64,000 nt of DNA, from assembly GCA_013178125.1 (NCBI GenBank), contig JABLXJ010000001.1:186001-250000 (forward strand), in the 5' to 3' direction. The DNA comes from Bacillota bacterium. Lineage in GTDB: Bacteria > Bacillota > SHA-98 > Ch115 > JABLXJ01. Under the pieces are notes generated by a model. The model made no database searches, had not been told where the DNA came from, and saw only the letters and a list, made by a program, of their open reading frames with translations. The first letter of the stretch is position 1; each line of letters begins with the position of its first letter. A program made the translations under genes and the position numbers. Below are positions 1 to 64,000 of this stretch, piece after piece.

Positions 1-1
1 C

Positions 2-1192
2 GTTTACAAATCAATGGAGATCCTGCCCATTGGGCCTGTGGTCATCATAGATACAGCCGGGATAGACGATACAGGCGAGCTGGGGGAGCTCCGCATCAGG
101 AAGACTCTCGATGTATTCAAGAAGGCTGACCTCGCGCTCCTGGTCGTGGATCCCGGACAGGGCTCCGGAGCCGACGGCGAGGACCGTTATGGCTACGAGC
201 GGGAGGTGGTGGCACGCGCCCGCAACGAGAACGTAAACGTGATCGGGGTTATTAACAAGGCCGACCTTTACGCGGGCCAGGACCTTGATGTCAGTGCGTG
301 GTCCGGGGGGCTCGGCATCCCGTGCGTGGCTGTAAGCGCCCTGAAGCGGCAAGGTATTGAGGAGCTCAAACGCCTGATCGTGCAGTTCGCGCCTAAAGAC
401 TGGACGGCTCCGACGATCGTCGGGGATTTAATCGCGCCGGGCGATCTTGTTATCCTGGTCATCCCCATTGACAAGGCGGCGCCCAGGGGGAGGTTGATCC
501 TGCCTCAGCAGCAGGTCATCCGCGATGTCCTCGAGAGCGATGCCGTGGCCGTGATGGTCAAGGAACGCGAGCTAAGGCATGTTATGGAGAATCTTGCCGG
601 TAAGCCGCGGCTCGTCATAACAGACTCCTCCGTGTTTATGAAGGCCGCCGCGGATACGCCGCAGGACGTGCTATTTACGTCGTTCTCCATTCTCTTTGCG
701 CGTTTCAAGGGCGATCTCGTGGCCCTGGCTGCGGGCATAAGAGCGGTGGACGACCTCAAGCCCGGCGACAGGGTCCTGATCGCCGAGGCGTGCACGCATC
801 ACGCAGTGGAGGATGACATCGGGAGGGTCAAGATACCCAGGTGGCTCCGCCAGGCAGCTGGCGGGGATATAACCTTCGATGTCGTGAGTGGGGGGGATAT
901 GCTACCTGAGAACCTGAATGATTACAAGCTGGTCGTTCACTGCGGGGCTTGCATGCTCAACCGCAGGGAGATGCTTTCCCGGATTATGCAGGCCCAGGGG
1001 GCGGGCGTGCCGATAGTCAATTACGGAGTCTTAATGGCCCATATCCACGGCGTGCTCAGGCGGGCCCTCTCGCCTTTCCCCGCGGCCCTGGCCGCGCTGG
1101 GGACTGGGGGGGAGGAGGATGAGGCAGCGGAGCTTGAACTTCTCAAAAAGATGCCCCTCGTAAGCCAGATTGCCGGTAAGATCAAAATTTGA
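2..1192 (+). CDS. hydF: [FeFe]-hydrogenase maturation GTPase HydF (5' truncated by window edge)
   Basis: HydF is the GTPase scaffold on which the 2Fe subcluster of [FeFe]-hydrogenase is assembled before transfer to HydA. The reading frame is open from base 2, so the gene begins upstream; the P-loop and roughly the first 40-50 residues are missing. Visible are the G3 motif DTAG, the G4-like motif NKAD, and the iron-sulfur site typical of HydF: CTHH near position 790 followed about 50 residues later by HCGAC near position 940. These His/Cys residues bind the [4Fe-4S] cluster in the family. A structural hydrogenase operon lies about 43 kb downstream in the same window and is the obvious client. 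Identity is firm; only the N-terminus is unknown. Confidence 0.95.
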   Translation, partial: VYKSMEILPIGPVVIIDTAGIDDTGELGELRIRKTLDVFKKADLALLVVDPGQGSGADGEDRYGYEREVVARARNENVNVIGVINKADLYAGQDLDVSAWSGGLGIPCVAVSALKRQGIEELKRLIVQFAPKDWTAPTIVGDLIAPGDLVILVIPIDKAAPRGRLILPQQQVIRDVLESDAVAVMVKERELRHVMENLAGKPRLVITDSSVFMKAAADTPQDVLFTSFSILFARFKGDLVALAAGIRAVDDLKPGDRVLIAEACTHHAVEDDIGRVKIPRWLRQAAGGDITFDVVSGGDMLPENLNDYKLVVHCGACMLNRREMLSRIMQAQGAGVPIVNYGVLMAHIHGVLRRALSPFPAALAALGTGGEEDEAAELELLKKMPLVSQIAGKIKI

Positions 1193-1419
1193 TTACGTAT
1201 ATGCGAGATGGAGCAGGAACGTTGCGCGATATATAGAAATAGTATATGAATGATAATGATAGATGAGGTTGGGTCTTGCATATGCGGAGAAGAGGCTTTT
1301 TGCTTCCGTGATCCGCTGTGGTGAAGAGAGCGATATAAGATACGCCGCAGCGGATTTCCTTACCTGTCACCCGGAGGGGTGCCACCCAGAGGCGCGGAAG
1401 CACGGGGGGGAGCCGGAAG

Positions 1420-1602
1420 ATGCAAAAGAAGTGTGAAATTTGCGGTAAAACTATCCCTGAGGAGCGACTCCGGATCCTGCCAGAGACCAAACGATGTGTT
1501 GAATGCGCCGAGAAAAACGGACCGGATGTCCATGCCAAGCGCAGGGACGTCGGCATGGATATCGATACTTACAAGGACTTGCTTGGCGCAATTCGAAGCT
1601 GA
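1420..1602 (+). CDS. Small DksA/TraR-type zinc-finger protein
   Basis: A 60-residue protein starting at an ATG after a purine-rich stretch (gggggagccggaag). It has a four-cysteine zinc finger, CEIC at residues 5-8 and CVEC at 26-29, spaced as in the C-terminal finger of DksA/TraR proteins. It lacks the long coiled coil of DksA, so it is essentially a stand-alone finger. Small DksA-like proteins of this kind are common in Bacillota and mostly uncharacterised; a role near RNA polymerase is possible but not shown by the sequence. The gene is followed closely by another zinc-ribbon gene. Confidence 0.7.
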   Translation: MQKKCEICGKTIPEERLRILPETKRCVECAEKNGPDVHAKRRDVGMDIDTYKDLLGAIRS

Positions 1603-1650
1603 CCGGTTGAAACTCAGGGTTCTTGAGCTTTAGACCAGGGGAAGGTTTTG

Positions 1651-2379
1651 ATGAGTGATATGGATGGAGAACTGGGCCGGCTTCTCAAACTCCAGGAGCT
1701 GGACAAACGCAGGATGGAGCTTAACCGTAGGCTGAATTCCCTGCCCGTAGCTGAGCAAGTGCGTGAAATCGCCGGGATCGTTTCTGGCGAGGAAGCTATT
1801 ATTCGCGAGATGACAGGCGAGCTTGCGGCCATGAAGAAGGCCCAGAAAGAGAAGGAATGGGAGCTTGCGGAGATCACAAGGAATCAAGATGTGATCCGCA
1901 AGAAATTATATGGAGGAGAGGTAACCAACCCGAGGGAGATCGGGGGGCTGGAGGCAAAGCTGGGGAACATAGAAGCAAACAAGAGGAAGTTGGAGGACGA
2001 TCTTATCGGGTCGATGGAACGTATAGAAGCGGCGCAAGGGATGCTGGAGCGTAAGAGCGAGGGGCTTATTGAGAGGAAACGCCTGCTTGAAAGCCTGGAG
2101 AGCGATATGCGGGTCCAAGAGGAGAGAATAAAGGATGAGCTTGCCATACTGGCGGCGGAGCGTGAGACGATCGCCTGCGAGGTGGCGGGCAGCCTGCTTG
2201 AACTGTATGAACAGCTCGCGAGGAGCAAAGGAGGGGTTGCAGTCGCTAGAGTCCGGGGTGATATCTGCGGCGGTTGCCATATCGCCCTCCCAACATTTAT
2301 TATAGCGCAGTTGAAGGCGGGCGACCGTATTGTAAGATGCGAGAATTGCGGCCGCATCCTGGTCAGGCAGTGGGCTTAG
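1651..2379 (+). CDS. Coiled-coil protein with C-terminal zinc ribbon (COG1579 family)
   Basis: A protein of about 242 residues, largely one long charged alpha-helical coiled coil (residues about 10-190, rich in Glu, Lys, Arg and Leu), ending in a zinc ribbon with CGGCH and CENCG pairs. This architecture matches the conserved COG1579 zinc-ribbon family. The exact role is not settled. I chose the ATG at 1651 because an AGGGGAAGG Shine-Dalgarno lies about 6 bases upstream; a TTG directly before it at 1648 is in frame. RNase H follows 25 bases downstream, as is often seen for this family, so the two are probably co-transcribed. Confidence 0.8.
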   Translation: MSDMDGELGRLLKLQELDKRRMELNRRLNSLPVAEQVREIAGIVSGEEAIIREMTGELAAMKKAQKEKEWELAEITRNQDVIRKKLYGGEVTNPREIGGLEAKLGNIEANKRKLEDDLIGSMERIEAAQGMLERKSEGLIERKRLLESLESDMRVQEERIKDELAILAAERETIACEVAGSLLELYEQLARSKGGVAVARVRGDICGGCHIALPTFIIAQLKAGDRIVRCENCGRILVRQWA

Positions 2380-2404
2380 TAGATTATTAGCAGATTGGCG
2401 GACT

Positions 2405-2824
2405 ATGATGGAAGAAATCATAATTCACACGGATGGCGCATCCCGGAGCAACCCGGGGCCTGCGGGGATCGGCGTCGCTATATTCGATAGCGATTACAAC
2501 CTGTTGGCCGAGATATACGAGGCCATAGGCGAGACAACAAATAATATAGCGGAGTATACGGCCCTCATAAGGGGTCTGGAGGAGGGGCTCAAGCTCTCAG
2601 CCAGGCGGGTCACGGTATATACCGACAGCGAGCTTATGGCAAGGCAGGTAAGGGGCGAGTACAGGGTCAAGAGCCAGGGGCTGCTCCCCCTGTTGGGGAA
2701 GGTTCGCACGCTGATGGGGCGCTTCGAGTCTTGCCAGGTCCACCATGTGCCGCGCGAGAGGAACAAGGTGGCCGACCGCCTTGCAAATAAGGCCCTTGAC
2801 GAGGCTTTGAAGACTCAGACTTGA
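2405..2824 (+). CDS. Ribonuclease HI-family protein
   Basis: A 139-residue RNase H-fold protein, expected to cut RNA in RNA-DNA hybrids. Catalytic carboxylates are recognisable: the first strand IIIHTDGASRSNPGPAG carries the first Asp; NIAEYTALI carries the conserved Glu of the second motif; VTVYTDSELM carries the next Asp; RERNKVADRLANKA carries the last Asp. The short form without a basic protrusion resembles the YpeP/RnhA-like branch of Bacillota rather than E. coli RnhA. It follows the zinc-ribbon gene by 25 bases and is followed by an intrinsic terminator, so it closes this short operon. Confidence 0.88.
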   Translation: MMEEIIIHTDGASRSNPGPAGIGVAIFDSDYNLLAEIYEAIGETTNNIAEYTALIRGLEEGLKLSARRVTVYTDSELMARQVRGEYRVKSQGLLPLLGKVRTLMGRFESCQVHHVPRERNKVADRLANKALDEALKTQT

Positions 2825-2869
2825 TTTGGTGCCGCTCTGCCTGGTTTCTAGCGGTGGACCTTCTGCAGA

Positions 2870-2909
2870 CGCCTCCCGAGATTGAAATTTTTCCTCGGGA
2901 GGCGCTTTT
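2870..2909 (+). terminator. Rho-independent terminator after the RNase H gene
   Basis: An 11-bp perfect stem, 2870-2880 (CGCCTCCCGAG) pairing with 2894-2904, with a 13-base loop and then C followed by TTTT. It separates the zinc-ribbon/RNase H operon from the heptose genes. Confidence 0.88.
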
Positions 2910-3046
2910 ATATGTTGCGAGTCAGTCTTACACTAGTCTCCCTCATGTTACATAGCATATGGTAGCTGGTTATTGATGAACTCCAAGATTTATAGGCGGA
3001 TAGAAGCCATAATTTGGAAGTCACAATAATGAGGAAGTGATGACGA

Positions 3047-4108
3047 ATGATCATTAGAAGTAGAGCACCATTGCGGATAAGCTTTGCTGGCGGAGGCACC
3101 GATATTCCCCCCTATTCTGAAGAAAAAGGGGGCGCGGTCCTCAGCACGGCTATAGATAAATATGCCTACTGTACTTTGATTCCACGTTTAGACTCGGAGA
3201 TAATAATTAATTTGATTGGCCACGATGTAATTGTGAATCAGCAGTATAGCGAGGAGGCGATCTCAAACGGCGAGTTTGACCTTGCTAGATCCGTGGTCAA
3301 AAACTTCGCAGAGAAGGGCGGGATGAACCTCTACATACAAACAGACGTCCCGCTTGGCTCAGGTTTGGGCTGCTCCTCGAGCATAGTCGTGGCTTTGATC
3401 GGTGCGTTCATGTATTGGTTGGGAAAGAGGTTAACGGATTACGAAGTTGCCGAATTGGCGTATCACATAGAAAGAGAACAACTTGGGATCAAGGGAGGGA
3501 AGCAGGATCACTACGCAGCGACATTCGGTGGTTTTAACTTTATAGAATTCTCTCGGGAGAAAACGGTAGTGAACCCCCTGCGCATTCCCGATCATATCCT
3601 CGATGAGCTGAGATACCATTTGCTGCTTTGTTATGTAGGCAGTAGACCTTTCCTGACAAACATTATCCAAAACCAGGTCGATAACTATGTTCATGGGAAA
3701 GAAGATGTTGTTTGTGCTCTTGCCTCATTGAGAATGCTGACAATCCTGATGAAAGACGCATTACTGCGCGGCAGATTGAAGGATTTTGGTGAACTCCTGA
3801 GCGATGCATGGGAGAGTAAAAAGAGACTGGCGGATGGAATATCTAACGACCACATCGATCAGCTATATAATGCAGCTAGACAGAATGGGGCAATTGGCGG
3901 CAAGATCCTGGGTGCCGGAGGAGGAGGCTACCTTCTACTCTACTGCCCATTCGACAGGAAACATCTTGTTGCCAAAGTCGTCAGGAGCCTTGGGGGACAG
4001 ATCGTTCATTTCGGATTTGAACCCGGTGGGCTGCGCACCTGGGAAACGGGCGAGGACGTACCAACCTTCCGTCCGGGTGAAGTATCTTCGGATATGGGAG
4101 GTGACTAA
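3047..4108 (+). CDS. hddA: D-glycero-D-manno-heptose 7-phosphate kinase (GHMP family)
   Basis: A 353-residue GHMP kinase. The N-terminus has the family opening RAPLRISFAGGGTDIPPY, the ATP-binding loop PLGSGLGCSSS lies near residue 105, and the third GHMP motif GAGGGGYLLL near the C-terminus. This pattern is shared by HddA and by L-fucose kinase-like enzymes. The next two genes, gmhA and gmhB, supply the substrate and the following step of the GDP-D-glycero-D-manno-heptose route, which supports HddA. That route builds heptose for S-layer glycans in Gram-positive bacteria. An AGGAAGTGA ribosome site precedes the ATG. No HddC nucleotidyltransferase is visible in the window. Confidence 0.87.
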   Translation: MIIRSRAPLRISFAGGGTDIPPYSEEKGGAVLSTAIDKYAYCTLIPRLDSEIIINLIGHDVIVNQQYSEEAISNGEFDLARSVVKNFAEKGGMNLYIQTDVPLGSGLGCSSSIVVALIGAFMYWLGKRLTDYEVAELAYHIEREQLGIKGGKQDHYAATFGGFNFIEFSREKTVVNPLRIPDHILDELRYHLLLCYVGSRPFLTNIIQNQVDNYVHGKEDVVCALASLRMLTILMKDALLRGRLKDFGELLSDAWESKKRLADGISNDHIDQLYNAARQNGAIGGKILGAGGGGYLLLYCPFDRKHLVAKVVRSLGGQIVHFGFEPGGLRTWETGEDVPTFRPGEVSSDMGGD

Positions 4109-4109
4109 T

Positions 4110-4709
4110 ATGGGCAGGTTCGCGGATATCGTAAAAGCGGAATTGCTGGAAAGTTCGAAAGTAAAATTTAGAGTACAGGAAGAATGTGCAGATGTTATAG
4201 ATGCGATCATAGAAAAGCTGATACGGACTTACAAGGACGGTGGGAAGGTGCTCATCTGCGGGAACGGAGGAAGTGCCGCTGATGCTCAGCATATCGCCGG
4301 GGAACTCGTAGGCCGATTCAAGTTTGAAAGAGCGGGCCTCCCAGCGATAGCGCTTACCGCCAATGATTGCATCATAACAGCGATAGCCAATGACTACGGC
4401 TATGACCGGGTCTTCTCAAGACAGGTTGAGGCATTGGCGCTTCCCGGCGATACCCTTATCGGGTTGAGCACATCCGGAAACTCGTCAAACATCGTGCAGG
4501 CCTTCTATGTGGCGAGGAAGAAGGGAGTCTTCACTATATGTTTTACGGGAGGGACGGGGGGAGAGATCGCCAAAATTGCAGATTTGGCCTTAATCATCCC
4601 GTCCACAGATACACCTTATATCCAGGAAGCGCATCTTGCGATTGGGCATATCATCTGCTCCGTCGTGGAGAGAGAGCTCCAGGCAGGATGGGGGTCAAAT
4701 GATGGGTAA
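4110..4709 (+). CDS. gmhA: Phosphoheptose isomerase GmhA
   Basis: GmhA converts sedoheptulose 7-phosphate to D-glycero-D-manno-heptose 7-phosphate, the entry into heptose synthesis. The 199-residue protein is a SIS-domain isomerase with the signature GNGGSAADAQHIAGELVGRFK split around residue 52-70 and LSTSGNSSN near 118. The frame is open far upstream inside hddA, but the ATG at 4110 is chosen because it follows GGGAGGTGA at ideal distance and yields the normal family length. It starts one base after the hddA stop and overlaps gmhB by 11 bases, indicating translational coupling. Confidence 0.93.
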   Translation: MGRFADIVKAELLESSKVKFRVQEECADVIDAIIEKLIRTYKDGGKVLICGNGGSAADAQHIAGELVGRFKFERAGLPAIALTANDCIITAIANDYGYDRVFSRQVEALALPGDTLIGLSTSGNSSNIVQAFYVARKKGVFTICFTGGTGGEIAKIADLALIIPSTDTPYIQEAHLAIGHIICSVVERELQAGWGSNDG

Positions 4710-5799
4710 TAGGGCAGTCTTCCTGGACAGAGATGGGACTATCAACGTTGAAGCAAATTATCTGAGAAACCCTGATGATCTCCAGCTGCTGCCCGGGGTG
4801 GCCGATGGCATCAAACTGCTGAAGGATGGCGGCTTCATGGTAATTGTGATTACTAACCAATCTGCGGTCGCCCGTGGGTTCTGTAGCGAGAAAACGCTTG
4901 AAGACATAAACTGGAAGCTTCAAAGTAAATTGATGGAATTAGATGCTTGCATTGATCGCATATATTATTGCCCACATCATCCAACAGTGGGACCGCCAGA
5001 ATATCAAAAAAATTGTAGTTGCCGTAAACCGAAACCTGGGATGCTCATCCGGGCGAGCACCGAGTGCGATATAGACCTGAGCGCATCATATCTGGTAGGA
5101 GATAAGCTCATAGATATTGAGGCTGGAAGGAATGCTGGATGTCGATCAATCCTGGTCCTAACAGGCTACGGGAAGGAAGAGATGGCCCGGCTAGACGCCT
5201 CGAAGGAGGTAAGGCCGGACTATATCGCTCAATCACTGCTTCAAGCGGCTAAATGGATTCTGAGACAGGAAGAGGAGGCGCGAAATCCGCACTCATTCAA
5301 GACTCCAAGCGACACGGGGGTGTTCAAGTTGATAAGACTCAATCTCGGTTGCGGTGGAGACTACCGAGAGGACTATGTGAATATAGATATACGAACGACC
5401 GTAAAGACCGATATCTGTTGTTCGGTAGATAAGTTGCCGTTTCCAGATAACTATGCAGACTACATCCTTGCCAAGGATATCTTGGAGCATTTTGGTAGAC
5501 TTGAAGTTGAAAGCGTGCTGCGCGAATGGGTTAGGGTGCTGAAAGAGCAGTGCGAAATTGAGGTCATCACCCCCAATCTGGAAGCCATCTGCTCCGGATA
5601 CCTCCGGGGTGATTTTGATACTGATCGTCTGGTGCAGCTCCTCTACGGGCACCAGGACTACCCCGAAAACACGCACAGGGCCGGCTTCGATTTGAGATCC
5701 ATGGCTGCCCTTATGGAAAGATGCGGTCTGGAGGTTTTGGATGTGCATTCGGATGGGGGGAGCAACCTCATCGCAAAGGGGAGAAAGCCTTCGAAATGA
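4699..5799 (+). CDS. gmhB: GmhB heptose bisphosphatase fused to a SAM methyltransferase domain
   Basis: The N-terminal half (residues about 1-190) is D-glycero-D-manno-heptose 1,7-bisphosphate 7-phosphatase: a HAD phosphatase with the nucleophile motif FLDRDGTIN, ITNQS, the CPHHP...CSCRKPKPGM zinc loop, and GDKLIDIEAGRNAG. After a linker (about 195-210) comes a class I methyltransferase of the methyltransf-11 type with LNLGCGGDYREDYVNID near residue 213 and an acidic ILEHFGR stretch. GmhB proteins are usually about 180-190 residues, so the 366-residue length and second domain are unusual. The start is the ATG pair at 4699/4702. The methyltransferase may act on a glycan in the same pathway; this is inference. 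Confidence 0.88.
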   Translation: MMGNRAVFLDRDGTINVEANYLRNPDDLQLLPGVADGIKLLKDGGFMVIVITNQSAVARGFCSEKTLEDINWKLQSKLMELDACIDRIYYCPHHPTVGPPEYQKNCSCRKPKPGMLIRASTECDIDLSASYLVGDKLIDIEAGRNAGCRSILVLTGYGKEEMARLDASKEVRPDYIAQSLLQAAKWILRQEEEARNPHSFKTPSDTGVFKLIRLNLGCGGDYREDYVNIDIRTTVKTDICCSVDKLPFPDNYADYILAKDILEHFGRLEVESVLREWVRVLKEQCEIEVITPNLEAICSGYLRGDFDTDRLVQLLYGHQDYPENTHRAGFDLRSMAALMERCGLEVLDVHSDGGSNLIAKGRKPSK

Positions 5800-5828
5800 G
5801 GAGGCTCTCTCTCTCCTCTTTATAGTGA

Positions 5829-5872
5829 AGCCATGGTACCATGCTTTTATCGCCATGATACCATGGCTTTTA
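5829..5872 (+). terminator. Intrinsic terminator between convergent genes
   Basis: Fifteen-base arms, AGCCATGGTACCATG at 5829-5843 and its inverted copy with one mismatch at 5854-5868, enclose a 10-base loop and are followed by TTTTA. It lies just after the gmhB fusion and faces the convergent glycosyltransferase gene, so it likely ends the heptose transcript. Confidence 0.75.
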
Positions 5873-5905
5873 TCGTAGTAATATGGTTTTGGTAATATTG
5901 CTGCA

Positions 5906-6802
5906 CTACGAGGTGTAGCTCTGCCGGACAAAGTTCCAGAAATTCTGCGCTATCTTATGCCAGCTAAAATTTTCAACTACATATGCGATTTCATCCTGCA
6001 TTACCGGCCTATAATCTGAGCGGAAGATAGCGACAAGATCCTCCACCAGGTGATCGAAGGTTTCGGGTACAAAGATGGCAAGGTCCTTAAACCACCTGGT
6101 GTAATACGGGTTATCGAAGCAAATCGGCCGCGAGCCACAGAGAAGCCCCTCAAGCACGGGTAGTTCGAAGCCGCAGCTCCTGCGCAACCCGGAGACGTAT
6201 TTGCATGAGTTGTAGAGTTCCCTCAGTTTGTCGTCTGTAACGTTCTCGTATCTGATGTAGAACGCATCCTCAAATATATCTCCGCATTCCCTGGTGAGTG
6301 GGCAGCCTACGTGGACTACCTTGCCGCCCGATTGCTTCGCAGCGGTATAGATCTCCTGGAAGCCTTCTGACGCGGCTACCCATGCTGTGCTGATGATCGT
6401 ATTCGACCTTTCGACGGAGGGTTCCATGTAGAAAGTTTCGGGATTCACTCCTAGCGGCCCTAGAAGCAAATTACCCGCGAACCCCATCTCCGCGAGAGGA
6501 TGAAAGGAATATGTGCAGCAGGCATTCTTCACCATCTGGTAGTCGTAGGTTGATCTTATATTACCCAAATTCGAACCCGGTGTGATGCAATATAAAATGA
6601 CAACGTAGGGTTTACCCGCTTCGATCAGGTAGTCCACTAACCCGTCTCGGCCGATGAACTGCACTATGATAAGGTCCGCCTCTTTTATGTCATACCGCCC
6701 AACGAACTGAAAATCCTCCGGGGCGAAGCGCTTGAATTCCTTCTCGACCCGATGGATGCTAAAACCGAAAGTACGCGGGGTTTCGAAATGGACGCGAATC
6801 AT
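5906..6802 (-). CDS. Glycosyltransferase (GT4-like, divergent)
   Basis: A 298-residue protein with a C-terminal Rossmann half resembling GT4 glycosyltransferases: CGFELPVLEGLLCG aligns with the classical [14 protein letters not shown] block. The first Glu of the usual E-x7-E pair is replaced by Cys, so donor binding or activity may differ. The N-terminal half begins MIRVHFETPRTFGFSIHRVE and lacks features I can assign. The start at 6802 is supported by the upstream AGAGAGGGGGG ribosome site; the frame is open further upstream, but that part has no good initiation signal. It follows the pyruvyltransferase-like gene by 49 bases on the same strand and is probably co-transcribed. Confidence 0.7.
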   Translation of the reverse strand: MIRVHFETPRTFGFSIHRVEKEFKRFAPEDFQFVGRYDIKEADLIIVQFIGRDGLVDYLIEAGKPYVVILYCITPGSNLGNIRSTYDYQMVKNACCTYSFHPLAEMGFAGNLLLGPLGVNPETFYMEPSVERSNTIISTAWVAASEGFQEIYTAAKQSGGKVVHVGCPLTRECGDIFEDAFYIRYENVTDDKLRELYNSCKYVSGLRRSCGFELPVLEGLLCGSRPICFDNPYYTRWFKDLAIFVPETFDHLVEDLVAIFRSDYRPVMQDEIAYVVENFSWHKIAQNFWNFVRQSYTS

Positions 6803-6851
6803 TACGGCACCCCCCTCTCTTTGATGCACACACATCCAGCGGGATGAGGTC

Positions 6852-8519
6852 CTATCGCTTGGTGTAACATATCGTATGCAGACCATCGCGATCAAGCCTG
6901 TTCCGGTCGCCATATAGCCTTCTTGCTTTCTCTCTAATCTTCCTATCGAAACCATCATCTGCGTCAAAACCGTATTCGTTAAACCTCTCATCCCACCACT
7001 CCTTGGGGAACAGGGTGATGTGCGTCTGGTCAATGTCACCGTAGCCTTTCTTCAGCTGTCCAGGATAGCCGCATACCAGCGATATCCATAGCTTGGCTCC
7101 TGGCTTGCAGGTCCGCTTCAACTCATGTAATAATGAATCTAGCAACTCAACGGGCAGGTGTTCAAAGACCTGGACCGATATGACAAAGTCGAACTTATTG
7201 TCCTCGAACCTGCCCAAGTCGTGAATTGAGCCCAGGTATATCTCATTCAACCCGAACGTCTTTCTGCCGTAGTTTATGGCATATTCAGATAAATCTACTC
7301 CGTAAAAATCAATGCCACCCTTCCTCATTCGATCGGGAATGGCACCGAAACTGCACCCGAGATCGATCCCGCAGGTAAACCCCTCGCCCTCGAAGTAGTG
7401 GAATAACTCCTCTGCTAAGTCCTCTCCAAGGGGCAGGCCCTTATAGCCGGACTTACTGGCGCCCTTCCAATAGAATTCATCAAGATACTGCCTATGTTTC
7501 TCCACCACTTTTTCCCCATAAAGCTTCATTACCCTGTCCCTGAATGCTCTTATGAACCCCTTTTCTGCACCCTTTTTATCTAACTTGCTAGGCTGGAAGT
7601 CGTCTTCCGAGATGGCATCACGCTCTTCCAAATCCAAGTAGAATATGGAATCCACACCGAATTCCTTTAGGGCTAGGCTCCTCGAGTCAGTAGCGATGTT
7701 GAACACCCGGGCTCCGAATGACAGCGCCGGGATGCTTCCGTGAACCCTAAGGGAAATCAGTTTATCGACCCGGGAGTAGAACTCAAGGAGGGACCTGGGA
7801 TCATATATACATAGCAGATATTCGCTAGGGCCCAAATGGGCTAGAAACCACTCATATTCCTGAATTTGATGGGCGATGAAGAACGTCGGCTTATCCTCGT
7901 ATAGTTCTTTCTGCCATCTCACCAGCTTTTCCAGAAGCCATTCGTTGCCGGGGAGGAATCTAAGCGCGATTGCGTTCACCACCTTTGTCTTAGGCTCGAC
8001 ATGATGCCAATCCCCTGCCCAATATGACGAACATGGGAATATGTCGATCTTATCCATCCTTTGCCCTATCAGTTCCTTGGTGAGGCGGTCCCGGGCAATG
8101 ACATAGTCTAGCATAGACTCGTACTGGATTACTTGAGAGACTGCCGGGTTATCCTTACAGCCATCCAGGATCTGTTCGACATTCCATTCGCGAAACCCAC
8201 TCCCGGCCCAGAAATCTACCGTGACAATGCCCTTGTTCTTGGCGGCAATGACGTCTTCCCAGAAGAAATAGTCACAATAGGTCACAACTTCAAGCTCTCC
8301 CAACCTCGGCCTGCCCCCGATGACCAGATAGTCAGCCTCTTTCAGAGCTATGTTCCACACAGACTCATCGCGTGTAAATGCATTCACATCGTAGAATAGG
8401 GGGACGTTATACTCCGCTAGAGTTATCAAGTGCTTTATGCCATCCTTGGCGAAGATGTCCCCGGGATTGGGGTTCTGAGTGTTGGCATCTCCTATGATGA
8501 AGTATTTTCGAAGCTTCAT
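6852..8519 (-). CDS. Polysaccharide pyruvyltransferase-like domain fused to a SAM methyltransferase
   Basis: A 555-residue two-domain protein. Residues about 1-340 resemble the polysaccharide pyruvyltransferase (CsaB/WcaK) family: the opening FIIGDANTQNPNPGD, and LISLRVHGSIPALSFGARVF, which matches the conserved R-H-x-I-x-A region. Residues about 375-545 form a class I methyltransferase with CGIDLGCSFGAIPDRM and FDFVISVQVFEHL. Pyruvyltransferases add ketal-linked pyruvate to cell-wall or exopolysaccharide sugars, and methyltransferases can cap glycan chains. A single protein doing both would be a glycan-terminating enzyme; this is inference. The ATG at 8519 follows GAGGAGGC; upstream codons in frame lack support. 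Confidence 0.72.
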   Translation of the reverse strand: MKLRKYFIIGDANTQNPNPGDIFAKDGIKHLITLAEYNVPLFYDVNAFTRDESVWNIALKEADYLVIGGRPRLGELEVVTYCDYFFWEDVIAAKNKGIVTVDFWAGSGFREWNVEQILDGCKDNPAVSQVIQYESMLDYVIARDRLTKELIGQRMDKIDIFPCSSYWAGDWHHVEPKTKVVNAIALRFLPGNEWLLEKLVRWQKELYEDKPTFFIAHQIQEYEWFLAHLGPSEYLLCIYDPRSLLEFYSRVDKLISLRVHGSIPALSFGARVFNIATDSRSLALKEFGVDSIFYLDLEERDAISEDDFQPSKLDKKGAEKGFIRAFRDRVMKLYGEKVVEKHRQYLDEFYWKGASKSGYKGLPLGEDLAEELFHYFEGEGFTCGIDLGCSFGAIPDRMRKGGIDFYGVDLSEYAINYGRKTFGLNEIYLGSIHDLGRFEDNKFDFVISVQVFEHLPVELLDSLLHELKRTCKPGAKLWISLVCGYPGQLKKGYGDIDQTHITLFPKEWWDERFNEYGFDADDGFDRKIREKARRLYGDRNRLDRDGLHTICYTKR

Positions 8520-8632
8520 ACTCTGCCTCCTCTTCCTTTGCATCCTCTTCTGTCACGGCTAACATATTTTATGTAGATATATGGATTACTGTCATACCCT
8601 GGGCCAGAGTTTGTCAAACCCCTACCTTGCCA

Positions 8633-8675
8633 CCAACAGACGCTGAAAGGCCCCGCCAACAGAGGTTGAAAGGCC
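8633..8675. repeat. Two-copy imperfect tandem repeat
   Basis: A 20-base unit, CCAACAGACGCTGAAAGGCC at 8633-8652, recurs at 8656-8675 with two changes (period 23). It sits in the divergent promoter region between the methyltransferase fusion and the next glycosyltransferase. It could be a paired protein-binding site; nothing more is visible in this 288-base gap. Confidence 0.55.
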
Positions 8676-8807
8676 GATTCTGCCCCTTCTCGCATAAGAT
8701 ATAGCGGCGATCCATGAGGATTTGCCAGCCCGGGGAGGTCAAAATCTGTCAAAACCTCATCCGTAATTGGAGATAGCATCAGAATACAGAAAGGGCAGGG
8801 AGATGAG

Positions 8808-9956
8808 ATGAACGTGGAGGAAAGGCCGAAGATCGCAATAGATGCAAGAGAGATGCTGGATTGGGCGACCGGAATCGGGAAGTATGTCCATAATTTACTT
8901 GATAGGCTTCCTGAACTCGATCCCACAATTGATTACTACTTTTTGAGAAACGGGAGACCTATCGACAATTTCAAGACCCGCACGCCTAATGCCCAGTTTG
9001 TTGTCTCCCCTGAGTACGCGGACGATCAGTGGGAACAGGGGTTTGTACCATCATTCTTGCAGTCCCACGAGATCGACTTGTTTCACAGCCCGAGAAGCGG
9101 GTTTGTAGCGTTTTGGCCGCCTGGCCGCCCTTATGTAGTTACTCTTCATGACCTCATTCCCCTGTTGTTCCCAGAGAAGTACTCGAGCGAATGGATCCAG
9201 CGTATCCGGGATAGGGTGCCAGACTATTTGGCCAGGGCCGAGAAGATTATCACGGTATCATATTCGGTCAAGAAGGATGTTCAGAGCCTGATCCCGGTAG
9301 AAGAGGACAAGTTTCAGGTGATCCATCAGGGAATCGAGGCGCATTACGGGCCGGTAGCGGAGGAGGTAGCGCGTCCCAGGCTAAGAGAGCGGTTCAAACT
9401 TGAGGGAAACTACATCTTCTATATCGGGGGGTTTAGCTTCAGAAAGAACGTTACGGGCCTGGTTAAAGCCTATTCTATTTTACCAGAGCACCTGAGGCAA
9501 GGCTACCGGCTGGTGATAGGGGGATACAGGACCGATGACTTCGACGAAGTAGTCAGGTGCGTTGAGGAGCTGGGGCTGCAAGAACGTGTCCTATTCACGG
9601 GGCGCTGTTCAGAAGTGGATATTCCATGCCTTTACAGCGGGGCCGCGTTATTTGTTTACCCTTCCCTGTATGAAGGGTTTGGTTTGCCGCCCCTCGAGGC
9701 AATGGCGTGTCGAACGCCGGTGATAACGTCCGACAGAGGGTCGCTACCCGAAATAGCTGGTAAAGGGGCCCTTATGGTGAATCCGTGCGACCATCGGCAA
9801 CTCTCGGAAGCCATGGCCAGGGTCCTAACTGATGAAGGCTTAAGGCGAGCCCTCATTGAAAAAGGCCTCGCTGTGGTCTCCCAGTTTTCTTGGGATAGGA
9901 ATGCACGTGAGACGCTCGAGGTCTACCGGGCCGTGCTGGGAAAACTGCGGACCTAA
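8808..9956 (+). CDS. GT4-family glycosyltransferase
   Basis: A 382-residue GT-B glycosyltransferase of family 4. It has the N-terminal IAIDAREMLDWATGIGKYV (conserved GIGRY-type motif for acceptor side), the C-domain opening FYIGGFSFRKNV, and the donor-binding block [20 protein letters not shown] with the E-x7-E pair intact, then GSLPEIAG. Such enzymes use nucleotide-sugar donors such as GDP-mannose. The gene faces a second, related GT4 gene 45 bases away (10002-11684 on the other strand); both share the opening [14 protein letters not shown], which suggests they arose by duplication. Likely cytoplasmic, extending the heptose-containing glycan. Confidence 0.88.
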   Translation: MNVEERPKIAIDAREMLDWATGIGKYVHNLLDRLPELDPTIDYYFLRNGRPIDNFKTRTPNAQFVVSPEYADDQWEQGFVPSFLQSHEIDLFHSPRSGFVAFWPPGRPYVVTLHDLIPLLFPEKYSSEWIQRIRDRVPDYLARAEKIITVSYSVKKDVQSLIPVEEDKFQVIHQGIEAHYGPVAEEVARPRLRERFKLEGNYIFYIGGFSFRKNVTGLVKAYSILPEHLRQGYRLVIGGYRTDDFDEVVRCVEELGLQERVLFTGRCSEVDIPCLYSGAALFVYPSLYEGFGLPPLEAMACRTPVITSDRGSLPEIAGKGALMVNPCDHRQLSEAMARVLTDEGLRRALIEKGLAVVSQFSWDRNARETLEVYRAVLGKLRT

Positions 9957-10001
9957 AAGGGTTATCATCGTTACTCGGGTGAAGCCTGCAGCGTTCGTAA
10001 A

Positions 10002-11684
10002 TCAGGCACAAGGGCCATTTGCATTTACCGCATTGTAGACCTCCAGGGTCTCCCTGGCACATTTCTCCCAGGAGAATCGTGAGGCCCTCCTGACCCCCCT
10101 TTCTATCAGCTCTTTTTGCAGGTAGTCCTTGGTTAATAGTTCGATAATGGCATCGCGTAGGTCATCCACCTGCTCCGGGTCCACGAGCAGTGCGGCATCA
10201 CCCACTATCTCAGGTAGGGACGAACGATTGGAGGCTATAACGGGCGTGCCGCACGCCATGGCTTCAAGGGGTGGGAGCCCGAGCCCCTCACATATGGAGG
10301 GATAAACAAGGAGGGTTGCTCCGTTATAAAGGTAAGGTAGTTCCTGATTCGGTACATAGCCCGTAATAAGCACCCTCTCTTGAACTTTCAGCTCACAAGC
10401 GAGCTTGAAGACCTCATCTGTATAGCCCGTCCTTTTGCCGACCAGGACGAGTGCGTAGGCCTCTTTTATATTCTCCGGCAACGCCGCGTATGCCCGCACC
10501 AAACCTGGGAGGTTGTTGTGGAAACTAAAGGCGCCGACAAATAAGATACAATCTTGCGATAGGGAAAACCGGTCGCGGAGCCATTTTTTGACCGCGCCTT
10601 CGGGTAAAACCTTGAAATGATTCTCTACACCGCCGTAAATCACCCGAAATTTCGCCTCAGGGAGGCCAAACATCATCATTGCGTCCTCTTTAATGTGTTT
10701 TGAAGTTGTAATGATAGCCCTGGCCCCCTTGAGGTATACGGGAAGGTTGGCCTCCATATGGTCTATAAACTCCGGGGGGTAGAATTTACGCGATTTTAAT
10801 GGAATTAGATCGTGGAGGGTAATTATATAGGGACAAAAAGGGGCTTCTCTGAAGGTTGCAAGCCCGTTGCGGGTGTTGTGAAAAAGGGTGACCTTGTGCT
10901 TTAGCAGGAATTGGGTCAATAGATGGGACTCCCAGAGGTCATCTCTGTACTTACCGGAATAGGCGAACAAGACATTTGAATGATCAGGGAATCCATATGG
11001 GGGTAAATCAGCTCTGAGGAGATAGTAGAGTGTTTCCGTATTAAGTGCCGCCATATATCTGATGAGATTATGCGTATACCGTCCGATCTCGCTCACACGG
11101 TCAAGGAGCTCCCGCGCGTCGATGGCAATACTTCTTCTGTATGAATCATGCCTGCGGACCTTCTTTGATGGCTCGTTTAACACCCTTATTTCAACTATGG
11201 GGGTTTTGACGAAAGCAACATTGTCGATCCACAACGTCCCTGTATCATGCATGCCCACCTGAAGGGTGACCCCTGAGACTCCGTCAGGTATATCAACGAG
11301 GCCGGCATATTGCTTCATTTCTTTACCTGCGCTAATGAATTTTAAATGATGCCAGCCAATCCAGTTGCCAGCAGGATCCCAGAAATGGGCCATTATTCTA
11401 AGGTGCTTACCGGGCTGATCCGATTTGATTTCAGCGCTTGCTTCCCACCTCTCGCCTGGCTCTACGCGGACGGTATAGTCTTTGGTTTGTATTATGCCGA
11501 CTGCAGTCCCCATAAATGTTGGATTGATGAGTTTAATCGACCTGGTCCCGTCAGATGGATGCTCTGTTGAATAAATCAGAGTCGTTCTCTCATCTCCATA
11601 GCCAGCATCCTGCCATCCTTCAGGCCATAGATTTCTTTGGCCCACCCGCTCGAAGCTGTGGTTGAAGACCCGGTTCTCAGTCAA
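10002..11684 (-). CDS. GT4-family glycosyltransferase with N-terminal carbohydrate-binding-like module
   Basis: A 560-residue protein. Residues about 1-165 form a beta-sandwich resembling CBM4/9-type galactose-binding-like modules: [12 protein letters not shown], then [10 protein letters not shown] and [12 protein letters not shown] near the end. There is no signal peptide. Residues about 185-556 are a complete GT4 domain: [33 protein letters not shown], and [20 protein letters not shown] with the E-x7-E pair, followed by [16 protein letters not shown]. Carbohydrate-binding modules are usually found on secreted hydrolases; their presence on a cytoplasmic transferase suggests acceptor-glycan binding. 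It is convergent with the paralogous gene at 8808. Confidence 0.85.
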
Positions 11685-11859
11685 CGCTGCTGCCCCCTTC
11701 CATATTTGGTATGATGCTGGAAACCTGGCTTTAGTATCTCTTTATCATCTTATTTTCGATTTCTCAAGATGATATTGTCCAGACAGTCTCTTCTTTTCAG
11801 TTTCTTTTGGGGATCCTTTTTGCAGACCCTTTGACCCTTTTTGCGACCCTTTTGCGACC

Positions 11860-11888
11860 TTGACAAACACCTGTTCGCGTGCTATTAT
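11860..11888 (+). promoter_or_regulatory. Sigma-A promoter for rnpB
   Basis: TTGACA at 11860-11865 and TATTAT at 11883-11888 with the ideal 17-base spacer. Transcription should start near 11895, about 44 bases before the RNase P RNA body. A hairpin AATCCCAC/GTGGGATT (11891-11898 with 11910-11917) spans the predicted start region. Confidence 0.85.
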
Positions 11889-11938
11889 GAAATCCCACGG
11901 CTTACGCTGGTGGGATTAGCTTTTGTCGTATCCCAATT

Positions 11939-12309
11939 GGCAACCAGGCCAGGTGGCCGCGGGCGCCACACAGAGCGCCTGAGGAAAGTCCGAGCTCCGC
12001 AGGGCAGGGTGCTGGGTAACACCCAGTGGGGGCGACCCCAAGGAAAGTGCAACAGAAATCAAACCGCCTTGCTGGATTGCGGGTGTGCAACCTGGAGTCC
12101 GGCAAGGTAAGGGTGAAACGGCGCGGCAAGAGCGCACCGGCGGCCAGGCGACTGGCCGGCCAGGCAAACCCCACCTGGAGCAAGACCGAATAGGAGGGAG
12201 ATAGAGTGGCCCGCTCTTCCCTCGGGTAAGGTCGCTGGAGGCGCAGGGCAACCTGCGTCCAAGATAGATGGCCACCCTCGACAGAACTCGGCTTACAGGC
12301 CTGGTTGCC
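11939..12309 (+). ncRNA. rnpB: RNase P RNA, bacterial class A
   Basis: The catalytic RNA that removes 5' leaders from tRNA precursors. The P1 helix is perfect: GGCAACCAGGCC at 11939-11950 pairs with GGCCTGGTTGCC at 12298-12309. The conserved core elements are present: GAGGAAAGTCCG near 11981, ACAGAAA near 12053, and GACAGAACTCGGCTTA near 12280. Length is about 371 bases. The overall layout fits the ancestral A type rather than the Bacillus B type, which points to a clostridial-like or deep-branching Bacillota lineage. Confidence 0.97.
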
Positions 12310-12450
12310 AGTGTTTCCCTTCAGGAATCTTGATCATCATTTCCCCATATTCTCCCCATTGTGATACCCTCATTGCCTCTTACGCGGCGCCTTCACGGCA
12401 TTTGCACAGGGCCGGTAGCAATTTTCACTTTCTCCGCATAGTTTGTAGCG

Positions 12451-12475
12451 TGATCCATGATATCAATGATCCATG
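12451..12475. repeat. Direct repeat upstream of the hypothetical gene
   Basis: TGATCCATG occurs at 12451-12459 and again at 12467-12475, 16 bases apart, 60 bases before the start codon at 12535. Spacing of about one and a half helical turns could suit a regulator. The rest of the 225-base gap after rnpB shows nothing I can assign. Confidence 0.4.
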
Positions 12476-12534
12476 GTACAAATCTGGATTTGGCTATAGA
12501 CCGTGATGGACCACGAACAAAGGGGTGATCAACC

Positions 12535-13521
12535 ATGATATACAATAATCTTCAGCTTGAAAGCCGTTTGACTGAGATTCTGCCACTTAACCCGTGCACG
12601 GGTGATAAGCTTCATATATCGCGCGTCATAACGGATATCTCACAAGTGCGTCAAGACGAGATCATTGTGCACCCATCCGTGGAGGTTGAACCGACCTTCG
12701 CCGATGTTGATGGCAAGTTGCCCTCCAAAGATGAGATGTCGATGTATAGATGGTACGAGGCCCATAACTGGAAGCTCTTCTTTGAAGCGACCCATGGTAG
12801 TGAATTCAGTCGCGGTTTGGTGATTATGCTGGCCTACTATCGCGATGTGGAGTATATATACAGGGCGATGGTGCCCTGGGTTGGAAACGGCGCTTTTTGG
12901 AATATATCGCCACAGTATCTTCTTATGGACCTGGAGGCAGGTCCCGTAGTATTTGAGATGGCCAAGGGATTCATAATTTACGCCAGGTATCGCCTGGGGT
13001 ATAAGATGTACATCGAGGAAGCCTTTTATTTCGATGAAGGCGGGAACTTCATCCCTTATATCTACTATACAGGCTCAAGGCGCCTCGACTACATTCCGAT
13101 ATATGTGGATTTTGATATTAATGGCCCGAGCGACGACTCCGCCGTCGTATACGATCCCCGGGCCCTAAGAGCCTGGAATCAGGCCGTCTGCGAATTTGGG
13201 TACGCTGAGACGGCCACAGGTATCCCGGCGTCCGATGACCTTGATCATCGACTCATGAATGTGCTTTTGTTTAACCAGGAATCGGGATTGGCTTGGGTTC
13301 AGACTTATTTGAACGTCCGGGATAATCCCAGTCAATATGTGGCCCTTTGGAGGACCTATGATGTCATGAGACACCCGCGAATGAACATAGCTGGCGGCAA
13401 TATAGTTCGCAAGGATATCGTATACGTCTATGTAATTCGAAGGGCTCAAACAGGCCTTTACGGTCCCCGGTTTATCATGAGAAGGGAACTTGAAAAGACA
13501 TGGGAACAGACCCTAGTATGA
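12535..13521 (+). CDS. Hypothetical protein preceding the gas-vesicle cluster
   Basis: A 328-residue soluble protein without signal peptide or membrane segments. It is rich in aromatic residues, particularly Tyr, Trp and Phe in alternating strand-like stretches (YKMYIEEAFYFDEGGNFIPY, RLDYIPIYVDFDINGPSDDS). The run of beta strands ending in a DFDING-type sequence is faintly reminiscent of the copper amine oxidase catalytic fold, but I see no topaquinone TNYD/E motif or clear histidine ligands, so I do not assign that function. It is followed by a probable terminator, so it may be transcribed apart from gvpN. Codon use looks like that of its neighbours. Function unknown. Confidence 0.65.
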   Translation: MIYNNLQLESRLTEILPLNPCTGDKLHISRVITDISQVRQDEIIVHPSVEVEPTFADVDGKLPSKDEMSMYRWYEAHNWKLFFEATHGSEFSRGLVIMLAYYRDVEYIYRAMVPWVGNGAFWNISPQYLLMDLEAGPVVFEMAKGFIIYARYRLGYKMYIEEAFYFDEGGNFIPYIYYTGSRRLDYIPIYVDFDINGPSDDSAVVYDPRALRAWNQAVCEFGYAETATGIPASDDLDHRLMNVLLFNQESGLAWVQTYLNVRDNPSQYVALWRTYDVMRHPRMNIAGGNIVRKDIVYVYVIRRAQTGLYGPRFIMRRELEKTWEQTLV

Positions 13522-13584
13522 AGTAGATTTCCATAGTAAGCTGGACCCGTGAATCGGATATAGACCGGAGCAAGATGCCGGAGT

Positions 13585-13627
13585 CAGGGGCGGTTAGGCA
13601 CGGTCAGCCTTATCGTCCCTGTTTTTT
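13585..13627 (+). terminator. Probable terminator after the hypothetical gene
   Basis: CAGGG at 13585-13589 pairs with CCCTG ending at 13621 around an imperfect inner stem (AGGC/GCCT), followed by six T residues. The stem is interrupted, but the T run is strong. Confidence 0.55.
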
Positions 13628-13767
13628 CACAACATTCATGCTTCTTCCCCCTTCAGTTCGAGATCTTTGGAGACTGGATGACAGCGTAACATTTCATTAA
13701 TCCATTGAATAGTATGGATACAGGTTGAAGCAGAAAACCACGCTAAACTGGGACCGAAGGATGGGTG

Positions 13768-14685
13768 ATGGTTGTGATTGACGAAGCAACATTGTTTCTT
13801 GAGGCCAGGTCGCCGCAGGGCTTCGTTGAGACACCGTATTTAAGAGAGCTTGTTGAGAGGGCTCTATTGTACATTAAAGCTGGTTTCCCTGTCCACTTTC
13901 GGGGCGGGGCGGGCACAGGCAAGACAACTCTTGCTCTTCATATTGCCGCGAAGCTTGGCCGGCCTATTGTCCTCATTTACGGGAACGACGAATACAATGT
14001 ATCTGATCTCATAGGTGGCTATTTTGGATATAAAAAAAAGACCATCATTGATAATTACGTACATACAGTGCATAAAACAGAGGAGGATGCCGTAAGGAGA
14101 TGGGTTGACCAGAGGTTGACAACAGCCTGTAGATACGGGTACACGCTTGTCTATGATGAATTCACGCGATCTAGGCCGGAAACGAACAACGTCTTACTAT
14201 CTATCCTCGAAGAAAGGATACTCGATTTGCCCATCCCAAGGGGAGGGGATAGGTACCTGCAGGTTGACCCGAACTTCGCTGCAATATTCACCAGCAACCC
14301 CCAGGAGTATGTTGGAGTTCATAAAAGCCAGGACGCGCTGGAGGATAGAATGATCACAATCGATCTTGATTATTTTGACCTGGAGACGGAGATAGCGATA
14401 ACAAGATCCAAGTCTGGAATCTCCCGGGAGGGCGCGGAGAAGATTGTAACGCTTGTCAGGGCTTTACGAGATGTTGCCGAGAGCGAGGCGAAACCCACGA
14501 TCCGGGCCCCTATAATGATTGCAAAAGCCACAAAATCCAGGAAAGCGCGGGTTTCTGTGGAAGATGGACAGTTTGTCAGGATCTGCATGGATATCCTATC
14601 ATCGGCCATGTTGAGGGGTGCGGCCTCACCTGCTGTCGAAAGGGTCAGGTCCATGATAGGCGACTCCATCTCGAAGTACTGCTGA
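13768..14685 (+). CDS. gvpN: Gas vesicle ATPase GvpN
   Basis: GvpN is a MoxR-like AAA+ ATPase needed for enlarging and maturing gas vesicles. The 305-residue protein has Walker A GGAGTGKTT at residues 46-54, GNDEYNVSDLIGGYFGY characteristic of GvpN, Walker B LVYDEFTRSRPETNN and sensor-1 FTSNPQEYVG. The C-terminal helical part ends with a long acidic/basic helix. I start at ATG 13768; a GTG at 13765 is directly in front. It is the first canonical gvp gene; a 244-base gap with a terminator separates it from the upstream hypothetical, so a promoter probably lies at about 13630-13760, though I could not fix it. Confidence 0.95.
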   Translation: MVVIDEATLFLEARSPQGFVETPYLRELVERALLYIKAGFPVHFRGGAGTGKTTLALHIAAKLGRPIVLIYGNDEYNVSDLIGGYFGYKKKTIIDNYVHTVHKTEEDAVRRWVDQRLTTACRYGYTLVYDEFTRSRPETNNVLLSILEERILDLPIPRGGDRYLQVDPNFAAIFTSNPQEYVGVHKSQDALEDRMITIDLDYFDLETEIAITRSKSGISREGAEKIVTLVRALRDVAESEAKPTIRAPIMIAKATKSRKARVSVEDGQFVRICMDILSSAMLRGAASPAVERVRSMIGDSISKYC

Positions 14686-14740
14686 TGGGGCGATCCTGGG
14701 TTGACCCAATCCTCAAGATCTGAGCACGGGGGCGACGTCA

Positions 14741-15295
14741 ATGGTTAAAAAGGATAGCAATAATGGTAACGAGGGCGGGCCTATTGATGATATCGGCTCT
14801 CTATTAGGTAATTTAGGGCTGAGCGGGATATTCAGGGGCTTGGGCAATTTCGTTGACCTGATTTCCAGGATGGTCGAAGATGGGACCCAAGAGATATCGC
14901 AATCAGGAGAGATCAAAGGGTCGGGCAGGTTGAAGAACTTGAGGGGTGTCTATGGTTTCTCCGTAAAGCTCGGGCAGGGCGGCTTGCCGAAGATCAACGA
15001 CTTTGGAAACATCCGTAGGAAGAAGGGCGGGCCTATCATAGACAGTGTGCGAGAGCCCCTCGTAGATGTTTTTAATGAAGCTGGTTATGTGCTCGTCGTC
15101 GCTGAGATGCCTGGAGTGCACGAAAACGAGATCACTGTAAAACTCGAAGGAGACATTCTGATCATATCCGCTGAGAATGCGTCGCATAAATATTATCGCG
15201 AAATCCTTCTTCCGGCCTCTGTAGCCTGGGATAAGAGGCAGATCTTGTACAAAGATGGCATATTGGAGGTCAGGTTGGACAAGATGCGCGCTTGA
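14741..15295 (+). CDS. gvpH: GvpH-like Hsp20-family gas vesicle protein
   Basis: A 184-residue protein with a Gly-rich N-terminal region (GSLLGNLGLSGIFRGLGNF) and a GRLKNLRGVYGFSVKLG stretch like that of haloarchaeal GvpH, then an alpha-crystallin domain at about 105-180: LVDVFNEAGYVLVVAEMPGV, IISAENASHKY and ILEVRL. GvpH-type small heat-shock proteins stabilise vesicle proteins such as GvpM and GvpA before assembly. The ATG lies 55 bases after gvpN and its stop overlaps the next open frame. Assignment to Hsp20 is firm; calling it GvpH rests on context and the N-terminal motif. Confidence 0.85.
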   Translation: MVKKDSNNGNEGGPIDDIGSLLGNLGLSGIFRGLGNFVDLISRMVEDGTQEISQSGEIKGSGRLKNLRGVYGFSVKLGQGGLPKINDFGNIRRKKGGPIIDSVREPLVDVFNEAGYVLVVAEMPGVHENEITVKLEGDILIISAENASHKYYREILLPASVAWDKRQILYKDGILEVRLDKMRA

Positions 15296-15333
15296 TCCTC
15301 CATTGGATCCGAAAGTCTAACGGGAGCAAAGGA

Positions 15334-15594
15334 ATGATGCAGGTGCTTTTGGATGGGCTTGATGATGTATTATTCTTCCCGATAAATGGTTTCATAACCA
15401 TTCTCGAGGAGTTATATAAATATGCCGAGAACGAGCTGTATGATGAATCGAGGATCCGTCAAGAGCTTGTAAACCTGCACTTCAGGCATGAGGCTGGAGA
15501 GGTTGAAGAAGATTACTACAAGGAACGCCAATCGGTGCTGCTCAAGCGGCTGAATGCGGCCAGAGAATATCACTCCAAGATCAGGGGAAAGTAG
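15334..15594 (+). CDS. gvpG: Gas vesicle protein GvpG
   Basis: A small acidic, helical protein of about 86 residues. The pattern LEELYKYAENELYDESRIRQEL, shown here in parts as FPINGFITILEELYKYAE and ELYDESRIRQELVNLH, and the ending EAGEVEEDYYKERQ match GvpG, which binds GvpF/L-type proteins in the assembly complex. The open frame extends upstream to a TTG at 15292, but the ATG pair at 15334/15337 follows GGGAGCAAAGG and gives the normal length. It lies between gvpH and the gvpJ-like gene with short spacings, so it is part of one operon. Confidence 0.87.
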   Translation: MMQVLLDGLDDVLFFPINGFITILEELYKYAENELYDESRIRQELVNLHFRHEAGEVEEDYYKERQSVLLKRLNAAREYHSKIRGK

Positions 15595-15605
15595 GTGTCT
15601 TTGCT

Positions 15606-15977
15606 GTGCCACAGCTGAGCAGAGAGCGCGGTTCTTCTCTTGCGGACGTGGTGGATATCATCCTCGATAAAGGGCTTGTCATCAATGCAGATATTGTCGT
15701 ATCGGTTTCTGGGGTTGAATTACTAGGGATAAAGATAAGGGCAGCCCTGGCATCTTTTGAGACGGCGGCGAAATATGGCCTGGAATTTCCCTCCGGCACG
15801 AATCTGGAGACCGCAGCCTGGAAGGAAGTTGGAGTGGACTGGGAGACCTGCCCACAGTGCGGGAAAAGGGTGGCTACAAAAGAGCTTCTTGAAGCCGAGT
15901 GCCCGTGGTGCGGCTGGGTGAGCGCCAGGGCGAAGAAGGCCCGGTTGGAAAGGCCTATTGCGGCCTATAGTCCATAG
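15606..15977 (+). CDS. gvpJ: GvpJ-like GvpA-family protein with C-terminal zinc ribbon
   Basis: Residues about 10-60 are a GvpA/J-family structural domain: SLADVVDIILDKGLVINADI, VSGVELLGIKIRAALASFET. GvpJ proteins are minor shell proteins that help nucleate gas vesicles. After a linker the protein ends in a rubredoxin-like zinc ribbon with four cysteines, CPQC at 82-85 and CPWC at 99-102, then a basic tail ARAKKARLER. GvpJ normally ends in a short acidic or variable tail; a zinc ribbon is not something I know from this family. The start is GTG at 15606, with AGGTG just upstream. Probably a membrane- or nucleic-acid-independent adaptor surface; that is inference. Confidence 0.88.
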   Translation: MPQLSRERGSSLADVVDIILDKGLVINADIVVSVSGVELLGIKIRAALASFETAAKYGLEFPSGTNLETAAWKEVGVDWETCPQCGKRVATKELLEAECPWCGWVSARAKKARLERPIAAYSP

Positions 15978-16093
15978 CCCTTTGCGATTCATAGATTATA
16001 GGTTATGTAAACTATTAATATTACCAATACTAACGAATCGATGGAAATCGATGAAGGATCGCGACTCAGGGCTGACGGGAGCGTTCCTGGATT

Positions 16094-16303
16094 ATGGAAC
16101 CAACGAGGGATAGGAAAACTACCATCAATGATCTGCTGGATCGTATCCTGGAGAAAGGGGTTGTTTTAAACCTGGACCTGATCATCGGTCTTGCCGATAT
16201 CCCGCTTGTCGCGATCAATTTGCGCGCAGCGATAGCAAGCGTTGAAACCATGGCCCGCTATGGCATCATGAATGTTCTGGATGGGGATTTGATCAGGCGG
16301 TGA
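16094..16303 (+). CDS. Small GvpA/J/M-family gas vesicle protein
   Basis: A 69-residue GvpA-superfamily protein: INDLLDRILEKGVVLNLDLI followed by IPLVAINLRAAIASVETMAR, the two helices and beta turn of the GvpA fold. It lacks the strict GvpA sequence found at 18139 and more closely resembles GvpJ, GvpM or GvpS, the minor proteins that seed or cap the vesicle. It is separated by 116 bases from the zinc-ribbon GvpJ and by 6 bases from gvpK. The ribosome site upstream is weak, consistent with low expression of a minor component. Confidence 0.85.
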   Translation: MEPTRDRKTTINDLLDRILEKGVVLNLDLIIGLADIPLVAINLRAAIASVETMARYGIMNVLDGDLIRR

Positions 16304-16309
16304 AGTAAG

Positions 16310-16618
16310 TTGATTGATATCAACAAAGACGATCTCAAACAGGGCCTCCTGGGCCTGGTTATGGCGTTAGTTGAGATCATAAAGGAGGTCGTGGAAACCC
16401 AGGCCATTAAGAGAATGGAGTCCGGAGCGCTGACGGAGAGAGAGATCGAGAGGCTGGGTGAGGCTTTGTTGGATCTCGACGAGGCCATTAATAAAATCAA
16501 GAGTGATAACAACATCCACGATACGGTACAGAGCGTGAGGGATGGGTTAGATAACCTGGTGGATGATGTTTTGGATAAGATGATAAACCCTGAACGATGG
16601 GCTGAGGATGTCGAATAA
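16310..16618 (+). CDS. gvpK: Gas vesicle protein GvpK
   Basis: A 102-residue protein with the GvpK signature: DDLKQGLLGLVMALVEIIKE at the N-terminus, then RMESGALTEREIERLGEALL. GvpK is required for gas-vesicle formation, probably as a minor assembly factor. The likely start is TTG at 16310, six bases after the preceding stop; no ATG is available nearby. Its stop codon overlaps the start of the next gene (TAATG), showing tight coupling. Confidence 0.93.
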   Translation: MIDINKDDLKQGLLGLVMALVEIIKEVVETQAIKRMESGALTEREIERLGEALLDLDEAINKIKSDNNIHDTVQSVRDGLDNLVDDVLDKMINPERWAEDVE

Positions 16619-17208
16619 TGCTCGGATGCGAGAGGTTAAAGCGATTTTTTGAGGCCCTTGATTGCAAGGATAGAGCAATCCTTTTGAGCATGTATTTCTC
16701 CAGGCACTGCACTATTGAGGAGCTAAATGAAATATCGCGGCCCTGGTCCCATATGGAGATACTAACCAGAATTAGACAAAATATCAATGGTGCTGCCCAG
16801 GATTCCCTGGGATATCCCGCCTTGGTCTTCGAGCAATCAAAACTGGACCCTTATCAGGGCCGGCAGGTCACGTTTTCATGGTGGCTTTCGGAAGAATTCA
16901 CGCGAGCGTGCGAAGATCATTTTAATTGCGAATATGAGCCGGAGATTTATGTCGAGGGAGGCTTTTTAAAGATCGTTGTTATCTTATCCCGATGGGCAGG
17001 CGGGATGGTCAAGGTCGAGGTGATGGATCGACAGTTGCTCATCCTGAATGGCCCGGACGGCTTTGAGGCTCGACAAAGCGTTCGACTCCCGTGGCCCCTT
17101 GATATTACTAGGGCCAAGATCGTGGCGAGGAACGGCACGCTGGTGTTGACCTTGGGAGCGACAAGAGGAGGGGGAGCGAGTGGGCGATCTTGTTCAGTCC
17201 CCTGGTGA
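16618..17208 (+). CDS. Divergent Hsp20/alpha-crystallin-like protein of the gas-vesicle cluster
   Basis: A 196-residue protein. The first about 100 residues are a helical region with no family I recognise (ERLKRFFEALDCKDRAILLS). Residues about 108-185 form a beta-sandwich resembling an alpha-crystallin/CS domain: FLKIVVILSRWAGGMVKVEV, LLILNG and a final GTLVLTLG, the usual I/V-x-I/V type ending of Hsp20 strands. This is the second Hsp20-like protein in the cluster. It starts in the gvpK stop codon and overlaps the following gvpF/L gene by 29 bases, so translation is likely coupled. A chaperone role in vesicle assembly is inferred from context. Confidence 0.65.
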   Translation: MLGCERLKRFFEALDCKDRAILLSMYFSRHCTIEELNEISRPWSHMEILTRIRQNINGAAQDSLGYPALVFEQSKLDPYQGRQVTFSWWLSEEFTRACEDHFNCEYEPEIYVEGGFLKIVVILSRWAGGMVKVEVMDRQLLILNGPDGFEARQSVRLPWPLDITRAKIVARNGTLVLTLGATRGGGASGRSCSVPW

Positions 17209-18022
17209 TCAGAATATCAACCGGGAATCCGACCCCGGAGCGCGTTATGTGTACTGCATTATCCCGAGGACGGAGACCTGCCGGACATTTATCCCGGGAA
17301 TCGCCGGAGCTCGCGTTTTCACCATATTCTACCTTGAGTTGGGCGCGGTCGTCCATGCCTGCGAGCCAGTGCCATACCAGGGTGAGGACGAGATTGTAAA
17401 GGAATGGGTTGGAGTTCATGCCGACATCGTAGATCATGCCTGGCAAATGTGCGGAACTGTCATTCCGATGACTTTTGATGTCATTATAAAAGGGGATGAA
17501 GTGCATACAGCCGAGGAGAATGTAGTATCATGGCTTGCGAGCAATTACGAGGATTTCAAGGCCATGCTTGACAGATTCAAATGCCGCTCTGAAACGGGAA
17601 TCCAGGTCATCTGGGATCCAGCGGCTGTATCGGAGGCGTTAATTGAAACTGATGAGGACTTGAAAAAGATAAAGACCGAGATGGCAAGTAAATCCAAGGG
17701 GTTAATGTATTTCTATCAACAACGTCTTGAAAAGGCCTTGAAAAGAACGCTCGATGCGAAGGCTGACGAGATATTTGGCATATGTCATCGCCGTATTGCC
17801 CGATATGCCACCGAGATCTGCACCAACAAGGTGAAGAAAGTTCAAGGGAAGGAAATGCTTATGAACCTATCGGTGCTGGTGGAGAATTCAGCCATAAGCG
17901 AGCTGGGGGAAGAGCTAGACCGTATCGCGGAAGAATGTGGGGTTGAGATTCGTTTCACGGGCCCGTGGCCGCCATACAGTTTTGTGACGCACGAAAATAC
18001 TCCATGTAACATTTTAAGGTAA
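17180..18022 (+). CDS. gvpF: GvpF/GvpL-family gas vesicle protein (copy 1)
   Basis: A 280-residue GvpF/L protein: YVYCIIPR at the N-terminus, VHADIVDHAWQMCGTVIPMTF (conserved H-x3-V and IPM/F region), the alpha-helical C-terminal part and the terminal GPWPPYSFV signature. GvpF/L proteins bind GvpA and act as assembly chaperones. The start is GTG at 17180, preceded by GAGGAGGGGGAG. A second, distinct GvpF/L protein lies at 20696, as in clusters that have both gvpF and gvpL; which is which cannot be decided here. Confidence 0.92.
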   Translation: MGDLVQSPGDQNINRESDPGARYVYCIIPRTETCRTFIPGIAGARVFTIFYLELGAVVHACEPVPYQGEDEIVKEWVGVHADIVDHAWQMCGTVIPMTFDVIIKGDEVHTAEENVVSWLASNYEDFKAMLDRFKCRSETGIQVIWDPAAVSEALIETDEDLKKIKTEMASKSKGLMYFYQQRLEKALKRTLDAKADEIFGICHRRIARYATEICTNKVKKVQGKEMLMNLSVLVENSAISELGEELDRIAEECGVEIRFTGPWPPYSFVTHENTPCNILR

Positions 18023-18035
18023 GCTTAAATATAAT
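18006..18035 (+). promoter_or_regulatory. Candidate internal promoter ahead of gvpA
   Basis: A perfect -10 box TATAAT at 18030-18035 with a weak -35-like GTAACA at 18006-18011 (spacer 18). It sits at the end of the gvpF/L gene, about 100 bases before gvpA. An extra promoter would let the major shell protein be made in excess. The -35 match is only 4 of 6. Confidence 0.4.
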
Positions 18036-18138
18036 GGTTAGCAGAAGAGAGCAGAAGGACCTTCCTACGATAAAGCCAACAGATGGTAGGTAAAAATCGG
18101 AACTGTCGACCGAGTCGAGGAAAAGGAGGGAATGTCAG

Positions 18139-18357
18139 ATGGCAGTTCGCAAAAGTATTGATGCTTCTAGCCTGGCAGAGGTGCTGGATAGGATTCTTGA
18201 CAAGGGTATTGTAATCGATGCATGGGCAAGGGTTGCTCTTGTTGGTATCGAGATCCTGGCGATTGAAGCAAGAGTCGTTATAGCGAGCGTTGAGACTTAT
18301 CTGCGTTATGCTGAGGCTATAGGGCTTACGCAACTTGCCTCCGTGCCCGCAGCTTAG
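18139..18357 (+). CDS. gvpA: Major gas vesicle shell protein GvpA
   Basis: GvpA is the small hydrophobic protein that polymerises into the ribbed gas-vesicle wall. The 72-residue product has the near-invariant core [40 protein letters not shown] and [15 protein letters not shown]. It has the best ribosome site of the cluster, AAAGGAGGG nine bases before the ATG, fitting its role as the most abundant product. It is followed by a strong hairpin (18407-18455) and preceded by a possible promoter. No gvpC-like repeat protein is visible in the cluster. Confidence 0.97.
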
Positions 18358-18406
18358 TGCAGCTTAGTAAGTATTGCAGTCAGTAGGCATTGTAGTTATT
18401 TTGTTC

Positions 18407-18455
18407 GCTGTGTCGAGGGGTACCCATAAATATTGGGAATATTCCTCGACACAGC
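18407..18455 (+). other. Strong hairpin after gvpA without T run
   Basis: GCTGTGTCGAGG at 18407-18418 pairs perfectly with CCTCGACACAGC at 18444-18455 (12 bp), and the loop contains a further CCCA/TGGG stem. No T run follows. It may stabilise the 3' end of a gvpA message or partially stop transcription, lowering expression of the downstream ATPase genes. Confidence 0.7.
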
Positions 18456-18492
18456 TTACAAAGAACTTTGTACCAGGGAGGGAGAGAAGCCC

Positions 18493-20643
18493 TTGGCAAC
18501 TCATAATGTTTATAATGTATTGACGCTACGGGTTGCTGAAGGCTTTCCCAAGGACGTTGGAAGAGGCATTGCAAGGATCGATCCTATTGATATGGCAAAG
18601 ATTCAGGCTGAGATCGGCGATATCGTGGAGATATCTGGGAAGAGGAAGAGCGCCGCTAGACTCATGCCGACTTACCCCGACCACCGAGGGAAAGGCATCG
18701 TTCAGATCGATGGCATTACCCGAAAGAATATCCTGTCAGGAATCGATGACAAAGTTCGGATCTCAAAAGCCTCTCACGCGAATGCAGAAAAGATAATCCT
18801 ATCTTACGTTCGCTCGCCCAAGTGGTCTCACGACCGGGGCGATCTTGCTCTTGTCGAACGTTTTCTTGAAGGTATTCCGGTGGTGGCCCATGATCGGATC
18901 AGAGCTGATCTCTTCGGCACCCTATCCTGCGAATTTGAAGTCGTTGATACGGTACCGAAGGGAATAGTTGTGATAACAGCAGCCACCCGGATAGTTGTTT
19001 GCGCGGAAGAGATCGAGGAGCGAAAAGAGCCCAAGGTGACCTATGAGGACATCGGAGGTCTTGGGAAGGAAATTCACAGAGTCCGCGAGATGATCGAGCT
19101 CCCCATCAGATATCCGGAGCTTTTTGAGCGGCTGGGTATCGAGCCTCCCAAGGGTATATTGCTGACCGGCGCCCCAGGAACGGGCAAAACGCTTATCGCG
19201 AGAGCTGTTGCGAGCGAGACGGATGCCTATTTTATACATGTCAACGGGCCAGAGATTATCCATAAGTTTTACGGAGAGAGCGAGGCCAGGCTGAGGGACA
19301 TATTTGAAGAAGCACGGAAACACGCCCCGAGCATAATTTTCCTTGATGAAATTGACGCGATCGCACCTAAACGTACTGAGGTGGTCGGCGAGGTCGAAAA
19401 GAGAGTTGTCGCCCAGCTGCTTGCGCTGCTTGATGGCCTTGAACGGCGCGGCCAGGTTATCGTAATCGGGGCCACGAATATACCGAACGCGCTCGATCCA
19501 GCCCTGAGGAGACCCGGACGGTTTGACAGGGAAATCGCCATAAACGTTCCAGATAAAAACGGTCGGCTGGAGATTCTCCAGGTTCATACGAGAGGGATGC
19601 CCCTTACTGATGACGTGGACCTTGAGAGGTTGGCCCAGATTACTCACGGATTTGTCGGGGCAGATATAGAGGCGCTTTGCAAAGAGGCTGGCATGATCTC
19701 GTTGCGCCGGGTTCTTCCGCATATCGAATTCGAAACAAATGAGATTTCTGATCATGTCCTGGATCAACTTCACGTCTCAATGTCGGATTTTCTGAATGCT
19801 TTGAAGGAGGTCGAGCCCTCAAGCACAAGGGAGGTCCTTGTCGACATCCCTGATGTTAAATGGGATGACATCGGAGGGCTGAGAGACATTAAGGAGGAGC
19901 TCATCCAGGTTGTGAGCTGGCCACTTAAGTATCCGGATGTATTCAAATCTGCCGGAATAGAGCCACCGAGAGGCATTCTCCTTTACGGCCCGCCAGGAAC
20001 CGGCAAAACGCTTTTAGCCAAGGCCATCGCGAGTGAAAGCGAGGCGAATTTCATAAGCATAAAAGGCCCCGAGCTCCTGTCAAAATGGGTCGGCGAATCG
20101 GAAAAGGGAGTCAGAGAGATTTTTGGCAAGGCGCGCCAGGCGGCCCCATGTATCATCTTTTTTGACGAGATAGACGCGATTGCACCATGTCGGAGCCACG
20201 CTTCTGATTCGGCTGTCGCCGATAGAGTGGTAAGCCAGATTTTGACCGAAATTGACGGGATCGAAGACTTGAGTGATGTAATTGTAATAGGAGCCACTAA
20301 TCGAATAGATATGATAGACCCCGCCCTGCTCAGGCCGGGGAGGCTTGAATTGCATCTTGAGCTGCCCGGGCCCGACCTCAAGGAGAGGCAGGAGATAATC
20401 GCGATTCACCTTCGCGGAAAGCCCCTTGCAGAAGATGTATCACTGGAGCATCTCGCCTCTATCACAGAGGGATTTGTGGGTGCAGAGATCAAGGCGTTTT
20501 GCAGAAGGGCGGGCGTTCTCGCGATAAGGGATTTCCTCAGACGACATGGGAGTAGCCGCGACGTTCCAGGTTCAACCCTGAAAATCCAGGCGAAACATTT
20601 CACGGAAGCGATTGAGTGGGTGAGGTCGAACTCCAGCAAGTGA
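18493..20643 (+). CDS. CDC48/VAT-type double AAA ATPase in the gas-vesicle cluster
   Basis: A 716-residue protein with the full p97/CDC48/VAT architecture. Residues about 1-165 are the substrate-binding N domain (double-psi barrel, LRVAEGFPKDVGRGIARIDP). D1 follows at about 180-430 with GAPGTGKT, IIFLDEIDAIAPKR and the arginine-finger region GATNIPNALDPALRRPGRFD. D2 at about 455-700 has GPPGTGKT, IIFFDEIDAIAP and DPALLRPGRLE. Such unfoldases extract or remodel protein assemblies. I place the start at TTG 18493 behind GGAGGGAGAG; upstream in-frame codons run through the gvpA hairpin. Its position between gvpA and a second gvpF/L suggests work on vesicle proteins, which is inference. Confidence 0.9.
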   Translation: MATHNVYNVLTLRVAEGFPKDVGRGIARIDPIDMAKIQAEIGDIVEISGKRKSAARLMPTYPDHRGKGIVQIDGITRKNILSGIDDKVRISKASHANAEKIILSYVRSPKWSHDRGDLALVERFLEGIPVVAHDRIRADLFGTLSCEFEVVDTVPKGIVVITAATRIVVCAEEIEERKEPKVTYEDIGGLGKEIHRVREMIELPIRYPELFERLGIEPPKGILLTGAPGTGKTLIARAVASETDAYFIHVNGPEIIHKFYGESEARLRDIFEEARKHAPSIIFLDEIDAIAPKRTEVVGEVEKRVVAQLLALLDGLERRGQVIVIGATNIPNALDPALRRPGRFDREIAINVPDKNGRLEILQVHTRGMPLTDDVDLERLAQITHGFVGADIEALCKEAGMISLRRVLPHIEFETNEISDHVLDQLHVSMSDFLNALKEVEPSSTREVLVDIPDVKWDDIGGLRDIKEELIQVVSWPLKYPDVFKSAGIEPPRGILLYGPPGTGKTLLAKAIASESEANFISIKGPELLSKWVGESEKGVREIFGKARQAAPCIIFFDEIDAIAPCRSHASDSAVADRVVSQILTEIDGIEDLSDVIVIGATNRIDMIDPALLRPGRLELHLELPGPDLKERQEIIAIHLRGKPLAEDVSLEHLASITEGFVGAEIKAFCRRAGVLAIRDFLRRHGSSRDVPGSTLKIQAKHFTEAIEWVRSNSSK

Positions 20644-20695
20644 TGATCGATTAATGGTCATGGTTAATGATGATTAAGGCGAGGCGAGGGCTCAA

Positions 20696-21523
20696 ATGAG
20701 CAAGAATCGAAAGAGTGGGAAGAATGGAAGATTGAAATCACGTGTAGTTAGGGTTCAACGATTTAAAGACCCTATGTTTTACACCTATGGAATCATAGGG
20801 GCGGATAGTCCAAAAAGCTTCGGCCCCATCGGGATAGGCGGGGAAGGAAACGAGGTATTCACCATAAACTATCGCAATATCGCTGCAGTTGTAAGTCCAA
20901 CCTCCCGGGAAATGTTTGAGCCCACGGAGCAGAATGCGCTCGACCACGAACGCGTCATTTCCCATGTTATGGATGCCTGCGCGATTATACCGATGAGCTT
21001 CGGCACGGTCCTACGGAGCGAGAATGCCATACTTAGGATGCTTCGAGTCGGCTACGAGGAATTCGTGCAGATTCTCCAACAGATCAGTGGCAAAATAGAG
21101 CTCGGCCTGAAAGTCTCTTGGAGGAAAGAGGCTTTTGCCAAGGTGCTCGAGGAGATAGATAAGACATCAGAACGCCTCCGTGGATTGAAGGCGAGGCTCC
21201 GAAAGGGATCAGTTGACTCTTACGGGACTATGATCGCAGCAGGTGAGATCGTCGAAGCCGCCATCGCGGAAAGGAATGAGGATTACGTCTCGCAGATAGT
21301 CGAGGCTCTAAAACCGTATGCCGTGGCGTCGCGTATCAATACCATCGTGGGGGAGCGCATGATTCTTAACGCGTCTTTTCTCGTGGAGAAGGATAAAGAA
21401 GCGGATTTTGATGCCAGGGTGAACGAGGTGGCAGCCAGGTTTGGAGATATCTTGGAGTTCCAGTACACGGGGCCTTGGCCACCGTATAATTTTGTTGATG
21501 TCAAGTTCAGAACAGCAGGGTAG
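20696..21523 (+). CDS. gvpL: GvpF/GvpL-family gas vesicle protein (copy 2)
   Basis: A 275-residue GvpF/L protein distinct from the one at 17180. It begins with a basic tail (MSKNRKSGKNGRLKSR), then FYTYGIIG, DHERVISHVMDACAIIPMSF, a helical C-terminal region and the terminal TGPWPPYNFV signature. Copies 1 and 2 share the fold and end motif but little else by eye, consistent with separate GvpF and GvpL roles. It follows the CDC48-like gene by 52 bases and is 3 bases from gvpO. Confidence 0.92.
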   Translation: MSKNRKSGKNGRLKSRVVRVQRFKDPMFYTYGIIGADSPKSFGPIGIGGEGNEVFTINYRNIAAVVSPTSREMFEPTEQNALDHERVISHVMDACAIIPMSFGTVLRSENAILRMLRVGYEEFVQILQQISGKIELGLKVSWRKEAFAKVLEEIDKTSERLRGLKARLRKGSVDSYGTMIAAGEIVEAAIAERNEDYVSQIVEALKPYAVASRINTIVGERMILNASFLVEKDKEADFDARVNEVAARFGDILEFQYTGPWPPYNFVDVKFRTAG

Positions 21524-21526
21524 GGT

Positions 21527-21853
21527 ATGGAGCCCGAAGACAGCCTGAGGGAGGAGACCAGAGTGAAGGAAGCAATGCACATCGGAAAAGGTCTGGCAGC
21601 GGTAGGGGACTTCTTTGCGAGGATCTTTGGAGACCCGGGGAGAATAATCTGCTTTACGAAAGCTGACAATGGGTGGCGTGCTCAGGTTGAAGTGGTAGAG
21701 GAAGGGGAATACATGCGCAGATACGGGCGTTACGATCTCCTCGGAGTCTATGAGGTCGACTTGAGCGAGGGGTTCGATGTGACAGGGTATAGACGGATCG
21801 GGTTTAGGGAGAGAACGGAGGCGTTTAATAAGGCCCAAGAAGCTGACATGTAA
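21527..21853 (+). CDS. gvpO: Gas vesicle protein GvpO
   Basis: A 108-residue protein of the GvpO family: GWRAQVEVVEEGEYMRR, YDLLGVYEVDLSEGFDVTGY and the YRRIGFRERT ending are typical. GvpO is required for vesicle formation and in haloarchaea affects expression or stability of gvpA products. It starts 3 bases after the second gvpF/L stop (ATG at 21527) and closes the cluster; the next gene, pheA, belongs to amino-acid synthesis and has its own ribosome site 115 bases on. Confidence 0.92.
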   Translation: MEPEDSLREETRVKEAMHIGKGLAAVGDFFARIFGDPGRIICFTKADNGWRAQVEVVEEGEYMRRYGRYDLLGVYEVDLSEGFDVTGYRRIGFRERTEAFNKAQEADM

Positions 21854-21968
21854 GCCTGTATAAGCCCCATCTCTGTCCATCGGCGGGGGACAAATCTTTC
21901 TCTTCCGAGCGCCGCAACAAAGTGTTATACTTATGACCAGGGCGGACGAACGGAGGTAGAAAGATACT

Positions 21969-22796
21969 ATGGAGCGAATTGTAGCCTTTCAGGGCGAGAG
22001 GGGTGCTTATAGCGAGGAGGCGCTTGTCCAGTTCTTCAGCGATGTCAGGTTAGGCGAGGCTAGCGTCTTACCGTGTCGGACCCTGCCCGATGTTTTTGAG
22101 GCAATCAACGAAGGCAGGGCCACAGATGGCCTCATCCCTATTGAGAACTCCCTGGCCGGGAGCATAAATGAGAGCTATGATCTCCTGTTGAAGAACGATC
22201 TCAAAATCTACGGTGAGGTCATGTTGCCTGTAAACCACTGCCTGCTCGCCCTTGGGGGCGAGAGAATAGAAGACATAAAGAGGGTTTATTCGCATCCCCA
22301 GGCCCTGGCGCAATGCGATGTTTTCCTGCAAAAGCTCGCCGTCGAGACGGTCGCGGTTTATGATACGGCTGGCAGCGCCCGGATGGTAAAGGAAGGGCGG
22401 ATGCGCGGCGCGGCGGCTATAGCGAGCAGGCGAGCCTCGGATATCTATGGGCTTGCGGTCCTGGCCGAGGGCATCCAGACGCAGAGGGATAATTTCACAA
22501 GGTTTTATGCGATTGGGAGGCAGGAGGGGACCCGGGGCGAGAGGAACAAGACCGTCCTCGTTTTTGCCACGGAACACAGGCCTGGAGCTTTATACTGGTG
22601 CCTGGGTGCCTTCGCGTATCGCCAGATAAACATGACCAAGCTGGAGTCCCGCCCGAGCCGGGGGCGGCCGTGGGAGTACATATTCTATCTCGACGTGGAA
22701 ACCCACATCTCCGACCAGGTGTGCCAGGACGCCATTGCCGAGCTCAAGACGAAGACGATCTTCACGCGGGTGCTCGGCTCATTTCCCGCCGCCTAG
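21969..22796 (+). CDS. pheA: Prephenate dehydratase
   Basis: Converts prephenate to phenylpyruvate, the committed step to phenylalanine. The 275-residue protein has a catalytic PDT domain (FQGERGAYSEEALVQFF, LIPIENSLAGSINESYDLLL, and the catalytic Thr in TQRDNFTRFYAIG) and a C-terminal ACT domain at about 200-270 with the ESRPSRGRPWEY motif that binds phenylalanine for feedback inhibition. It has no chorismate mutase domain; a separate AroH-type mutase is encoded at 26708. It is convergent with the yhaN-like gene. Confidence 0.95.
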   Translation: MERIVAFQGERGAYSEEALVQFFSDVRLGEASVLPCRTLPDVFEAINEGRATDGLIPIENSLAGSINESYDLLLKNDLKIYGEVMLPVNHCLLALGGERIEDIKRVYSHPQALAQCDVFLQKLAVETVAVYDTAGSARMVKEGRMRGAAAIASRRASDIYGLAVLAEGIQTQRDNFTRFYAIGRQEGTRGERNKTVLVFATEHRPGALYWCLGAFAYRQINMTKLESRPSRGRPWEYIFYLDVETHISDQVCQDAIAELKTKTIFTRVLGSFPAA

Positions 22797-22849
22797 CAAA
22801 ACCACTAATGTCGCCGCCTTAATGCCATGTCAAGCCCGATGCCAGCGCC

Positions 22850-25282
22850 TTAATAAAGCGCCGTCACCGTGGCATGCAGCCCCGGCAGGTTGACCCGCGC
22901 CGGGAGGTCCTTATCCTTAGTAACATAGATGACCTGGTGGGCGCGGGCGAGCTCTCCCAGGAAGTTCATGGCTTCTCGGAAGCGAGCGTCATCAAAGGTT
23001 ATGAAGGGGTCATCCAGGATTACTGGGAATTCGCGGCCTGCCGTGAGCACCTCTGCCAGGGCTATTCTGATCCCGAAATACAGCTGGTCCCTCGTGCCGC
23101 TGCTCAGGTGCAGGTCGGCGTTGAGTCTAGGCTGCCCCGCGTCTCGCTGGACGATATGAATCTCCAGGTCCGATGCATCGAGCTCTAGCTCGACGCGCCT
23201 ATGGCGACCGCCCGTCAGGCGCTCCAGTATCTCCCCCGTGCGGGCCTCGATCGCCGGGACAATGTTGCGCTGGACCTCGGCTATCGCCCCCGTCAGGGTC
23301 TCAATGGCGAGGATGACCCCTGCGTGCCTCGCCCCGAGATCGCGCAGTTTACCCTCGACCTCCGCAAGCTCGGCCTTGATATCCAGGGGGTCCGTCTTCA
23401 TGGTCAGCTCGCGGTGCTGGTTATACATCTCATCAGCGAGTTCGATATCCTTGGCCAGCGCTGCGAGGTTTATGCCTTCGAGCTCCCTCCGGTAGGATAG
23501 TATGAGCTCGGGTTCGAGGTTGCCGATCAACCTTGATGCGCGCTCCATCCGCTGCTGAGCGGTTATAACATCGGCCGTGACAGCGTCCAGCTCCTGCTTG
23601 ACCTGGGCAAACGTCTTACCCTTGAGCAAACCCGCACGCACGGCCTCGAGTTCTCGCTTTTCCCTGCACAGCCTGGCATAGTCCTCCACGGCCCTCTGGA
23701 ATTCCTCGGTCGACCGGCATCCTGCGGCCTCGAGGATGGCCGCCATGGTTGCTTCGAGCCTCTTTATCTCCTTTACATCATCTGCTGTGGCGAAGTCAGC
23801 AAGGCGCTCCCTGGCCCGGTTGAGCTGCTGCTCGAGGCGTTCGAGCTCTCTCCCGGCCTTGACGTAGGATTCGTATTCCCGCTCAAAACCCTCAAGGCTT
23901 CGTTTCTGGCTCAACCCGTAGAACCTCTCCTCGATATCCCGGAGCCGCGCGAGCGCATCATTTAATGCATGTTCAAAACTGGATCGCAGGGCCCGGGCTC
24001 GCCTGATCTTTATGCCCCGAGCCAGGATAAGCATGAGGCCGATCATGACCCCGAGGACGCCGGCAGGCCAGAACAATGCCGCCACAATGCTGGAAGCCAC
24101 CAAGATCATGAAGGTCGGCCAGAGAGCCGGGATATGCGCGCTGCGTCTCTCGCAGTCAAGGAGGGCGGCCTTCCTGTTTTCGACCTCGCGCGACGTGGAT
24201 TCAAGGGTCTTTTGCAGGAGCTTCAAGTCGGCGAGGCGCTCGGGTGTGAGGATATCCCCATCAAATGAGGCCAGGGATGACCGTAATGTGGCAACCTCAC
24301 GCTCCAGGTTTTCAACGAGCCTTGAGTGAACCGCTCGCTCGCTCTCCAGCTTCGCCACCCGTTCGCATATCGTTGATATTTTGCTGGCCAGCTCAACGAG
24401 GGCATCGCTATTCTCGTTTGTAAGCACCTGCGCCCTCTCGCCATATTCCTTGAGGGCGGAATCGACCCTTCGAATATCAGATTCTATCTTTTCGGTCTCG
24501 CGGTGTAACCCCACAAGCTCGGCTTGTCTCTGCACTTTCTGCTCGTAATCTCGTTTTGCGAGAAGGTATTCATCGTGGGCCGCTATGAGGGGCTCGAGCA
24601 CCTCGAGCCGCGCCTTTCTGGTGGCATACTGGAGCCTCGCCTGCTCGCACCGGGCCTTGAGCGCGAGCGCCCGTTGCTCCGCGTCCTCGATCTCGGTCTG
24701 CAGTTGAGCGAGCCTATCTCGGTCGCCCGTAGCATCCTGAATGGATTTCGCCAGGGCTTTCCTCGCTTCGTTCAACACGCTCAAGGCGGCCCGGCCCGTT
24801 GCCTCCCCGGTGCCGGAGGTTATCTTCATGTTCAGGGCTGTGCTTATGCTCCTGCGATCTTTCGAACCGAGTACGACATCGCTCCCGGTTACCACGAGGG
24901 TGCTCCGGCAGAGATTCATATCCCCTATCCCGATGTCGTCGAAAATCGGGGTCTGGTCCTTGATGTTCACCCATGCGCTGTTGTCGAGGAGGGATACCAC
25001 GACATTCCGCGTATTCAAGAAATCCCTGTGAATCCTGTAAGTCCTCCCGTCCGAGGTTTCAAGGTAAAGCGTCGCCTCATAGGCGTCGTTGTCAAGGGGT
25101 TTGTATCGTTTCCAGAGATTATCATCCCTTCGCACCCCGTAGAGGGTCATGAGAAGGGCGTCGACCACCGTGGATTTACCCACCTCATTGTCGCCGAGAA
25201 GCACATTGAAGTGATCATCGAAGCTTATGTTCTTGTTCTCGAATTGGCCGAACCTGTCGAGCGTGATTGATGACAACTTCAT
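22850..25282 (-). CDS. YhaN-like ATPase (SbcC/Rad50 relative)
   Basis: An 810-residue ABC-type ATPase with Walker A LLGDNEVGKSTVVDAL at the N-terminus, a long coiled-coil middle, and the C-terminal signature LHLSSGTRDQLYFGIRIALA plus Walker B FPVILDDPFITFDD. In the middle (about residues 390-435) two hydrophobic segments, FMILVASSIVAALFW and GVLGVMIGLMLILA, suggest membrane anchoring, as in Bacillus YhaN. With its partner nuclease (25279-26436) it probably processes DNA ends. Its ATG overlaps the partner's stop by four bases (ATGA), showing translational coupling. Confidence 0.85.
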   Translation of the reverse strand: MKLSSITLDRFGQFENKNISFDDHFNVLLGDNEVGKSTVVDALLMTLYGVRRDDNLWKRYKPLDNDAYEATLYLETSDGRTYRIHRDFLNTRNVVVSLLDNSAWVNIKDQTPIFDDIGIGDMNLCRSTLVVTGSDVVLGSKDRRSISTALNMKITSGTGEATGRAALSVLNEARKALAKSIQDATGDRDRLAQLQTEIEDAEQRALALKARCEQARLQYATRKARLEVLEPLIAAHDEYLLAKRDYEQKVQRQAELVGLHRETEKIESDIRRVDSALKEYGERAQVLTNENSDALVELASKISTICERVAKLESERAVHSRLVENLEREVATLRSSLASFDGDILTPERLADLKLLQKTLESTSREVENRKAALLDCERRSAHIPALWPTFMILVASSIVAALFWPAGVLGVMIGLMLILARGIKIRRARALRSSFEHALNDALARLRDIEERFYGLSQKRSLEGFEREYESYVKAGRELERLEQQLNRARERLADFATADDVKEIKRLEATMAAILEAAGCRSTEEFQRAVEDYARLCREKRELEAVRAGLLKGKTFAQVKQELDAVTADVITAQQRMERASRLIGNLEPELILSYRRELEGINLAALAKDIELADEMYNQHRELTMKTDPLDIKAELAEVEGKLRDLGARHAGVILAIETLTGAIAEVQRNIVPAIEARTGEILERLTGGRHRRVELELDASDLEIHIVQRDAGQPRLNADLHLSSGTRDQLYFGIRIALAEVLTAGREFPVILDDPFITFDDARFREAMNFLGELARAHQVIYVTKDKDLPARVNLPGLHATVTALY

Positions 25283-26436
25283 TTTAATTTTGCACCCCTC
25301 AGGGCGGCGAGCCCATATGAAAGCGCATAGCGGACTCGTAACGCATCTTCCTCGTCTCGGACGTCCCGGGCCCGCTCTCGCATCCTATGCAGGAACCTGC
25401 CGCGTATTGTGAGGTCATCCTCCAGGCCGTCTATTACCACTTCGGTCCTATCCTCGACATGAAAATAGAAGAATTTGTCGGAGTACTTCTCGACCAGGTC
25501 GTCCATTATGGAACCGGCTATAGAGGGGTCGCTGGTTATCCCCGATAGCCTCACCCTGATGCAGGCGGCCTCATCCCCAATGGATGCTACCTGATGGTGA
25601 ATATGATCCGGGTCGTTTATATCCCCCTCGATGGTGATATACTGCCGGTCCTCCAGCGGCACCTGCTCCACTGAAATGGACCGCGCCCCGGCTGCGCCAC
25701 ACGCCTCACTCCCGGGCGCCGCGGCTTCGGGCCAACTGGTGCCTGGGTCCTCGTCGTTCAAGGTTATGAGGAGGACGACCCTATCCGCCGTGTCTGAGAA
25801 ATCGAGCCGGGCCGGGGAACCCGGATAAAAGGCCCTGGTCTTGCCGCGCGAGCAATCCATAAAGCTGTGAAAGTGCCCGAGGGCTATATAATCGAGCCCG
25901 CTCCGCTCCACGTCCTCCGGGTCCACAGGACAATAATCCTCGGCGATCTCGTCCGTGAACCGGTACTGGGCATGAACAAGGGCGATGTGAAAGCCCGGCG
26001 AATCGGTTTTACGGAAATCCTTCAGCACTCTCCGGTGTTTATCCGCGGAGACGATTCCATAGACGTTCAACCCCTCGATACGGGTGTAGGGCGCAAGCTC
26101 CTCCCCATTAAAGATGTAGACGTTGGGTGGGAACTCCTCCTTGTAAGCCTTGCAGGCGGGGAGATCATCGTGGTTCCCGGGGATGGCCAGGACCTGGATG
26201 CCGTGACGCTCTAACTTCCTGAAAAGTGACTTCACCCAGGGAGCTGAACGTGCAACCGGGTCGTGGTAGAGGTCGCCCGCCAGCAAGATGGCCGTGACGC
26301 CTTTCTCGATGGCGATGGAGATCACCCGCTCGAAGGCGCGGGCTATCTCCTTGCGCCTTGAGTTCCCGGTCTTACCGAGACCCGAGAGCGGGTTATCCAG
26401 GTGGATGTCGGCAGTGTGCAGGAGGCGAATTTCCAA
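25279..26436 (-). CDS. YhaO-like metallophosphoesterase, putative DNA repair exonuclease
   Basis: A 385-residue calcineurin-like phosphoesterase of the SbcD/Mre11/YhaO group. The five metal-binding motifs are in order: TADIHLDNP, LAGDLYHDP, IPGNHDD, LVHAQY and GHFHSF. The C-terminal part (about 220-385) is a capping domain with a Gly/Ala/Ser-rich loop (WPEAAAPGSEACGAAG). It forms a two-gene operon with the YhaN-like ATPase. The pair lies on the opposite strand inside an otherwise aromatic-biosynthesis block, between pheA and aroH. Confidence 0.88.
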   Translation of the reverse strand: MEIRLLHTADIHLDNPLSGLGKTGNSRRKEIARAFERVISIAIEKGVTAILLAGDLYHDPVARSAPWVKSLFRKLERHGIQVLAIPGNHDDLPACKAYKEEFPPNVYIFNGEELAPYTRIEGLNVYGIVSADKHRRVLKDFRKTDSPGFHIALVHAQYRFTDEIAEDYCPVDPEDVERSGLDYIALGHFHSFMDCSRGKTRAFYPGSPARLDFSDTADRVVLLITLNDEDPGTSWPEAAAPGSEACGAAGARSISVEQVPLEDRQYITIEGDINDPDHIHHQVASIGDEAACIRVRLSGITSDPSIAGSIMDDLVEKYSDKFFYFHVEDRTEVVIDGLEDDLTIRGRFLHRMRERARDVRDEEDALRVRYALSYGLAALRGAKLK

Positions 26437-26707
26437 TTCTGACCACCCTCTCCTTCAAAATCCCGCTGTTCCAATTATAGCACAATATGGGACATGCGTG
26501 GAGGTGCTCATCTACCCCTTGAAAAGTAAGCTATAACATAGTATACTTATTGAAAATCGCAATCAAATGCGATAGGACATCCGATAATGTGCAAGATTGA
26601 AATGCCTTGAGACGAATTCATTACTAAATTGCTATTTTAAGGACGTATTACGGTAGCATTTCGAGCAACGACATTGCAGCACGACACAATAAGGTGGTAT
26701 TATTAAG

Positions 26708-27088
26708 ATGATATTGATGAGGGGAGTTAGAGGGGCTACTACGGTTGACAGGGATGATCCTGAGGAGATATTATCCAGGACTGCTGAGCTTCTTTGCGAA
26801 ATCCAGCGGGTTAACGGCATCCTGCCGGGTGATATCGCCGGTATTATATTCACGATGACCCCGGACCTCACGAAGGCATTCCCGGCTGCCGCCGCCCGGA
26901 GACTGGGGTGGAACCTCGTGCCCCTGATCGATGCGGTAGAGCCGGTGATTTCAGGCGCACCGGGGCGTTGTATCCGCGCGCTCCTGCTCTGGAACACTGA
27001 CAAGACCCAGAATGAGATAAAACATGTTTACTTGCGGGGTGCGTCGGGCCTCAGGCCTGACCTCGGACAGTGCGAGCCGGGGGATTAA
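26708..27088 (+). CDS. aroH: Chorismate mutase, AroH type
   Basis: Rearranges chorismate to prephenate. The 126-residue protein is the trimeric AroH class, with the N-terminal signature RGVRGATTVDRDDPEEI, the active-site Glu in ILSRTAELLCEI, FTMTPDLTKAFPAAAAR and the core R-x-LLLWNT. It lacks any regulatory domain. The ATG follows a rather poor ribosome site (AAGGTGGTATTATTAAG). The gap of about 110 bases before aroF contains no recognised attenuator. Confidence 0.93.
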   Translation: MILMRGVRGATTVDRDDPEEILSRTAELLCEIQRVNGILPGDIAGIIFTMTPDLTKAFPAAAARRLGWNLVPLIDAVEPVISGAPGRCIRALLLWNTDKTQNEIKHVYLRGASGLRPDLGQCEPGD

Positions 27089-27197
27089 GGGGTAGCGTGA
27101 GCCGGGGGTTGGGGGTTGAGCCCTGTGGGGTCGCGCACATTGGCCTGGATTTAGTTTAAGCCGGGAGGAGTAAGAGGAGTAAAGAGGGGAATTAGCT

Positions 27198-28277
27198 GTG
27201 GTAATAGTAATGTTGCCTGGAGCTGCACAACATGAAGTGGAGGGCGTAGTCGCCCGGATTGAGGCCGCAGGCCTGAAGGTGCATGTTTCACGGGGCGAAG
27301 AACGCACTATAATCGGCGCGGTGGGCGATGTCCGGCGCCTCGAGCCCGAGACGTTGCAGGTGCTCCCTGGTGTTGAACGCGTCGTGCGCATCCTCCACCC
27401 ATTCAAGCTGGCGAGCCGCGAGTGGCATCCTGAGCCGACAACCGTCAGGGTCGGGGATGTTGAGGTCGGGGGCGATGGGCTGGTCGTCATTGCCGGGCCG
27501 TGCTCGGTCGAGGGGGAGGAGATGCTTGCCGAGGCGGCAAGGGCCGTCAAGGCGCACGGGGCTTGTATCCTTCGCGGTGGAGCGTTCAAGCCGCGGACCT
27601 CGCCATACAGTTTCCAGGGCCTCGGGGTTGAGGGGCTGCGAATGCTCGCCAGGGTGGGTAGGAACCTGAATATGCCCGTAGCGACGGAGGTCCTGAGCGA
27701 GGAGCATGTGGGCGTCGTTGCGGAGCTTGCCGATTGTCTCCAGATCGGGGCGCGCAATATGCAAAACTTTGCCCTGCTGCAGGAGGTCGGCCGCACGGGC
27801 AAGCCCGTGATCCTCAAGAGGGGCCTCATGTCATCGATAGACGAATGGCTGCAGGCGGCCGAGTATATCCTCTCGGAAGGGAACCACAAAGTCATCCTTT
27901 GCGAGAGGGGCATCAGGACATTCGAGACCTATACCAGGAACACACTGGATTTGAGCGCGGTGCCGCTTGTGAAGAAGCTGAGTCACCTGCCGGTCATCGT
28001 CGACCCCAGCCACGCCACAGGGCGCGCGGATCTCGTCGGCGCAATGGCCCGGGCCGCCGTCGCCGCCGGGGCTGATGGGATCCTGGTCGAGGTGCATCCC
28101 GACCCGCCAAGGGCCCTCTCAGATGGGCAGCAGTCGTTGCGGCCCGATGAATTCGGGCGGCTCATGGGCGAGCTCAAGATGATAGCCGGTGCCATGGGAC
28201 GGATGCTGGTTGGCGTGGCCGGAAGAGATAATGCGAGAAATAATGAGGGGTCTGGAAATGCCTCTTACTGCACCTGA
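27198..28277 (+). CDS. aroF: 3-deoxy-7-phosphoheptulonate (DAHP) synthase
   Basis: Condenses phosphoenolpyruvate and erythrose 4-phosphate, the first step of the shikimate pathway. The 359-residue protein is the type I-beta form: an N-terminal ferredoxin-like regulatory domain (residues about 1-70), then the TIM-barrel with GPCSVEGEE, RGGAFKPRTSPYSFQGLG, ILKRGLMSSIDEW, and DPSHATGRADL. The N-terminal domain usually confers feedback control by tyrosine or phenylalanine. Start is GTG at 27198 behind a GAGGGGA site. The 3' end overlaps tyrA. Confidence 0.95.
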   Translation: MVIVMLPGAAQHEVEGVVARIEAAGLKVHVSRGEERTIIGAVGDVRRLEPETLQVLPGVERVVRILHPFKLASREWHPEPTTVRVGDVEVGGDGLVVIAGPCSVEGEEMLAEAARAVKAHGACILRGGAFKPRTSPYSFQGLGVEGLRMLARVGRNLNMPVATEVLSEEHVGVVAELADCLQIGARNMQNFALLQEVGRTGKPVILKRGLMSSIDEWLQAAEYILSEGNHKVILCERGIRTFETYTRNTLDLSAVPLVKKLSHLPVIVDPSHATGRADLVGAMARAAVAAGADGILVEVHPDPPRALSDGQQSLRPDEFGRLMGELKMIAGAMGRMLVGVAGRDNARNNEGSGNASYCT

Positions 28278-29265
28278 TCTTGCTACACCTGACAATAGTA
28301 GTGATGACGCGCCCCGCGAGCCCCAGCACCATAGGGAGACGGATGGCGGGGAGCTCAGGCGCGGGGACATATGGGCAGACAGCGTGCTCGCCATTATAGG
28401 CTTGGGCTTGATAGGGGCGTCGATTGCCCTTGCCATCAGGGCGAGGCAAAGTGTGAAGGAGATCGTGGGCTTTGATCGTTCAAATGATATAATGACGTGC
28501 GCGGTCCGCTCCGGCACTATCGACAGAAGCAGCGGGTGCGCGGCTGAAGCTGCGTCAAGGGCCGATCTTGTGATCATAGCAGTGCCTGTCAGCGGCGTGC
28601 CTGCCGTAGCCCGGGAAATTGCGGGCGCCTTGAGGGACGATGCCATCGTAACCGATGTGGGAAGCGCCAAGGCCGGGATTGTGGAGGCGATTGAGGCCGT
28701 CCTCCCGCGGCAGGGGCCTGGTTTTATAAACTACATAGGGGGGCACCCGATGGCTGGATCTGAGAAGGCCGGCCTCTCCGCGGCAAACCCCGACCTCTTC
28801 GCCGGGGCTCCCTATGTGCTTACGCCAACAGGGCAGACGAGCCCCCGGGCCCTCGAGGCGGGTTACAGCCTCGCCCGGGCAGTCGGCGCCGTACCGGTCG
28901 AGCTGGATGCTGCGCGACACGATGAGGTCGTAGCCTACATTAGCCACCTGCCGTATATTATCGCCGTGGCGCTCACTGAAACCGCCATGAAGCGGGGCAT
29001 GGACGACCGTATGATCGCGGAGCTCGCCTCGAGCGGCTTTCGCGATACCACGCGGGTTGCATCATCATGCCCGGGCATGAGCGCTGATTTTTGCCTCGCA
29101 AACAGGGATGCCCTTCTTGCGGCGATGAGGCGTTTCCGTGATTGCCTGGATGATCTCGCTCGCGATATCGCCGGGGAGAGCCCGGCGCTTGTAGAGCAGC
29201 TCGGGAAGGTCAAGGATTTCAGGGACGAGCTTGCCAGGCTCAAAGGGTGGGATTCACGTCCGTGA
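28258..29265 (+). CDS. tyrA: Prephenate dehydrogenase
   Basis: Oxidises prephenate to 4-hydroxyphenylpyruvate for tyrosine. The protein of about 335 residues has the NAD-binding motif IIGLGLIGASIALAI, IVTDVGSAKAGIV, GGHPMAGSEKAG and the catalytic region ISHLPYIIAVAL. Before the domain is an about 40-residue hydrophilic extension rich in Asp, Glu, His and Pro. No ACT domain is present. I chose ATG 28258, seven bases after GAGGGG; in-frame ATGs at 28231 and 28243 are alternatives. It overlaps aroF by about 20 bases. Confidence 0.93.
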   Translation: MPLTAPDLATPDNSSDDAPREPQHHRETDGGELRRGDIWADSVLAIIGLGLIGASIALAIRARQSVKEIVGFDRSNDIMTCAVRSGTIDRSSGCAAEAASRADLVIIAVPVSGVPAVAREIAGALRDDAIVTDVGSAKAGIVEAIEAVLPRQGPGFINYIGGHPMAGSEKAGLSAANPDLFAGAPYVLTPTGQTSPRALEAGYSLARAVGAVPVELDAARHDEVVAYISHLPYIIAVALTETAMKRGMDDRMIAELASSGFRDTTRVASSCPGMSADFCLANRDALLAAMRRFRDCLDDLARDIAGESPALVEQLGKVKDFRDELARLKGWDSRP

Positions 29266-29296
29266 GGCCGGTAATAGGAGAGGGGTAGGACGGGTG

Positions 29297-30760
29297 ATGG
29301 AAGTAGGTTCCGCAGGAAGGCCCCTGAGAGGGGAGATATGGCTGCCGGGCGATAAGTCGATTTCCCACAGGGCGGCCATTTTAGCCGCCATAGCCCGGGG
29401 CCAGAGTATCATAAGGAATTACGCGCCTGGCGCAGATTGCCAGAGCACGCTCTCATGCCTCAGGGCCCTTGGTGTAGCGATAGACCAGGTCTCGGACGGG
29501 ACATTCGCCATTACCGGCTGTGGCCTTGACGGCTTCAAGGAGCCGGAGGATGTATTGGATTGTGGAAACTCTGGGACGACGATGCGGCTTCTAGCAGGCA
29601 TCCTAGCTGGCCAGGGCTTTTCCAGCATCCTCACAGGGGATTCCTCGCTAAGGAAGAGACCTATGGCGCGCGTGGTTGACCCCCTGCGGCATATGGGGGC
29701 CAGTATCGTGGGACGTCAGGGCGGGAGGTTCGCCCCGCTTGCTATACGGGGCGGGAGCCTGATTGGAATGAGCCACACTATACCCGTCGCGAGCGCTCAG
29801 GTGAAGTCAGCCTTGTTGCTTGCGGGCCTCTGGGCCAGCGGGGAAACATGGGTTGAAGAACCGGGCCTGTCGCGCGATCACACGGAGCGGCTTCTCGAGG
29901 CCTTCGGTGGAGAGGTCTTGAGGAGCGAAGGGGATGAAGGGGATAATGAGGGGGATAATGCAGGGCGCATCCGGGCGTCATGCGACACCAACATGGTGGG
30001 AGTCCGCGGGGGGATGGTCCTTTCGGGCAGGGAGTTCATTGTGCCGGGTGACATCTCGTCGGCTGCCTTTTTCATTGTCGGCGCGTGCCTCGTGCCCGGG
30101 TCGCACCTGGTGTTGAGGGACGTGGGTATAAATCCGACTCGCACCGGCATCCTGGACGTCCTGCAGGACATGGGGGCGGAGATTTCGGTTATGCCCAGGT
30201 CCGGATCCGGCGCGCCGGGGGCCGGGGTGATCGACCAGCCTGAGCTTGAGCTCAAGCCAGAGCCTGAGCCTGGGGCTGGGCCCGCGGCCGGGAGTTATGA
30301 GCCAGCAGGCGATATCGAGGTGCGTTATTCGGGGCTTTGCGCCACAGAGATCCGCGGCGACATCATGCCGAGGCTCATCGATGAGATTCCGATTATAGCG
30401 GTTGCTGCAACGCAGGCTGAAGGGACTACAATCATAAGGGATGCTGCCGAGTTGCGCGTGAAGGAGAGCGATCGCCTCAAGGGGCTTGCCGCTGGTCTAA
30501 GAGCCATGGGGGCGAATGTCGAGGAACTACCGGACGGCCTTGTTATCCCAGGGCCGGCAAGGCTCAGGGGCGCAAGAGTCCAGAGCCTTGGCGACCACCG
30601 ACTGGCCATGGCATTCTCGATTGCGGGTCTCATAGCGGACGGCATCACGACGGTGGAGGATGCTGCGTGTGTTAGCATATCCTTCCCTGGCTTTTATGAT
30701 ATCCTGAGAGACCTCCAACCCCAGGCCGGCTCGGCGCGGGGCGATCGTGGTGAAGGATAG
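29297..30760 (+). CDS. aroA: EPSP synthase (3-phosphoshikimate 1-carboxyvinyltransferase)
   Basis: Transfers the enolpyruvyl group from phosphoenolpyruvate to shikimate 3-phosphate. The 487-residue protein has LPGDKSISHRAAILAA, LDCGNSGTTMRLLAGILAG, DSSLRKRPM, and the C-terminal LRVKESDRL and LGDHRLAMA blocks. It is about 55 residues longer than usual because of two low-complexity inserts: an Asp/Glu/Gly/Asn stretch near residue 210 and a Glu/Pro/Gly stretch near residues 300-338 (QPELELKPEPEPGAG). The active-site motifs are intact. Start is ATG 29297; a GTG immediately precedes it. Ribosome site GGAGAGGGG. Confidence 0.95.
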   Translation: MEVGSAGRPLRGEIWLPGDKSISHRAAILAAIARGQSIIRNYAPGADCQSTLSCLRALGVAIDQVSDGTFAITGCGLDGFKEPEDVLDCGNSGTTMRLLAGILAGQGFSSILTGDSSLRKRPMARVVDPLRHMGASIVGRQGGRFAPLAIRGGSLIGMSHTIPVASAQVKSALLLAGLWASGETWVEEPGLSRDHTERLLEAFGGEVLRSEGDEGDNEGDNAGRIRASCDTNMVGVRGGMVLSGREFIVPGDISSAAFFIVGACLVPGSHLVLRDVGINPTRTGILDVLQDMGAEISVMPRSGSGAPGAGVIDQPELELKPEPEPGAGPAAGSYEPAGDIEVRYSGLCATEIRGDIMPRLIDEIPIIAVAATQAEGTTIIRDAAELRVKESDRLKGLAAGLRAMGANVEELPDGLVIPGPARLRGARVQSLGDHRLAMAFSIAGLIADGITTVEDAACVSISFPGFYDILRDLQPQAGSARGDRGEG

Positions 30761-30894
30761 CATGTCATTCATGTAGAAGGTGTGCGGAGGGAGGCACCAG
30801 GTTATCCGGGTAGCGCTGCGGGCGCCACGGGAATTCGATGGGAAAAGCAGGGGAGTCTGACAGGAAAACCGGGAGAGGAGAGGAGGGGCGACGC

Positions 30895-31794
30895 ATGCCC
30901 GGGATAAGCGCAGGCACAAAAGGCGTTGCAGTTATAGGCCACCCAATAGGCCACAGCCTGTCCCCTATCATGCACAATGCGGCTTTTAAACACCTGAAGC
31001 TCGACATCTGTTACCTCGCCTTCGATGTCGCGCCCGGCGATCTGGGTGATGCAGTGAGAGGGCTCAAATCCCTCGGCTTCCTCGGCGCGAATGTCACCAT
31101 CCCACACAAGGTTGAGGTGGCCAGGTACATGGGTGAATTAACGGGCGAGGCTCTGGCCATCGGAGCGGTTAACACGATTGTTATAAGGCCTGACGGGGTG
31201 ATGGCCGGCCATAATACGGATGCTGCGGGATTCCTCAGGGCCTTGAAGTCAGATGCGGACTTCGACGCCAGGGGCAAGAGGGCTGTCGTATTCGGGGCCG
31301 GGGGAGCCGCCCGGGCTTGCGTTTATGCGCTGGCCGGGGGCGGTGCCAGGGAGATCGTGATACTCAACCGCACTCCGGACCGTGCCGAGGAGCTCGCCGG
31401 GGATATGAAACGGCGTTTTTCGGGTGAATCTGGAGGGGGGACTGTATTTAGGACAGGCGACCTGTCCAGCCTGCCAGGCGGCCCCTTTGCCGAAGCCGTT
31501 GCGGGCGCGGACTTGCTCGTGAATACCACCTCGCTGGGCATGTGGCCCGAGAGCGATGCGCTTTCTCCCCTGCCCGAATCAGTGCCACTCGCGAGCACCA
31601 CGGTGGTATGCGATCTCGTCTACCGCCCCGTTGCAACTCGGTTTATCAAATTTGCGCAGTCGAAGGGGGCGCGTGTGGTCTCGGGGCTTTCTGTGTTGCT
31701 TCATCAGGGCGCGCTCTCGTTTCGGATGTGGACGGGGGTGGATGCCCCGTTGAACGTGATGCGTGAGGCGCTGCTGAGCGCCGTTATTGCATAA
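30895..31794 (+). CDS. aroE: Shikimate dehydrogenase
   Basis: Reduces 3-dehydroshikimate to shikimate with NADPH. The 299-residue protein has HPIGHSLSPIMHNAAF (substrate-binding Ser pair), NVTIPHKVE with the catalytic Lys, NTDAAGF, the nucleotide-binding FGAGGAARA and the NRTPDRAEELA strand typical of NADP preference. I start at ATG 30895 after GGAGAGGAGGGG; the frame is open 57 bases further upstream but that peptide is basic and not conserved. Lies between aroA and aroC in the shikimate cluster. Confidence 0.95.
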   Translation: MPGISAGTKGVAVIGHPIGHSLSPIMHNAAFKHLKLDICYLAFDVAPGDLGDAVRGLKSLGFLGANVTIPHKVEVARYMGELTGEALAIGAVNTIVIRPDGVMAGHNTDAAGFLRALKSDADFDARGKRAVVFGAGGAARACVYALAGGGAREIVILNRTPDRAEELAGDMKRRFSGESGGGTVFRTGDLSSLPGGPFAEAVAGADLLVNTTSLGMWPESDALSPLPESVPLASTTVVCDLVYRPVATRFIKFAQSKGARVVSGLSVLLHQGALSFRMWTGVDAPLNVMREALLSAVIA

Positions 31795-31825
31795 TTGCAT
31801 AGTATTCATGAAGGGAGAGCATGCG

Positions 31826-33013
31826 ATGCTCAGGTTTCTCACGGCCGGCGAATCCCATGGGCCCGCGCTCGTCGCAATCCTGGAGGGGATGCCGGCCGGC
31901 GTTGGGCTTACGGAGGATGATTTGAATATCGACCTGGCGCGCCGCCAGGGCGGCTTCGGGCGCGGTGGCCGCATGAAGATCGAGAGGGACCAGGCGAGAA
32001 TCCTCTCGGGGGTAAGGGGAGGGGTAACCACTGGTAGTCCGATAGCGCTGATGATCTCCAACGCGGACGATCGCTCGGGGGTGAAGGAGCCTCCCCTTGT
32101 GAGGCCACGGCCCGGACACGCGGACCTGCCAGGGTGGCTCAAGTACGGCCCGGGCGATATGAGGGATATCCTGGAGCGCGCGAGCGCCCGCGAAACCGCC
32201 ATACGATGCGCCCTGGGGGGTGTTGCCAAGAGACTCCTGTCGGGATTTGATATACGCGTGGTGAGCCAGGTCATCCAGATCGGTGAGGTCCGGGCGCGGG
32301 AGGTTCCTTCCTCCTGGGTCGAAAGGTCCGAGCTCGCAGAAGGGTCGCCGGTGAGGTGCCCGGACCCGGATGCATCCAGGGCCATGGTGGCTGAGATCTC
32401 CCGGGCTGGGGAGGATGGCGATACCCTTGGTGGCGTCTTCGAGATTGCCGTTCTTGGGTGCCCGCCTGGCCTCGGGAGCCATGTGCACTGGGACCGCAGG
32501 CTCGACGGGCGACTTGGCGGGGCGCTCATGGCGATAAACGGGATCAAGGCTGTAGAGATCGGGCTCGGTATTGAATGCGCGAGGCTTGCCGGGTCGCAGG
32601 TGCATGATGAGATCTCTTACCGCCCGCATGGCGGTGGCGGTGGTGGAGGCGGCCACAATCTCAATGGAGATCACGGCGGCATGCCGCGCTGGGGCTATTC
32701 TCGCAGGACAAACAATGCGGGTGGGATCGAGGGCGGCATTTCCAATGGTGAGCCGATCGTGCTCCGGACGGCGATGAAGCCCATTGCGACATTGCGCCGC
32801 CCGCTCAGATCAGTGGATATAAGAAACAAGGAGGTCGCCTTAGCGCAGCACGAACGATCGGATGTTTGCGCGGTGCCGGCCGCATCGGTGGTCGGCGAGG
32901 CCGTTGTGGCCCTTGTAATCGCCGATGCGTTCCTGGAGAAGTTCGGCGGGGATAACATCGCTGATATCATGGGCGCGTACCGGGCCTATCTAGAGCGCAT
33001 CTCGCGCTCCTGA
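31826..33013 (+). CDS. aroC: Chorismate synthase
   Basis: Eliminates phosphate from EPSP to give chorismate, using reduced FMN. The 395-residue protein carries all three family signatures: GESHGPALVAILEGMPAG, RPGHADLPGWLKY with ERASARETAIRCA, and the C-terminal RTNNAGGIEGGISNGEPIV. A HGGGGGGGGHN stretch in the middle is an unusual glycine run in the loop before the RTNNAGG block. The start is the ATG at 31826, eight bases after AAGGGAGAG; an in-frame upstream start at 31787 lacks support. Confidence 0.95.
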   Translation: MLRFLTAGESHGPALVAILEGMPAGVGLTEDDLNIDLARRQGGFGRGGRMKIERDQARILSGVRGGVTTGSPIALMISNADDRSGVKEPPLVRPRPGHADLPGWLKYGPGDMRDILERASARETAIRCALGGVAKRLLSGFDIRVVSQVIQIGEVRAREVPSSWVERSELAEGSPVRCPDPDASRAMVAEISRAGEDGDTLGGVFEIAVLGCPPGLGSHVHWDRRLDGRLGGALMAINGIKAVEIGLGIECARLAGSQVHDEISYRPHGGGGGGGGHNLNGDHGGMPRWGYSRRTNNAGGIEGGISNGEPIVLRTAMKPIATLRRPLRSVDIRNKEVALAQHERSDVCAVPAASVVGEAVVALVIADAFLEKFGGDNIADIMGAYRAYLERISRS

Positions 33014-33101
33014 TTATTACGCATTTTATCACGCATTCCCCATTTCGCCACCCAATGCTCTCGCCCGGGATGCTCCTGGAAAGGTGGACTCTAGTGGTAA
33101 T

Positions 33102-34763
33102 ATGGATCACATCTATCTCACAGGATTCATGGCGTCAGGTAAAACGACCGTGGGGCAGTTGCTTGCCGGGAAGCTCGGTCGCCGGTTTATCGATGTTGAT
33201 GAGTTTATAGTTGAAGAGAGCGGCAGGACTATTGCCGAGATATTTGAGGATGAAGGTGAGGATGAATTCCGGAGGCTGGAGAGGGATGCTTTGAGGGAGA
33301 TATCCACGCTTGCGCCTGCCGTCGTGGCGACGGGCGGCGGGATCGTCATGAACCCCGAGAATATCGATGTAATGAGACGGAGTGGGGTGATTGTGAACCT
33401 CGGGGTCTCGCTCGAGACGGCCCTCGCGCGGGCCGGTGCGGCCAGGGGCCAGCGTCCGCTCATCGCGGTTGCCCCGTCGCTTTATGAGTCCCGCAGGGAG
33501 GCTTATGCCCTTGCCGACCTGCGGCTGGATACAGAGGGACGCACCCCGGAGGAGGTTGCCGGCCTGATAGCAGAATACCTTTCGGATCTGAGGCTCGGCG
33601 TTACGCTCACGATCGAGTTCCCCCGGGAGACCGGGGCGTATGATGTGGTCATACGGCCGGGCTGCATAGCCGAACTCCCGCGCATCCTGGATCAGCTTGG
33701 CCTATTCCATGAGGTTGTAGTCATGTCGGATGAGACCGTGTGGGCGTGGTGGGGCGACAGGGTGCTCGCGGGGCTGCGTTCGCGTGGTTCTAAGGTATCT
33801 ATATATGTTATGCCGCCCGGTGAGGCGTCAAAAACCCTGGAAACGGCGGCGTCGGTATATGATTTCCTTGCCGCGCGGAGGCTGGGACGTGATACAGTCA
33901 TGATCGCCCTCGGTGGCGGGGTGGTGGGCGACACGGCAGGGTTTGTAGCCGCTACTTATATGAGGGGCATCCCCTTCGTCCAGGTCCCGACGAGCCTGCT
34001 GGCGCAGGTCGACGCCAGCGTCGGAGGGAAGGTCGCCGTCGATCACAAGCAGGGGAAGAACCTGATAGGTGCGTTTTACCAGCCAAGGGTTTGCCTGATT
34101 GACCCATTTACCCTCCGGACGCTGCCCCGCAGGGAATACAGCCAGGGCCTGGCCGAGGTCGTAAAATGCGCCATATTGTCGGGCGACGAATTCCTGGAGC
34201 TGCTGGAGCGCGAAGAGGCAGCCGTTGTTATGGGCCAACCGTCGGTGCTGACGGAGGTCATCCGGCGCTGCTGCGCCCTCAAGGCCAGGGTCGTTAGCCA
34301 GGATGAACGCGATGAGGGGAAGCGAATGATTCTGAACCTGGGTCACACCCTCGCACACGCCCTTGAGAGCCTGACCGGTTATCGCGGGCTTACACATGGC
34401 GAGGCCGTGAGCATAGGGCTCGTCTGGGCGTGCCGACTCGCCTGGCGGATGGGGCTCGCGCCGGAGGGGCTATCCGAAAGGGTTCGAAGCCTGCTCACGG
34501 CGATGCGGCTCCCGGTATCCATGCCGGCGTCAGTATCATCTGGGGCAGTTGGGGTATCGCCAGGGGAGATTCTCGCCAAGATGGCGCTTGATAAGAAGGC
34601 GAGGGGGGGCAGGCCCAGATTTGTGCTGCCCTCCCGGCCGGGCGAGGTTGGTGTATATGAGGATGTGCCGGATGATGTGGTGATTGCGGCTATTGAGGAT
34701 GTGGTCACCCGGGCGAGCCCGGCCGGGTCGAGTCTCGCGGATACGTCTACCGGATGCGTCTGA
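33102..34763 (+). CDS. aroKB: Fused shikimate kinase / 3-dehydroquinate synthase
   Basis: Two shikimate enzymes in one 553-residue chain. Residues about 1-165 are shikimate kinase: IYLTGFMASGKTTVGQLLA (P-loop), FIDVDEFI, FRRLERDAL and TGGGIVM. Residues about 185-545 are dehydroquinate synthase: VMSDETVW, the NAD-binding LGGGVVGDTAGFVAATYMRG, VPTSLLAQVDASVGGKVAVD and the zinc ligands in LNLGHTLAHALE and GLTHGEAVSIG. The two enzymes are not consecutive steps (synthase is step 2, kinase is step 5). The start is ATG 33102; GTG at 33084 is possible. Confidence 0.95.
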   Translation: MDHIYLTGFMASGKTTVGQLLAGKLGRRFIDVDEFIVEESGRTIAEIFEDEGEDEFRRLERDALREISTLAPAVVATGGGIVMNPENIDVMRRSGVIVNLGVSLETALARAGAARGQRPLIAVAPSLYESRREAYALADLRLDTEGRTPEEVAGLIAEYLSDLRLGVTLTIEFPRETGAYDVVIRPGCIAELPRILDQLGLFHEVVVMSDETVWAWWGDRVLAGLRSRGSKVSIYVMPPGEASKTLETAASVYDFLAARRLGRDTVMIALGGGVVGDTAGFVAATYMRGIPFVQVPTSLLAQVDASVGGKVAVDHKQGKNLIGAFYQPRVCLIDPFTLRTLPRREYSQGLAEVVKCAILSGDEFLELLEREEAAVVMGQPSVLTEVIRRCCALKARVVSQDERDEGKRMILNLGHTLAHALESLTGYRGLTHGEAVSIGLVWACRLAWRMGLAPEGLSERVRSLLTAMRLPVSMPASVSSGAVGVSPGEILAKMALDKKARGGRPRFVLPSRPGEVGVYEDVPDDVVIAAIEDVVTRASPAGSSLADTSTGCV

Positions 34764-34814
34764 TAGAAGGTGCGAGAAGGTGTGATAATGAGATGAGAGG
34801 CGGGGTGGGGTGAA

Positions 34815-35270
34815 ATGTACAGGGTTTTGCTGTTGAACGGCCCGAATCTGAACCTCCTCGGGGTGCGCGAGCCCGAGATTTACGGGACCACCACCTTGAA
34901 GGATATCGAGGAGACTGTCAAGCAGCGTGGGGCCGCCCTCGGGATTGAGGTCCGCGCCGCCCAGCACAACAGCGAAGGTGCCATGGTGGACGCGATCCAC
35001 GACGCGCTCAGCTGGGCCAGCGGTATCATCCTCAATGCCGGCGCCTATACGCACTACAGCATCGCAATCCGCGATGCCATCGCCTCCGTCAGGATCCCCA
35101 CTGTGGAGGTCCATATCTCTAACGTGCATGCGCGCGAACCCTTCAGGCGCAAATCCGTCCTGGCGCCTGTGACCATAGGACAAGTCGCCGGCTTCGGAAT
35201 ATACAGCTACGTCATGGCGCTCGATGGGCTCGCTCATTATCTCGAAGGCCGTTCTTGCCGTTCCTCTTGA
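34815..35270 (+). CDS. aroQ: Type II 3-dehydroquinate dehydratase
   Basis: Dehydrates 3-dehydroquinate to 3-dehydroshikimate. The 151-residue protein is the dodecameric type II enzyme with LLNGPNLNLLGVREPEIYG (catalytic Arg and Tyr), QHNSEGAMVDAIHDAL, NAGAYTHYSIAIRDAI and EVHISNVHAREPFR. With aroF, aroKB, aroE, aroA and aroC in the same block, every shikimate-pathway step is encoded here. It follows aroKB by 51 bases with a GGCGGGGTGGGG leader and is the last gene of the cluster. Confidence 0.96.
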   Translation: MYRVLLLNGPNLNLLGVREPEIYGTTTLKDIEETVKQRGAALGIEVRAAQHNSEGAMVDAIHDALSWASGIILNAGAYTHYSIAIRDAIASVRIPTVEVHISNVHAREPFRRKSVLAPVTIGQVAGFGIYSYVMALDGLAHYLEGRSCRSS

Positions 35271-35330
35271 ACAATTCCTCATTGAATAAAAAGCTCGCGG
35301 CGGGGCACCCTTGTAGTGGAGGTGAATGGT

Positions 35331-35558
35331 ATGCCCGATGACGTCAAATGCTCCGTTGATACCTGCTACTACTGGGGCAATGGTAACTTGTGCAATGCCA
35401 AGGAGATTTTTGTTGAAAATAGCGTTTTTCAGGAACGCGAGTCAGGCGCGAAGGGTGGAGCCCGGGCCGGCGCGGCGAGGATGGAGGTCGGCGCCCTCGG
35501 TGTCCCGAAGGCCAAGACCTCAGACGAGACGTGTTGCAAGACCTTTAAGCCTAAATAA
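35331..35558 (+). CDS. DUF1540 domain protein
   Basis: A 75-residue cysteine-rich protein. VKCSVDTCYYWGNGNLCNA near the N-terminus matches DUF1540, a small Cys-cluster domain of unknown function found mostly in spore-forming Bacillota; the final C-C pair (DETCCKTF) completes the set of cysteines. The middle is Gly/Ala/Arg-rich. Start is ATG 35331 with an excellent GGAGGTGA. It is followed by a strong terminator, so it may be a single-gene unit. Confidence 0.85.
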   Translation: MPDDVKCSVDTCYYWGNGNLCNAKEIFVENSVFQERESGAKGGARAGAARMEVGALGVPKAKTSDETCCKTFKPK

Positions 35559-35570
35559 CAGGCGTGACAA

Positions 35571-35598
35571 GGGCCCCGCGGCCGGGGCCCGGCCTTTT
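35571..35598 (+). terminator. Rho-independent terminator after DUF1540
   Basis: GGGCCCC at 35571-35577 pairs with GGGGCCC at 35584-35590 around a 6-base loop, followed by GGCC and TTTT. It separates the DUF1540 gene from fur. Confidence 0.8.
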
Positions 35599-35738
35599 CT
35601 CCCACCTTATTCCCCTACCTTCTTATTTTACTTTATTCGTTTTTCACTTTATGCTCTCCAGTTTTTTCCAGGCTCCTTTTTGATCCTCTTTTTTGCTAAT
35701 TTACCTCGAAAAGATATCGAAAAGATATAGTTCTCCTC

Positions 35739-35768
35739 TAGACAAACCCCCCATTCTCCTGATAAAAT
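35739..35768 (+). promoter_or_regulatory. Candidate sigma-A promoter of fur
   Basis: TAGACA at 35739-35744 and TAAAAT at 35763-35768 with an 18-base spacer. The predicted start lies inside the Fur box immediately downstream, so a bound repressor would block initiation. Confidence 0.55.
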
Positions 35769-35774
35769 ATTATT

Positions 35775-35793
35775 GAGAATGAGTATCATTATC
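35775..35793 (+). promoter_or_regulatory. Fur box upstream of fur-feoBA
   Basis: GAGAATGAGTATCATTATC matches the 19-base consensus GATAATGATAATCATTATC at 16 of 19 positions. It lies just after the -10 box and 36 bases before the fur start codon. It implies iron-dependent autoregulation of fur and repression of feoBA when iron is plentiful. Confidence 0.82.
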
Positions 35794-35828
35794 GAAGGAA
35801 TCAACGACATTTTCTGGGGGATATAGCT

Positions 35829-36278
35829 ATGGATAAGATTCTTTCAGAGGTCAGGGATCGCCTGGAGGAAAAGGATTGCCGCCTCACCCCGCAGCGTGAG
35901 GCCGTCCTGGCCAGCCTCATGGAGAAGGCGAGCAAGCACCCCAGCGCAGAGGAGATTTATGTTGAAACTAAAAAGAGATACCCTGATATAGGGCTTGCGA
36001 CAGTCTACCGAACCCTGGAGCTCTTCGAAAGCCTCGGAATTGTGTCGAAGCTCGAGTTCGGGGAGGCTGGCAGTAAGTACGAATTCAACCCTGAGATGGA
36101 AAAGCACTACCACCACCATCTCATCTGTCTCGGGTGCGGGGCGATCATGGAATTCAATGAAGACCTGCTGGAGGATGTGGAGAGGGTTGTGGCCGGGAGC
36201 ACCGGCTTCAAGATAACCGATCATAGCCTGAGATTCTACGGTTACTGCCCAAATTGTATGAAGACTGGACGCGAGTGA
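35829..36278 (+). CDS. fur: Fur-family ferric uptake regulator
   Basis: A 149-residue metalloregulator. The winged-helix DNA-binding part contains RLTPQREAVLASLMEK and IGLATVYRTLELFESLGIV. The metal-binding part has KHYHHHLICLGCG and a C-terminal CPNC, supplying the structural zinc CxxC pairs and the His-rich regulatory site. The Fur box in its own promoter and the following feoB and feoA make it an iron sensor rather than Zur or PerR. The feoB start is 61 bases downstream. Confidence 0.92.
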   Translation: MDKILSEVRDRLEEKDCRLTPQREAVLASLMEKASKHPSAEEIYVETKKRYPDIGLATVYRTLELFESLGIVSKLEFGEAGSKYEFNPEMEKHYHHHLICLGCGAIMEFNEDLLEDVERVVAGSTGFKITDHSLRFYGYCPNCMKTGRE

Positions 36279-36339
36279 CTATGGGCGCAGCGGTAAACGC
36301 AGTCGCAGCGGAGCTTCCGGTCGTAGGAGGCGAGCAGCA

Positions 36340-38448
36340 TTGAAGTCTTCCATGGAGACACAGGAGATGAAAATACAGGGGACAGCAGCGACACCGGATA
36401 AGACGCGGGAAACGAGTCCAAAGGCACGGGATGCCGGCCCGCTGAAGCTCGCGATAGTCGGGAATCCCAACGTAGGCAAGAGCGTCATATTTAATAATCT
36501 TACAGGCCTTTATGCGACGGTGTCGAATTATCCAGGGACAACCGTGGAGATATCGCGCGGGAACGCGAGGGTAGGAGGCGTCGATTTTGAAGTCATAGAT
36601 ACCCCTGGGGCCTATTCGCTTCTCCCCATTACCGAGGAGGAGCGGGTTACGCGTCGCGTCCTGCTTGACGAGGGCGTGGACGTGGTAGTCCATGTGATTG
36701 ATGCGAAGAATGTGATCAGGATGTTGCCTTTCGCGTTACAACTCATTGAGGCCGGGCTGCCGGTGATCCTGGTGGTGAATATGGCCGACGAGGCTGAACA
36801 CCTTGGGATCAGGGTTGATGTGGAGCTCTTGGAGGAGCGCCTCGGGATTCCGGTGGTGCTCACGGCATCGACCACGGGCAGGGGTATGGAAGCCTTGAGA
36901 AGGAGGATAACAGAGTTCATTTCCAACCGCGGTGAATCTGGCTCTGAGCTCGGTAAAGCAGGGGCCGGAGCCGTAGAGTCTGGAGCTGAGCTTCGCCCGG
37001 TCTACAGCTACAGCGACCGGACGGAGAAGGCCATCGCGGCGGTTGAGGCCTTGCTGGAAGCAGATTATCCAGTATCTAGGAGGGCCGCCGCCATCATGCT
37101 CTTAAACGGCGAGGCTGAGATAGAGGCCCTTGTCTCGCAGAGGGAACGCCATGCTGGGGAGGTGCTCGAGCGGGTGGAAGCGATCGCCCGGGAGATTGAG
37201 GGGGATATGCCTTTTGCTTACTCCCTCGCAATGGAGCGCCAGGCCGCCGCTGCTGCGCTCGTTAAGGGCGTGTTAACTCGCGATACTCGACCGCGCCCGG
37301 CATCTGCGGGCTTATCAGGCTTTTTGAGCAGGCTGACCATGAACCCGCTTACGGGGATTCCCATTCTGATCCTGGTGCTCTATTTCGGGCTTTACCGGTT
37401 CGTCGGCGGGTTTGGAGCCGGGACGGTCGTTGACTTCCTTGAAACCGCGGTGTTTGAGAGGTGGGTCAACCCATTCGTGGATAACCTCGCCCGGGCATTC
37501 ATTCCTTATGAGGCCGTGCGGAGCCTCCTGGCGGGTGATTACGGCGTTATAACACTGGGGCTCAGGTATGCGGTGGCGATAGTGCTTCCAATCGTGGGAA
37601 GCTTCTTCCTGGTATTCTCGATCATTGAGGATTCAGGCTACCTGCCGAGGCTCGCGATGCTCGTTGACAGGGTATTCAAGGTGATAGGCCTCACGGGGCG
37701 CTCCGTGATCCCGATAACCCTGGGGTTCGGGTGCGGAACGATGGCAACGCTTGTGACGCGGACCCTCGAGACCAGGCGGGAGAGGATCATAGCGACATTG
37801 CTGCTTGCGCTCGCGATCCCGTGCTCGGCGCAGCTTGGCGTCATAATGGGGCTGCTTGCGGCGAGGCCAGGGACGCTCCTGGTCTGGGTGATCTTCGTCG
37901 GCGCCGCATTTGTTGTGACGGGCCGGCTTGCGGCCGTCCTGTTGCCTGGGGAGAGCCCGAGTTTTTATATGGAGCTACCACCCTTGAGGCTTCCCAGCGT
38001 GGCCAATGTGGTGAGCAAGACGCTGGCGAGGATGAAGTGGTACTTCCTCGAGATAGTGCCCATATTCATCCTAGCGAGCGTTCTCATATGGTTTGGGAAG
38101 CTCACGGGCCTGTTTGAGGTGGCCATAAGGCTCATAGAGCCCCTTGTGGTCGCCATGGGCCTGCCACCGGAGACCACGGTTGCATTTTTGTTTGGGTTCT
38201 TCCGGCGGGATTATGGGGCAGCGGGTCTTTACGACCTCGCGAAGGCCGGCGCCCTGTCAGGGAGACAGTTGGTAGTTGCGTCTATTGCCTTGACCCTCTT
38301 CATCCCGTGTATAGCACAGTTCTCGGTGATGATCAAGGAGAGGGGAATAGCAGTAGCCACCTTGATCGCGGCATTTGCTTTCTCCGCAGCATTTACAGTC
38401 GGGTACGTGGCAAACCTCATACTTGGTTCCCTGGGGGTGATCATGTGA
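36340..38448 (+). CDS. feoB: Ferrous iron transporter FeoB
   Basis: A 702-residue membrane GTPase-coupled Fe(II) importer. The cytoplasmic G domain has AIVGNPNVGKSVIFNNLTG (G1), YPGTTVE, DTPGAYSLLPIT (G3) and VVNMADEAEHLG (G4). It is followed by a helical guanine-dissociation-inhibitor-like part and a membrane domain from about residue 330 onward containing FGCGTMATLVTRTLETRRER and CSAQLGVIMGL, with Gate-like segments. The likely start is TTG 36340, nine bases after TAGGAGG; a 33-residue hydrophilic extension precedes the G domain. Its stop overlaps the feoA start (TGATG). Confidence 0.95.
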   Translation: MKSSMETQEMKIQGTAATPDKTRETSPKARDAGPLKLAIVGNPNVGKSVIFNNLTGLYATVSNYPGTTVEISRGNARVGGVDFEVIDTPGAYSLLPITEEERVTRRVLLDEGVDVVVHVIDAKNVIRMLPFALQLIEAGLPVILVVNMADEAEHLGIRVDVELLEERLGIPVVLTASTTGRGMEALRRRITEFISNRGESGSELGKAGAGAVESGAELRPVYSYSDRTEKAIAAVEALLEADYPVSRRAAAIMLLNGEAEIEALVSQRERHAGEVLERVEAIAREIEGDMPFAYSLAMERQAAAAALVKGVLTRDTRPRPASAGLSGFLSRLTMNPLTGIPILILVLYFGLYRFVGGFGAGTVVDFLETAVFERWVNPFVDNLARAFIPYEAVRSLLAGDYGVITLGLRYAVAIVLPIVGSFFLVFSIIEDSGYLPRLAMLVDRVFKVIGLTGRSVIPITLGFGCGTMATLVTRTLETRRERIIATLLLALAIPCSAQLGVIMGLLAARPGTLLVWVIFVGAAFVVTGRLAAVLLPGESPSFYMELPPLRLPSVANVVSKTLARMKWYFLEIVPIFILASVLIWFGKLTGLFEVAIRLIEPLVVAMGLPPETTVAFLFGFFRRDYGAAGLYDLAKAGALSGRQLVVASIALTLFIPCIAQFSVMIKERGIAVATLIAAFAFSAAFTVGYVANLILGSLGVIM

Positions 38449-38819
38449 TGGCCTTTGCTCAAGAAAGGCAAGGAAGGCATCGCCACAAGTATAGGTGGGG
38501 GTGGAGATGGGGTAGAGGTAGAGGGCCCGCGGGCAAATGGGCCGGCGGCCAGGTGGATGGGCGGCGGGGCGCGACGCCCGGGCGCCCGGGGTTAGCATAT
38601 GGGTTGCGGCTGTGCGACCTGGGGCCCGGGGAGGAGGCGGAGATCGCCTTCGTGGATGCACATAGCATGCGAGATCTCCAGAAATTCGTGGCCATGGGCG
38701 TCTTGCCCGGGGCTCGGGTTAAGCTCATTCAGAGGATACCGGTATGCGTATTTCGGATAGGGGAGTCTGAGTTTGCGATCGACGGGGAATTATCGCGCAC
38801 GATCTACCTCAAGGCTTGA
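38448..38819 (+). CDS. feoA: FeoA with Arg/Gly/Trp-rich N-terminal extension
   Basis: FeoA is a small SH3-like partner of FeoB. Residues about 50-123 are the FeoA domain: GLRLCDLGPGEEAEIAF, KFVAMGVLPGARVKLIQRIP and the terminal FAIDGELSRTIYLKA. The first 48 residues are an unusual low-complexity tail rich in Arg, Gly, Trp, His and Lys (HRHKYRWGWRWGRGRGPAG). Normal FeoA proteins are about 75-85 residues. The ATG overlaps the feoB stop, so the extension is read with strong coupling; an internal start near the domain cannot be excluded. The basic tail could bind membrane or nucleic acid. Confidence 0.85.
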   Translation: MAFAQERQGRHRHKYRWGWRWGRGRGPAGKWAGGQVDGRRGATPGRPGLAYGLRLCDLGPGEEAEIAFVDAHSMRDLQKFVAMGVLPGARVKLIQRIPVCVFRIGESEFAIDGELSRTIYLKA

Positions 38820-39075
38820 TAAGAGGGCCTTCAGGGTCGCTGTCTTGGCAGACTCCGGCAGCTTTTGTGGATTTTGCATACTGATTGATGTTGACATGGC
38901 AATGTTGACATAGCGGGAATAGGACGAGCGGTCCGGACATATAGTTCTTAGGGCGCACAGTTGCAGAGGTGGGCCGGACTCCAGGTTCCACAAGGGCTCC
39001 ATAGAGATTCTGTAGGCGTCTCACACGAGTCTCGGTGACTCCGAGTTCAGCGCTCGAGGGGTAGGTCGTATCCCT

Positions 39076-40701
39076 ATGAGAGAGGAATCCATCGCCCGCG
39101 GGACCCTCGTCCTTACCGTAGCCAGCTTCTTTAACAGATTCGTCGGATTTGCGCTGAGAATACTGCTGATAAGAATTGTCGGGTCCGAGGGTATAGGCCT
39201 TTTTGTTCGCGCTTCCTCCGTATATGTATTCCTCCTTTCCTTTGCGAGCGCGGGCGTGCCTGTAGCCGTCGCAAAACTCATAGCCGAAGAGCGCGCGAGC
39301 CACCGGGCAGGGCCGGGGGATCCCCATGCTCGTCGCGCGGGTGCCCCGCTCCGGCTCATAGTGGACGTAGCGCTCGGTATAATTCTTGTAACCTGCATCA
39401 TTATGACGATATTCTATATTCTCGCGGCGCGCTCTATCGCTGATTTCATCTTAAAGGACCCGAGGACCTATGCCGTGATGCTCTGCACCGCACCGGCGCT
39501 CCTGGTTGTTGGCATTGACTCTGCTTTTCGCGGGTGTTTCCAGGGGCTCCGCTGGATGGAACCTATTGCCCTCTCTCAGACCATTGAGAGAGTTGTATCA
39601 GCCATCGTATCGCTGTGCATGGCGTATATCCTGATAGCAAATGGCCTCGAAGCCGCCGCAGCTGGCATCTCGCTCGGCATGGTGGCGGGCGAGTCGGCTG
39701 GCCTCGCAACCCTTTTCATCTTCTACAGGCGTTACGTGAATCTTAACCAGAGCGTCCAGGGTTACGGTTCAGGAGGTGCCAGAGGCGCCAGGGGGAGAGA
39801 GGGAGGGCGGAACGGGGAGGAGGTTGACCTCTTCGGGCTTCTAGGCGATATATTCCGCATAGCGGTCCCCGTGGCGGTAGGACGCATAGCAGCCTCGGCG
39901 GCTCATATGATGAGCGCGTTCCTTATTCCCCTGAGGCTACAGGCGGGCGGGATGTCTCTCAGCAAGGCAACATCCTTGTATGGAGATTTTGCTGGTGTGG
40001 GACTTGCCCTCGTCTCATTTCCCACCATATTTACCATAGCCCTGAGCGCCAACCTGGTGCCAGCGGTCTCAAGCACGGCGGCCGAGAGGGACTATGTGAA
40101 AATGGCCCGTCAGGTAAGGGAGGCGGTCAGGGTCACCCTGATTACCGGTCTGCCCCTGTGCTCAATCTTCTACGCTCTCGCCAACCCCCTCTGCCGCATC
40201 GTTTTCAGCGCCCCCGAGGCGGGGCCTGTGTTGAGCGGGCTCGCGATAGGGGCGGTTTTCATGTATATCAGGATAACGACATCCAGCATCCTCCAGGGCC
40301 TCGGCATGGCTACGTTGTCAGTCGTGTCCTTCATCGCCGGTAGCCTCGCGGATTTCGTCCTGATTTATCTATTCGGTGCCGAACCCTTAATCGGCATCCA
40401 CGCGGCGGTCATAGGCTTTGGCGCGGGCGCGGCGCTTAATTCCTGGATAAACCTTCGCGCCATATCACGGAAGCTCAACATGAGCTGGAACTGGCCGGGG
40501 ATGATCTGGAGCCCGGTTGCAGGTTGCGCTATGCTGATCATTGCGCTCCCCGGTTTCTTCGAGGCCGTCTTCGAGGCTACGGGCAGCGAGATATCCGCCC
40601 TCGGCGTCTCGCTATTCGCCGCGATTGTCTTTTACGGGGCGATCCTGGTCGTAACGGGCGCCGTCCATATAAAGGCGGTCTGGATGGCGTTGCGGCGCTG
40701 A
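39076..40701 (+). CDS. SpoVB/MurJ-like polysaccharide flippase
   Basis: A 541-residue integral membrane protein of the MOP (MviN/MATE/PST) superfamily. RGTLVLTVASFFNRFVGFAL, IVGSEGIGLFVRASSVYVFL and RGCFQGLRWMEP match the SpoVB-type lipid-linked oligosaccharide flippases of spore-formers. About 14 hydrophobic segments are evident, with a hydrophilic insert near residues 85-100 and another near 235-260 (GYGSGGARGARGREGG). It may move a peptidoglycan or glycan precursor. SpoVB or a closely related YkvU/MurJ-like role cannot be separated by eye. It is preceded by a 256-base gap with no recognised signals. Confidence 0.82.
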   Translation: MREESIARGTLVLTVASFFNRFVGFALRILLIRIVGSEGIGLFVRASSVYVFLLSFASAGVPVAVAKLIAEERASHRAGPGDPHARRAGAPLRLIVDVALGIILVTCIIMTIFYILAARSIADFILKDPRTYAVMLCTAPALLVVGIDSAFRGCFQGLRWMEPIALSQTIERVVSAIVSLCMAYILIANGLEAAAAGISLGMVAGESAGLATLFIFYRRYVNLNQSVQGYGSGGARGARGREGGRNGEEVDLFGLLGDIFRIAVPVAVGRIAASAAHMMSAFLIPLRLQAGGMSLSKATSLYGDFAGVGLALVSFPTIFTIALSANLVPAVSSTAAERDYVKMARQVREAVRVTLITGLPLCSIFYALANPLCRIVFSAPEAGPVLSGLAIGAVFMYIRITTSSILQGLGMATLSVVSFIAGSLADFVLIYLFGAEPLIGIHAAVIGFGAGAALNSWINLRAISRKLNMSWNWPGMIWSPVAGCAMLIIALPGFFEAVFEATGSEISALGVSLFAAIVFYGAILVVTGAVHIKAVWMALRR

Positions 40702-40762
40702 CAGTTTTTTGCAATATGTAGGAGGAATGGAGCCGGCCCCGGAGAAATTAATCTGGAAGGAT

Positions 40763-40813
40763 CAACATGGCATAGCAAGATTAACACAAGATTAACATGG
40801 GATAGCAGCAAGG
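40763..40813. repeat. Imperfect direct repeat before the broken Wzz gene
   Basis: AACATGGCATAGCAAG near 40764 recurs as AACATGGGATAGCAGCAAG near 40794, and AAGATTAACA occurs twice between them. A related TTGACATGGCA/TTGACATAGCG pair lies near 38893. These may be remnants of a duplicated regulatory segment. Confidence 0.35.
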
Positions 40814-40820
40814 TAGGGGG

Positions 40821-41170
40821 TTGATTGAGCCAGTGTCGGAGTCAATGCCGGAGCAAGATGTGTTTGAGGTGGACCTTTATGAATATGTCCAGGTGCTGTA
40901 TAAACGCAAGGCCACGATCCTGGTGATATTTCTCGCCGCGACGCTTATGAGCGCGATTCTGAGCTGGTTTATCTTACCGCCGTCTTACGAGGCCAGGACC
41001 TCTCTTATGGTTGATACGCAATCTTTCGCTGGCCTCCCCGTTTGGGCCATTGATACCTATATAAACATTGCGAAGGGGGCTAAAGAGTTATCGCCTTCGG
41101 GCAGGAGTGGTTTGAGAGGTCCGCGGCGGAGCATAAGACGGACGACAGCATGAAAGCTGCCAGCCTTTAA
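40821..41170 (+). pseudogene. Truncated/frameshifted Wzz chain-length regulator remnant
   Basis: The first about 75 codons encode the start of a Wzz-type polysaccharide chain-length protein: VDLYEYVQVLYKRKATILVI, then the first membrane segment FLAATLMSAILSWFI and PPSYEARTSLMVD. The frame then continues into meaningless sequence (KELSPSGRSGLRGPRR). In another frame a coding-like stretch, IAFGQEWFERSAAEHK, runs to a stop at 41168-41170. A real Wzz would need about 300-400 residues and a second membrane helix. This looks like an internal deletion that joined the two ends of a gene in different frames. The start is TTG 40821 behind AAGGTAGGGGG. Confidence 0.65.
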
Positions 41171-41229
41171 CCCCATCTGAAACTCCATCCTGACCTTTTG
41201 ACCGTTAACGTCGTTTTAACAAAAGCTTT

Positions 41230-41270
41230 ACACCCGGCCTCTTGAATTTTTCTCGGACCGGGTGTATAAC
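41230..41270 (+). promoter_or_regulatory. Promoter with overlapping inverted repeat before the ParB-like gene
   Basis: TTGAAT at 41242-41247 and TATAAC at 41265-41270 with a 17-base spacer. ACACCCGG at 41230-41237 is inverted as CCGGGTGT at 41258-41265, flanking the -35 box and touching the -10 box. This arrangement suits a repressor operator. Confidence 0.6.
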
Positions 41271-41369
41271 ATAATTGGAGTGGGTCAGCAGACGACCTGC
41301 AGGGACAATTATGATCCCGAGTTGCTATTGATACCGCCAAAAAATAAAAGAAATGGAGGTGAAGAAGAT

Positions 41370-41771
41370 ATGAGGAAATTCAACGTAATGCTCTTCGGCG
41401 ACAGGGCCGGCCGGGTCAGGTCGTTTGACCAGGAGAAGTCGAAGTACAGGGCGCTCAATCAACGCTACGCGGGGGTCAGGCCCATAGAGGTCGACAAGAT
41501 AGTCGGCAGCGTCGATCGCTGGGAGGAGCTCGACAGCAACTTCCAATGGAAGGGCCGGAAGGCCGATGAGAGAACCAGGCGCATCGAGGCCGCTCTCGAG
41601 AGGGGCGAGATCCTTCCACCGATCGAGGTATATGAGCTCGATGGGAAGTATTTCGTCGTCGATGGCCATCATAGAGTGGGCGCCGCCAAGAAGCTCGGCC
41701 AGGCTTACCTGGACGCCGATATAACCCAATTCTCGCCTGCCCAGGGCTATAGCGCTACCAGTTCGCTATAG
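41370..41771 (+). CDS. ParB/Srx-fold domain protein
   Basis: A 133-residue protein beginning at ATG 41370 behind GGAGGTGA. The C-terminal half carries a ParB N-terminal-like (ParB/sulfiredoxin) motif: EILPPIEVYELDGKYFVVDG, followed by HHRVGAAKKLG, the G-H-H-R signature of these nucleotide-binding folds. The N-terminal half is basic (FGDRAGRVRSFDQEKSKYRA). Stand-alone domains of this type occur widely in bacteria; some bind CTP or act as nucleases, but no specific role is shown here. It converges on, and overlaps by 6 bases, the phospholipase-like gene. Confidence 0.75.
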   Translation: MRKFNVMLFGDRAGRVRSFDQEKSKYRALNQRYAGVRPIEVDKIVGSVDRWEELDSNFQWKGRKADERTRRIEAALERGEILPPIEVYELDGKYFVVDGHHRVGAAKKLGQAYLDADITQFSPAQGYSATSSL

Positions 41772-42620
41772 CCCGGCAGGCGTTGGCAATGGCACTTCCA
41801 ATGATCCTTCCACCTCATTCTCATTACCCTCATCGCTCCCCTCATGACTGTCAGCCTTTGATATCAAGTCCACAAGCTCGAAAAACATTGCCATAAACCC
41901 TGCAGTGGTCCTCTGGGCGCGCAGGAGGAGGACTTTGCTTGCAGCCCGGTAATCTGATTCGCAGGAGCCGTCAGAGACCTTCGGGTACATGCTGTATGCG
42001 ATTAAGGCGTTGGATTTCACCCATTTGCCGGGGTCCTCTCCAAGGCCATACATCCCCTCGCCGGAGGCTGCATAGTCGGATTTGTGGCTGTCAGCCCAGG
42101 TTTCATACCTTTGATGCCCGTGAGTTATAATGGCGCGAGCGTGATGCGGGACGCATGAATCCTGTACTATGTGAAGCGCGGCTCCGAGCCAGAAGAAGCT
42201 CTGGTCCTGCCTCCCCGCACGCCACGCATCAAGGGAGCGCGCCAGGTGCCTGCGGCACTCAGTCACCGCGCTCGGCCAGCGCCAGAGGCCCCGGTTGGTG
42301 AAGGGGTTATAGTGGTGGCTTGCGTTTCTCCATCCCCGGTCGGCCCAATAGGTTCCTGAGGTAAGCTGCTCGAAGTTTCGTTTTAGGATATCCGCATACT
42401 GCCTGAAACCGTCGTTCTTGAGTGTTATAATACCCTGGACGTTACAGAAACGGTGGGTACCCCCTGCCCTATCCAGGAGTCGCTGCAGGGGTGTCCCCGC
42501 AACCTGCAGGATGCGCCCGATAGCGAGGCCTGAGTTATTCGCCAGCAGTTCCTTGAGCGAGGCCTGCCCTGGTCTTATCAGCTTCATGTGGTCTATTCGC
42601 CCCCTTGCCACCTCGACCAT
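41766..42620 (-). CDS. Zinc-dependent phospholipase C-like protein
   Basis: A protein of about 284 residues resembling bacterial phospholipase C/P1 nuclease, enzymes with a three-zinc site. Hallmarks include ASHHYNPFTNRG, FFWLGAALHIVQDSCVPHHAR (the H-x3-D-x3-P-H-H pattern), and HQRYETWAD with further ligands. A THRFCNVQGI segment lies N-terminally. No signal peptide can be seen from either candidate start (ATG 42620 or 42587), although family members are normally secreted. The C-terminus is an acidic Ser/Glu/Gly tail. The gene is divergent from the sigma-54 regulator and convergent with the ParB-like gene. Confidence 0.8.
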   Translation of the reverse strand: MVEVARGRIDHMKLIRPGQASLKELLANNSGLAIGRILQVAGTPLQRLLDRAGGTHRFCNVQGIITLKNDGFRQYADILKRNFEQLTSGTYWADRGWRNASHHYNPFTNRGLWRWPSAVTECRRHLARSLDAWRAGRQDQSFFWLGAALHIVQDSCVPHHARAIITHGHQRYETWADSHKSDYAASGEGMYGLGEDPGKWVKSNALIAYSMYPKVSDGSCESDYRAASKVLLLRAQRTTAGFMAMFFELVDLISKADSHEGSDEGNENEVEGSLEVPLPTPAGL

Positions 42621-42726
42621 TATATCACAAAACCCGGCCTGGCGGCGCGCAGGTATTATAAATAAAGTTGCAGTAAGATTGTTCGGAATGTTATAATTGG
42701 CAGGGAGAAACCAGGGGGAGATTTGC

Positions 42727-44115
42727 GTGCGAGCGGGATCAGTGAGAACAATACCTGAAAGGTGTAAAGCCTGCGGTTCATGCGTGAGCGCATGCCCGAG
42801 TGGGGCGGTAGCTCTCGTTGGCCAGAGGGCGGTGGTTGATGGCTCGAGGTGCGAGGCATGCGGCAGGTGCATAGCGGCCTGCCCGAACAAGGCAAAAAAG
42901 ATGGCCTTCCCTAATCCTGCGCCCGAGGACATCCGGAAGGCTCTTTCCCTCATGGGGAGGCTCGAAGCCAGGGACCAGCTTGATTGCGGGGCCTGTGGCT
43001 TCGCAACCTGTTGGGAAAAGGCCATATCCGTTCTGAGGGGATTGAGCTTGCCAGATGCCTGCCTGCCCTACGCCATTTCGGAGCGACAGAATACGACCCG
43101 GGCCGGGGCTTCCAGGCCGGGAGAGGGGGCCATGGGCGAGGTGGGATCAGGCTTCGATTCTGATGCATCAATCGTGGCTTATAGCGTGGAAATGGGCAAA
43201 GTCCTTCAGCTTGCGGATAAGGTGGCCAGCGTTAGCTCTACTGTGCTGGTGCTCGGCGAATCGGGCACCGGCAAGGAGGTTGTAGCAAGGTATATTCACC
43301 GGACAGGTTGCCGCAAGGCAGGGCCCTTCATCAAGATCAATTGCGGCGCCATACCCGAAACCCTGCTGGAGTCGGAGCTATTTGGTTACGAGACGGGTGC
43401 GTTTACAGGCGCGAAACGCGAGGGCAAGCCTGGCATGATCGAGCTTGCCACAGGTGGCACCCTTTTCCTGGACGAGATCTCGGAGCTCCCCGTCAACCTC
43501 CAGGTCAAGCTCCTGCAGGTGATCCAGGAGAGACAGCTCGTCCGGATCGGGGGTATCAGGCCTATAGAAGTTGACATCCGTATTATCGCTGCAACCAACC
43601 GTGACATCCAGGCTATGGTGCGTGAGGGAACCTTCAGGGCTGACCTGTTTTACCGGCTGAATGTCGTGCCGGTCAGGGTCCCGCCGCTCCGTGAACGCAG
43701 GGATGATATCGTGCCCCTTATATATCATTTTCTTAAAAGGTTTAACCGGAAATACCAGCGGGATATATGCGTATCAGAAGAGGCCAAGAACCTGATGCTG
43801 GCATATGATTGGCCCGGCAATGTGCGCGAGCTGGAGAACCTCATGGAGCGGCTGGTGGTCACCATCGATGCGCCGGCCATCCTGCCGTGCCACCTGCCCG
43901 ATGAGATACAGGGAGAGGGGAGGGGGAGTGCCGAGCCCTGCGAGGGAACGGTCTATGTCAGGGGAATCCTGCCCCTCAAGGAGGCGACGGAAGAGGTTGA
44001 GCGCCAGATAATCGCCAGGGCGCTGGAGAGGAATGAAAGCACTTACCAGATCGCAAAGCTGCTGGGCGTCAACCAGTCGACGGTGGTGCGCAAGATCCAG
44101 AAGTATGCCAGGTGA
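42727..44115 (+). CDS. Sigma-54-dependent activator with ferredoxin and Fe-S sensor domains
   Basis: A 462-residue enhancer-binding protein. Residues about 8-60 form a 2[4Fe-4S] ferredoxin domain (CKACGSCVSACPSGAV, CEACGRCIAACPNKA). Residues about 75-115 are a four-Cys Fe-S domain of the PF04060 type (LDCGACGFATCWEKA, LPDACLPY). The AAA+ domain follows: GESGTGKEVVARYIH, the sigma-54 contact loop ETGAFTGAK, Walker B GGTLFLDEISEL, and RLNVVPVRVPPLRER. It ends in a Fis-type helix-turn-helix (STYQIAKLLGVNQSTVVRKI). The start is GTG 42727 after GGGGGAG; TTG 42697 is an alternative. Adjacent to a sigma-54 promoter and hydrogenase genes, it is a probable redox-sensing hydrogenase regulator. Confidence 0.92.
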   Translation: MRAGSVRTIPERCKACGSCVSACPSGAVALVGQRAVVDGSRCEACGRCIAACPNKAKKMAFPNPAPEDIRKALSLMGRLEARDQLDCGACGFATCWEKAISVLRGLSLPDACLPYAISERQNTTRAGASRPGEGAMGEVGSGFDSDASIVAYSVEMGKVLQLADKVASVSSTVLVLGESGTGKEVVARYIHRTGCRKAGPFIKINCGAIPETLLESELFGYETGAFTGAKREGKPGMIELATGGTLFLDEISELPVNLQVKLLQVIQERQLVRIGGIRPIEVDIRIIAATNRDIQAMVREGTFRADLFYRLNVVPVRVPPLRERRDDIVPLIYHFLKRFNRKYQRDICVSEEAKNLMLAYDWPGNVRELENLMERLVVTIDAPAILPCHLPDEIQGEGRGSAEPCEGTVYVRGILPLKEATEEVERQIIARALERNESTYQIAKLLGVNQSTVVRKIQKYAR

Positions 44116-44329
44116 ATCAGACCGCCTGGACAACTTCGCCTGGATAGCCTGGCCTGTGGTAGGGGGAGGCGGGATAATGCATTCTTGCATTTTTAATGCA
44201 CTGGGACATTGCCGGGGTCCGGCCCTGCCGGCTGGGGCGAAGTAGGACCGGGAAGGCTGCGTAATGCATATCAGCATCACGAAGGGGGAAGGGGCTGGCC
44301 CCTTGAGCACCCTGCCGCGAGATCCAGTG

Positions 44330-44359
44330 GAATCCTTGTGAAGGAATTCACAAGGATTC
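44330..44359. promoter_or_regulatory. 13-bp inverted repeat, probable activator site
   Basis: GAATCCTTGTGAA at 44330-44342 and its exact inverted copy TTCACAAGGATTC at 44347-44359 with a 4-base spacer. Its centre is about 80 bases before the expected start of the sigma-54 promoter, a usual place for an enhancer-binding protein site. No T run follows, so a terminator is less likely. Confidence 0.7.
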
Positions 44360-44399
44360 TGCGTTTCTACAGGTTGTCCTGGTCGCCCCCATGCCAACC

Positions 44400-44414
44400 T
44401 GGCATATTCCTTGC
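44400..44414 (+). promoter_or_regulatory. Sigma-54 (-24/-12) promoter of the hydrogenase operon
   Basis: TGGCATATTCCTTGC matches the consensus TGGCAC-N5-TTGC, with GG and GC exactly 10 bases apart. Transcription would start near 44426, about 70 bases before the first hyd gene. The gene immediately upstream encodes a sigma-54 activator. The rest of the 381-base gap 44116-44496 holds only the inverted repeat at 44330. Confidence 0.85.
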
Positions 44415-44496
44415 GTAATGAAAAGGGTGAGACTATGCGGACCTCTGGCTTTGCGGATTATTCAGGCAATCTATCAGGTAGGAGGGTTTGATCTAC

Positions 44497-44991
44497 ATGG
44501 CGTGCGAGGAGTGCAGGTGTTCAGAAGGGATCACGCAGGAGCAGTGGGGGAAGCTCGATGAGATCATTGCAAAACACAGGGGGAGACAGGGGGCGCTGAT
44601 TCAAGTATTACATGAAGCTCAGGAATCAATCGGCTACCTGCCCAGGGAGGTCCAGGTGCGGGTGGCCGAGGGCCTCGATATCCCCCTCAGCGAGGTTTAC
44701 AGTGTTGCAACCTTTTACGCCCTTTTTTCCCTGAAGCCCAAGGGGCGCCACCAGCTAAATGTCTGCAAGGGGACGGCGTGTTATGTCCGGGGTGCTGACA
44801 GGATCCTTGAAAAGCTTGAAGACACGCTTGGCATTAAAGAGGGCGATACGACAAGTGACGGGAAGTTCTCCATTGAAGTTGTACGATGCATGGGGGCGTG
44901 CGGCCTCGGGCCTGTTATAAGGGTGGATGATGATATCTATGCCAGGTTGAAGCCGGATAAGGTCCCGGAGATTCTCAAGAAATACGAATAG
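44497..44991 (+). CDS. hydC: NuoE-like [2Fe-2S] subunit of bifurcating hydrogenase
   Basis: A 164-residue thioredoxin-like [2Fe-2S] protein related to complex I NuoE and HydC of trimeric bifurcating hydrogenases. Four cysteine ligands are present: NVCKGTACYVRGAD (C-x4-C) and VRCMGACGLGPV (C-x3-C), after the helical N-terminal part ALIQVLHEAQESIGYLP and VYSVATFYALF. It transfers electrons within the flavin subunit complex. I start at ATG 44497, ten bases after TAGGAGGG; the in-frame TTG at 44488 is too near the ribosome site. First gene behind the sigma-54 promoter. Confidence 0.93.
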   Translation: MACEECRCSEGITQEQWGKLDEIIAKHRGRQGALIQVLHEAQESIGYLPREVQVRVAEGLDIPLSEVYSVATFYALFSLKPKGRHQLNVCKGTACYVRGADRILEKLEDTLGIKEGDTTSDGKFSIEVVRCMGACGLGPVIRVDDDIYARLKPDKVPEILKKYE

Positions 44992-45163
44992 GGGGCATAA
45001 AGCGGGGCGGCGATAGGCAGCGATGCGATACACGAGCCAGGGCAGGAAGAGCCAGCGTTGACGAGAGCCAGCTCAGCTGGGCCGGTTTGGTGCCTTTAAG
45101 GCAGGAAAAAGGCAAGGAATAAGGCAGCAATCCTCCAGACAGAACAATTTGGGGGTGTGATCC

Positions 45164-45646
45164 ATGTCAGGGTCTGTGCGGCGTATCAAGTCTCTCGAGG
45201 AGCTCAGGATCATCAAGGAAAAGGCCCGGAGGTCAATGGGGGTTGTGGCGGGCTGGCCGTCTGTGGTGGGGCCGGAACAGAGGACGCTCCATGGCGGCAC
45301 CAGCAGCACCAGCGGCGCCCCGGCGGCCAGGCCGGGTCGCGCCGGGACCAGGGTTACAATCCGGCTCGGCTCGTGCAGCATAGCGATGGGCGCAGACAGG
45401 GTGCTGAAGGCGATTGTCAAAGAGCTCTATAGCAGGGGTATCTGGGATGTATCGGTGAAGAAGACGGGGTGCCCCGGACTATGCGAGGGGGAGCCCTTTG
45501 TGGATGTGGAGCGGCCCGGCTGCCCCAGGGCCACCTACGCCTATGTGACCCCCGATATGGCCCGTCGCATAGTCGCCCAGCACATCGTGAATGGTTCAAT
45601 TGTTTCAGAATGGCTGGTTCAAAACACCCCTCTCGCGGGGGAATGA
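45164..45646 (+). CDS. Thioredoxin-like [2Fe-2S] ferredoxin-related protein
   Basis: A 160-residue protein whose C-terminal two-thirds resemble the thioredoxin-like ferredoxin domain at the start of NuoF/HydB. TGCPGLCEGEPFVDVERPG supplies the C-x3-C pair, but the other pair is incomplete: LGSCSIAMGADRV has one Cys where the family usually has C-x4-C. So only three of four expected ligands are visible, though another residue could fill in. A Ser/Gly/Ala/Pro-rich stretch at about residues 45-65 (GGTSSTSGAPAARPG) separates a short helical N-terminus from the domain. Similar small proteins occur in hydrogenase operons. Function uncertain; possibly an electron carrier or structural subunit. Confidence 0.75.
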   Translation: MSGSVRRIKSLEELRIIKEKARRSMGVVAGWPSVVGPEQRTLHGGTSSTSGAPAARPGRAGTRVTIRLGSCSIAMGADRVLKAIVKELYSRGIWDVSVKKTGCPGLCEGEPFVDVERPGCPRATYAYVTPDMARRIVAQHIVNGSIVSEWLVQNTPLAGE

Positions 45647-45688
45647 TCTATGATGGGAATTAGCGTAGACTAAGGAGGAGAGCCCTAT

Positions 45689-48600
45689 ATGGATTTCTTT
45701 AGAGCACACGTTCTTGTTTGCGGCGGGGCTGCATGCATCTCATCCGGGTGCAGGGACGTTCAGGAGGCCTTTGTTGAGGCGTTGAAGGAACACGGCCTCG
45801 ATAAGGAAATAAAGATCGTAACTACAGGGTGTATGGGGCCCTGCGACCTCGGGCCCCTGGCGATAGTGTATCCCGAGGGCGTGCTTTACCGGAAACTCAG
45901 GCCGGCGGACGCCAGGGAGATCGTTGAGGAACACCTGCTCAAGGGCCGCACGGTCAAGAGGCTTCTCTACGAGGAGCCGGCTACCGGTGAAGTTGTGCCA
46001 ACCTACAACGAGATGAGCTTTTTCAACCGCCAGGTGAGGATAGCGCTGCGCAACACCGGCAAGATCAACCCCCTCCTCATCGAGGAGTATATAGCGCTTG
46101 ACGGCTACGCGGCGCTCGCCAGGGTCCTCTCCGAGATGACGCCACAGGAGGTCATCGACGTTGTTAAACGTTCGGGCCTCAGGGGCCGCGGCGGCGGCGG
46201 ATTCCCGACCGGGCTCAAGTGGGAGTTCACGGCGAAGGCGCGCTCGGACCAGAAATACGTGGTGTGCAACGCCGATGAGGGCGACCCCGGGGCGTTCATG
46301 GACAGGAGCGTCCTGGAGGGCGACCCGCACAGCATTATAGAGGCCATGGCGATAGCGGGCTATGCCGTGGGCGCAAATCAGGGCTATATCTACGTCAGGG
46401 CTGAGTACCCCCTGGCGATAAAGCACCTGGATCACGCGATAAAGCAGGCGAGGGATTACGGGCTGCTCGGGAAGGATATCTTCGGCAAGGGCTTCGATTT
46501 TGATGTAGAGATCCGGGTGGGCGCCGGCGCCTTCGTCTGCGGCGAGGAGACCGCGCTTCTGGCTTCGATCGAGGGGCGCAGGGGTGAGCCGAGGCCGAGG
46601 CCGCCGTTCCCCGCAAATGAGGGGCTCTGGGGCAAGCCGACCCTGATCAATAACGTCGAGACATACGCCAATATCCCGGTGATAATCCTGAAGGGGCCCG
46701 AGTGGTTCGCCAGCATTGGGACTGAGAAGAGCAAGGGGACCAAGGTGTTTGCCCTGGCCGGGAAGATCAATAACACCGGCCTCGTGGAGGTTCCCATGGG
46801 GATGTCCCTCGGCGAAATCATCTTTGATATCGGCGGCGGCATCCCGGGGGGCAAGAAGTTCAAGGCGGCCCAGACCGGCGGCCCGTCCGGCGGGTGCATC
46901 CCCAAGGAGTATTTGAACGTCCCGGTGGATTATGATTCGCTCAAGGAGCTCGGAACCATCATGGGGTCGGGCGGTCTCATCATTATGGACGAGGATACGT
47001 GCATGGTGGACCTGGCCAAGTTCTTCCTGGAATTTACCCAGGACGAGTCCTGCGGTAAGTGCGCGCCGTGCCGGATCGGGACCAAGCGCATGCTCGAGAT
47101 CCTCACGCGGATAACGCGCGGTGAGGGCCGCGAAGGCGATGTCGAGCGGCTTATCAAGCTCGGGCAATGGATCAAGGAGACGGCCCTGTGCGGGCTGGGC
47201 CAGACCGCTCCGAATCCGGTGCTGACCACGATCCGCTATTTCAGGGACGAGTACGATGCGCACATACGCGACAAGAAATGCCCTGCCTCGGTGTGCGCGA
47301 GCCTATTCGAATCGGCCTGTCAAAACGCATGCCCCGCGGAGGTGGATGTGCCGCGGTATATCAGCCTGATCAGGCAGGGGAGATACGGCGAGGCGGTGGC
47401 GCTCATCAAGGAGAAGAACCCGCTGCCTGCGGTGTGCGGCAGAGTCTGCAATCACCCGTGCGAGTCGAAGTGCAGGAGGGGACAGCTCGATAGCCCCGTT
47501 GCGATTTGCGATCTCAAGCGGTTCGCTGCTGATTGGGAGCTTGAACACCCGCTCCCTGTCGAGGCTCCCACGAAGCGGAAGGGTGCCAAAGTTGCAATCA
47601 TAGGTTCCGGGCCTGCAGGCTTGTCCGCAGCGTATTACCTGGCGAAGCTCGGCTACGTCGTTACTATCTTTGAAGCCCTGCCTGTGGCGGGCGGGATGCT
47701 GGCTGTTGGGATACCCGAATACAGGCTTCCCAGGGATATCCTGCGCGCCGAGATCAGGGCCATAGAGGCGCTCGGGGTGGAGATCAGGACAGGCGTGGAG
47801 GTCGGCAGGGATATAACCCTGGACGAGATCAAGCGGCAGGGCTACGGCGCCGTATTTGTAGCGGTTGGAGCTAGCAAAGGCCAGGAGCTCGGCGTGCCGG
47901 GCGAAGACCTCGCAGGGGTGATGAATGCCCTCACGTTCCTGCGCCAGGTGAATCTCGGCCAGGAGGTGGAGGTCGGGGATAAGGTTGCTGTAATAGGTGG
48001 GGGCAATGCCGCAATCGATGCCGCGCGGACAGCATTGAGGCTTGGCGCCAGCGAGGTTCACATCATATACAGGAGGACGCGCGAGGAGATGCCCGCTGAG
48101 AAGGGTGAGATCGAGGAGGCTGGGCGCGAGGGCGTGAAGATTCATTACCTCCTCGCTCCTTCTGAGATCATCGGCAAGGATGGGCGCGTTGCGCGCATGG
48201 AATGCATCCGTATGACCCTCGGCGAGTTTGATAGGAGCGGCAGGCGGAAGCCGGTGCCTGTAGAGGGCTCGAAGTTCGTAATAGATGTGGATACTGTCAT
48301 ACCCGCTGTGAGCCAGGCCCCGGACTTGTCCTTCCTGGCGGGCCTGGAGGGCCCGGGAGGTATCGATGTCACGAAGTGGTCGACGGTCGTGGCTGACCCC
48401 CAGACGCTCGCGACCGGCGCGCCCGGGATCTTCGCGGGCGGCGATTGTGTCACAGGGCCGGATACGGTGATCCAGGCTATAGCGGCGGGGAGGAAGGCGG
48501 CAATAGCCATTGATAAGTACCTCGGGGGAGACGGTGTTATCGAGACTCACCCGGATCTCGGAAGGGAGCTCGCCGGCGAGCTTATTGAACACGAAATGGC

Positions 48601-48736
48601 AAGACGAGTACCGCGCGTCCTTCCCATTGAGAAACGGTGTTGCAATTTTGATGAAGTGGTGCTCGGGTTGACGGAGGCGGCGGCCGTCGAGGAAGCCAGC
48701 CGGTGCCTGAGATGCGATTTCAAGGAGCAGAACTGA
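45689..48736 (+). CDS. hydB: NuoF-type flavin subunit fused to a GltD/NfnB-type oxidoreductase (HydB-like)
   Basis: A 1015-residue protein. Residues about 1-95 are a thioredoxin-like [2Fe-2S] domain ([21 protein letters not shown]). Residues about 125-535 are Nuo[17 protein letters not shown] and [15 protein letters not shown] (FMN/NADH site), [12 protein letters not shown], and the [4Fe-4S] site [13 protein letters not shown]. Then, instead of the usual C-terminal ferredoxin domain, residues about 540-1000 form a GltD/NfnB module: [15 protein letters not shown] and [13 protein letters not shown] cluster ligands, FAD motif [22 protein letters not shown](P) motif [27 protein letters not shown], and [18 protein letters not shown]. 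This suggests two flavins and possible NADP(H) as well as NAD(H) coupling with H2. Confidence 0.92.
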
Positions 48737-48768
48737 AGTTGAAGTTGAGGACAGGAGTGTGAAATTCA

Positions 48769-50499
48769 ATGGATTTGGTGACCTTGACCATTGATGGGCA
48801 GAGAGTCCAGGTTCCCCGCGGCACCACGATACTGGAGGCTGCCGGGGCTGCTGGAGTTGATATACCCACCCTTTGTTACTTGAAGGATATAAATGTCGTC
48901 GGGTCGTGCCGCGTGTGCGTTGTTGAGGTTGAGGGGGCCAAGTCCCTGCAGGCGTCCTGCGTGACCCCGGTGGGCGAGGGAATGGTCGTGCGGACCAACA
49001 CGCCGGCCGTCAGGGAGGCCCGGAGGACAGTGCTTGAGCTGATCCTCTCCAACCACCCGTTTGAGTGCCTGACCTGCGTGCGCAACGGCAACTGCGAGCT
49101 CCAGGCGCTCGCTAACCGCTTCGGGATCCGGGATGTGGGGTACACCGGGGAGCGCGCGACCTTCGCGAGGGATGAGTCCACGCCGGCCATCGTGCGCGAT
49201 CCCAACAAGTGTATCCTCTGCAGGAGATGCATGAGCGTTTGCTCCAAGGTGCAGACGGCTTTTGCGCTGGCTCCGAATGGACGCGGCTTCAATTCCATGA
49301 TCGCACCGGCGTTCTTCGATGAGCTCTCGAATGTGGCCTGCGCTCAGTGCGGGCAGTGCGTCCTGGTGTGCCCTACGGGCGCGCTGAGCGAGAAGGATTC
49401 CACCCGGGAGGTTTGGGATGCCCTTGCTGATCCCAGGAAACACGTGGTGGTCCAGACCGCGCCAGCGGTGCGCGCGACCGTCGGGGAGGAATGCGGCCTG
49501 CCGGCGGGGACCCTCGTCACGGGTAATCTCGTGGCCGCCCTTCGCAGGCTGGGGTTCGACCGGGTCTTTGATACGGACTTCACGGCCGACCTCACGATCA
49601 TGGAGGAGGGCCACGAGCTGATAGAGCGGGTCGAGCACGGCGGCCGGCTGCCGATGATCACATCGTGCAGCCCGGGCTGGATAAAGTTCATAGAGCACTT
49701 CTACCCAGAGCTGTTGCCGCACCTCTCTACGTGCAAATCACCGCAGCAGATGTTCGGGGCGCTGGCCAAGACCTATTATGCCGAGAAGAGCGGCATCGAT
49801 CCCAAGGATATCTTCGTCGTCTCGATTATGCCATGTACCGCAAAGAAATTCGAGGCTAAACGGCCCGAGATGACCTCGAGCGGGTATCCCGACGTAGATG
49901 CGGTTCTGACCAGCCGCGAGCTGGGGCGGATGATCAGGGAGGCCGGCATAGACCTTGGAGCGATAGAGCCTGAGGATTATGACCTCCCGCTCGGCATCTC
50001 CACCGGCGCTGGGGTCATCTTCGGGGCGACAGGCGGCGTTATGGAAGCGGCCCTGCGGACGGTCTACGAGGTCGTGACTGGTAAGGAGCTTGCCAATGTT
50101 GACTTTGAGGATGTGAGGGGGCTCGCCGGCGTCAAGGAAGCCTCTGTTGACCTGGCGGGGCTTAACGCCAAGGTGGCCGTGGCGCATGGCCTTGGAAATG
50201 CGCGTAAGCTTCTGGATAAGGTGAAGAAAGGGGAGGCGCCCTACCATTTCATTGAGATCATGTGCTGCCCGGGCGGCTGCATCGGCGGTGGAGGCCAGCC
50301 CATACCGACTAATGACGAAATCCGGGCCAGGCGCATCGACGCGATCTACAGGGAGGACCGGGGGATGAAGCTCCGGAAGTCTCATGAGAACCCCGTGGTC
50401 CAGGAGCTTTACAGGGAGTTCCTGGGTAAGCCTCTTGGCCATAAGTCACATGAGCTGCTTCACACGCGATATACGGCACGCCCGAGGTATGCAGTCTGA
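48769..50499 (+). CDS. hydA: [FeFe]-hydrogenase catalytic subunit
   Basis: A 576-residue hydrogenase. The N-terminal accessory clusters are complete: a [2Fe-2S] domain (CYLKDINVVGSCRVCVVEV), the His-ligated [4Fe-4S] motif HPFECLTCVRNGNCELQ, and two [4Fe-4S] ferredoxin motifs (CILCRRCMSVCSK, CAQCGQCVLVCPTGA). H-cluster motifs are L1 TSCSPGW at 298-304 (canonical TSCCPGW), L2 MPCTAKKFE with C356, and L3 MCCPGGCIGGGGQP with C500 and C504. It is the third main subunit of the operon and needs the HydF maturase at the start of the window. The M3-type layout fits bifurcating HydABC enzymes. It ends before a strong hairpin. Confidence 0.97.
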   Translation: MDLVTLTIDGQRVQVPRGTTILEAAGAAGVDIPTLCYLKDINVVGSCRVCVVEVEGAKSLQASCVTPVGEGMVVRTNTPAVREARRTVLELILSNHPFECLTCVRNGNCELQALANRFGIRDVGYTGERATFARDESTPAIVRDPNKCILCRRCMSVCSKVQTAFALAPNGRGFNSMIAPAFFDELSNVACAQCGQCVLVCPTGALSEKDSTREVWDALADPRKHVVVQTAPAVRATVGEECGLPAGTLVTGNLVAALRRLGFDRVFDTDFTADLTIMEEGHELIERVEHGGRLPMITSCSPGWIKFIEHFYPELLPHLSTCKSPQQMFGALAKTYYAEKSGIDPKDIFVVSIMPCTAKKFEAKRPEMTSSGYPDVDAVLTSRELGRMIREAGIDLGAIEPEDYDLPLGISTGAGVIFGATGGVMEAALRTVYEVVTGKELANVDFEDVRGLAGVKEASVDLAGLNAKVAVAHGLGNARKLLDKVKKGEAPYHFIEIMCCPGGCIGGGGQPIPTNDEIRARRIDAIYREDRGMKLRKSHENPVVQELYREFLGKPLGHKSHELLHTRYTARPRYAV

Positions 50500-50584
50500 T
50501 TAGTCTTTATAGCTCACATTGGGCGGTGCACCTCTATCCCACTCCACACACATCACGTGGCAGAGTAGCAGCGGAGTATCCTGC

Positions 50585-50626
50585 GGAGGGGGGTGAGCGA
50601 GCAGACCTACTTGCTCACCCCCCTCC
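50585..50626 (+). other. Strong 14-bp hairpin after hydA
   Basis: GGAGGGGGGTGAGC at 50585-50598 pairs perfectly with GCTCACCCCCCTCC at 50613-50626 around a 14-base loop. No T run follows, so it is a weaker terminator candidate or an mRNA 3'-end stabiliser at the end of the hydrogenase operon. Confidence 0.7.
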
Positions 50627-50747
50627 CCCCGCCAGCAAAAGACCCTGCACTGCATTTTTGCCTTTGCATTTTTCCCGCCGAAGAGTTACAATCTAAACGA
50701 GACAGTCACCAGGAAACTGCCTGGTGAAAAGCTTGGGGGGCGTGGCG

Positions 50748-51584
50748 GTGAAGCGGCCAGGGTTCCCGGTTCTTGCCTTTCTTTGTTGCACATTGTTACT
50801 GTTGATCATGTCATCAGGGCTTTATTTGACTCAGTTGCCTCAGTTACCTTCATCCCGGTCAGCCCTGGTGGTTGCTGCTATTCCATATGTAGACAGGCAT
50901 GTGAATAGGGCTGAGGCGTCCTCGGGTTTCATTCTCAAACTTGCGCCCAAGCCCGGCGAGACCCTGGATTATACCGTGTTGATAAGCGAAACGCTTTATA
51001 GTGATGGGAGGAGGTCCACGACCCTCTACCGCGAGGCTATGCGGATTGAGGTCGTCCCATTTGGCGAGGACAAGTTCAAACAGACGGTATCCTGCACAGG
51101 CACCGCCACAGTTGATGGGTCCTCCGTGAGGCAGCTCTCGCCCATCAGGTACAGCATCATCAGCCGCCGGGATGGCAGGGTTCTCCAGGTTGAGGGCCTG
51201 CGCCCCTGGGATTCGCGCCTCATGGAGACGATCTGGCTCACCCAGGTTATGCTGGATAACGGCCCGGTGAAGCCGGGGGACTCGTGGGCCATCAACGAGG
51301 AAACCTACAGCACCGCTGACGGCAAGCCGTGGTTTGAGCGGCGCGAGTATATCTATAAAGGTATGGAGAATGTCGATGGCATAGACAGCTTCCGCATTGA
51401 TTTCACGATCTCCCGGAGTGGCCGCAGGTCTGACGGGTCATCCACCTACCTCGGCAAGGGTTCCTTTTATATACAGGATGGCAGAGTTTTAAAATTCGAC
51501 AGCTCAGAGGTGATTTCGGTCAGTGGCAAGGGTCAGGATAATAAGGCTATAACCATGGTGCAGGTCACCCTGAAGAAAGACTAA
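50748..51584 (+). CDS. Membrane-anchored or secreted hypothetical protein
   Basis: A protein of about 278 residues with one N-terminal hydrophobic segment (PVLAFLCCTLLLLIMSSGLY), which may act as signal anchor or uncleaved signal, followed by a beta-rich extracellular domain. It contains repeated strand-like stretches (LDYTVLISETLYSDG, RIDFTISRSGRRSDG, GSFYIQDGRVLKF). I do not recognise a named family with certainty; the layout resembles DUF-type lipoprotein-like beta domains. Start at GTG 50748 after GGGGGG; upstream GTGs at 50724 and 50742 are possible. Its end overlaps the convergent small gene by four bases. Confidence 0.6.
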   Translation: MKRPGFPVLAFLCCTLLLLIMSSGLYLTQLPQLPSSRSALVVAAIPYVDRHVNRAEASSGFILKLAPKPGETLDYTVLISETLYSDGRRSTTLYREAMRIEVVPFGEDKFKQTVSCTGTATVDGSSVRQLSPIRYSIISRRDGRVLQVEGLRPWDSRLMETIWLTQVMLDNGPVKPGDSWAINEETYSTADGKPWFERREYIYKGMENVDGIDSFRIDFTISRSGRRSDGSSTYLGKGSFYIQDGRVLKFDSSEVISVSGKGQDNKAITMVQVTLKKD

Positions 51585-51790
51585 ACAACTATTGCAACGG
51601 TCACTGTATTATTGGGATTGATTGAGACGAGGACGTCTTTTATATATTCTTTATTTACGACCTCGCCCGCTTTTTCACGTGCCAGTTCCATCACCTGGCC
51701 GATCGTCGGCGGTGAGGCAGAGCCCGAGCAGTCACCATCATTTAGGGAGAGAGTTATGAGGAGAACGCCTTTTGTCTCTGTTATACGCAT
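51581..51790 (-). CDS. Small hypothetical protein
   Basis: A 69-residue protein of alternating strand and helix character (MRITETKGVLLITLSLND, then IGQVMELAREKAGEVVNKEY, ending VSINPNNTVTVAIVV). I do not recognise a family. The ATG at 51790 follows GAGGAAGGGGG by about ten bases; the longer open frame upstream lacks a good start. It is convergent with the membrane-anchored protein. Coding status is plausible from the ribosome site and the amino-acid pattern but unproved. Confidence 0.45.
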   Translation of the reverse strand: MRITETKGVLLITLSLNDGDCSGSASPPTIGQVMELAREKAGEVVNKEYIKDVLVSINPNNTVTVAIVV

Positions 51791-52252
51791 ACCCAATATC
51801 CCCCTTCCTCGACCTGGCAGGTAATTTATTCTACATACAGATAGTTTTTCCTTCAATTGATAAAGGAGAAAGTTTATTAATTTTCTGATTGATTTGCCGT
51901 GCTGGGGCAGGGGGAGGCATATGTGGAGCCAGGGCGAAATATAAAAACAAGGGAATGAGGCCGGCATGAAAGGATCGGCGATGATTATCGATATTTATGG
52001 TAATATCAAATAATTAAATATGAGAAGGATTTTCACCATCTAGCATCGAATTTATATATTGTATATTGTAGGGGGGTATAACTGCATTGTTCGCTTCCCA
52101 GGTGGCTTTGTGGCTTTGAACAGGGGTGTAATATATTCCTATCGCTCCTATCGTGATGTATGCCGTAATATGTATGACGAATGGAGTGAATAAGCGGGTC
52201 ACGGGATCGCACGTGGTGCATGCGCGACATAACATGACAGGAGGTGGAGGCT
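51791..52252. other. Gene-free gap between the small hypothetical and the zinc-ribbon gene
   Basis: A 462-base AT-rich stretch. It contains short AT tracts (AATATCAAATAATTAAATATG), a CCTATCGCTCCTATCG duplication near 52138, and only very short reading frames without support. I see no tRNA, repeat array or clear promoter pair. Confidence 0.5.
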
Positions 52253-52432
52253 ATGGCTATTAAATGCCCTGATTGCGGTACTTATAACCTGACTTCGGCG
52301 GAGGTCTGCAAGAAATGCGGAGCATCCCTCGGCCCTACGCTGGCAGAGGCACCAAAGACAACGACTTCCGCTCCTAAGCTACCGTTCATCAAACGGATAG
52401 TACCGCACCGGAGCCAGGCAAAGAAAGGTTGA
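52253..52432 (+). CDS. Small zinc-ribbon protein
   Basis: A 59-residue protein with one zinc ribbon (IKCPDCGTYNLTSAEVCKKCGASLG: C-x2-C and C-x2-C) followed by a Thr/Pro-rich and then basic tail (KLPFIKRIVPHRSQAKKG). The ATG is five bases after AGGAGGTGG. The -35 box of the ileS T-box leader overlaps its stop codon. No specific function can be given. Confidence 0.7.
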   Translation: MAIKCPDCGTYNLTSAEVCKKCGASLGPTLAEAPKTTTSAPKLPFIKRIVPHRSQAKKG

Positions 52433-52457
52433 CTTGATTGAGGCGATGTGCTACACT
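52429..52457 (+). promoter_or_regulatory. Promoter of the ileS T-box leader
   Basis: TTGACT at 52429-52434 and TACACT at 52452-52457 with a 17-base spacer, overlapping the end of the zinc-ribbon gene and about 30 bases before the T-box Stem I. Confidence 0.65.
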
Positions 52458-52489
52458 AGTGGCAGTATAGATGGCATGAACTTTCGGAA

Positions 52490-52772
52490 AGACGATGAGA
52501 GGGAAGAGTAGGCATCGCCGATGGTCAAGCGAGCCGGGGAATGGTGTGAGCTCGGCACTTCAGGGGTGTTGAAAATCACCTTCGAGTTGCAGGTCGAAAT
52601 CCTCCTGGAGAGTAGGCCGGGCCGGTTGTCCCTCGTTATCGGGAACAGGCATGGGACTGCATATTCCGTGCCGTTTGAGTGGGTTGCAAGTCGCAAGGTT
52701 TGCGCCAAATAGGGTGGTACCGCGGGGATATTTGCCTTTCGTCCCTAATCCATAAGGGGCGAAAGGCTTTTT
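52490..52772 (+). promoter_or_regulatory. T-box riboswitch (isoleucine) controlling ileS
   Basis: A tRNA-sensing leader. The T-box core GGGTGGTACCGCGGG is at 52712-52726, with UGGU able to pair with the ACCA end of uncharged tRNA. The Stem I AGTA motif is at 52507-52510, and an ATC triplet at 52575-52577, about 65 bases on, fits the isoleucine specifier. Uncharged tRNA-Ile would favour antitermination and ileS expression. Confidence 0.95.
52734..52772 (+). terminator. T-box-regulated terminator
   Basis: GCCTTTCGTCCCT at 52734-52746 pairs with AGGGGCGAAAGGC at 52755-52767, followed by five T. The stem competes with the T-box antiterminator. Confidence 0.92.
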
Positions 52773-52950
52773 AGTTTACGGGGAATCAGGCCACCAGCGC
52801 GCTCACCCGGGCCTGGCGGGAGGGCTAGATAGATGCTGCAGATGCCGCACCCGGGCGGGATCCGGGTAGAATAAAGATTGGGGATTGATTCGAGGATCAT
52901 TGATTTGAGGACTTGCTTTGAGGATATGCGAAGGGAGCGAACGGAGTAAT

Positions 52951-55900
52951 ATGTTCAAAAAGGTAAGCACTGACATGGATTTCCCCCGTATGGAGGAGGA
53001 GATCCTGCGTTTCTGGTCTGAACGCCAGATATATAAAAAGAGCCTCGAGCAGACCAGGGGCGGCCAGAAGTTCGTATTCTATGAAGGCCCTCCAACTGCC
53101 AACGGCCTTCCCCACCCGGGACATGTGCTCACGCGGGCTATGAAGGACATTATACCGAGGTATAAGACCATGCTTGGCTCCTACGTCTTCCGCAAGGGCG
53201 GGTGGGACACCCATGGCCTCCCTGTTGAGCTCGAGGTCGAGAAGGAGCTGGGCATCAGCGGTAAACCCCAGATTGAACGCTACGGCGTCGAGGAGTTTAT
53301 TGAGAAGTGCAAGGAGAGCGTCTTCAGGTACCGGCGCGAGTGGGAGCGCATGACGGAGCGCGTCGGCTTCTGGATAGACCTGGAGCACCCCTACGTGACC
53401 TACCACAATGAATATATCGAGTCCGTGTGGTGGGCCCTGAAGACGATATGGGAGGAGGGCCTTCTCTACAAGGGTCATAAGGTGGTGCCTTACTGCCCTC
53501 GCTGCGGGACGGCCCTCTCGAGCCATGAGGTCGCACAGGGCTACGAGGAGGTGGAGGACCCCTCCGTCTACGTGAAATTCAAGGTCGAGGGCGAGGAGAA
53601 TACATTCTTCCTGGTGTGGACGACAACCCCGTGGACCCTGCCGTCAAACGTGGCGCTCGCCGTCTCACCGGATTATACCTACGCGACAATTGAAATCATC
53701 TCAACGGGCGAGAGGTTCATCCTGGCCAAGGACCTCATCGAATCCGCGGTGAAGGATGAATACAGAATCAAGGAGGAATTCGAGGGTGAGGTCATTCTAA
53801 ATAAGCGATACCAGCCGCTCTTCGATTTCGTCGAAGCTGGTGAGGAGAAGCCTGCTTATCGCGTGATCGCGGCTGATTTCGTGACCCTCACCGAGGGCAC
53901 GGGGATAGTCCACATGGCCCCGGCGTTCGGCGAGGATGATATGAGGATGGCGGTGGTTCATGATCTTCCAGTGGTGCAGCTCGTCGATACCCAGGGGCGG
54001 TTCACAGAGGAGGTGACCCCCTGGCAGGGGATGTTCGTCAAGGAAGCAGATCCCTTGATAATAGAGGATATGAAGCGGACGGGCAAGCTCTACCGGGCCG
54101 AGCCTTACCGGCATAGCTACCCATTCTGCTGGAGGTGCGATACACCGCTCCTTTATTACGCCAGGACATCGTGGTTTATCCAGACCACCGCGGTCAAGGA
54201 TGCCCTCCTCAGGAATAATGCAAAGATAAACTGGTACCCCAATCACATCAAGGAGGGCCGTTTCGGGAACTTCCTCGAAAACGTCATCGATTGGGCTGTA
54301 AGCCGCGAGCGTTACTGGGGAACGCCGCTCAATATCTGGATCTGCAGCAAATGCGGCCACGAGCACCCCGTGGGGAGTATAGAGGAGCTCAGGCGCATGG
54401 CGAGATCCCTGCCCGAAAGGCTCGAGCTTCACAGGCCTTACATCGACAGGGCGATCCTGGCCTGCCCGGAGTGCGGCGGCGATATGAGGCGCACCCCGGA
54501 GGTCATCGATACATGGTTTGATTCGGGCTCCATGCCGTTCGCCCAGTGGCACTACCCATTTGAAAACAAGGATGTCTTCGAGGCGAACTTCCCTGCGGAT
54601 TTCATCTCCGAGGCCATCGACCAGACGCGGGGCTGGTTCTATACCTTACTCGTGGTGTCGACGCTGCTTTTCGACGAGACGCCTTACAAGAATGTTGTGG
54701 TCCTCGGGCATGTCCTGGACGCCGAGGGGGAGAAGATGAGCAAACACAAGGGCAATGTGGTGGACATCTGGCAGATATTCAACAACCAGGGCGCCGACGC
54801 CATGCGCTGGTACCTTTATACCGTCAACCCGCCATGGAACCCTACGAGATTCTACATTGAGGCCATAAGCGAATCGCAACGTAAGTTTCTGGGGACCCTG
54901 TGGAACGTTTATGCCTTTTACGTACTCTACGCCAATGTTGACGGGTTTGACCCGCGGGCCTGGCATATCGAGCCCCAAAAGAGGCCGCTCCTTGACAGGT
55001 GGTTGATCTCGCGCGTTAATTCGCTAGCGCGAAAGGTCCGGGAGGCGCTCGACGGCTACGATGTAACCGATGGGGCCAGGGCGATCGAGGAATTCGTAGA
55101 TGAACTGAGCAACTGGTATGTGCGCAGGTCCAGGCGGCGTTACTGGGGACCGGAAATGAACGAGGACAAGGTCTCTGCCTATCTCACGCTGCACGAGGCT
55201 CTCGTCACCCTTGCCAAGATGCTGGCACCGTTTACGCCGTTCGTAAGCGAGGCTATATATCAGAATATCGCCCGCGGTGGCGGGGAATGCCAGGATGTCC
55301 CGGAGAGCGTTCACCTGTGCAGCTACCCGGAGTGCGATGATGGGCTCGTCGACGCCAAGCTGGAGGAGCGGATGGAGCTGGCGCGCAGGCTGGTCTACCT
55401 GGGGCGGGCCGCGAGGAACAAGGCTAACATAAAGAACAGGCAGCCGCTGCCGGAGCTGGCCTGCATTGCGGCATCGCAAGGGGAGAGGGAGGATATACGG
55501 GGCCTTGAGGATCTCATCAAGGACGAATTGAATGTTAAGGCCCTGACCTTTGCTGATGATATCGGGGAATTCGTCTCCTATCGCGTGAAGCCCAGGTACG
55601 ACCTGTTGGGTCCCAAGTATGGCAAGCTTATGCCCAAAATCGCTTCGGCGCTCGCTGCTGCAGACGCCGGCAGGGTCGTGGCAGCCTTGAGGAGGGCCGG
55701 GAACGTTACATTAGAGCTCAACGGCATGGCAGGCGCGGCAAGCGATGGCGGTGGTGATGGCGATAGCGCAGGCGGTGGGAAGAGCGATACAACGCATGTG
55801 ACGCTCCTCGAGGAGGAGATAGCTGTTGAGGCCATCGAGAAGGAGGGTTACTGCGTCGCCACTGATGGGCCTTACTCTGTAGCCCTCAATATAACCCCCA

Positions 55901-56238
55901 CCCCGGAGCTCGTGAATGAGGGCTTTGCGCGTGAGCTTGTAAACAAGATCCAGACCATGCGCAAGGAGGCGGATTTCGACATCGAGGACCGCATCAAGAC
56001 GCGTATATGGGGCAGCGAGCGAATTCGCGATGTCGTCGAGGCATATAGGGCTTACCTAATGGATGAGACCTTATCCCAGGAGATGGCCTGGTGCGGAGAA
56101 TGCACTGAAGTGGCCCCAACCTCGGAGTGCGCGGAGGAGCGCCCGGCTGGAAGCCCTTACACTAAGAGGTGGAATGTGAACGGCGAGGATGTGACGATCA
56201 GCGTGGTGAGGGATAAGGCAGGCGCGCATGAGGCGTAG
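52951..56238 (+). CDS. ileS: Isoleucyl-tRNA synthetase (long, eukaryotic-like type)
   Basis: Charges tRNA-Ile. The 1095-residue protein is longer than typical bacterial IleRS (about 920) and belongs to the eukaryotic-like clade. The class I signatures are GLPHPGHVL (HIGH) near residue 50 and EKMSKHKGN (KMSKS) near 595. The editing CP1 domain contains VWTTTPWTLPSNVALAV and GTGIVHMAPAFGEDD. A Gly/Asp/Ser-rich insert (GAASDGGGDGDSAGGG) breaks up the C-terminal tRNA-binding part near residue 935. Such long enzymes are often mupirocin-insensitive in other bacteria. The start is ATG 52951 after GGAG. A T-box leader controls it. Confidence 0.96.
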   Translation: MFKKVSTDMDFPRMEEEILRFWSERQIYKKSLEQTRGGQKFVFYEGPPTANGLPHPGHVLTRAMKDIIPRYKTMLGSYVFRKGGWDTHGLPVELEVEKELGISGKPQIERYGVEEFIEKCKESVFRYRREWERMTERVGFWIDLEHPYVTYHNEYIESVWWALKTIWEEGLLYKGHKVVPYCPRCGTALSSHEVAQGYEEVEDPSVYVKFKVEGEENTFFLVWTTTPWTLPSNVALAVSPDYTYATIEIISTGERFILAKDLIESAVKDEYRIKEEFEGEVILNKRYQPLFDFVEAGEEKPAYRVIAADFVTLTEGTGIVHMAPAFGEDDMRMAVVHDLPVVQLVDTQGRFTEEVTPWQGMFVKEADPLIIEDMKRTGKLYRAEPYRHSYPFCWRCDTPLLYYARTSWFIQTTAVKDALLRNNAKINWYPNHIKEGRFGNFLENVIDWAVSRERYWGTPLNIWICSKCGHEHPVGSIEELRRMARSLPERLELHRPYIDRAILACPECGGDMRRTPEVIDTWFDSGSMPFAQWHYPFENKDVFEANFPADFISEAIDQTRGWFYTLLVVSTLLFDETPYKNVVVLGHVLDAEGEKMSKHKGNVVDIWQIFNNQGADAMRWYLYTVNPPWNPTRFYIEAISESQRKFLGTLWNVYAFYVLYANVDGFDPRAWHIEPQKRPLLDRWLISRVNSLARKVREALDGYDVTDGARAIEEFVDELSNWYVRRSRRRYWGPEMNEDKVSAYLTLHEALVTLAKMLAPFTPFVSEAIYQNIARGGGECQDVPESVHLCSYPECDDGLVDAKLEERMELARRLVYLGRAARNKANIKNRQPLPELACIAASQGEREDIRGLEDLIKDELNVKALTFADDIGEFVSYRVKPRYDLLGPKYGKLMPKIASALAAADAGRVVAALRRAGNVTLELNGMAGAASDGGGDGDSAGGGKSDTTHVTLLEEEIAVEAIEKEGYCVATDGPYSVALNITPTPELVNEGFARELVNKIQTMRKEADFDIEDRIKTRIWGSERIRDVVEAYRAYLMDETLSQEMAWCGECTEVAPTSECAEERPAGSPYTKRWNVNGEDVTISVVRDKAGAHEA

Positions 56239-56297
56239 TCCGGCAGTAGAGGAGCAGAGGATCAGAGGAGTGGAGGAGTGGAGGAGCGGATGCGGAT

Positions 56298-56759
56298 ATG
56301 GTGATGGGCGCGTGCACGACGGGGAAGGGTGGTAATGGGGCCTCGAGGCGAGAGGTGAGCGCAGGCGGCCTGTTGATATGGGATGGCAGGGTATTTATAC
56401 TCAAGAATCATCGCCTCGAATGGGTGCTGCCCAAGGGCAAGGTCGAGCCCGGAGAGACCCATGAGGAGGCAGCCCTGCGCGAGGTGAGGGAGGAAACAGG
56501 GATCGAGGCCGCCATCGTGAGCAAGATCGGCGAAACGAAGTATGTCTATATCTCTGAGATCACGGGCGAGGCCGTCGATAAGACGGTCCACTGGTACCTC
56601 ATGCGGCCGTCAGGGTATGACTTCAAGCTTAATTACGAGGAGGGGTTCACTGAGGGCGGCTGGGTCCCGTTTGAGATGGCTGTTGATAGGCTCACATTCG
56701 GCGGTGAGCTCGTCAGGAAGGCTCTGCAGCATATTGCGGATATGGACGCGACAAGGTGA
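56298..56759 (+). CDS. Nudix hydrolase
   Basis: A 153-residue Nudix protein. The complete Nudix box is [20 protein letters not shown] followed by TGI, matching G-x5-E-x7-R-E-x2-E-E-x-G. It hydrolyses a nucleoside diphosphate linked to another group; the substrate is not evident. [20 protein letters not shown] resembles Ap4A- or ADP-ribose-type branches. The ATG at 56298 has weak initiation context; the ATG at 56304 is next. It lies 59 bases after ileS and is probably a separate unit. Confidence 0.85.
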
Positions 56760-56951
56760 GCAGGATATGGTGACAAAAATGATGTAAAATGGGCGATATG
56801 AAGCAGCACAGGGGGAGGAAAACGAGAGGATTCGGCGAAGAGTATTCTAGGGTATTCTTTAAGGTGATCCCTTGGCTTGCGATTATCTATTTAGCTAGCT
56901 TAGCTTCCACGCTGGAGCTTAGCTTCTATGCCGGAGGTGCAAAACCATTAC

Positions 56952-57935
56952 ATGAACCGGATGCTCTCTTCTTCTATTCTGACCCTGTCCTGTCTAGCAT
57001 GCTCGTTAGCCTTGATCGCAATGCCCGGAGCCGTGGGCTATGCCGCGGGATCCCAGCCGGGGTCCGGGCCGCCGCGCGTCGTAGCGGTTTACCCTTCCGA
57101 TGGCATGACTGACGTGCCGGTCGACACTGGAATTCATATTATCTTCAGTAAGCCTATGGATCGCGAGAAGGCCATAAATGCCTTCTCGATGTCTCCTTCA
57201 CCAACGCTGGTTTTCCCGGGTAGCTGGAGAATGTGGAATGACGATACTGTGTTGGTCGTCATGCCAGCCAAGGCTCTCCAGTATGACACCCGCTACGTTG
57301 TCACCATCGGAGCGGGCGCCGCCGGTAGGGACGGGAGTGAACTGGGCAGCGAGTATTCATGGTCATTCAGGACGGCAAAGAGGCCCGCGCTGCCGTCGGA
57401 GCTTCCTAAGAATGGCGGTTTCGATGCGGGCAACCTTTCGGGCTGGAGTTTCTCGTACGAAGGTGGACCCGGGGAGCCCCCCTCCAGCTGGAGGGTTGTT
57501 AAGGATGGCGAGAGGACTCATGTTCTCGAAATATCCCGTGATTTGACCTTTGACATGGGCAGGGCATCCGTCGAGCAAAAGCTCGACGTCGATGTGCCTG
57601 TTTCCGGCCTTGTATTTGTCTCCCTCGACCTGAAGCTCGGTGACTATACCAATAAGGTATATACTGAACGCCATGCCTACCCCGCGAAGCTCATCGTGAA
57701 ATACCTAGGCCAGGACGGGAAGGAGCATGAATTCACCCGGTCTTACTATTATCACCCACCCGTCGATGGCGGGCTGGATAGCTATGCTGAGTTCGTCGAG
57801 CTGAACAGGTGGACCTCGAGGTCATATAATCTTTCAACCCTGATCCCGAGGCCCGTGCGGATCGTCAAGATAATTCTTGAGTGCGCAGGCTGGGGATGGT
57901 CCACCTCATTTGATAACGTGAGAATAGCATGGTAA
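56952..57935 (+). CDS. Secreted Big_5-type Ig-like domain protein
   Basis: A protein of about 327 residues with an N-terminal signal sequence (SSSILTLSCLACSLALIAM, cut probable after VGYAAG). Residues about 45-140 form a SbsA-type Ig-like Big_5 domain: VVAVYPSDGMTDVPVDTGIH, FSKPMDREKAINAF, and WSFRTA at the end. The remainder (about 145-325) is a beta-sandwich reminiscent of carbohydrate-binding modules (NGGFDAGNLSGWSFSYEG, STSFDNVRI). It probably sits at the cell surface and may bind wall polymers or glycans. I chose ATG 56952, eleven bases after GGAGGTG, over ATG 56928. Confidence 0.72.
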   Translation: MNRMLSSSILTLSCLACSLALIAMPGAVGYAAGSQPGSGPPRVVAVYPSDGMTDVPVDTGIHIIFSKPMDREKAINAFSMSPSPTLVFPGSWRMWNDDTVLVVMPAKALQYDTRYVVTIGAGAAGRDGSELGSEYSWSFRTAKRPALPSELPKNGGFDAGNLSGWSFSYEGGPGEPPSSWRVVKDGERTHVLEISRDLTFDMGRASVEQKLDVDVPVSGLVFVSLDLKLGDYTNKVYTERHAYPAKLIVKYLGQDGKEHEFTRSYYYHPPVDGGLDSYAEFVELNRWTSRSYNLSTLIPRPVRIVKIILECAGWGWSTSFDNVRIAW

Positions 57936-58001
57936 TAACCGGGCAGACGCCGGCCGCCTGGCAAACAGGTGTTATCACATCTGGAGGGGGTTGCAGGGGG
58001 T

Positions 58002-59336
58002 ATGTCGGACTCCCGGTCTGACGCGGGACGCGGCGCCGGTCGTCGTGGACGCAGGGTATCCGAGAAGCTCGTCCGCCGGAATTTCTTCTATACGACGGCT
58101 GAGGGGATGTCGACGAACGTAGCTTTCGGGATGGTCAACCCCTTCCTTCCTGTTTACGCTATTGCACTGGGGGCCAACAGCCTCCTCGTCGGCCTCGTGA
58201 CGGCGCTTCCCGCGGCCGCAAATGTCTTCGCATACCTGCTGGGAGCGGATATAACGGAGAGACGGCCCGAGAACAAGCTCGCAACAGCCGTTACATGGGG
58301 TGTGACCCATAGGTTGCTCTACCTCCCGATGGGCTTCATCCCTTTTCTCCCGTGGTTTCGCCCGGAGGCCTTCGTGCTGCTCGTAAGCCTGGCCGCGGTC
58401 CCGTTTGCGGTCTCGGTTACCGCCTGGACGGCCATGGTCGGGGATATGTTCCCTGAGAACAGGCGCGGCGAGATATTCGGCCTGCGAAATATGTACGTCG
58501 GCTTGACCGGCGTGATGGGAACCATGGCGGCCGGCTATTTCCTCGACTTTGTCGCCTTTCCCTTCAATTATATGTACCTTTTCCTGGCGGCCTGCGGTTT
58601 CGCGCTTCTCGGGATTTACTTCATGAACAGGATGGCCGAAATCAGGGTCAGGAGGCGTCCCGTGGAGCGGAGGTCGTTTGGGCAGAGGCTCAGGGCGCTG
58701 TTCGAGGACCGGGACCTGGGGAGGAATTTCAGGTACTTCTCCCTGAGCTGCTTCATGCTGTGGTTCGGGTTCGGTTTCACCGCAGCCATGTGGGCGATAT
58801 ACCACGTGCAGGTGCTTAACCTCTCTAACTCGGTAATCGGCCTTTTTACCGTTGTCAACGGGTTGGCCACGGTTGTGAGCTCCGTCGCCTGGGGCAGGGT
58901 TGCCGTTCGCAAGGGCGAGCGGCTGGTCCTGCTCACGAGCATGTCGGGCCTGGCTGCCATGCCGGCCCTGTATATGCTAAGCAGGTCGCTTATATTCCTG
59001 TTTGGGGCCCAGGTATTCTCCGGGGTTATGATGGGCGGCTTGAACCTCGCTGTGTTTAACCTGTTGCTGAATTATGCAAAGCCCGAGGAAAGGGCGAATG
59101 CCGCTGCTGTTTTCAATATGCTGATGAACGCGGCGACCTTTATCGCGCCTTTTATGGGGAATGCGTGGTATAGCGCCTACGGTATAGTATCGACCTTTTA
59201 CGCCGGGTTTGGAGTGCGGCTCATAGGGCTGGTCTTCTTGTGGAAGATCATGGACAGGGAATTGCCTGGTGTGAGGGCGCTCGCGGCTATGATACGGGAG
59301 CGACATTCTCTAGTAGGAAGGAGGCGGTGGGGTTGA
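58002..59336 (+). CDS. Major facilitator superfamily transporter
   Basis: A 444-residue MFS permease with 12 predicted hydrophobic segments. The N-terminal tail is Arg-rich (GRGAGRRGRRVSEKLVRR). Segments such as VNPFLPVYAIALGANSLLVG and GDMFPENRRGEIFGLRNMYV (the MFS loop 2-3 region) are typical. No substrate can be read from the sequence. The ATG at 58002 follows GGGGG closely; the open frame extends 33 bases upstream. Its last four bases overlap the darA start (TTG in GGTTGA), so the two genes are translationally coupled. Confidence 0.85.
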   Translation: MSDSRSDAGRGAGRRGRRVSEKLVRRNFFYTTAEGMSTNVAFGMVNPFLPVYAIALGANSLLVGLVTALPAAANVFAYLLGADITERRPENKLATAVTWGVTHRLLYLPMGFIPFLPWFRPEAFVLLVSLAAVPFAVSVTAWTAMVGDMFPENRRGEIFGLRNMYVGLTGVMGTMAAGYFLDFVAFPFNYMYLFLAACGFALLGIYFMNRMAEIRVRRRPVERRSFGQRLRALFEDRDLGRNFRYFSLSCFMLWFGFGFTAAMWAIYHVQVLNLSNSVIGLFTVVNGLATVVSSVAWGRVAVRKGERLVLLTSMSGLAAMPALYMLSRSLIFLFGAQVFSGVMMGGLNLAVFNLLLNYAKPEERANAAAVFNMLMNAATFIAPFMGNAWYSAYGIVSTFYAGFGVRLIGLVFLWKIMDRELPGVRALAAMIRERHSLVGRRRWG

Positions 59337-59659
59337 AGCTTATAATAGCCATTGTGAAGGATAGCGATAGTCTCGCCCTCCTCGACGCGCTTGCGGAACG
59401 GCGGATCGGGGCGACGAGGCTCGCTTCGACAGGGGGTTTCCTGAGGGAAGGGAATACCACCCTGCTGATCGGGGTCGAGGACAACAGGGCCGATGAGGTG
59501 ATCCATCTCGTGGAGGAGACCTGCCCGCGAAGGGCCAAGGCCGCGCCACAGTTCATACCGGACCAGCTTCAAATGGTGCCGCCGTCCGTCCCCCTTGACG
59601 TGGAGACCGGTGGGGCGATCATATTTGTCGCTCCGGTGGAGCGGTTTATCCATATTTGA
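59333..59659 (+). CDS. darA: Cyclic di-AMP receptor DarA (PstA-like)
   Basis: A 108-residue PII-like protein: LKLIIAIVKDSDSLALLDAL, then RRIGATRLASTGGFLREGNTT, LLIGVEDNRADEVIHLVEET, and the terminal IFVAPVERF. The T-loop STGGFLREGN is the cyclic di-AMP-binding signature of DarA/PstA proteins. Start is TTG 59333 behind GGAAGGAGGCGG, overlapping the MFS stop. c-di-AMP controls potassium and osmotic balance and wall homeostasis; linkage to this permease suggests the second messenger may affect its transport, which is inference. Confidence 0.9.
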   Translation: MKLIIAIVKDSDSLALLDALAERRIGATRLASTGGFLREGNTTLLIGVEDNRADEVIHLVEETCPRRAKAAPQFIPDQLQMVPPSVPLDVETGGAIIFVAPVERFIHI

Positions 59660-59742
59660 TGAATGCCGTCGGTTAATGCCTTTGCCATTGGCTAATTAAA
59701 TTGAATTGTAGAAGAAATAATATAGAAGCAAATCGGTGTATA

Positions 59743-59767
59743 AAAAAGAGCCTATATGGCTCTTTTT
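59743..59767 (-). terminator. Terminator after rpmB, probably bidirectional
   Basis: AAAAAGAGCC at 59743-59752 pairs with GGCTCTTTTT at 59758-59767 around a 5-base loop. On the minus strand it starts at the rpmB stop codon; on the plus strand it may also stop darA transcription. Confidence 0.8.
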
Positions 59768-59943
59768 ACCTTTCCTGCCTTGAGGCACTTGGTGCAGACC
59801 CTTATGCGCCTTGGTGTCCCATCGACGATGGCTTTTACCCTCCGTATGTTCGGGAACCACCGCTTTTTGGTTTTGATGTTAGAGTGACTCACAAGGTGGC
59901 CGACGTGGCTGTGCTTCCCGCAAATCTCGCATTCATTTGCCAT
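59752..59943 (-). CDS. rpmB: 50S ribosomal protein L28
   Basis: A 63-residue L28 with MANECEICGKHSHVGHLVSH and KTKKRWFPNIRRVKA, ending in RIRVCTKCLKAGKVKRAI. Two CxxC pairs (CEIC, CTKC) make it the zinc-binding form of L28. It is on the minus strand between darA and the divergent asp23 gene, and ends in a terminator. Confidence 0.97.
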   Translation of the reverse strand: MANECEICGKHSHVGHLVSHSNIKTKKRWFPNIRRVKAIVDGTPRRIRVCTKCLKAGKVKRAI

Positions 59944-60234
59944 GACAACAAATCACCTCCCGGATGGCGGACCCCTTGTCTTTTATACGGCTATAATACT
60001 ATCATAAAGATGTGTTCTCTGCAAGGGCAACATCTCGCAGCATCTCGCAACGTCATATTCCTCCTGGGTGCGGCGTTTGGATGCGTCATATGTCGAATAT
60101 CGGTGGCGATAAGAGGAATAAAGATGAATCATAGAGGAATTTTTGGGGATACGGCGAAGTAAGCTAAGAAAAACGAGATGCCTCCTGTAGTCAAGGCCGA
60201 CAGGGTTGGAGGGATGCGCGTCGTGGGAAGGGAT

Positions 60235-60603
60235 ATGAGCACTGAGCTCGGGCAGATAAATATCGCCGATGAGGTCATCGCGGTTATAGCTGGAACCGCA
60301 GCCACAGAGTGCTACGGTGTGGTTGGCATGGCATCCAGGACCATCCAGGACGGGATCGCTGAGCTCCTGGGGAGAGACAATTTGAGCCGCGGCGTGGAGG
60401 TCAGGCTTTCGGGCGAAGAGGTGGTTGTCGACCTCTACATCATCGTCGAATACGGTACGAAGATAACCGAGGTGGCCCATAACGCCATGGAAAAGGTCCG
60501 ATATGTGGTGGAGACGATGACAGGCCTGAAGGTGGCCAACGTCAACGTCGTGGTCCAGGGGGTCAGAGTTGGGCAGGTCGCAAAAAAGAGCAGGGGAGAG
60601 TAG
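60235..60603 (+). CDS. Asp23/Gls24 family protein
   Basis: A 122-residue Asp23/YloU-type protein: GQINIADEVIAVIAGTAATE, then IVEYGTKITEVAHNAMEKV and TGLKVANVNVVVQGV. The family is linked to cell-envelope stress and the membrane in Gram-positive bacteria. The neighbour fakA (YloV-like) 15 bases downstream repeats the yloU-yloV order of Bacillus, confirming the call. I start at ATG 60235 behind GGGAAGGG; ATG 60214 behind GGAGGG and ATG 60178 are in frame. Confidence 0.88.
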   Translation: MSTELGQINIADEVIAVIAGTAATECYGVVGMASRTIQDGIAELLGRDNLSRGVEVRLSGEEVVVDLYIIVEYGTKITEVAHNAMEKVRYVVETMTGLKVANVNVVVQGVRVGQVAKKSRGE

Positions 60604-60618
60604 GGATAGGGGTTTAAA

Positions 60619-62325
60619 ATGGGAGAGGTAGTGGTTTTGAGGCTCGATTATCTGGATGGATCCGCTCTCATGAAGGCTATAGCAGGCGGCACACAGCTCC
60701 TGGAGGAGAACAAGAGCATCGTTGACTCGCTGAATGTCTTCCCGGTTCCCGACGGCGATACAGGGACCAATATGTTTCTAACCCTGAGCGCAGCCCTTCG
60801 TGAGGTGGAAAAGCTTAAAGATGCGCCAGTTGCCAGGGTCGCTGAAGCGGCCGCGATGGGGTCCCTCATGGGCGCTCGCGGGAATTCCGGTGTAATATTC
60901 TCCCAGCTTTTCAGGGGGTTTGCGATGGGCCTGGGAAACAGGACAACCCTTGATGGGCCAGGGCTCGCGCACGCCCTCCAGGAGGCCGTTAACATTGCCT
61001 ACAAGGCGGTTATGAAGCCCGTGGAGGGCACGATGCTTACTGTGGCCAGGGAAGCTGCCAGGGCCGCCCTTGCTGCCGCGCGAAGCCGCAAAAATCTACT
61101 AGATGTCCTGGCCGCGGCGCTCCAGGCGGCCGAGGACACCCTCGAGCGCACCCCCGAGATGCTTCCTACCCTGAAAGAGGCGGGGGTTGTGGATGCCGGC
61201 GGCAAAGGGCTGGTGATTTTTATGAGAGGCGCGCTTGCGGCCCTCCGGGGCGAGCAGGTAAAGCGCAGGAAGGAGCCCATGCTGGCTCCTGCAGCGCCGC
61301 CCGAGGCCGTTAGAGAACCCGGAGCTGGAGGCGAGGCGTTAAGATATAGATATTGCACGGAGTTCTTGCTCAGGGGCTCCGGGCTCCCGCTGGACAAGAT
61401 GAGAGAGGAGCTAGCGGGCTACGGGGATTGCCTTCTGGTGGTCGGGACCCCGGATGTTGCAAAGGTTCACATTCACACCAATAATCCGGGTTTCATCCTG
61501 GAATACTGCGTGGCCCTGGGCGACCTCAGTGAGATCCAGATAAACAATATGGCTTTGCAGCATGAGGAGTTCGTTGCCCAGGGGCAGGCCCGGGTGCAGG
61601 GGCAGGGCCCCGCGCCTGGCGGAGCCGGGAGCGCTGGGGGGGGAAGTGAGCAGGTCGCCCGGAAGGGCAAGGAGGCCGGCATCATAGCGGTGGCGACCGG
61701 GGAGGGGCTGGAGGAGATTCTTAGGAGCCTGGGGGCTGATGTAATAGTCAGGGGTGGCCAGACTATGAACCCCAGCATCGAGGATATAGTCAATGCCGCC
61801 GAATCCCTGGATACACCCAAAATCATTATACTTCCAAATAACTCAAATGTAATCCTCACGGCCGAGCAGGCCAGGGGTCTTCTCGACCGCGAGGTTTCCG
61901 TTATCCCAACCAGCAGCATCCCACAGGGCCTGGCGGCTCTCATCGCAATGAGGCCGGATTCGGATTTCGACCAGAACGTCAGGCTCATGAATGAGGCCAA
62001 GGATAGGGTGCGCACGGGGGAAGTCACCTTTGCTGTCCGGAACTCGAAATATAACGGCGTGGAGATAGGAGAGAAGGATTTTATCGGGATCGCAGACGGG
62101 GAGCTCAAGGTCGCCGGGAAGGGGCGAGAGGAGACCGCGAGCAATCTGATTGCCGAGATGGTCACCGAGGCTACAGAGCTGATCACGATCTATTACGGCG
62201 AGGAAGTGTCGCTAAGCGAGGCCAGGGTTCTAGCTGAGCGAATCCAGGAGCAGTACCCATATGCCGAGGTTGAGCTCCAGTATGGCGGGCAGCCGATCTA
62301 CTACTACATTATCTCTATCGAGTGA
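60619..62325 (+). CDS. fakA: FakA/YloV-like fatty-acid kinase (DAK2 domain)
   Basis: A 568-residue protein. Residues about 10-205 are a DhaL-like ATP-binding kinase domain: VFPVPDGDTGTNMFLTLSAA, GARGNSGVIFSQLF, and DAGGKGLVIFMRG. The remainder includes the FakB-binding middle and a C-terminal DegV-like half (IIILPNNSNVILTAEQA). In FakA, ATP-bound kinase phosphorylates fatty acids bound to FakB. A Gln/Gly/Ala/Pro-rich insert lies near residue 320-345 (GQARVQGQGPAPGG). It follows the asp23 gene as in Bacillus. Confidence 0.9.
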   Translation: MGEVVVLRLDYLDGSALMKAIAGGTQLLEENKSIVDSLNVFPVPDGDTGTNMFLTLSAALREVEKLKDAPVARVAEAAAMGSLMGARGNSGVIFSQLFRGFAMGLGNRTTLDGPGLAHALQEAVNIAYKAVMKPVEGTMLTVAREAARAALAAARSRKNLLDVLAAALQAAEDTLERTPEMLPTLKEAGVVDAGGKGLVIFMRGALAALRGEQVKRRKEPMLAPAAPPEAVREPGAGGEALRYRYCTEFLLRGSGLPLDKMREELAGYGDCLLVVGTPDVAKVHIHTNNPGFILEYCVALGDLSEIQINNMALQHEEFVAQGQARVQGQGPAPGGAGSAGGGSEQVARKGKEAGIIAVATGEGLEEILRSLGADVIVRGGQTMNPSIEDIVNAAESLDTPKIIILPNNSNVILTAEQARGLLDREVSVIPTSSIPQGLAALIAMRPDSDFDQNVRLMNEAKDRVRTGEVTFAVRNSKYNGVEIGEKDFIGIADGELKVAGKGREETASNLIAEMVTEATELITIYYGEEVSLSEARVLAERIQEQYPYAEVELQYGGQPIYYYIISIE

Positions 62326-62338
62326 TAGATAAAATTTA

Positions 62339-62364
62339 AGATGACGGCCTTTCGGCCGTCATCT
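62339..62364 (+). other. Hairpin after fakA
   Basis: AGATGACGGCC at 62339-62349 pairs perfectly with GGCCGTCATCT at 62354-62364 around TTTC. No T run follows; it may protect the 3' end or belong to the structured region downstream. Confidence 0.7.
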
Positions 62365-62369
62365 CGTGG

Positions 62370-62520
62370 GAGAGGAGAAACCGGAGGAAGAGCTTATGGG
62401 GGAGGGTTTCTAAACCCTGATCTAATCTTGCCTCGTGTCCGACGCTTGGATTAGTTAATCCCCCCTGACGGGACCGGGCTTACGTCCCGTCCAGGACTAC
62501 ACCTCCTCTTCGATTCTCTC
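62370..62520 (+). ncRNA. Candidate structured RNA, function unknown
   Basis: Within the 293-base gap between fakA and rsmD, complementary segments nest consistently. GAGAG 62370-62374 pairs with CTCTC 62516-62520; GAAGAG 62387-62392 with CTCTTC 62506-62511; GGGGG 62398-62402 with CCCCC 62460-62465. Inside are hairpins GGGTT/AACCC (62404-62417) and CTAATC/GATTAG (62422-62454); outside the third helix is GACGGGAC/GTCCCGTC (62467-62491). It resembles no riboswitch I know. Confidence 0.4.
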
Positions 62521-62618
62521 GATATGTAGTATGCAAAGGACAAGGGGGATTTATTCAGATATTTTTCTTAGAACTTTAAGGTTGCAGTGTAATAATATGG
62601 AGGAAGGTTCACCAGTCA

Positions 62619-63209
62619 ATGCGCGTGATCTCCGGCATCGCCAGGGGGCGAAGGCTTAAATCGTTGCGGGGGCTTGCCACCCGCCCTACTGCTGACCGCG
62701 TCAAGGAATCCCTCTTCGACATCCTGGGTTTTCGCGTAATCGACGCATCCATTCTCGATCTCTATGCGGGAACCGGCGGCGTCGGCATAGAGGCACTGAG
62801 CCGGGGTTCCAGACATGCTGTATTTATTGACGATAACCCGCAGGCGATCGCGGTCATCAGGGACAATCTCGAGCTTGTGGGTTTCGAGGACAGGGCCGAG
62901 GTGTATAGGAATGATGCCTTCAAGGCCCTTGAGATATTGAGCCGCCGCGGGTGCCGGTTTGATATCATCTTCATCGACCCGCCTTACGCCATGAGGGTGG
63001 GAGGCGAGGTGATCGGCGCGGTGGGGCGCCTTGGGCTGATGGAGGTCTGCGGCACGGCCGTTCTCGAGCATAGCAGGTATGAAGAGGTCCCGATAGAAAT
63101 CTCGGGGCTGAAAATAATAAGAGCAGAGAGGTTTGGCGACACGATGCTTTCATTCTATAAAAGGGAGGATGCAGGTGGTGGCGATAGCAGTTTACCCGGG
63201 AAGCTTTGA
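62619..63209 (+). CDS. rsmD: 16S rRNA (guanine-966-N2)-methyltransferase RsmD
   Basis: Methylates G966 of 16S rRNA. The 196-residue protein begins [18 protein letters not shown], with [16 protein letters not shown] (family signature), the SAM site [18 protein letters not shown], and the catalytic motif FIDPPYAM, matching N-P-P-Y/F type D-P-P-Y amino-methylases. The C-terminal tail overlaps the coaD start by about 35 bases. The rsmD-coaD order is common in Bacillota. GGAGGAAGG lies about 15 bases before the ATG. Confidence 0.94.
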
Positions 63210-63693
63210 CCCAGTAACCTGTGGCCACCTGGATATCATAGAGCGGGCAGGCAAGATGTTTGACCTTGTGATCGTCGCCGTTCTGAGGAATCCAAGCAAG
63301 AAGCCACTGTTTACTGTAGAAGAGCGAGTTGACATGCTTCAATCCGCGGTTTGCCATCTAAATAATATCCGCGTTGACCACTTTGGCGGATTGCTCGTGG
63401 ACTATGCAAGGCGGCAAGGGGCCACAGCCATCATCAAGGGGTTGAGGGCGGTGTCGGATTTTGAATATGAATTCCAGATGGCTTCGGTTAATAGGAAGCT
63501 CGATCCCACAATAGAAACCCTCTTTATGATGACTAGCAATGAATATGCCTTTCTTAGTTCCAGCGTGGTCAAAGAGGTAGCAAGCCTTGGGGGCTGCATT
63601 CGGGGCCTGGTCCCTGAGGAGGTTGAGAAGAGGATCCGCAGGAAGTTTCGGGAAACTGGAGGGAACGACTTTGGGCAAGACAAAGGTAATTGA
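63175..63693 (+). CDS. coaD: Phosphopantetheine adenylyltransferase
   Basis: Transfers AMP to 4'-phosphopantetheine, the fourth step of coenzyme A synthesis. The protein of about 172 residues has the nucleotidyltransferase opening [20 protein letters not shown] with the T-x-G-H motif, [15 protein letters not shown], and the C-terminal [10 protein letters not shown] (ISSTxVR-like). The start is uncertain: GTG 63175 or 63178 lie at good distance behind AAGGGAGG, while ATG 63169 abuts the ribosome site. It overlaps the following gene by 23 bases. Confidence 0.94.
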
Positions 63694-64000
63694 TCTTCTC
63701 GACAGGCTTGAGGTGGCGATTGAGTCGGCGCGGCGCGTCCCGCTCATCGGCAAGGCGATGGTGGATTCATACGAGCTCCTTGAGATCATCGACCAGATCC
63801 GAATCGCCCTGCCCCAGGAGATCAAAGACGCTGAGCTGCTTCTCAGGGACAAGGAGAGGCTGCTTTCGGAAGCCAGGGCCGAGGCTGAACGCCTGGTTAG
63901 TTCCGCCCAGGACCACATCGCGAGCCTCGTAGACAATAATGAGGTCGTCCGGGCTGCCCGTGCAGAGGCTGAAAGGATCCTGGTGGAGAGCCGGAATGAA
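63671..64000 (+). CDS. Conserved coiled-coil protein downstream of coaD (3' truncated by window edge)
   Basis: The frame starts at TTG 63671, seven bases after GGAGGGA, overlaps the end of coaD, and stays open to the window edge. The 110 visible residues begin [20 protein letters not shown], then [20 protein letters not shown] and a charged coiled coil [20 protein letters not shown]. Proteins with this opening follow coaD in many Bacillota, usually named ATPase or ATP synthase B-subunit-like on the basis of the coiled coil alone. No catalytic motif is visible, so the function is unknown. Confidence 0.75.

Follow-up and report, generated by a model that had tools for sequence, protein, structure and literature searches.

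Rex is a repressor that senses NADH. Rex operators have been described at the hyd/hnd hydrogenase promoters of Caldicellulosiruptor bescii, with the 18-bp dyad TTGTGAANNNNTTCACAA as operator consensus (PMC6391272), and Rex has been predicted to act at hnd of Solidesulfovibrio fructosivorans (PMC10084766). In Clostridium beijerinckii, adhA1 and adhA2 are controlled by sigma-54 and AdhR with three UAS and are also listed in the Rex regulon (PMC7017808), while the sigma-54 regulons of the Clostridiales have been sorted into 39 EBP groups (PMC6615313).

We analyzed a stretch of 64,000 nucleotides (the window) from a Bacillota genome that carries an operon for a group A6 [FeFe]-hydrogenase next to a gene for a sigma-54 activator (Table 1). 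The catalytic subunit is accompanied by NuoE- and NuoF-like partners (PF01257 and PF01512), and a FeoB-type iron transporter gene lies upstream of the hydrogenase region at 36340-38448. Judging from the arrangement of the predicted sites, it is very likely that this NADH-linked hydrogenase is expressed from a dual-input promoter, in which sigma-54 and an Fe-S activator work with a Rex operator lying between them. The two distal dyads come first, followed by the proximal dyad, the Rex operator, the -24/-12 promoter and hndA; since the Rex site falls between the enhancers and the sigma-54 promoter, the operon is apparently wired both to the Fe-S activator and to the NADH level.

Table 1. Features of the hydrogenase control region and operon, in window positions.
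Feature	Position	Strand	Remark
Sigma-54 activator gene (bEBP)	42727-44115	+	GTG 42727 preferred as start; frame open from TTG 42697
Distal activator site 1 (candidate), ATGCATTCTTGCAT	44177-44190	.	distal pair conserved in relatives
Distal activator site 2 (candidate), ATGCACTGGGACAT	44196-44209	.	one mismatch
Proximal activator site 3 (candidate), ATGCATATCAGCAT	44264-44277	.	
16-pair RNA stem	44327-44362	+	two G-U pairs; Rex operator forms the upper part
Rex operator (predicted), TTGTGAA-GGAA-TTCACAA	44336-44353	.	exact match to the published consensus
-24/-12 sigma-54 promoter, TGGCATATTCCTTGC	44400-44414	+	exact GG-N10-GC spacing; start inferred near 44426
hndA/hydC-like subunit, 2Fe-2S thioredoxin-like	44497-44991	+	first gene of the operon
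Small 2Fe-2S ferredoxin-like protein	45164-45646	+	NCBIfam matches only, weak
NuoF-like subunit fused to GltD-like FAD/NAD(P) domain	45689-48736	+	1015 aa
[FeFe] hydrogenase catalytic subunit, group A6	48769-50499	+	NF040763, 936 bits (cut-off 765)

The -24/-12 promoter had been proposed in a preliminary description of this DNA, and both its place and its spacing held. A stricter consensus, TGGCAYRN4TTGC, gave one match in the window versus 0.11 expected. The same description had named a missing rpoN gene as grounds for doubt; the genome encodes RpoN in a 511-aa frame with a Sigma54_DBD match (E 3e-64). A search for a sigma-70 promoter near the operon returned one minus-strand match, which is within chance, and this candidate was dropped.

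Upstream of the promoter, GAATCCTTGTGAA-GGAA-TTCACAAGGATTC forms a repeat at 44330-44359 whose 13-bp arms (44330-44342 and 44347-44359) are complementary at 13/13 positions, as first described, except that the 4-base spacer makes it an inverted repeat and not a continuous palindrome. It is the sole perfect inverted repeat in the 64-kb window with arms of at least 13 and a loop of at most 12 bases. Its centre lies about 81 bases 5' of the inferred start (previously put at about 80), its end is 40 bp from the promoter, and the stop of the activator frame precedes it by 214 bases, in keeping with the earlier account. Genome-wide scans, made by pattern search only, found the full repeat as a single copy in the 3.48-Mb genome with up to three mismatches allowed; this rules out a regulon of the full 30-bp palindrome, which the preliminary description had suggested scanning for. 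The operator within the repeat is likewise the only exact match to the Rex consensus in the genome by pattern search. We conclude from its sequence and distribution that the repeat is almost certainly a Rex binding site and not an enhancer of the activator.

Comparison of the gap between the activator gene and hndA in 15 genomes revealed how the element is distributed. The exact pattern TTGTGA-N6-TCACAA occurred 10 times in the N-free gaps versus 0.0 in shuffles, and in families f1 and f3 an operator, exact or one change away from this pattern, lies upstream of hndA in 13/13 genomes. No Rex operator was found at this position in the f2 genomes G002 and G003 or in the outgroup loci L107-L110. 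The alignments show the dyads, the operator and the -24/-12 promoter as conserved islands; outside the 18-base core, which is kept in f1 and f3, the gap is poorly conserved, and f3 retains the core without the outer arms. The Rex sites of relatives often have one half-site that deviates at the inner base (TTGTGAC/T).

Rex was present in all 21 genomes searched, divided among subfamilies. This genome encodes two, identified by PF06971 matches on contigs C24 and C6, so that a Rex whose winged helix is intact is available, and with the homologue from G001 as query, Rex proved to be kin to solved Rex structures such as 3ikt, with the same RKDL helix. Rex of the RQDL type prefers TTGTTAA. The C6-type proteins form a clade with support of 98/98, and the operator occurred in 13/13 genomes with a C6-type Rex and in 0/6 where none was found, a co-occurrence that spans few independent lineages (f1 and f3 against f2 and the outgroups) and involves several incomplete metagenome assemblies, some of the outgroup genomes among them. 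The searches detected no C6-type Rex in G002 and G003, nor in the genomes to which L107, L108 and L110 belong, and for L109 no Rex of any kind was found. Among these genomes, then, the distribution of the repeat follows one Rex subfamily and not the activator.

The geometry of the repeat is also that of the classical CRP/FNR site, TGTGA-N6-TCACA, so that a CRP/FNR-family regulator might be its binder, and the genome does encode two CRP-like proteins, one of which has the CRP-like helix RETASRIL. However, the operator-bearing genomes G007, G010, G011, G012 and G016 have no relatives of the RETASRIL protein, whereas G002 and G003, both without the operator, do have them; on this distribution the CRP-like regulator was rejected. 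The outer T of TTGTGA, present in 19/19 aligned sites although the search pattern partly imposed it, also speaks against such a regulator. Binding by a CRP/FNR-family protein is thus very unlikely.

The activator combines two 4Fe-4S ferredoxin motifs and one FeS motif of PF04060 with an AAA+ domain (PF00158, E 5.7e-69), in which the translation shows GAFTGA, and with a C-terminal Fis-type HTH (HTH_50/HTH_8 matches), whose recognition helix reads LGVNQSTVVRK. The preliminary description had taken the repeat to be the enhancer to which this neighboring activator binds, and the repeat does precede a good -24/-12 promoter by a distance that would suit an enhancer, with the activator gene adjoining. 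Yet it is absent from G002, G003 and L107-L110, where the activator has the same recognition helix, the core of the repeat is the Rex consensus, and similar sites stand at promoters that this activator does not accompany: in G006, G014 and G008 near a gene of the CO dehydrogenase type, and in G008 also at an HdrA-like gene. Moreover, it is a different motif, ATGC-N6-GCAT, that tracks the activator. We therefore regard the enhancer assignment of the repeat as highly improbable.

The motif ATGC-N6-GCAT occurred 33 times in the N-free activator-to-hndA gaps of the 15 genomes versus 0.25 in shuffles, and in all gaps together the ATGC/GCAT dyad was found 37 times with a spacer of 6 and four times at the other spacers from 0 to 13 combined. 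The usual layout across relatives is a distal pair of dyads 19-20 bp apart (19 bp in the window) and one proximal dyad, and the dyads are kept in G002, G003 and L107-L110, where the Rex site is missing. Exact tandem pairs are rare, at most one per genome, and mark the hydrogenase locus in 10/11 genomes with a match. The helix LG[VI]NQSTVVRK is shared by activators with differing sensor domains, Fer4/FeS here and CBS-PAS in L107. At loci encoding the helix NQSTVVRK, at least two dyads lay nearby in 19/26 and at least one in 25/26, while loci with other helices had at least two in 1/10 (Fisher p 0.0017 against 19/26, uncorrected for relatedness). The true enhancers of the activator are thus likely the three ATGC-N6-GCAT dyads at 44177, 44196 and 44264. 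ATGC-N6-GCAT is a new candidate enhancer motif for sigma-54 activators that are defined by their helix and carry several kinds of sensor domain. The locus also illustrates that a conspicuous palindrome next to the gene of an activator can be mistaken for the enhancer of that activator. Of the complete control circuit announced at the outset, the promoter, rpoN, the adjoining activator and the operon stood; the second regulator and the true enhancers had been missing from it, so the circuit was not complete from sequence alone.

In L110, positions 324-2957 encode an activator that shares the helix and the enhancer motif and has Fer4, hydrogenase-like (PF02906), FeS and PAS domains. The activator of the window may have descended from a protein built in this way and been shortened.

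In the transcript, the repeat would fold as part of a 16-pair stem of -20.8 kcal/mol, so one may ask whether its sole role is to end the transcript of the activator gene as an intrinsic terminator. The stem is found in both genomes of the genus despite differing outer arms, in which two of the changes are compensatory and two are G-U-compatible; in G001 a T-run follows the stem. These features suggest an RNA structure in this genus. In the window, however, the T tail is weak and a terminator scan does not report the stem, and family f3 keeps the 18-bp core without the outer arms. That the repeat serves only as a terminator is scarcely credible. A weak terminator of the activator transcript is a possible function of the stem beside Rex binding, and such an additional role in this genus is plausible, though we lean slightly against it; with two sequences to support it and a weak tail in the window, the hairpin is only a side claim. 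Further strong hairpins with 11-bp arms, at 41744-41774 and 62339-62364, are probably terminators.

A second [FeFe] hydrogenase operon, on contig C5 of the same genome, offers a parallel to the Rex operator of the window. There the Rex-like sequence TTGTGAAAGTTGGCACAA overlaps the -24 element of TGGCACAAGTATTGC, a perfect -24/-12 promoter (L095, about 11636-11660, minus strand), and the arrangement is kept in G001 (L278, about 5681). It was the only further Rex-like site found to overlap a -24/-12 promoter in the genome. With Rex sites predicted at two hydrogenase operons, Rex is probably coupled to sigma-54 promoters at both.

Additional Rex-like sites were seen elsewhere. Both rex genes of this genome, on C24 (L093) and C6 (L094), lie within or beside further hydrogenase-like gene clusters, and a degenerate Rex-like site, TTGTGAAAGTGAGCACTA, upstream of the C6 rex cluster hints at autoregulation. 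In f3 relatives, Prismane/CO dehydrogenase-family and HdrA-like genes have Rex-like sites at or near their start (L235, about 6655; L236, about 5536; L237, about 6826). Also in f3, another hydrogenase cluster is preceded by two regulatory genes, one for a sensor kinase of hydrogenase-like type and one for a response regulator of the NtrC type (L229, 6748-10698; L230-L233), and in L229-L233 Rex-like sites are located at the sensor kinase start and upstream of the hydrogenase cluster.

The operator centre is 56.5 bp from the -24 G in the window and 55.5-58.5 bp in G001 and the g4 group; in the g5 group the distance to -24 is 45.5-46.5 bp, one helical turn less than in G001 and g4. A further operator of the g4 group stands at 11.5 bp from -24, beside the polymerase site. 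Because the operator of the window ends 46 bp before -24, repression there would not be a simple matter of Rex covering the promoter.

We propose the following mechanism, in which we infer what binds where, in which direction control runs and what the Fe-S domain senses. Sigma-54 RNA polymerase would sit at 44400-44414, and the Fe-S-domain activator would bind the three dyads and open the promoter by looping. At low NADH, Rex would occupy 44336-44353 and prevent activation, by occlusion where an operator touches -24 and presumably, at more distant operators such as that of the window, by interference with looping. When NADH rises, Rex would leave the operator, the activator would work, and the hydrogenase would be made and dispose of NADH electrons as H2. 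A bolder version, which we consider rather unlikely, is that Rex acts as an anti-enhancer that is held between enhancer and promoter on a fixed helix face and blocks the looping of the activator and not the binding of polymerase, with the hairpin as repressor site and transcript boundary in one; the same 18 bp form the top of the terminator-like hairpin in this genus, so the element could play both parts.

How does this locus compare with the known systems? The predicted operator shares its consensus, the kind of target and the expected NADH logic with the Rex sites of C. bescii and S. fructosivorans; here, however, it lies inside an enhancer-driven sigma-54 promoter, an arrangement that the available parts of PMC6391272 and PMC10084766 do not describe. 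The adhA1/adhA2 genes of C. beijerinckii are similar in that a redox gene is under a three-site sigma-54 activator and Rex. Their target is an alcohol dehydrogenase and not a hydrogenase, though, and loss of rex had only a modest effect (PMC7017808), while the UAS of AdhR are TGT/ACA repeats (PMC6615313), a different motif class from ATGC-N6-GCAT. The Clostridiales survey, which treats other Bacillota lineages than those of the present genomes, lists EBPs that carry Fer4, FeS and Fe_hyd_lg_C domains and, as here, several UAS that precede the promoter by 100-250 bp and lie beside the EBP gene; a term search of its main text returned no hydrogenase regulon, Rex or TGCAT string (PMC6615313). Rex at hyd/hnd, sigma-54 together with Rex at alcohol dehydrogenase genes, and Fe-S sigma-54 activators are thus known. 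Within the literature searched, what is new is how these parts are combined, the motif of the enhancers and where the operator lies, which makes the locus a variant of known parts: a specific proposed wiring of NADH sensing by Rex and Fe-S activation on one hydrogenase promoter in little-studied Bacillota.
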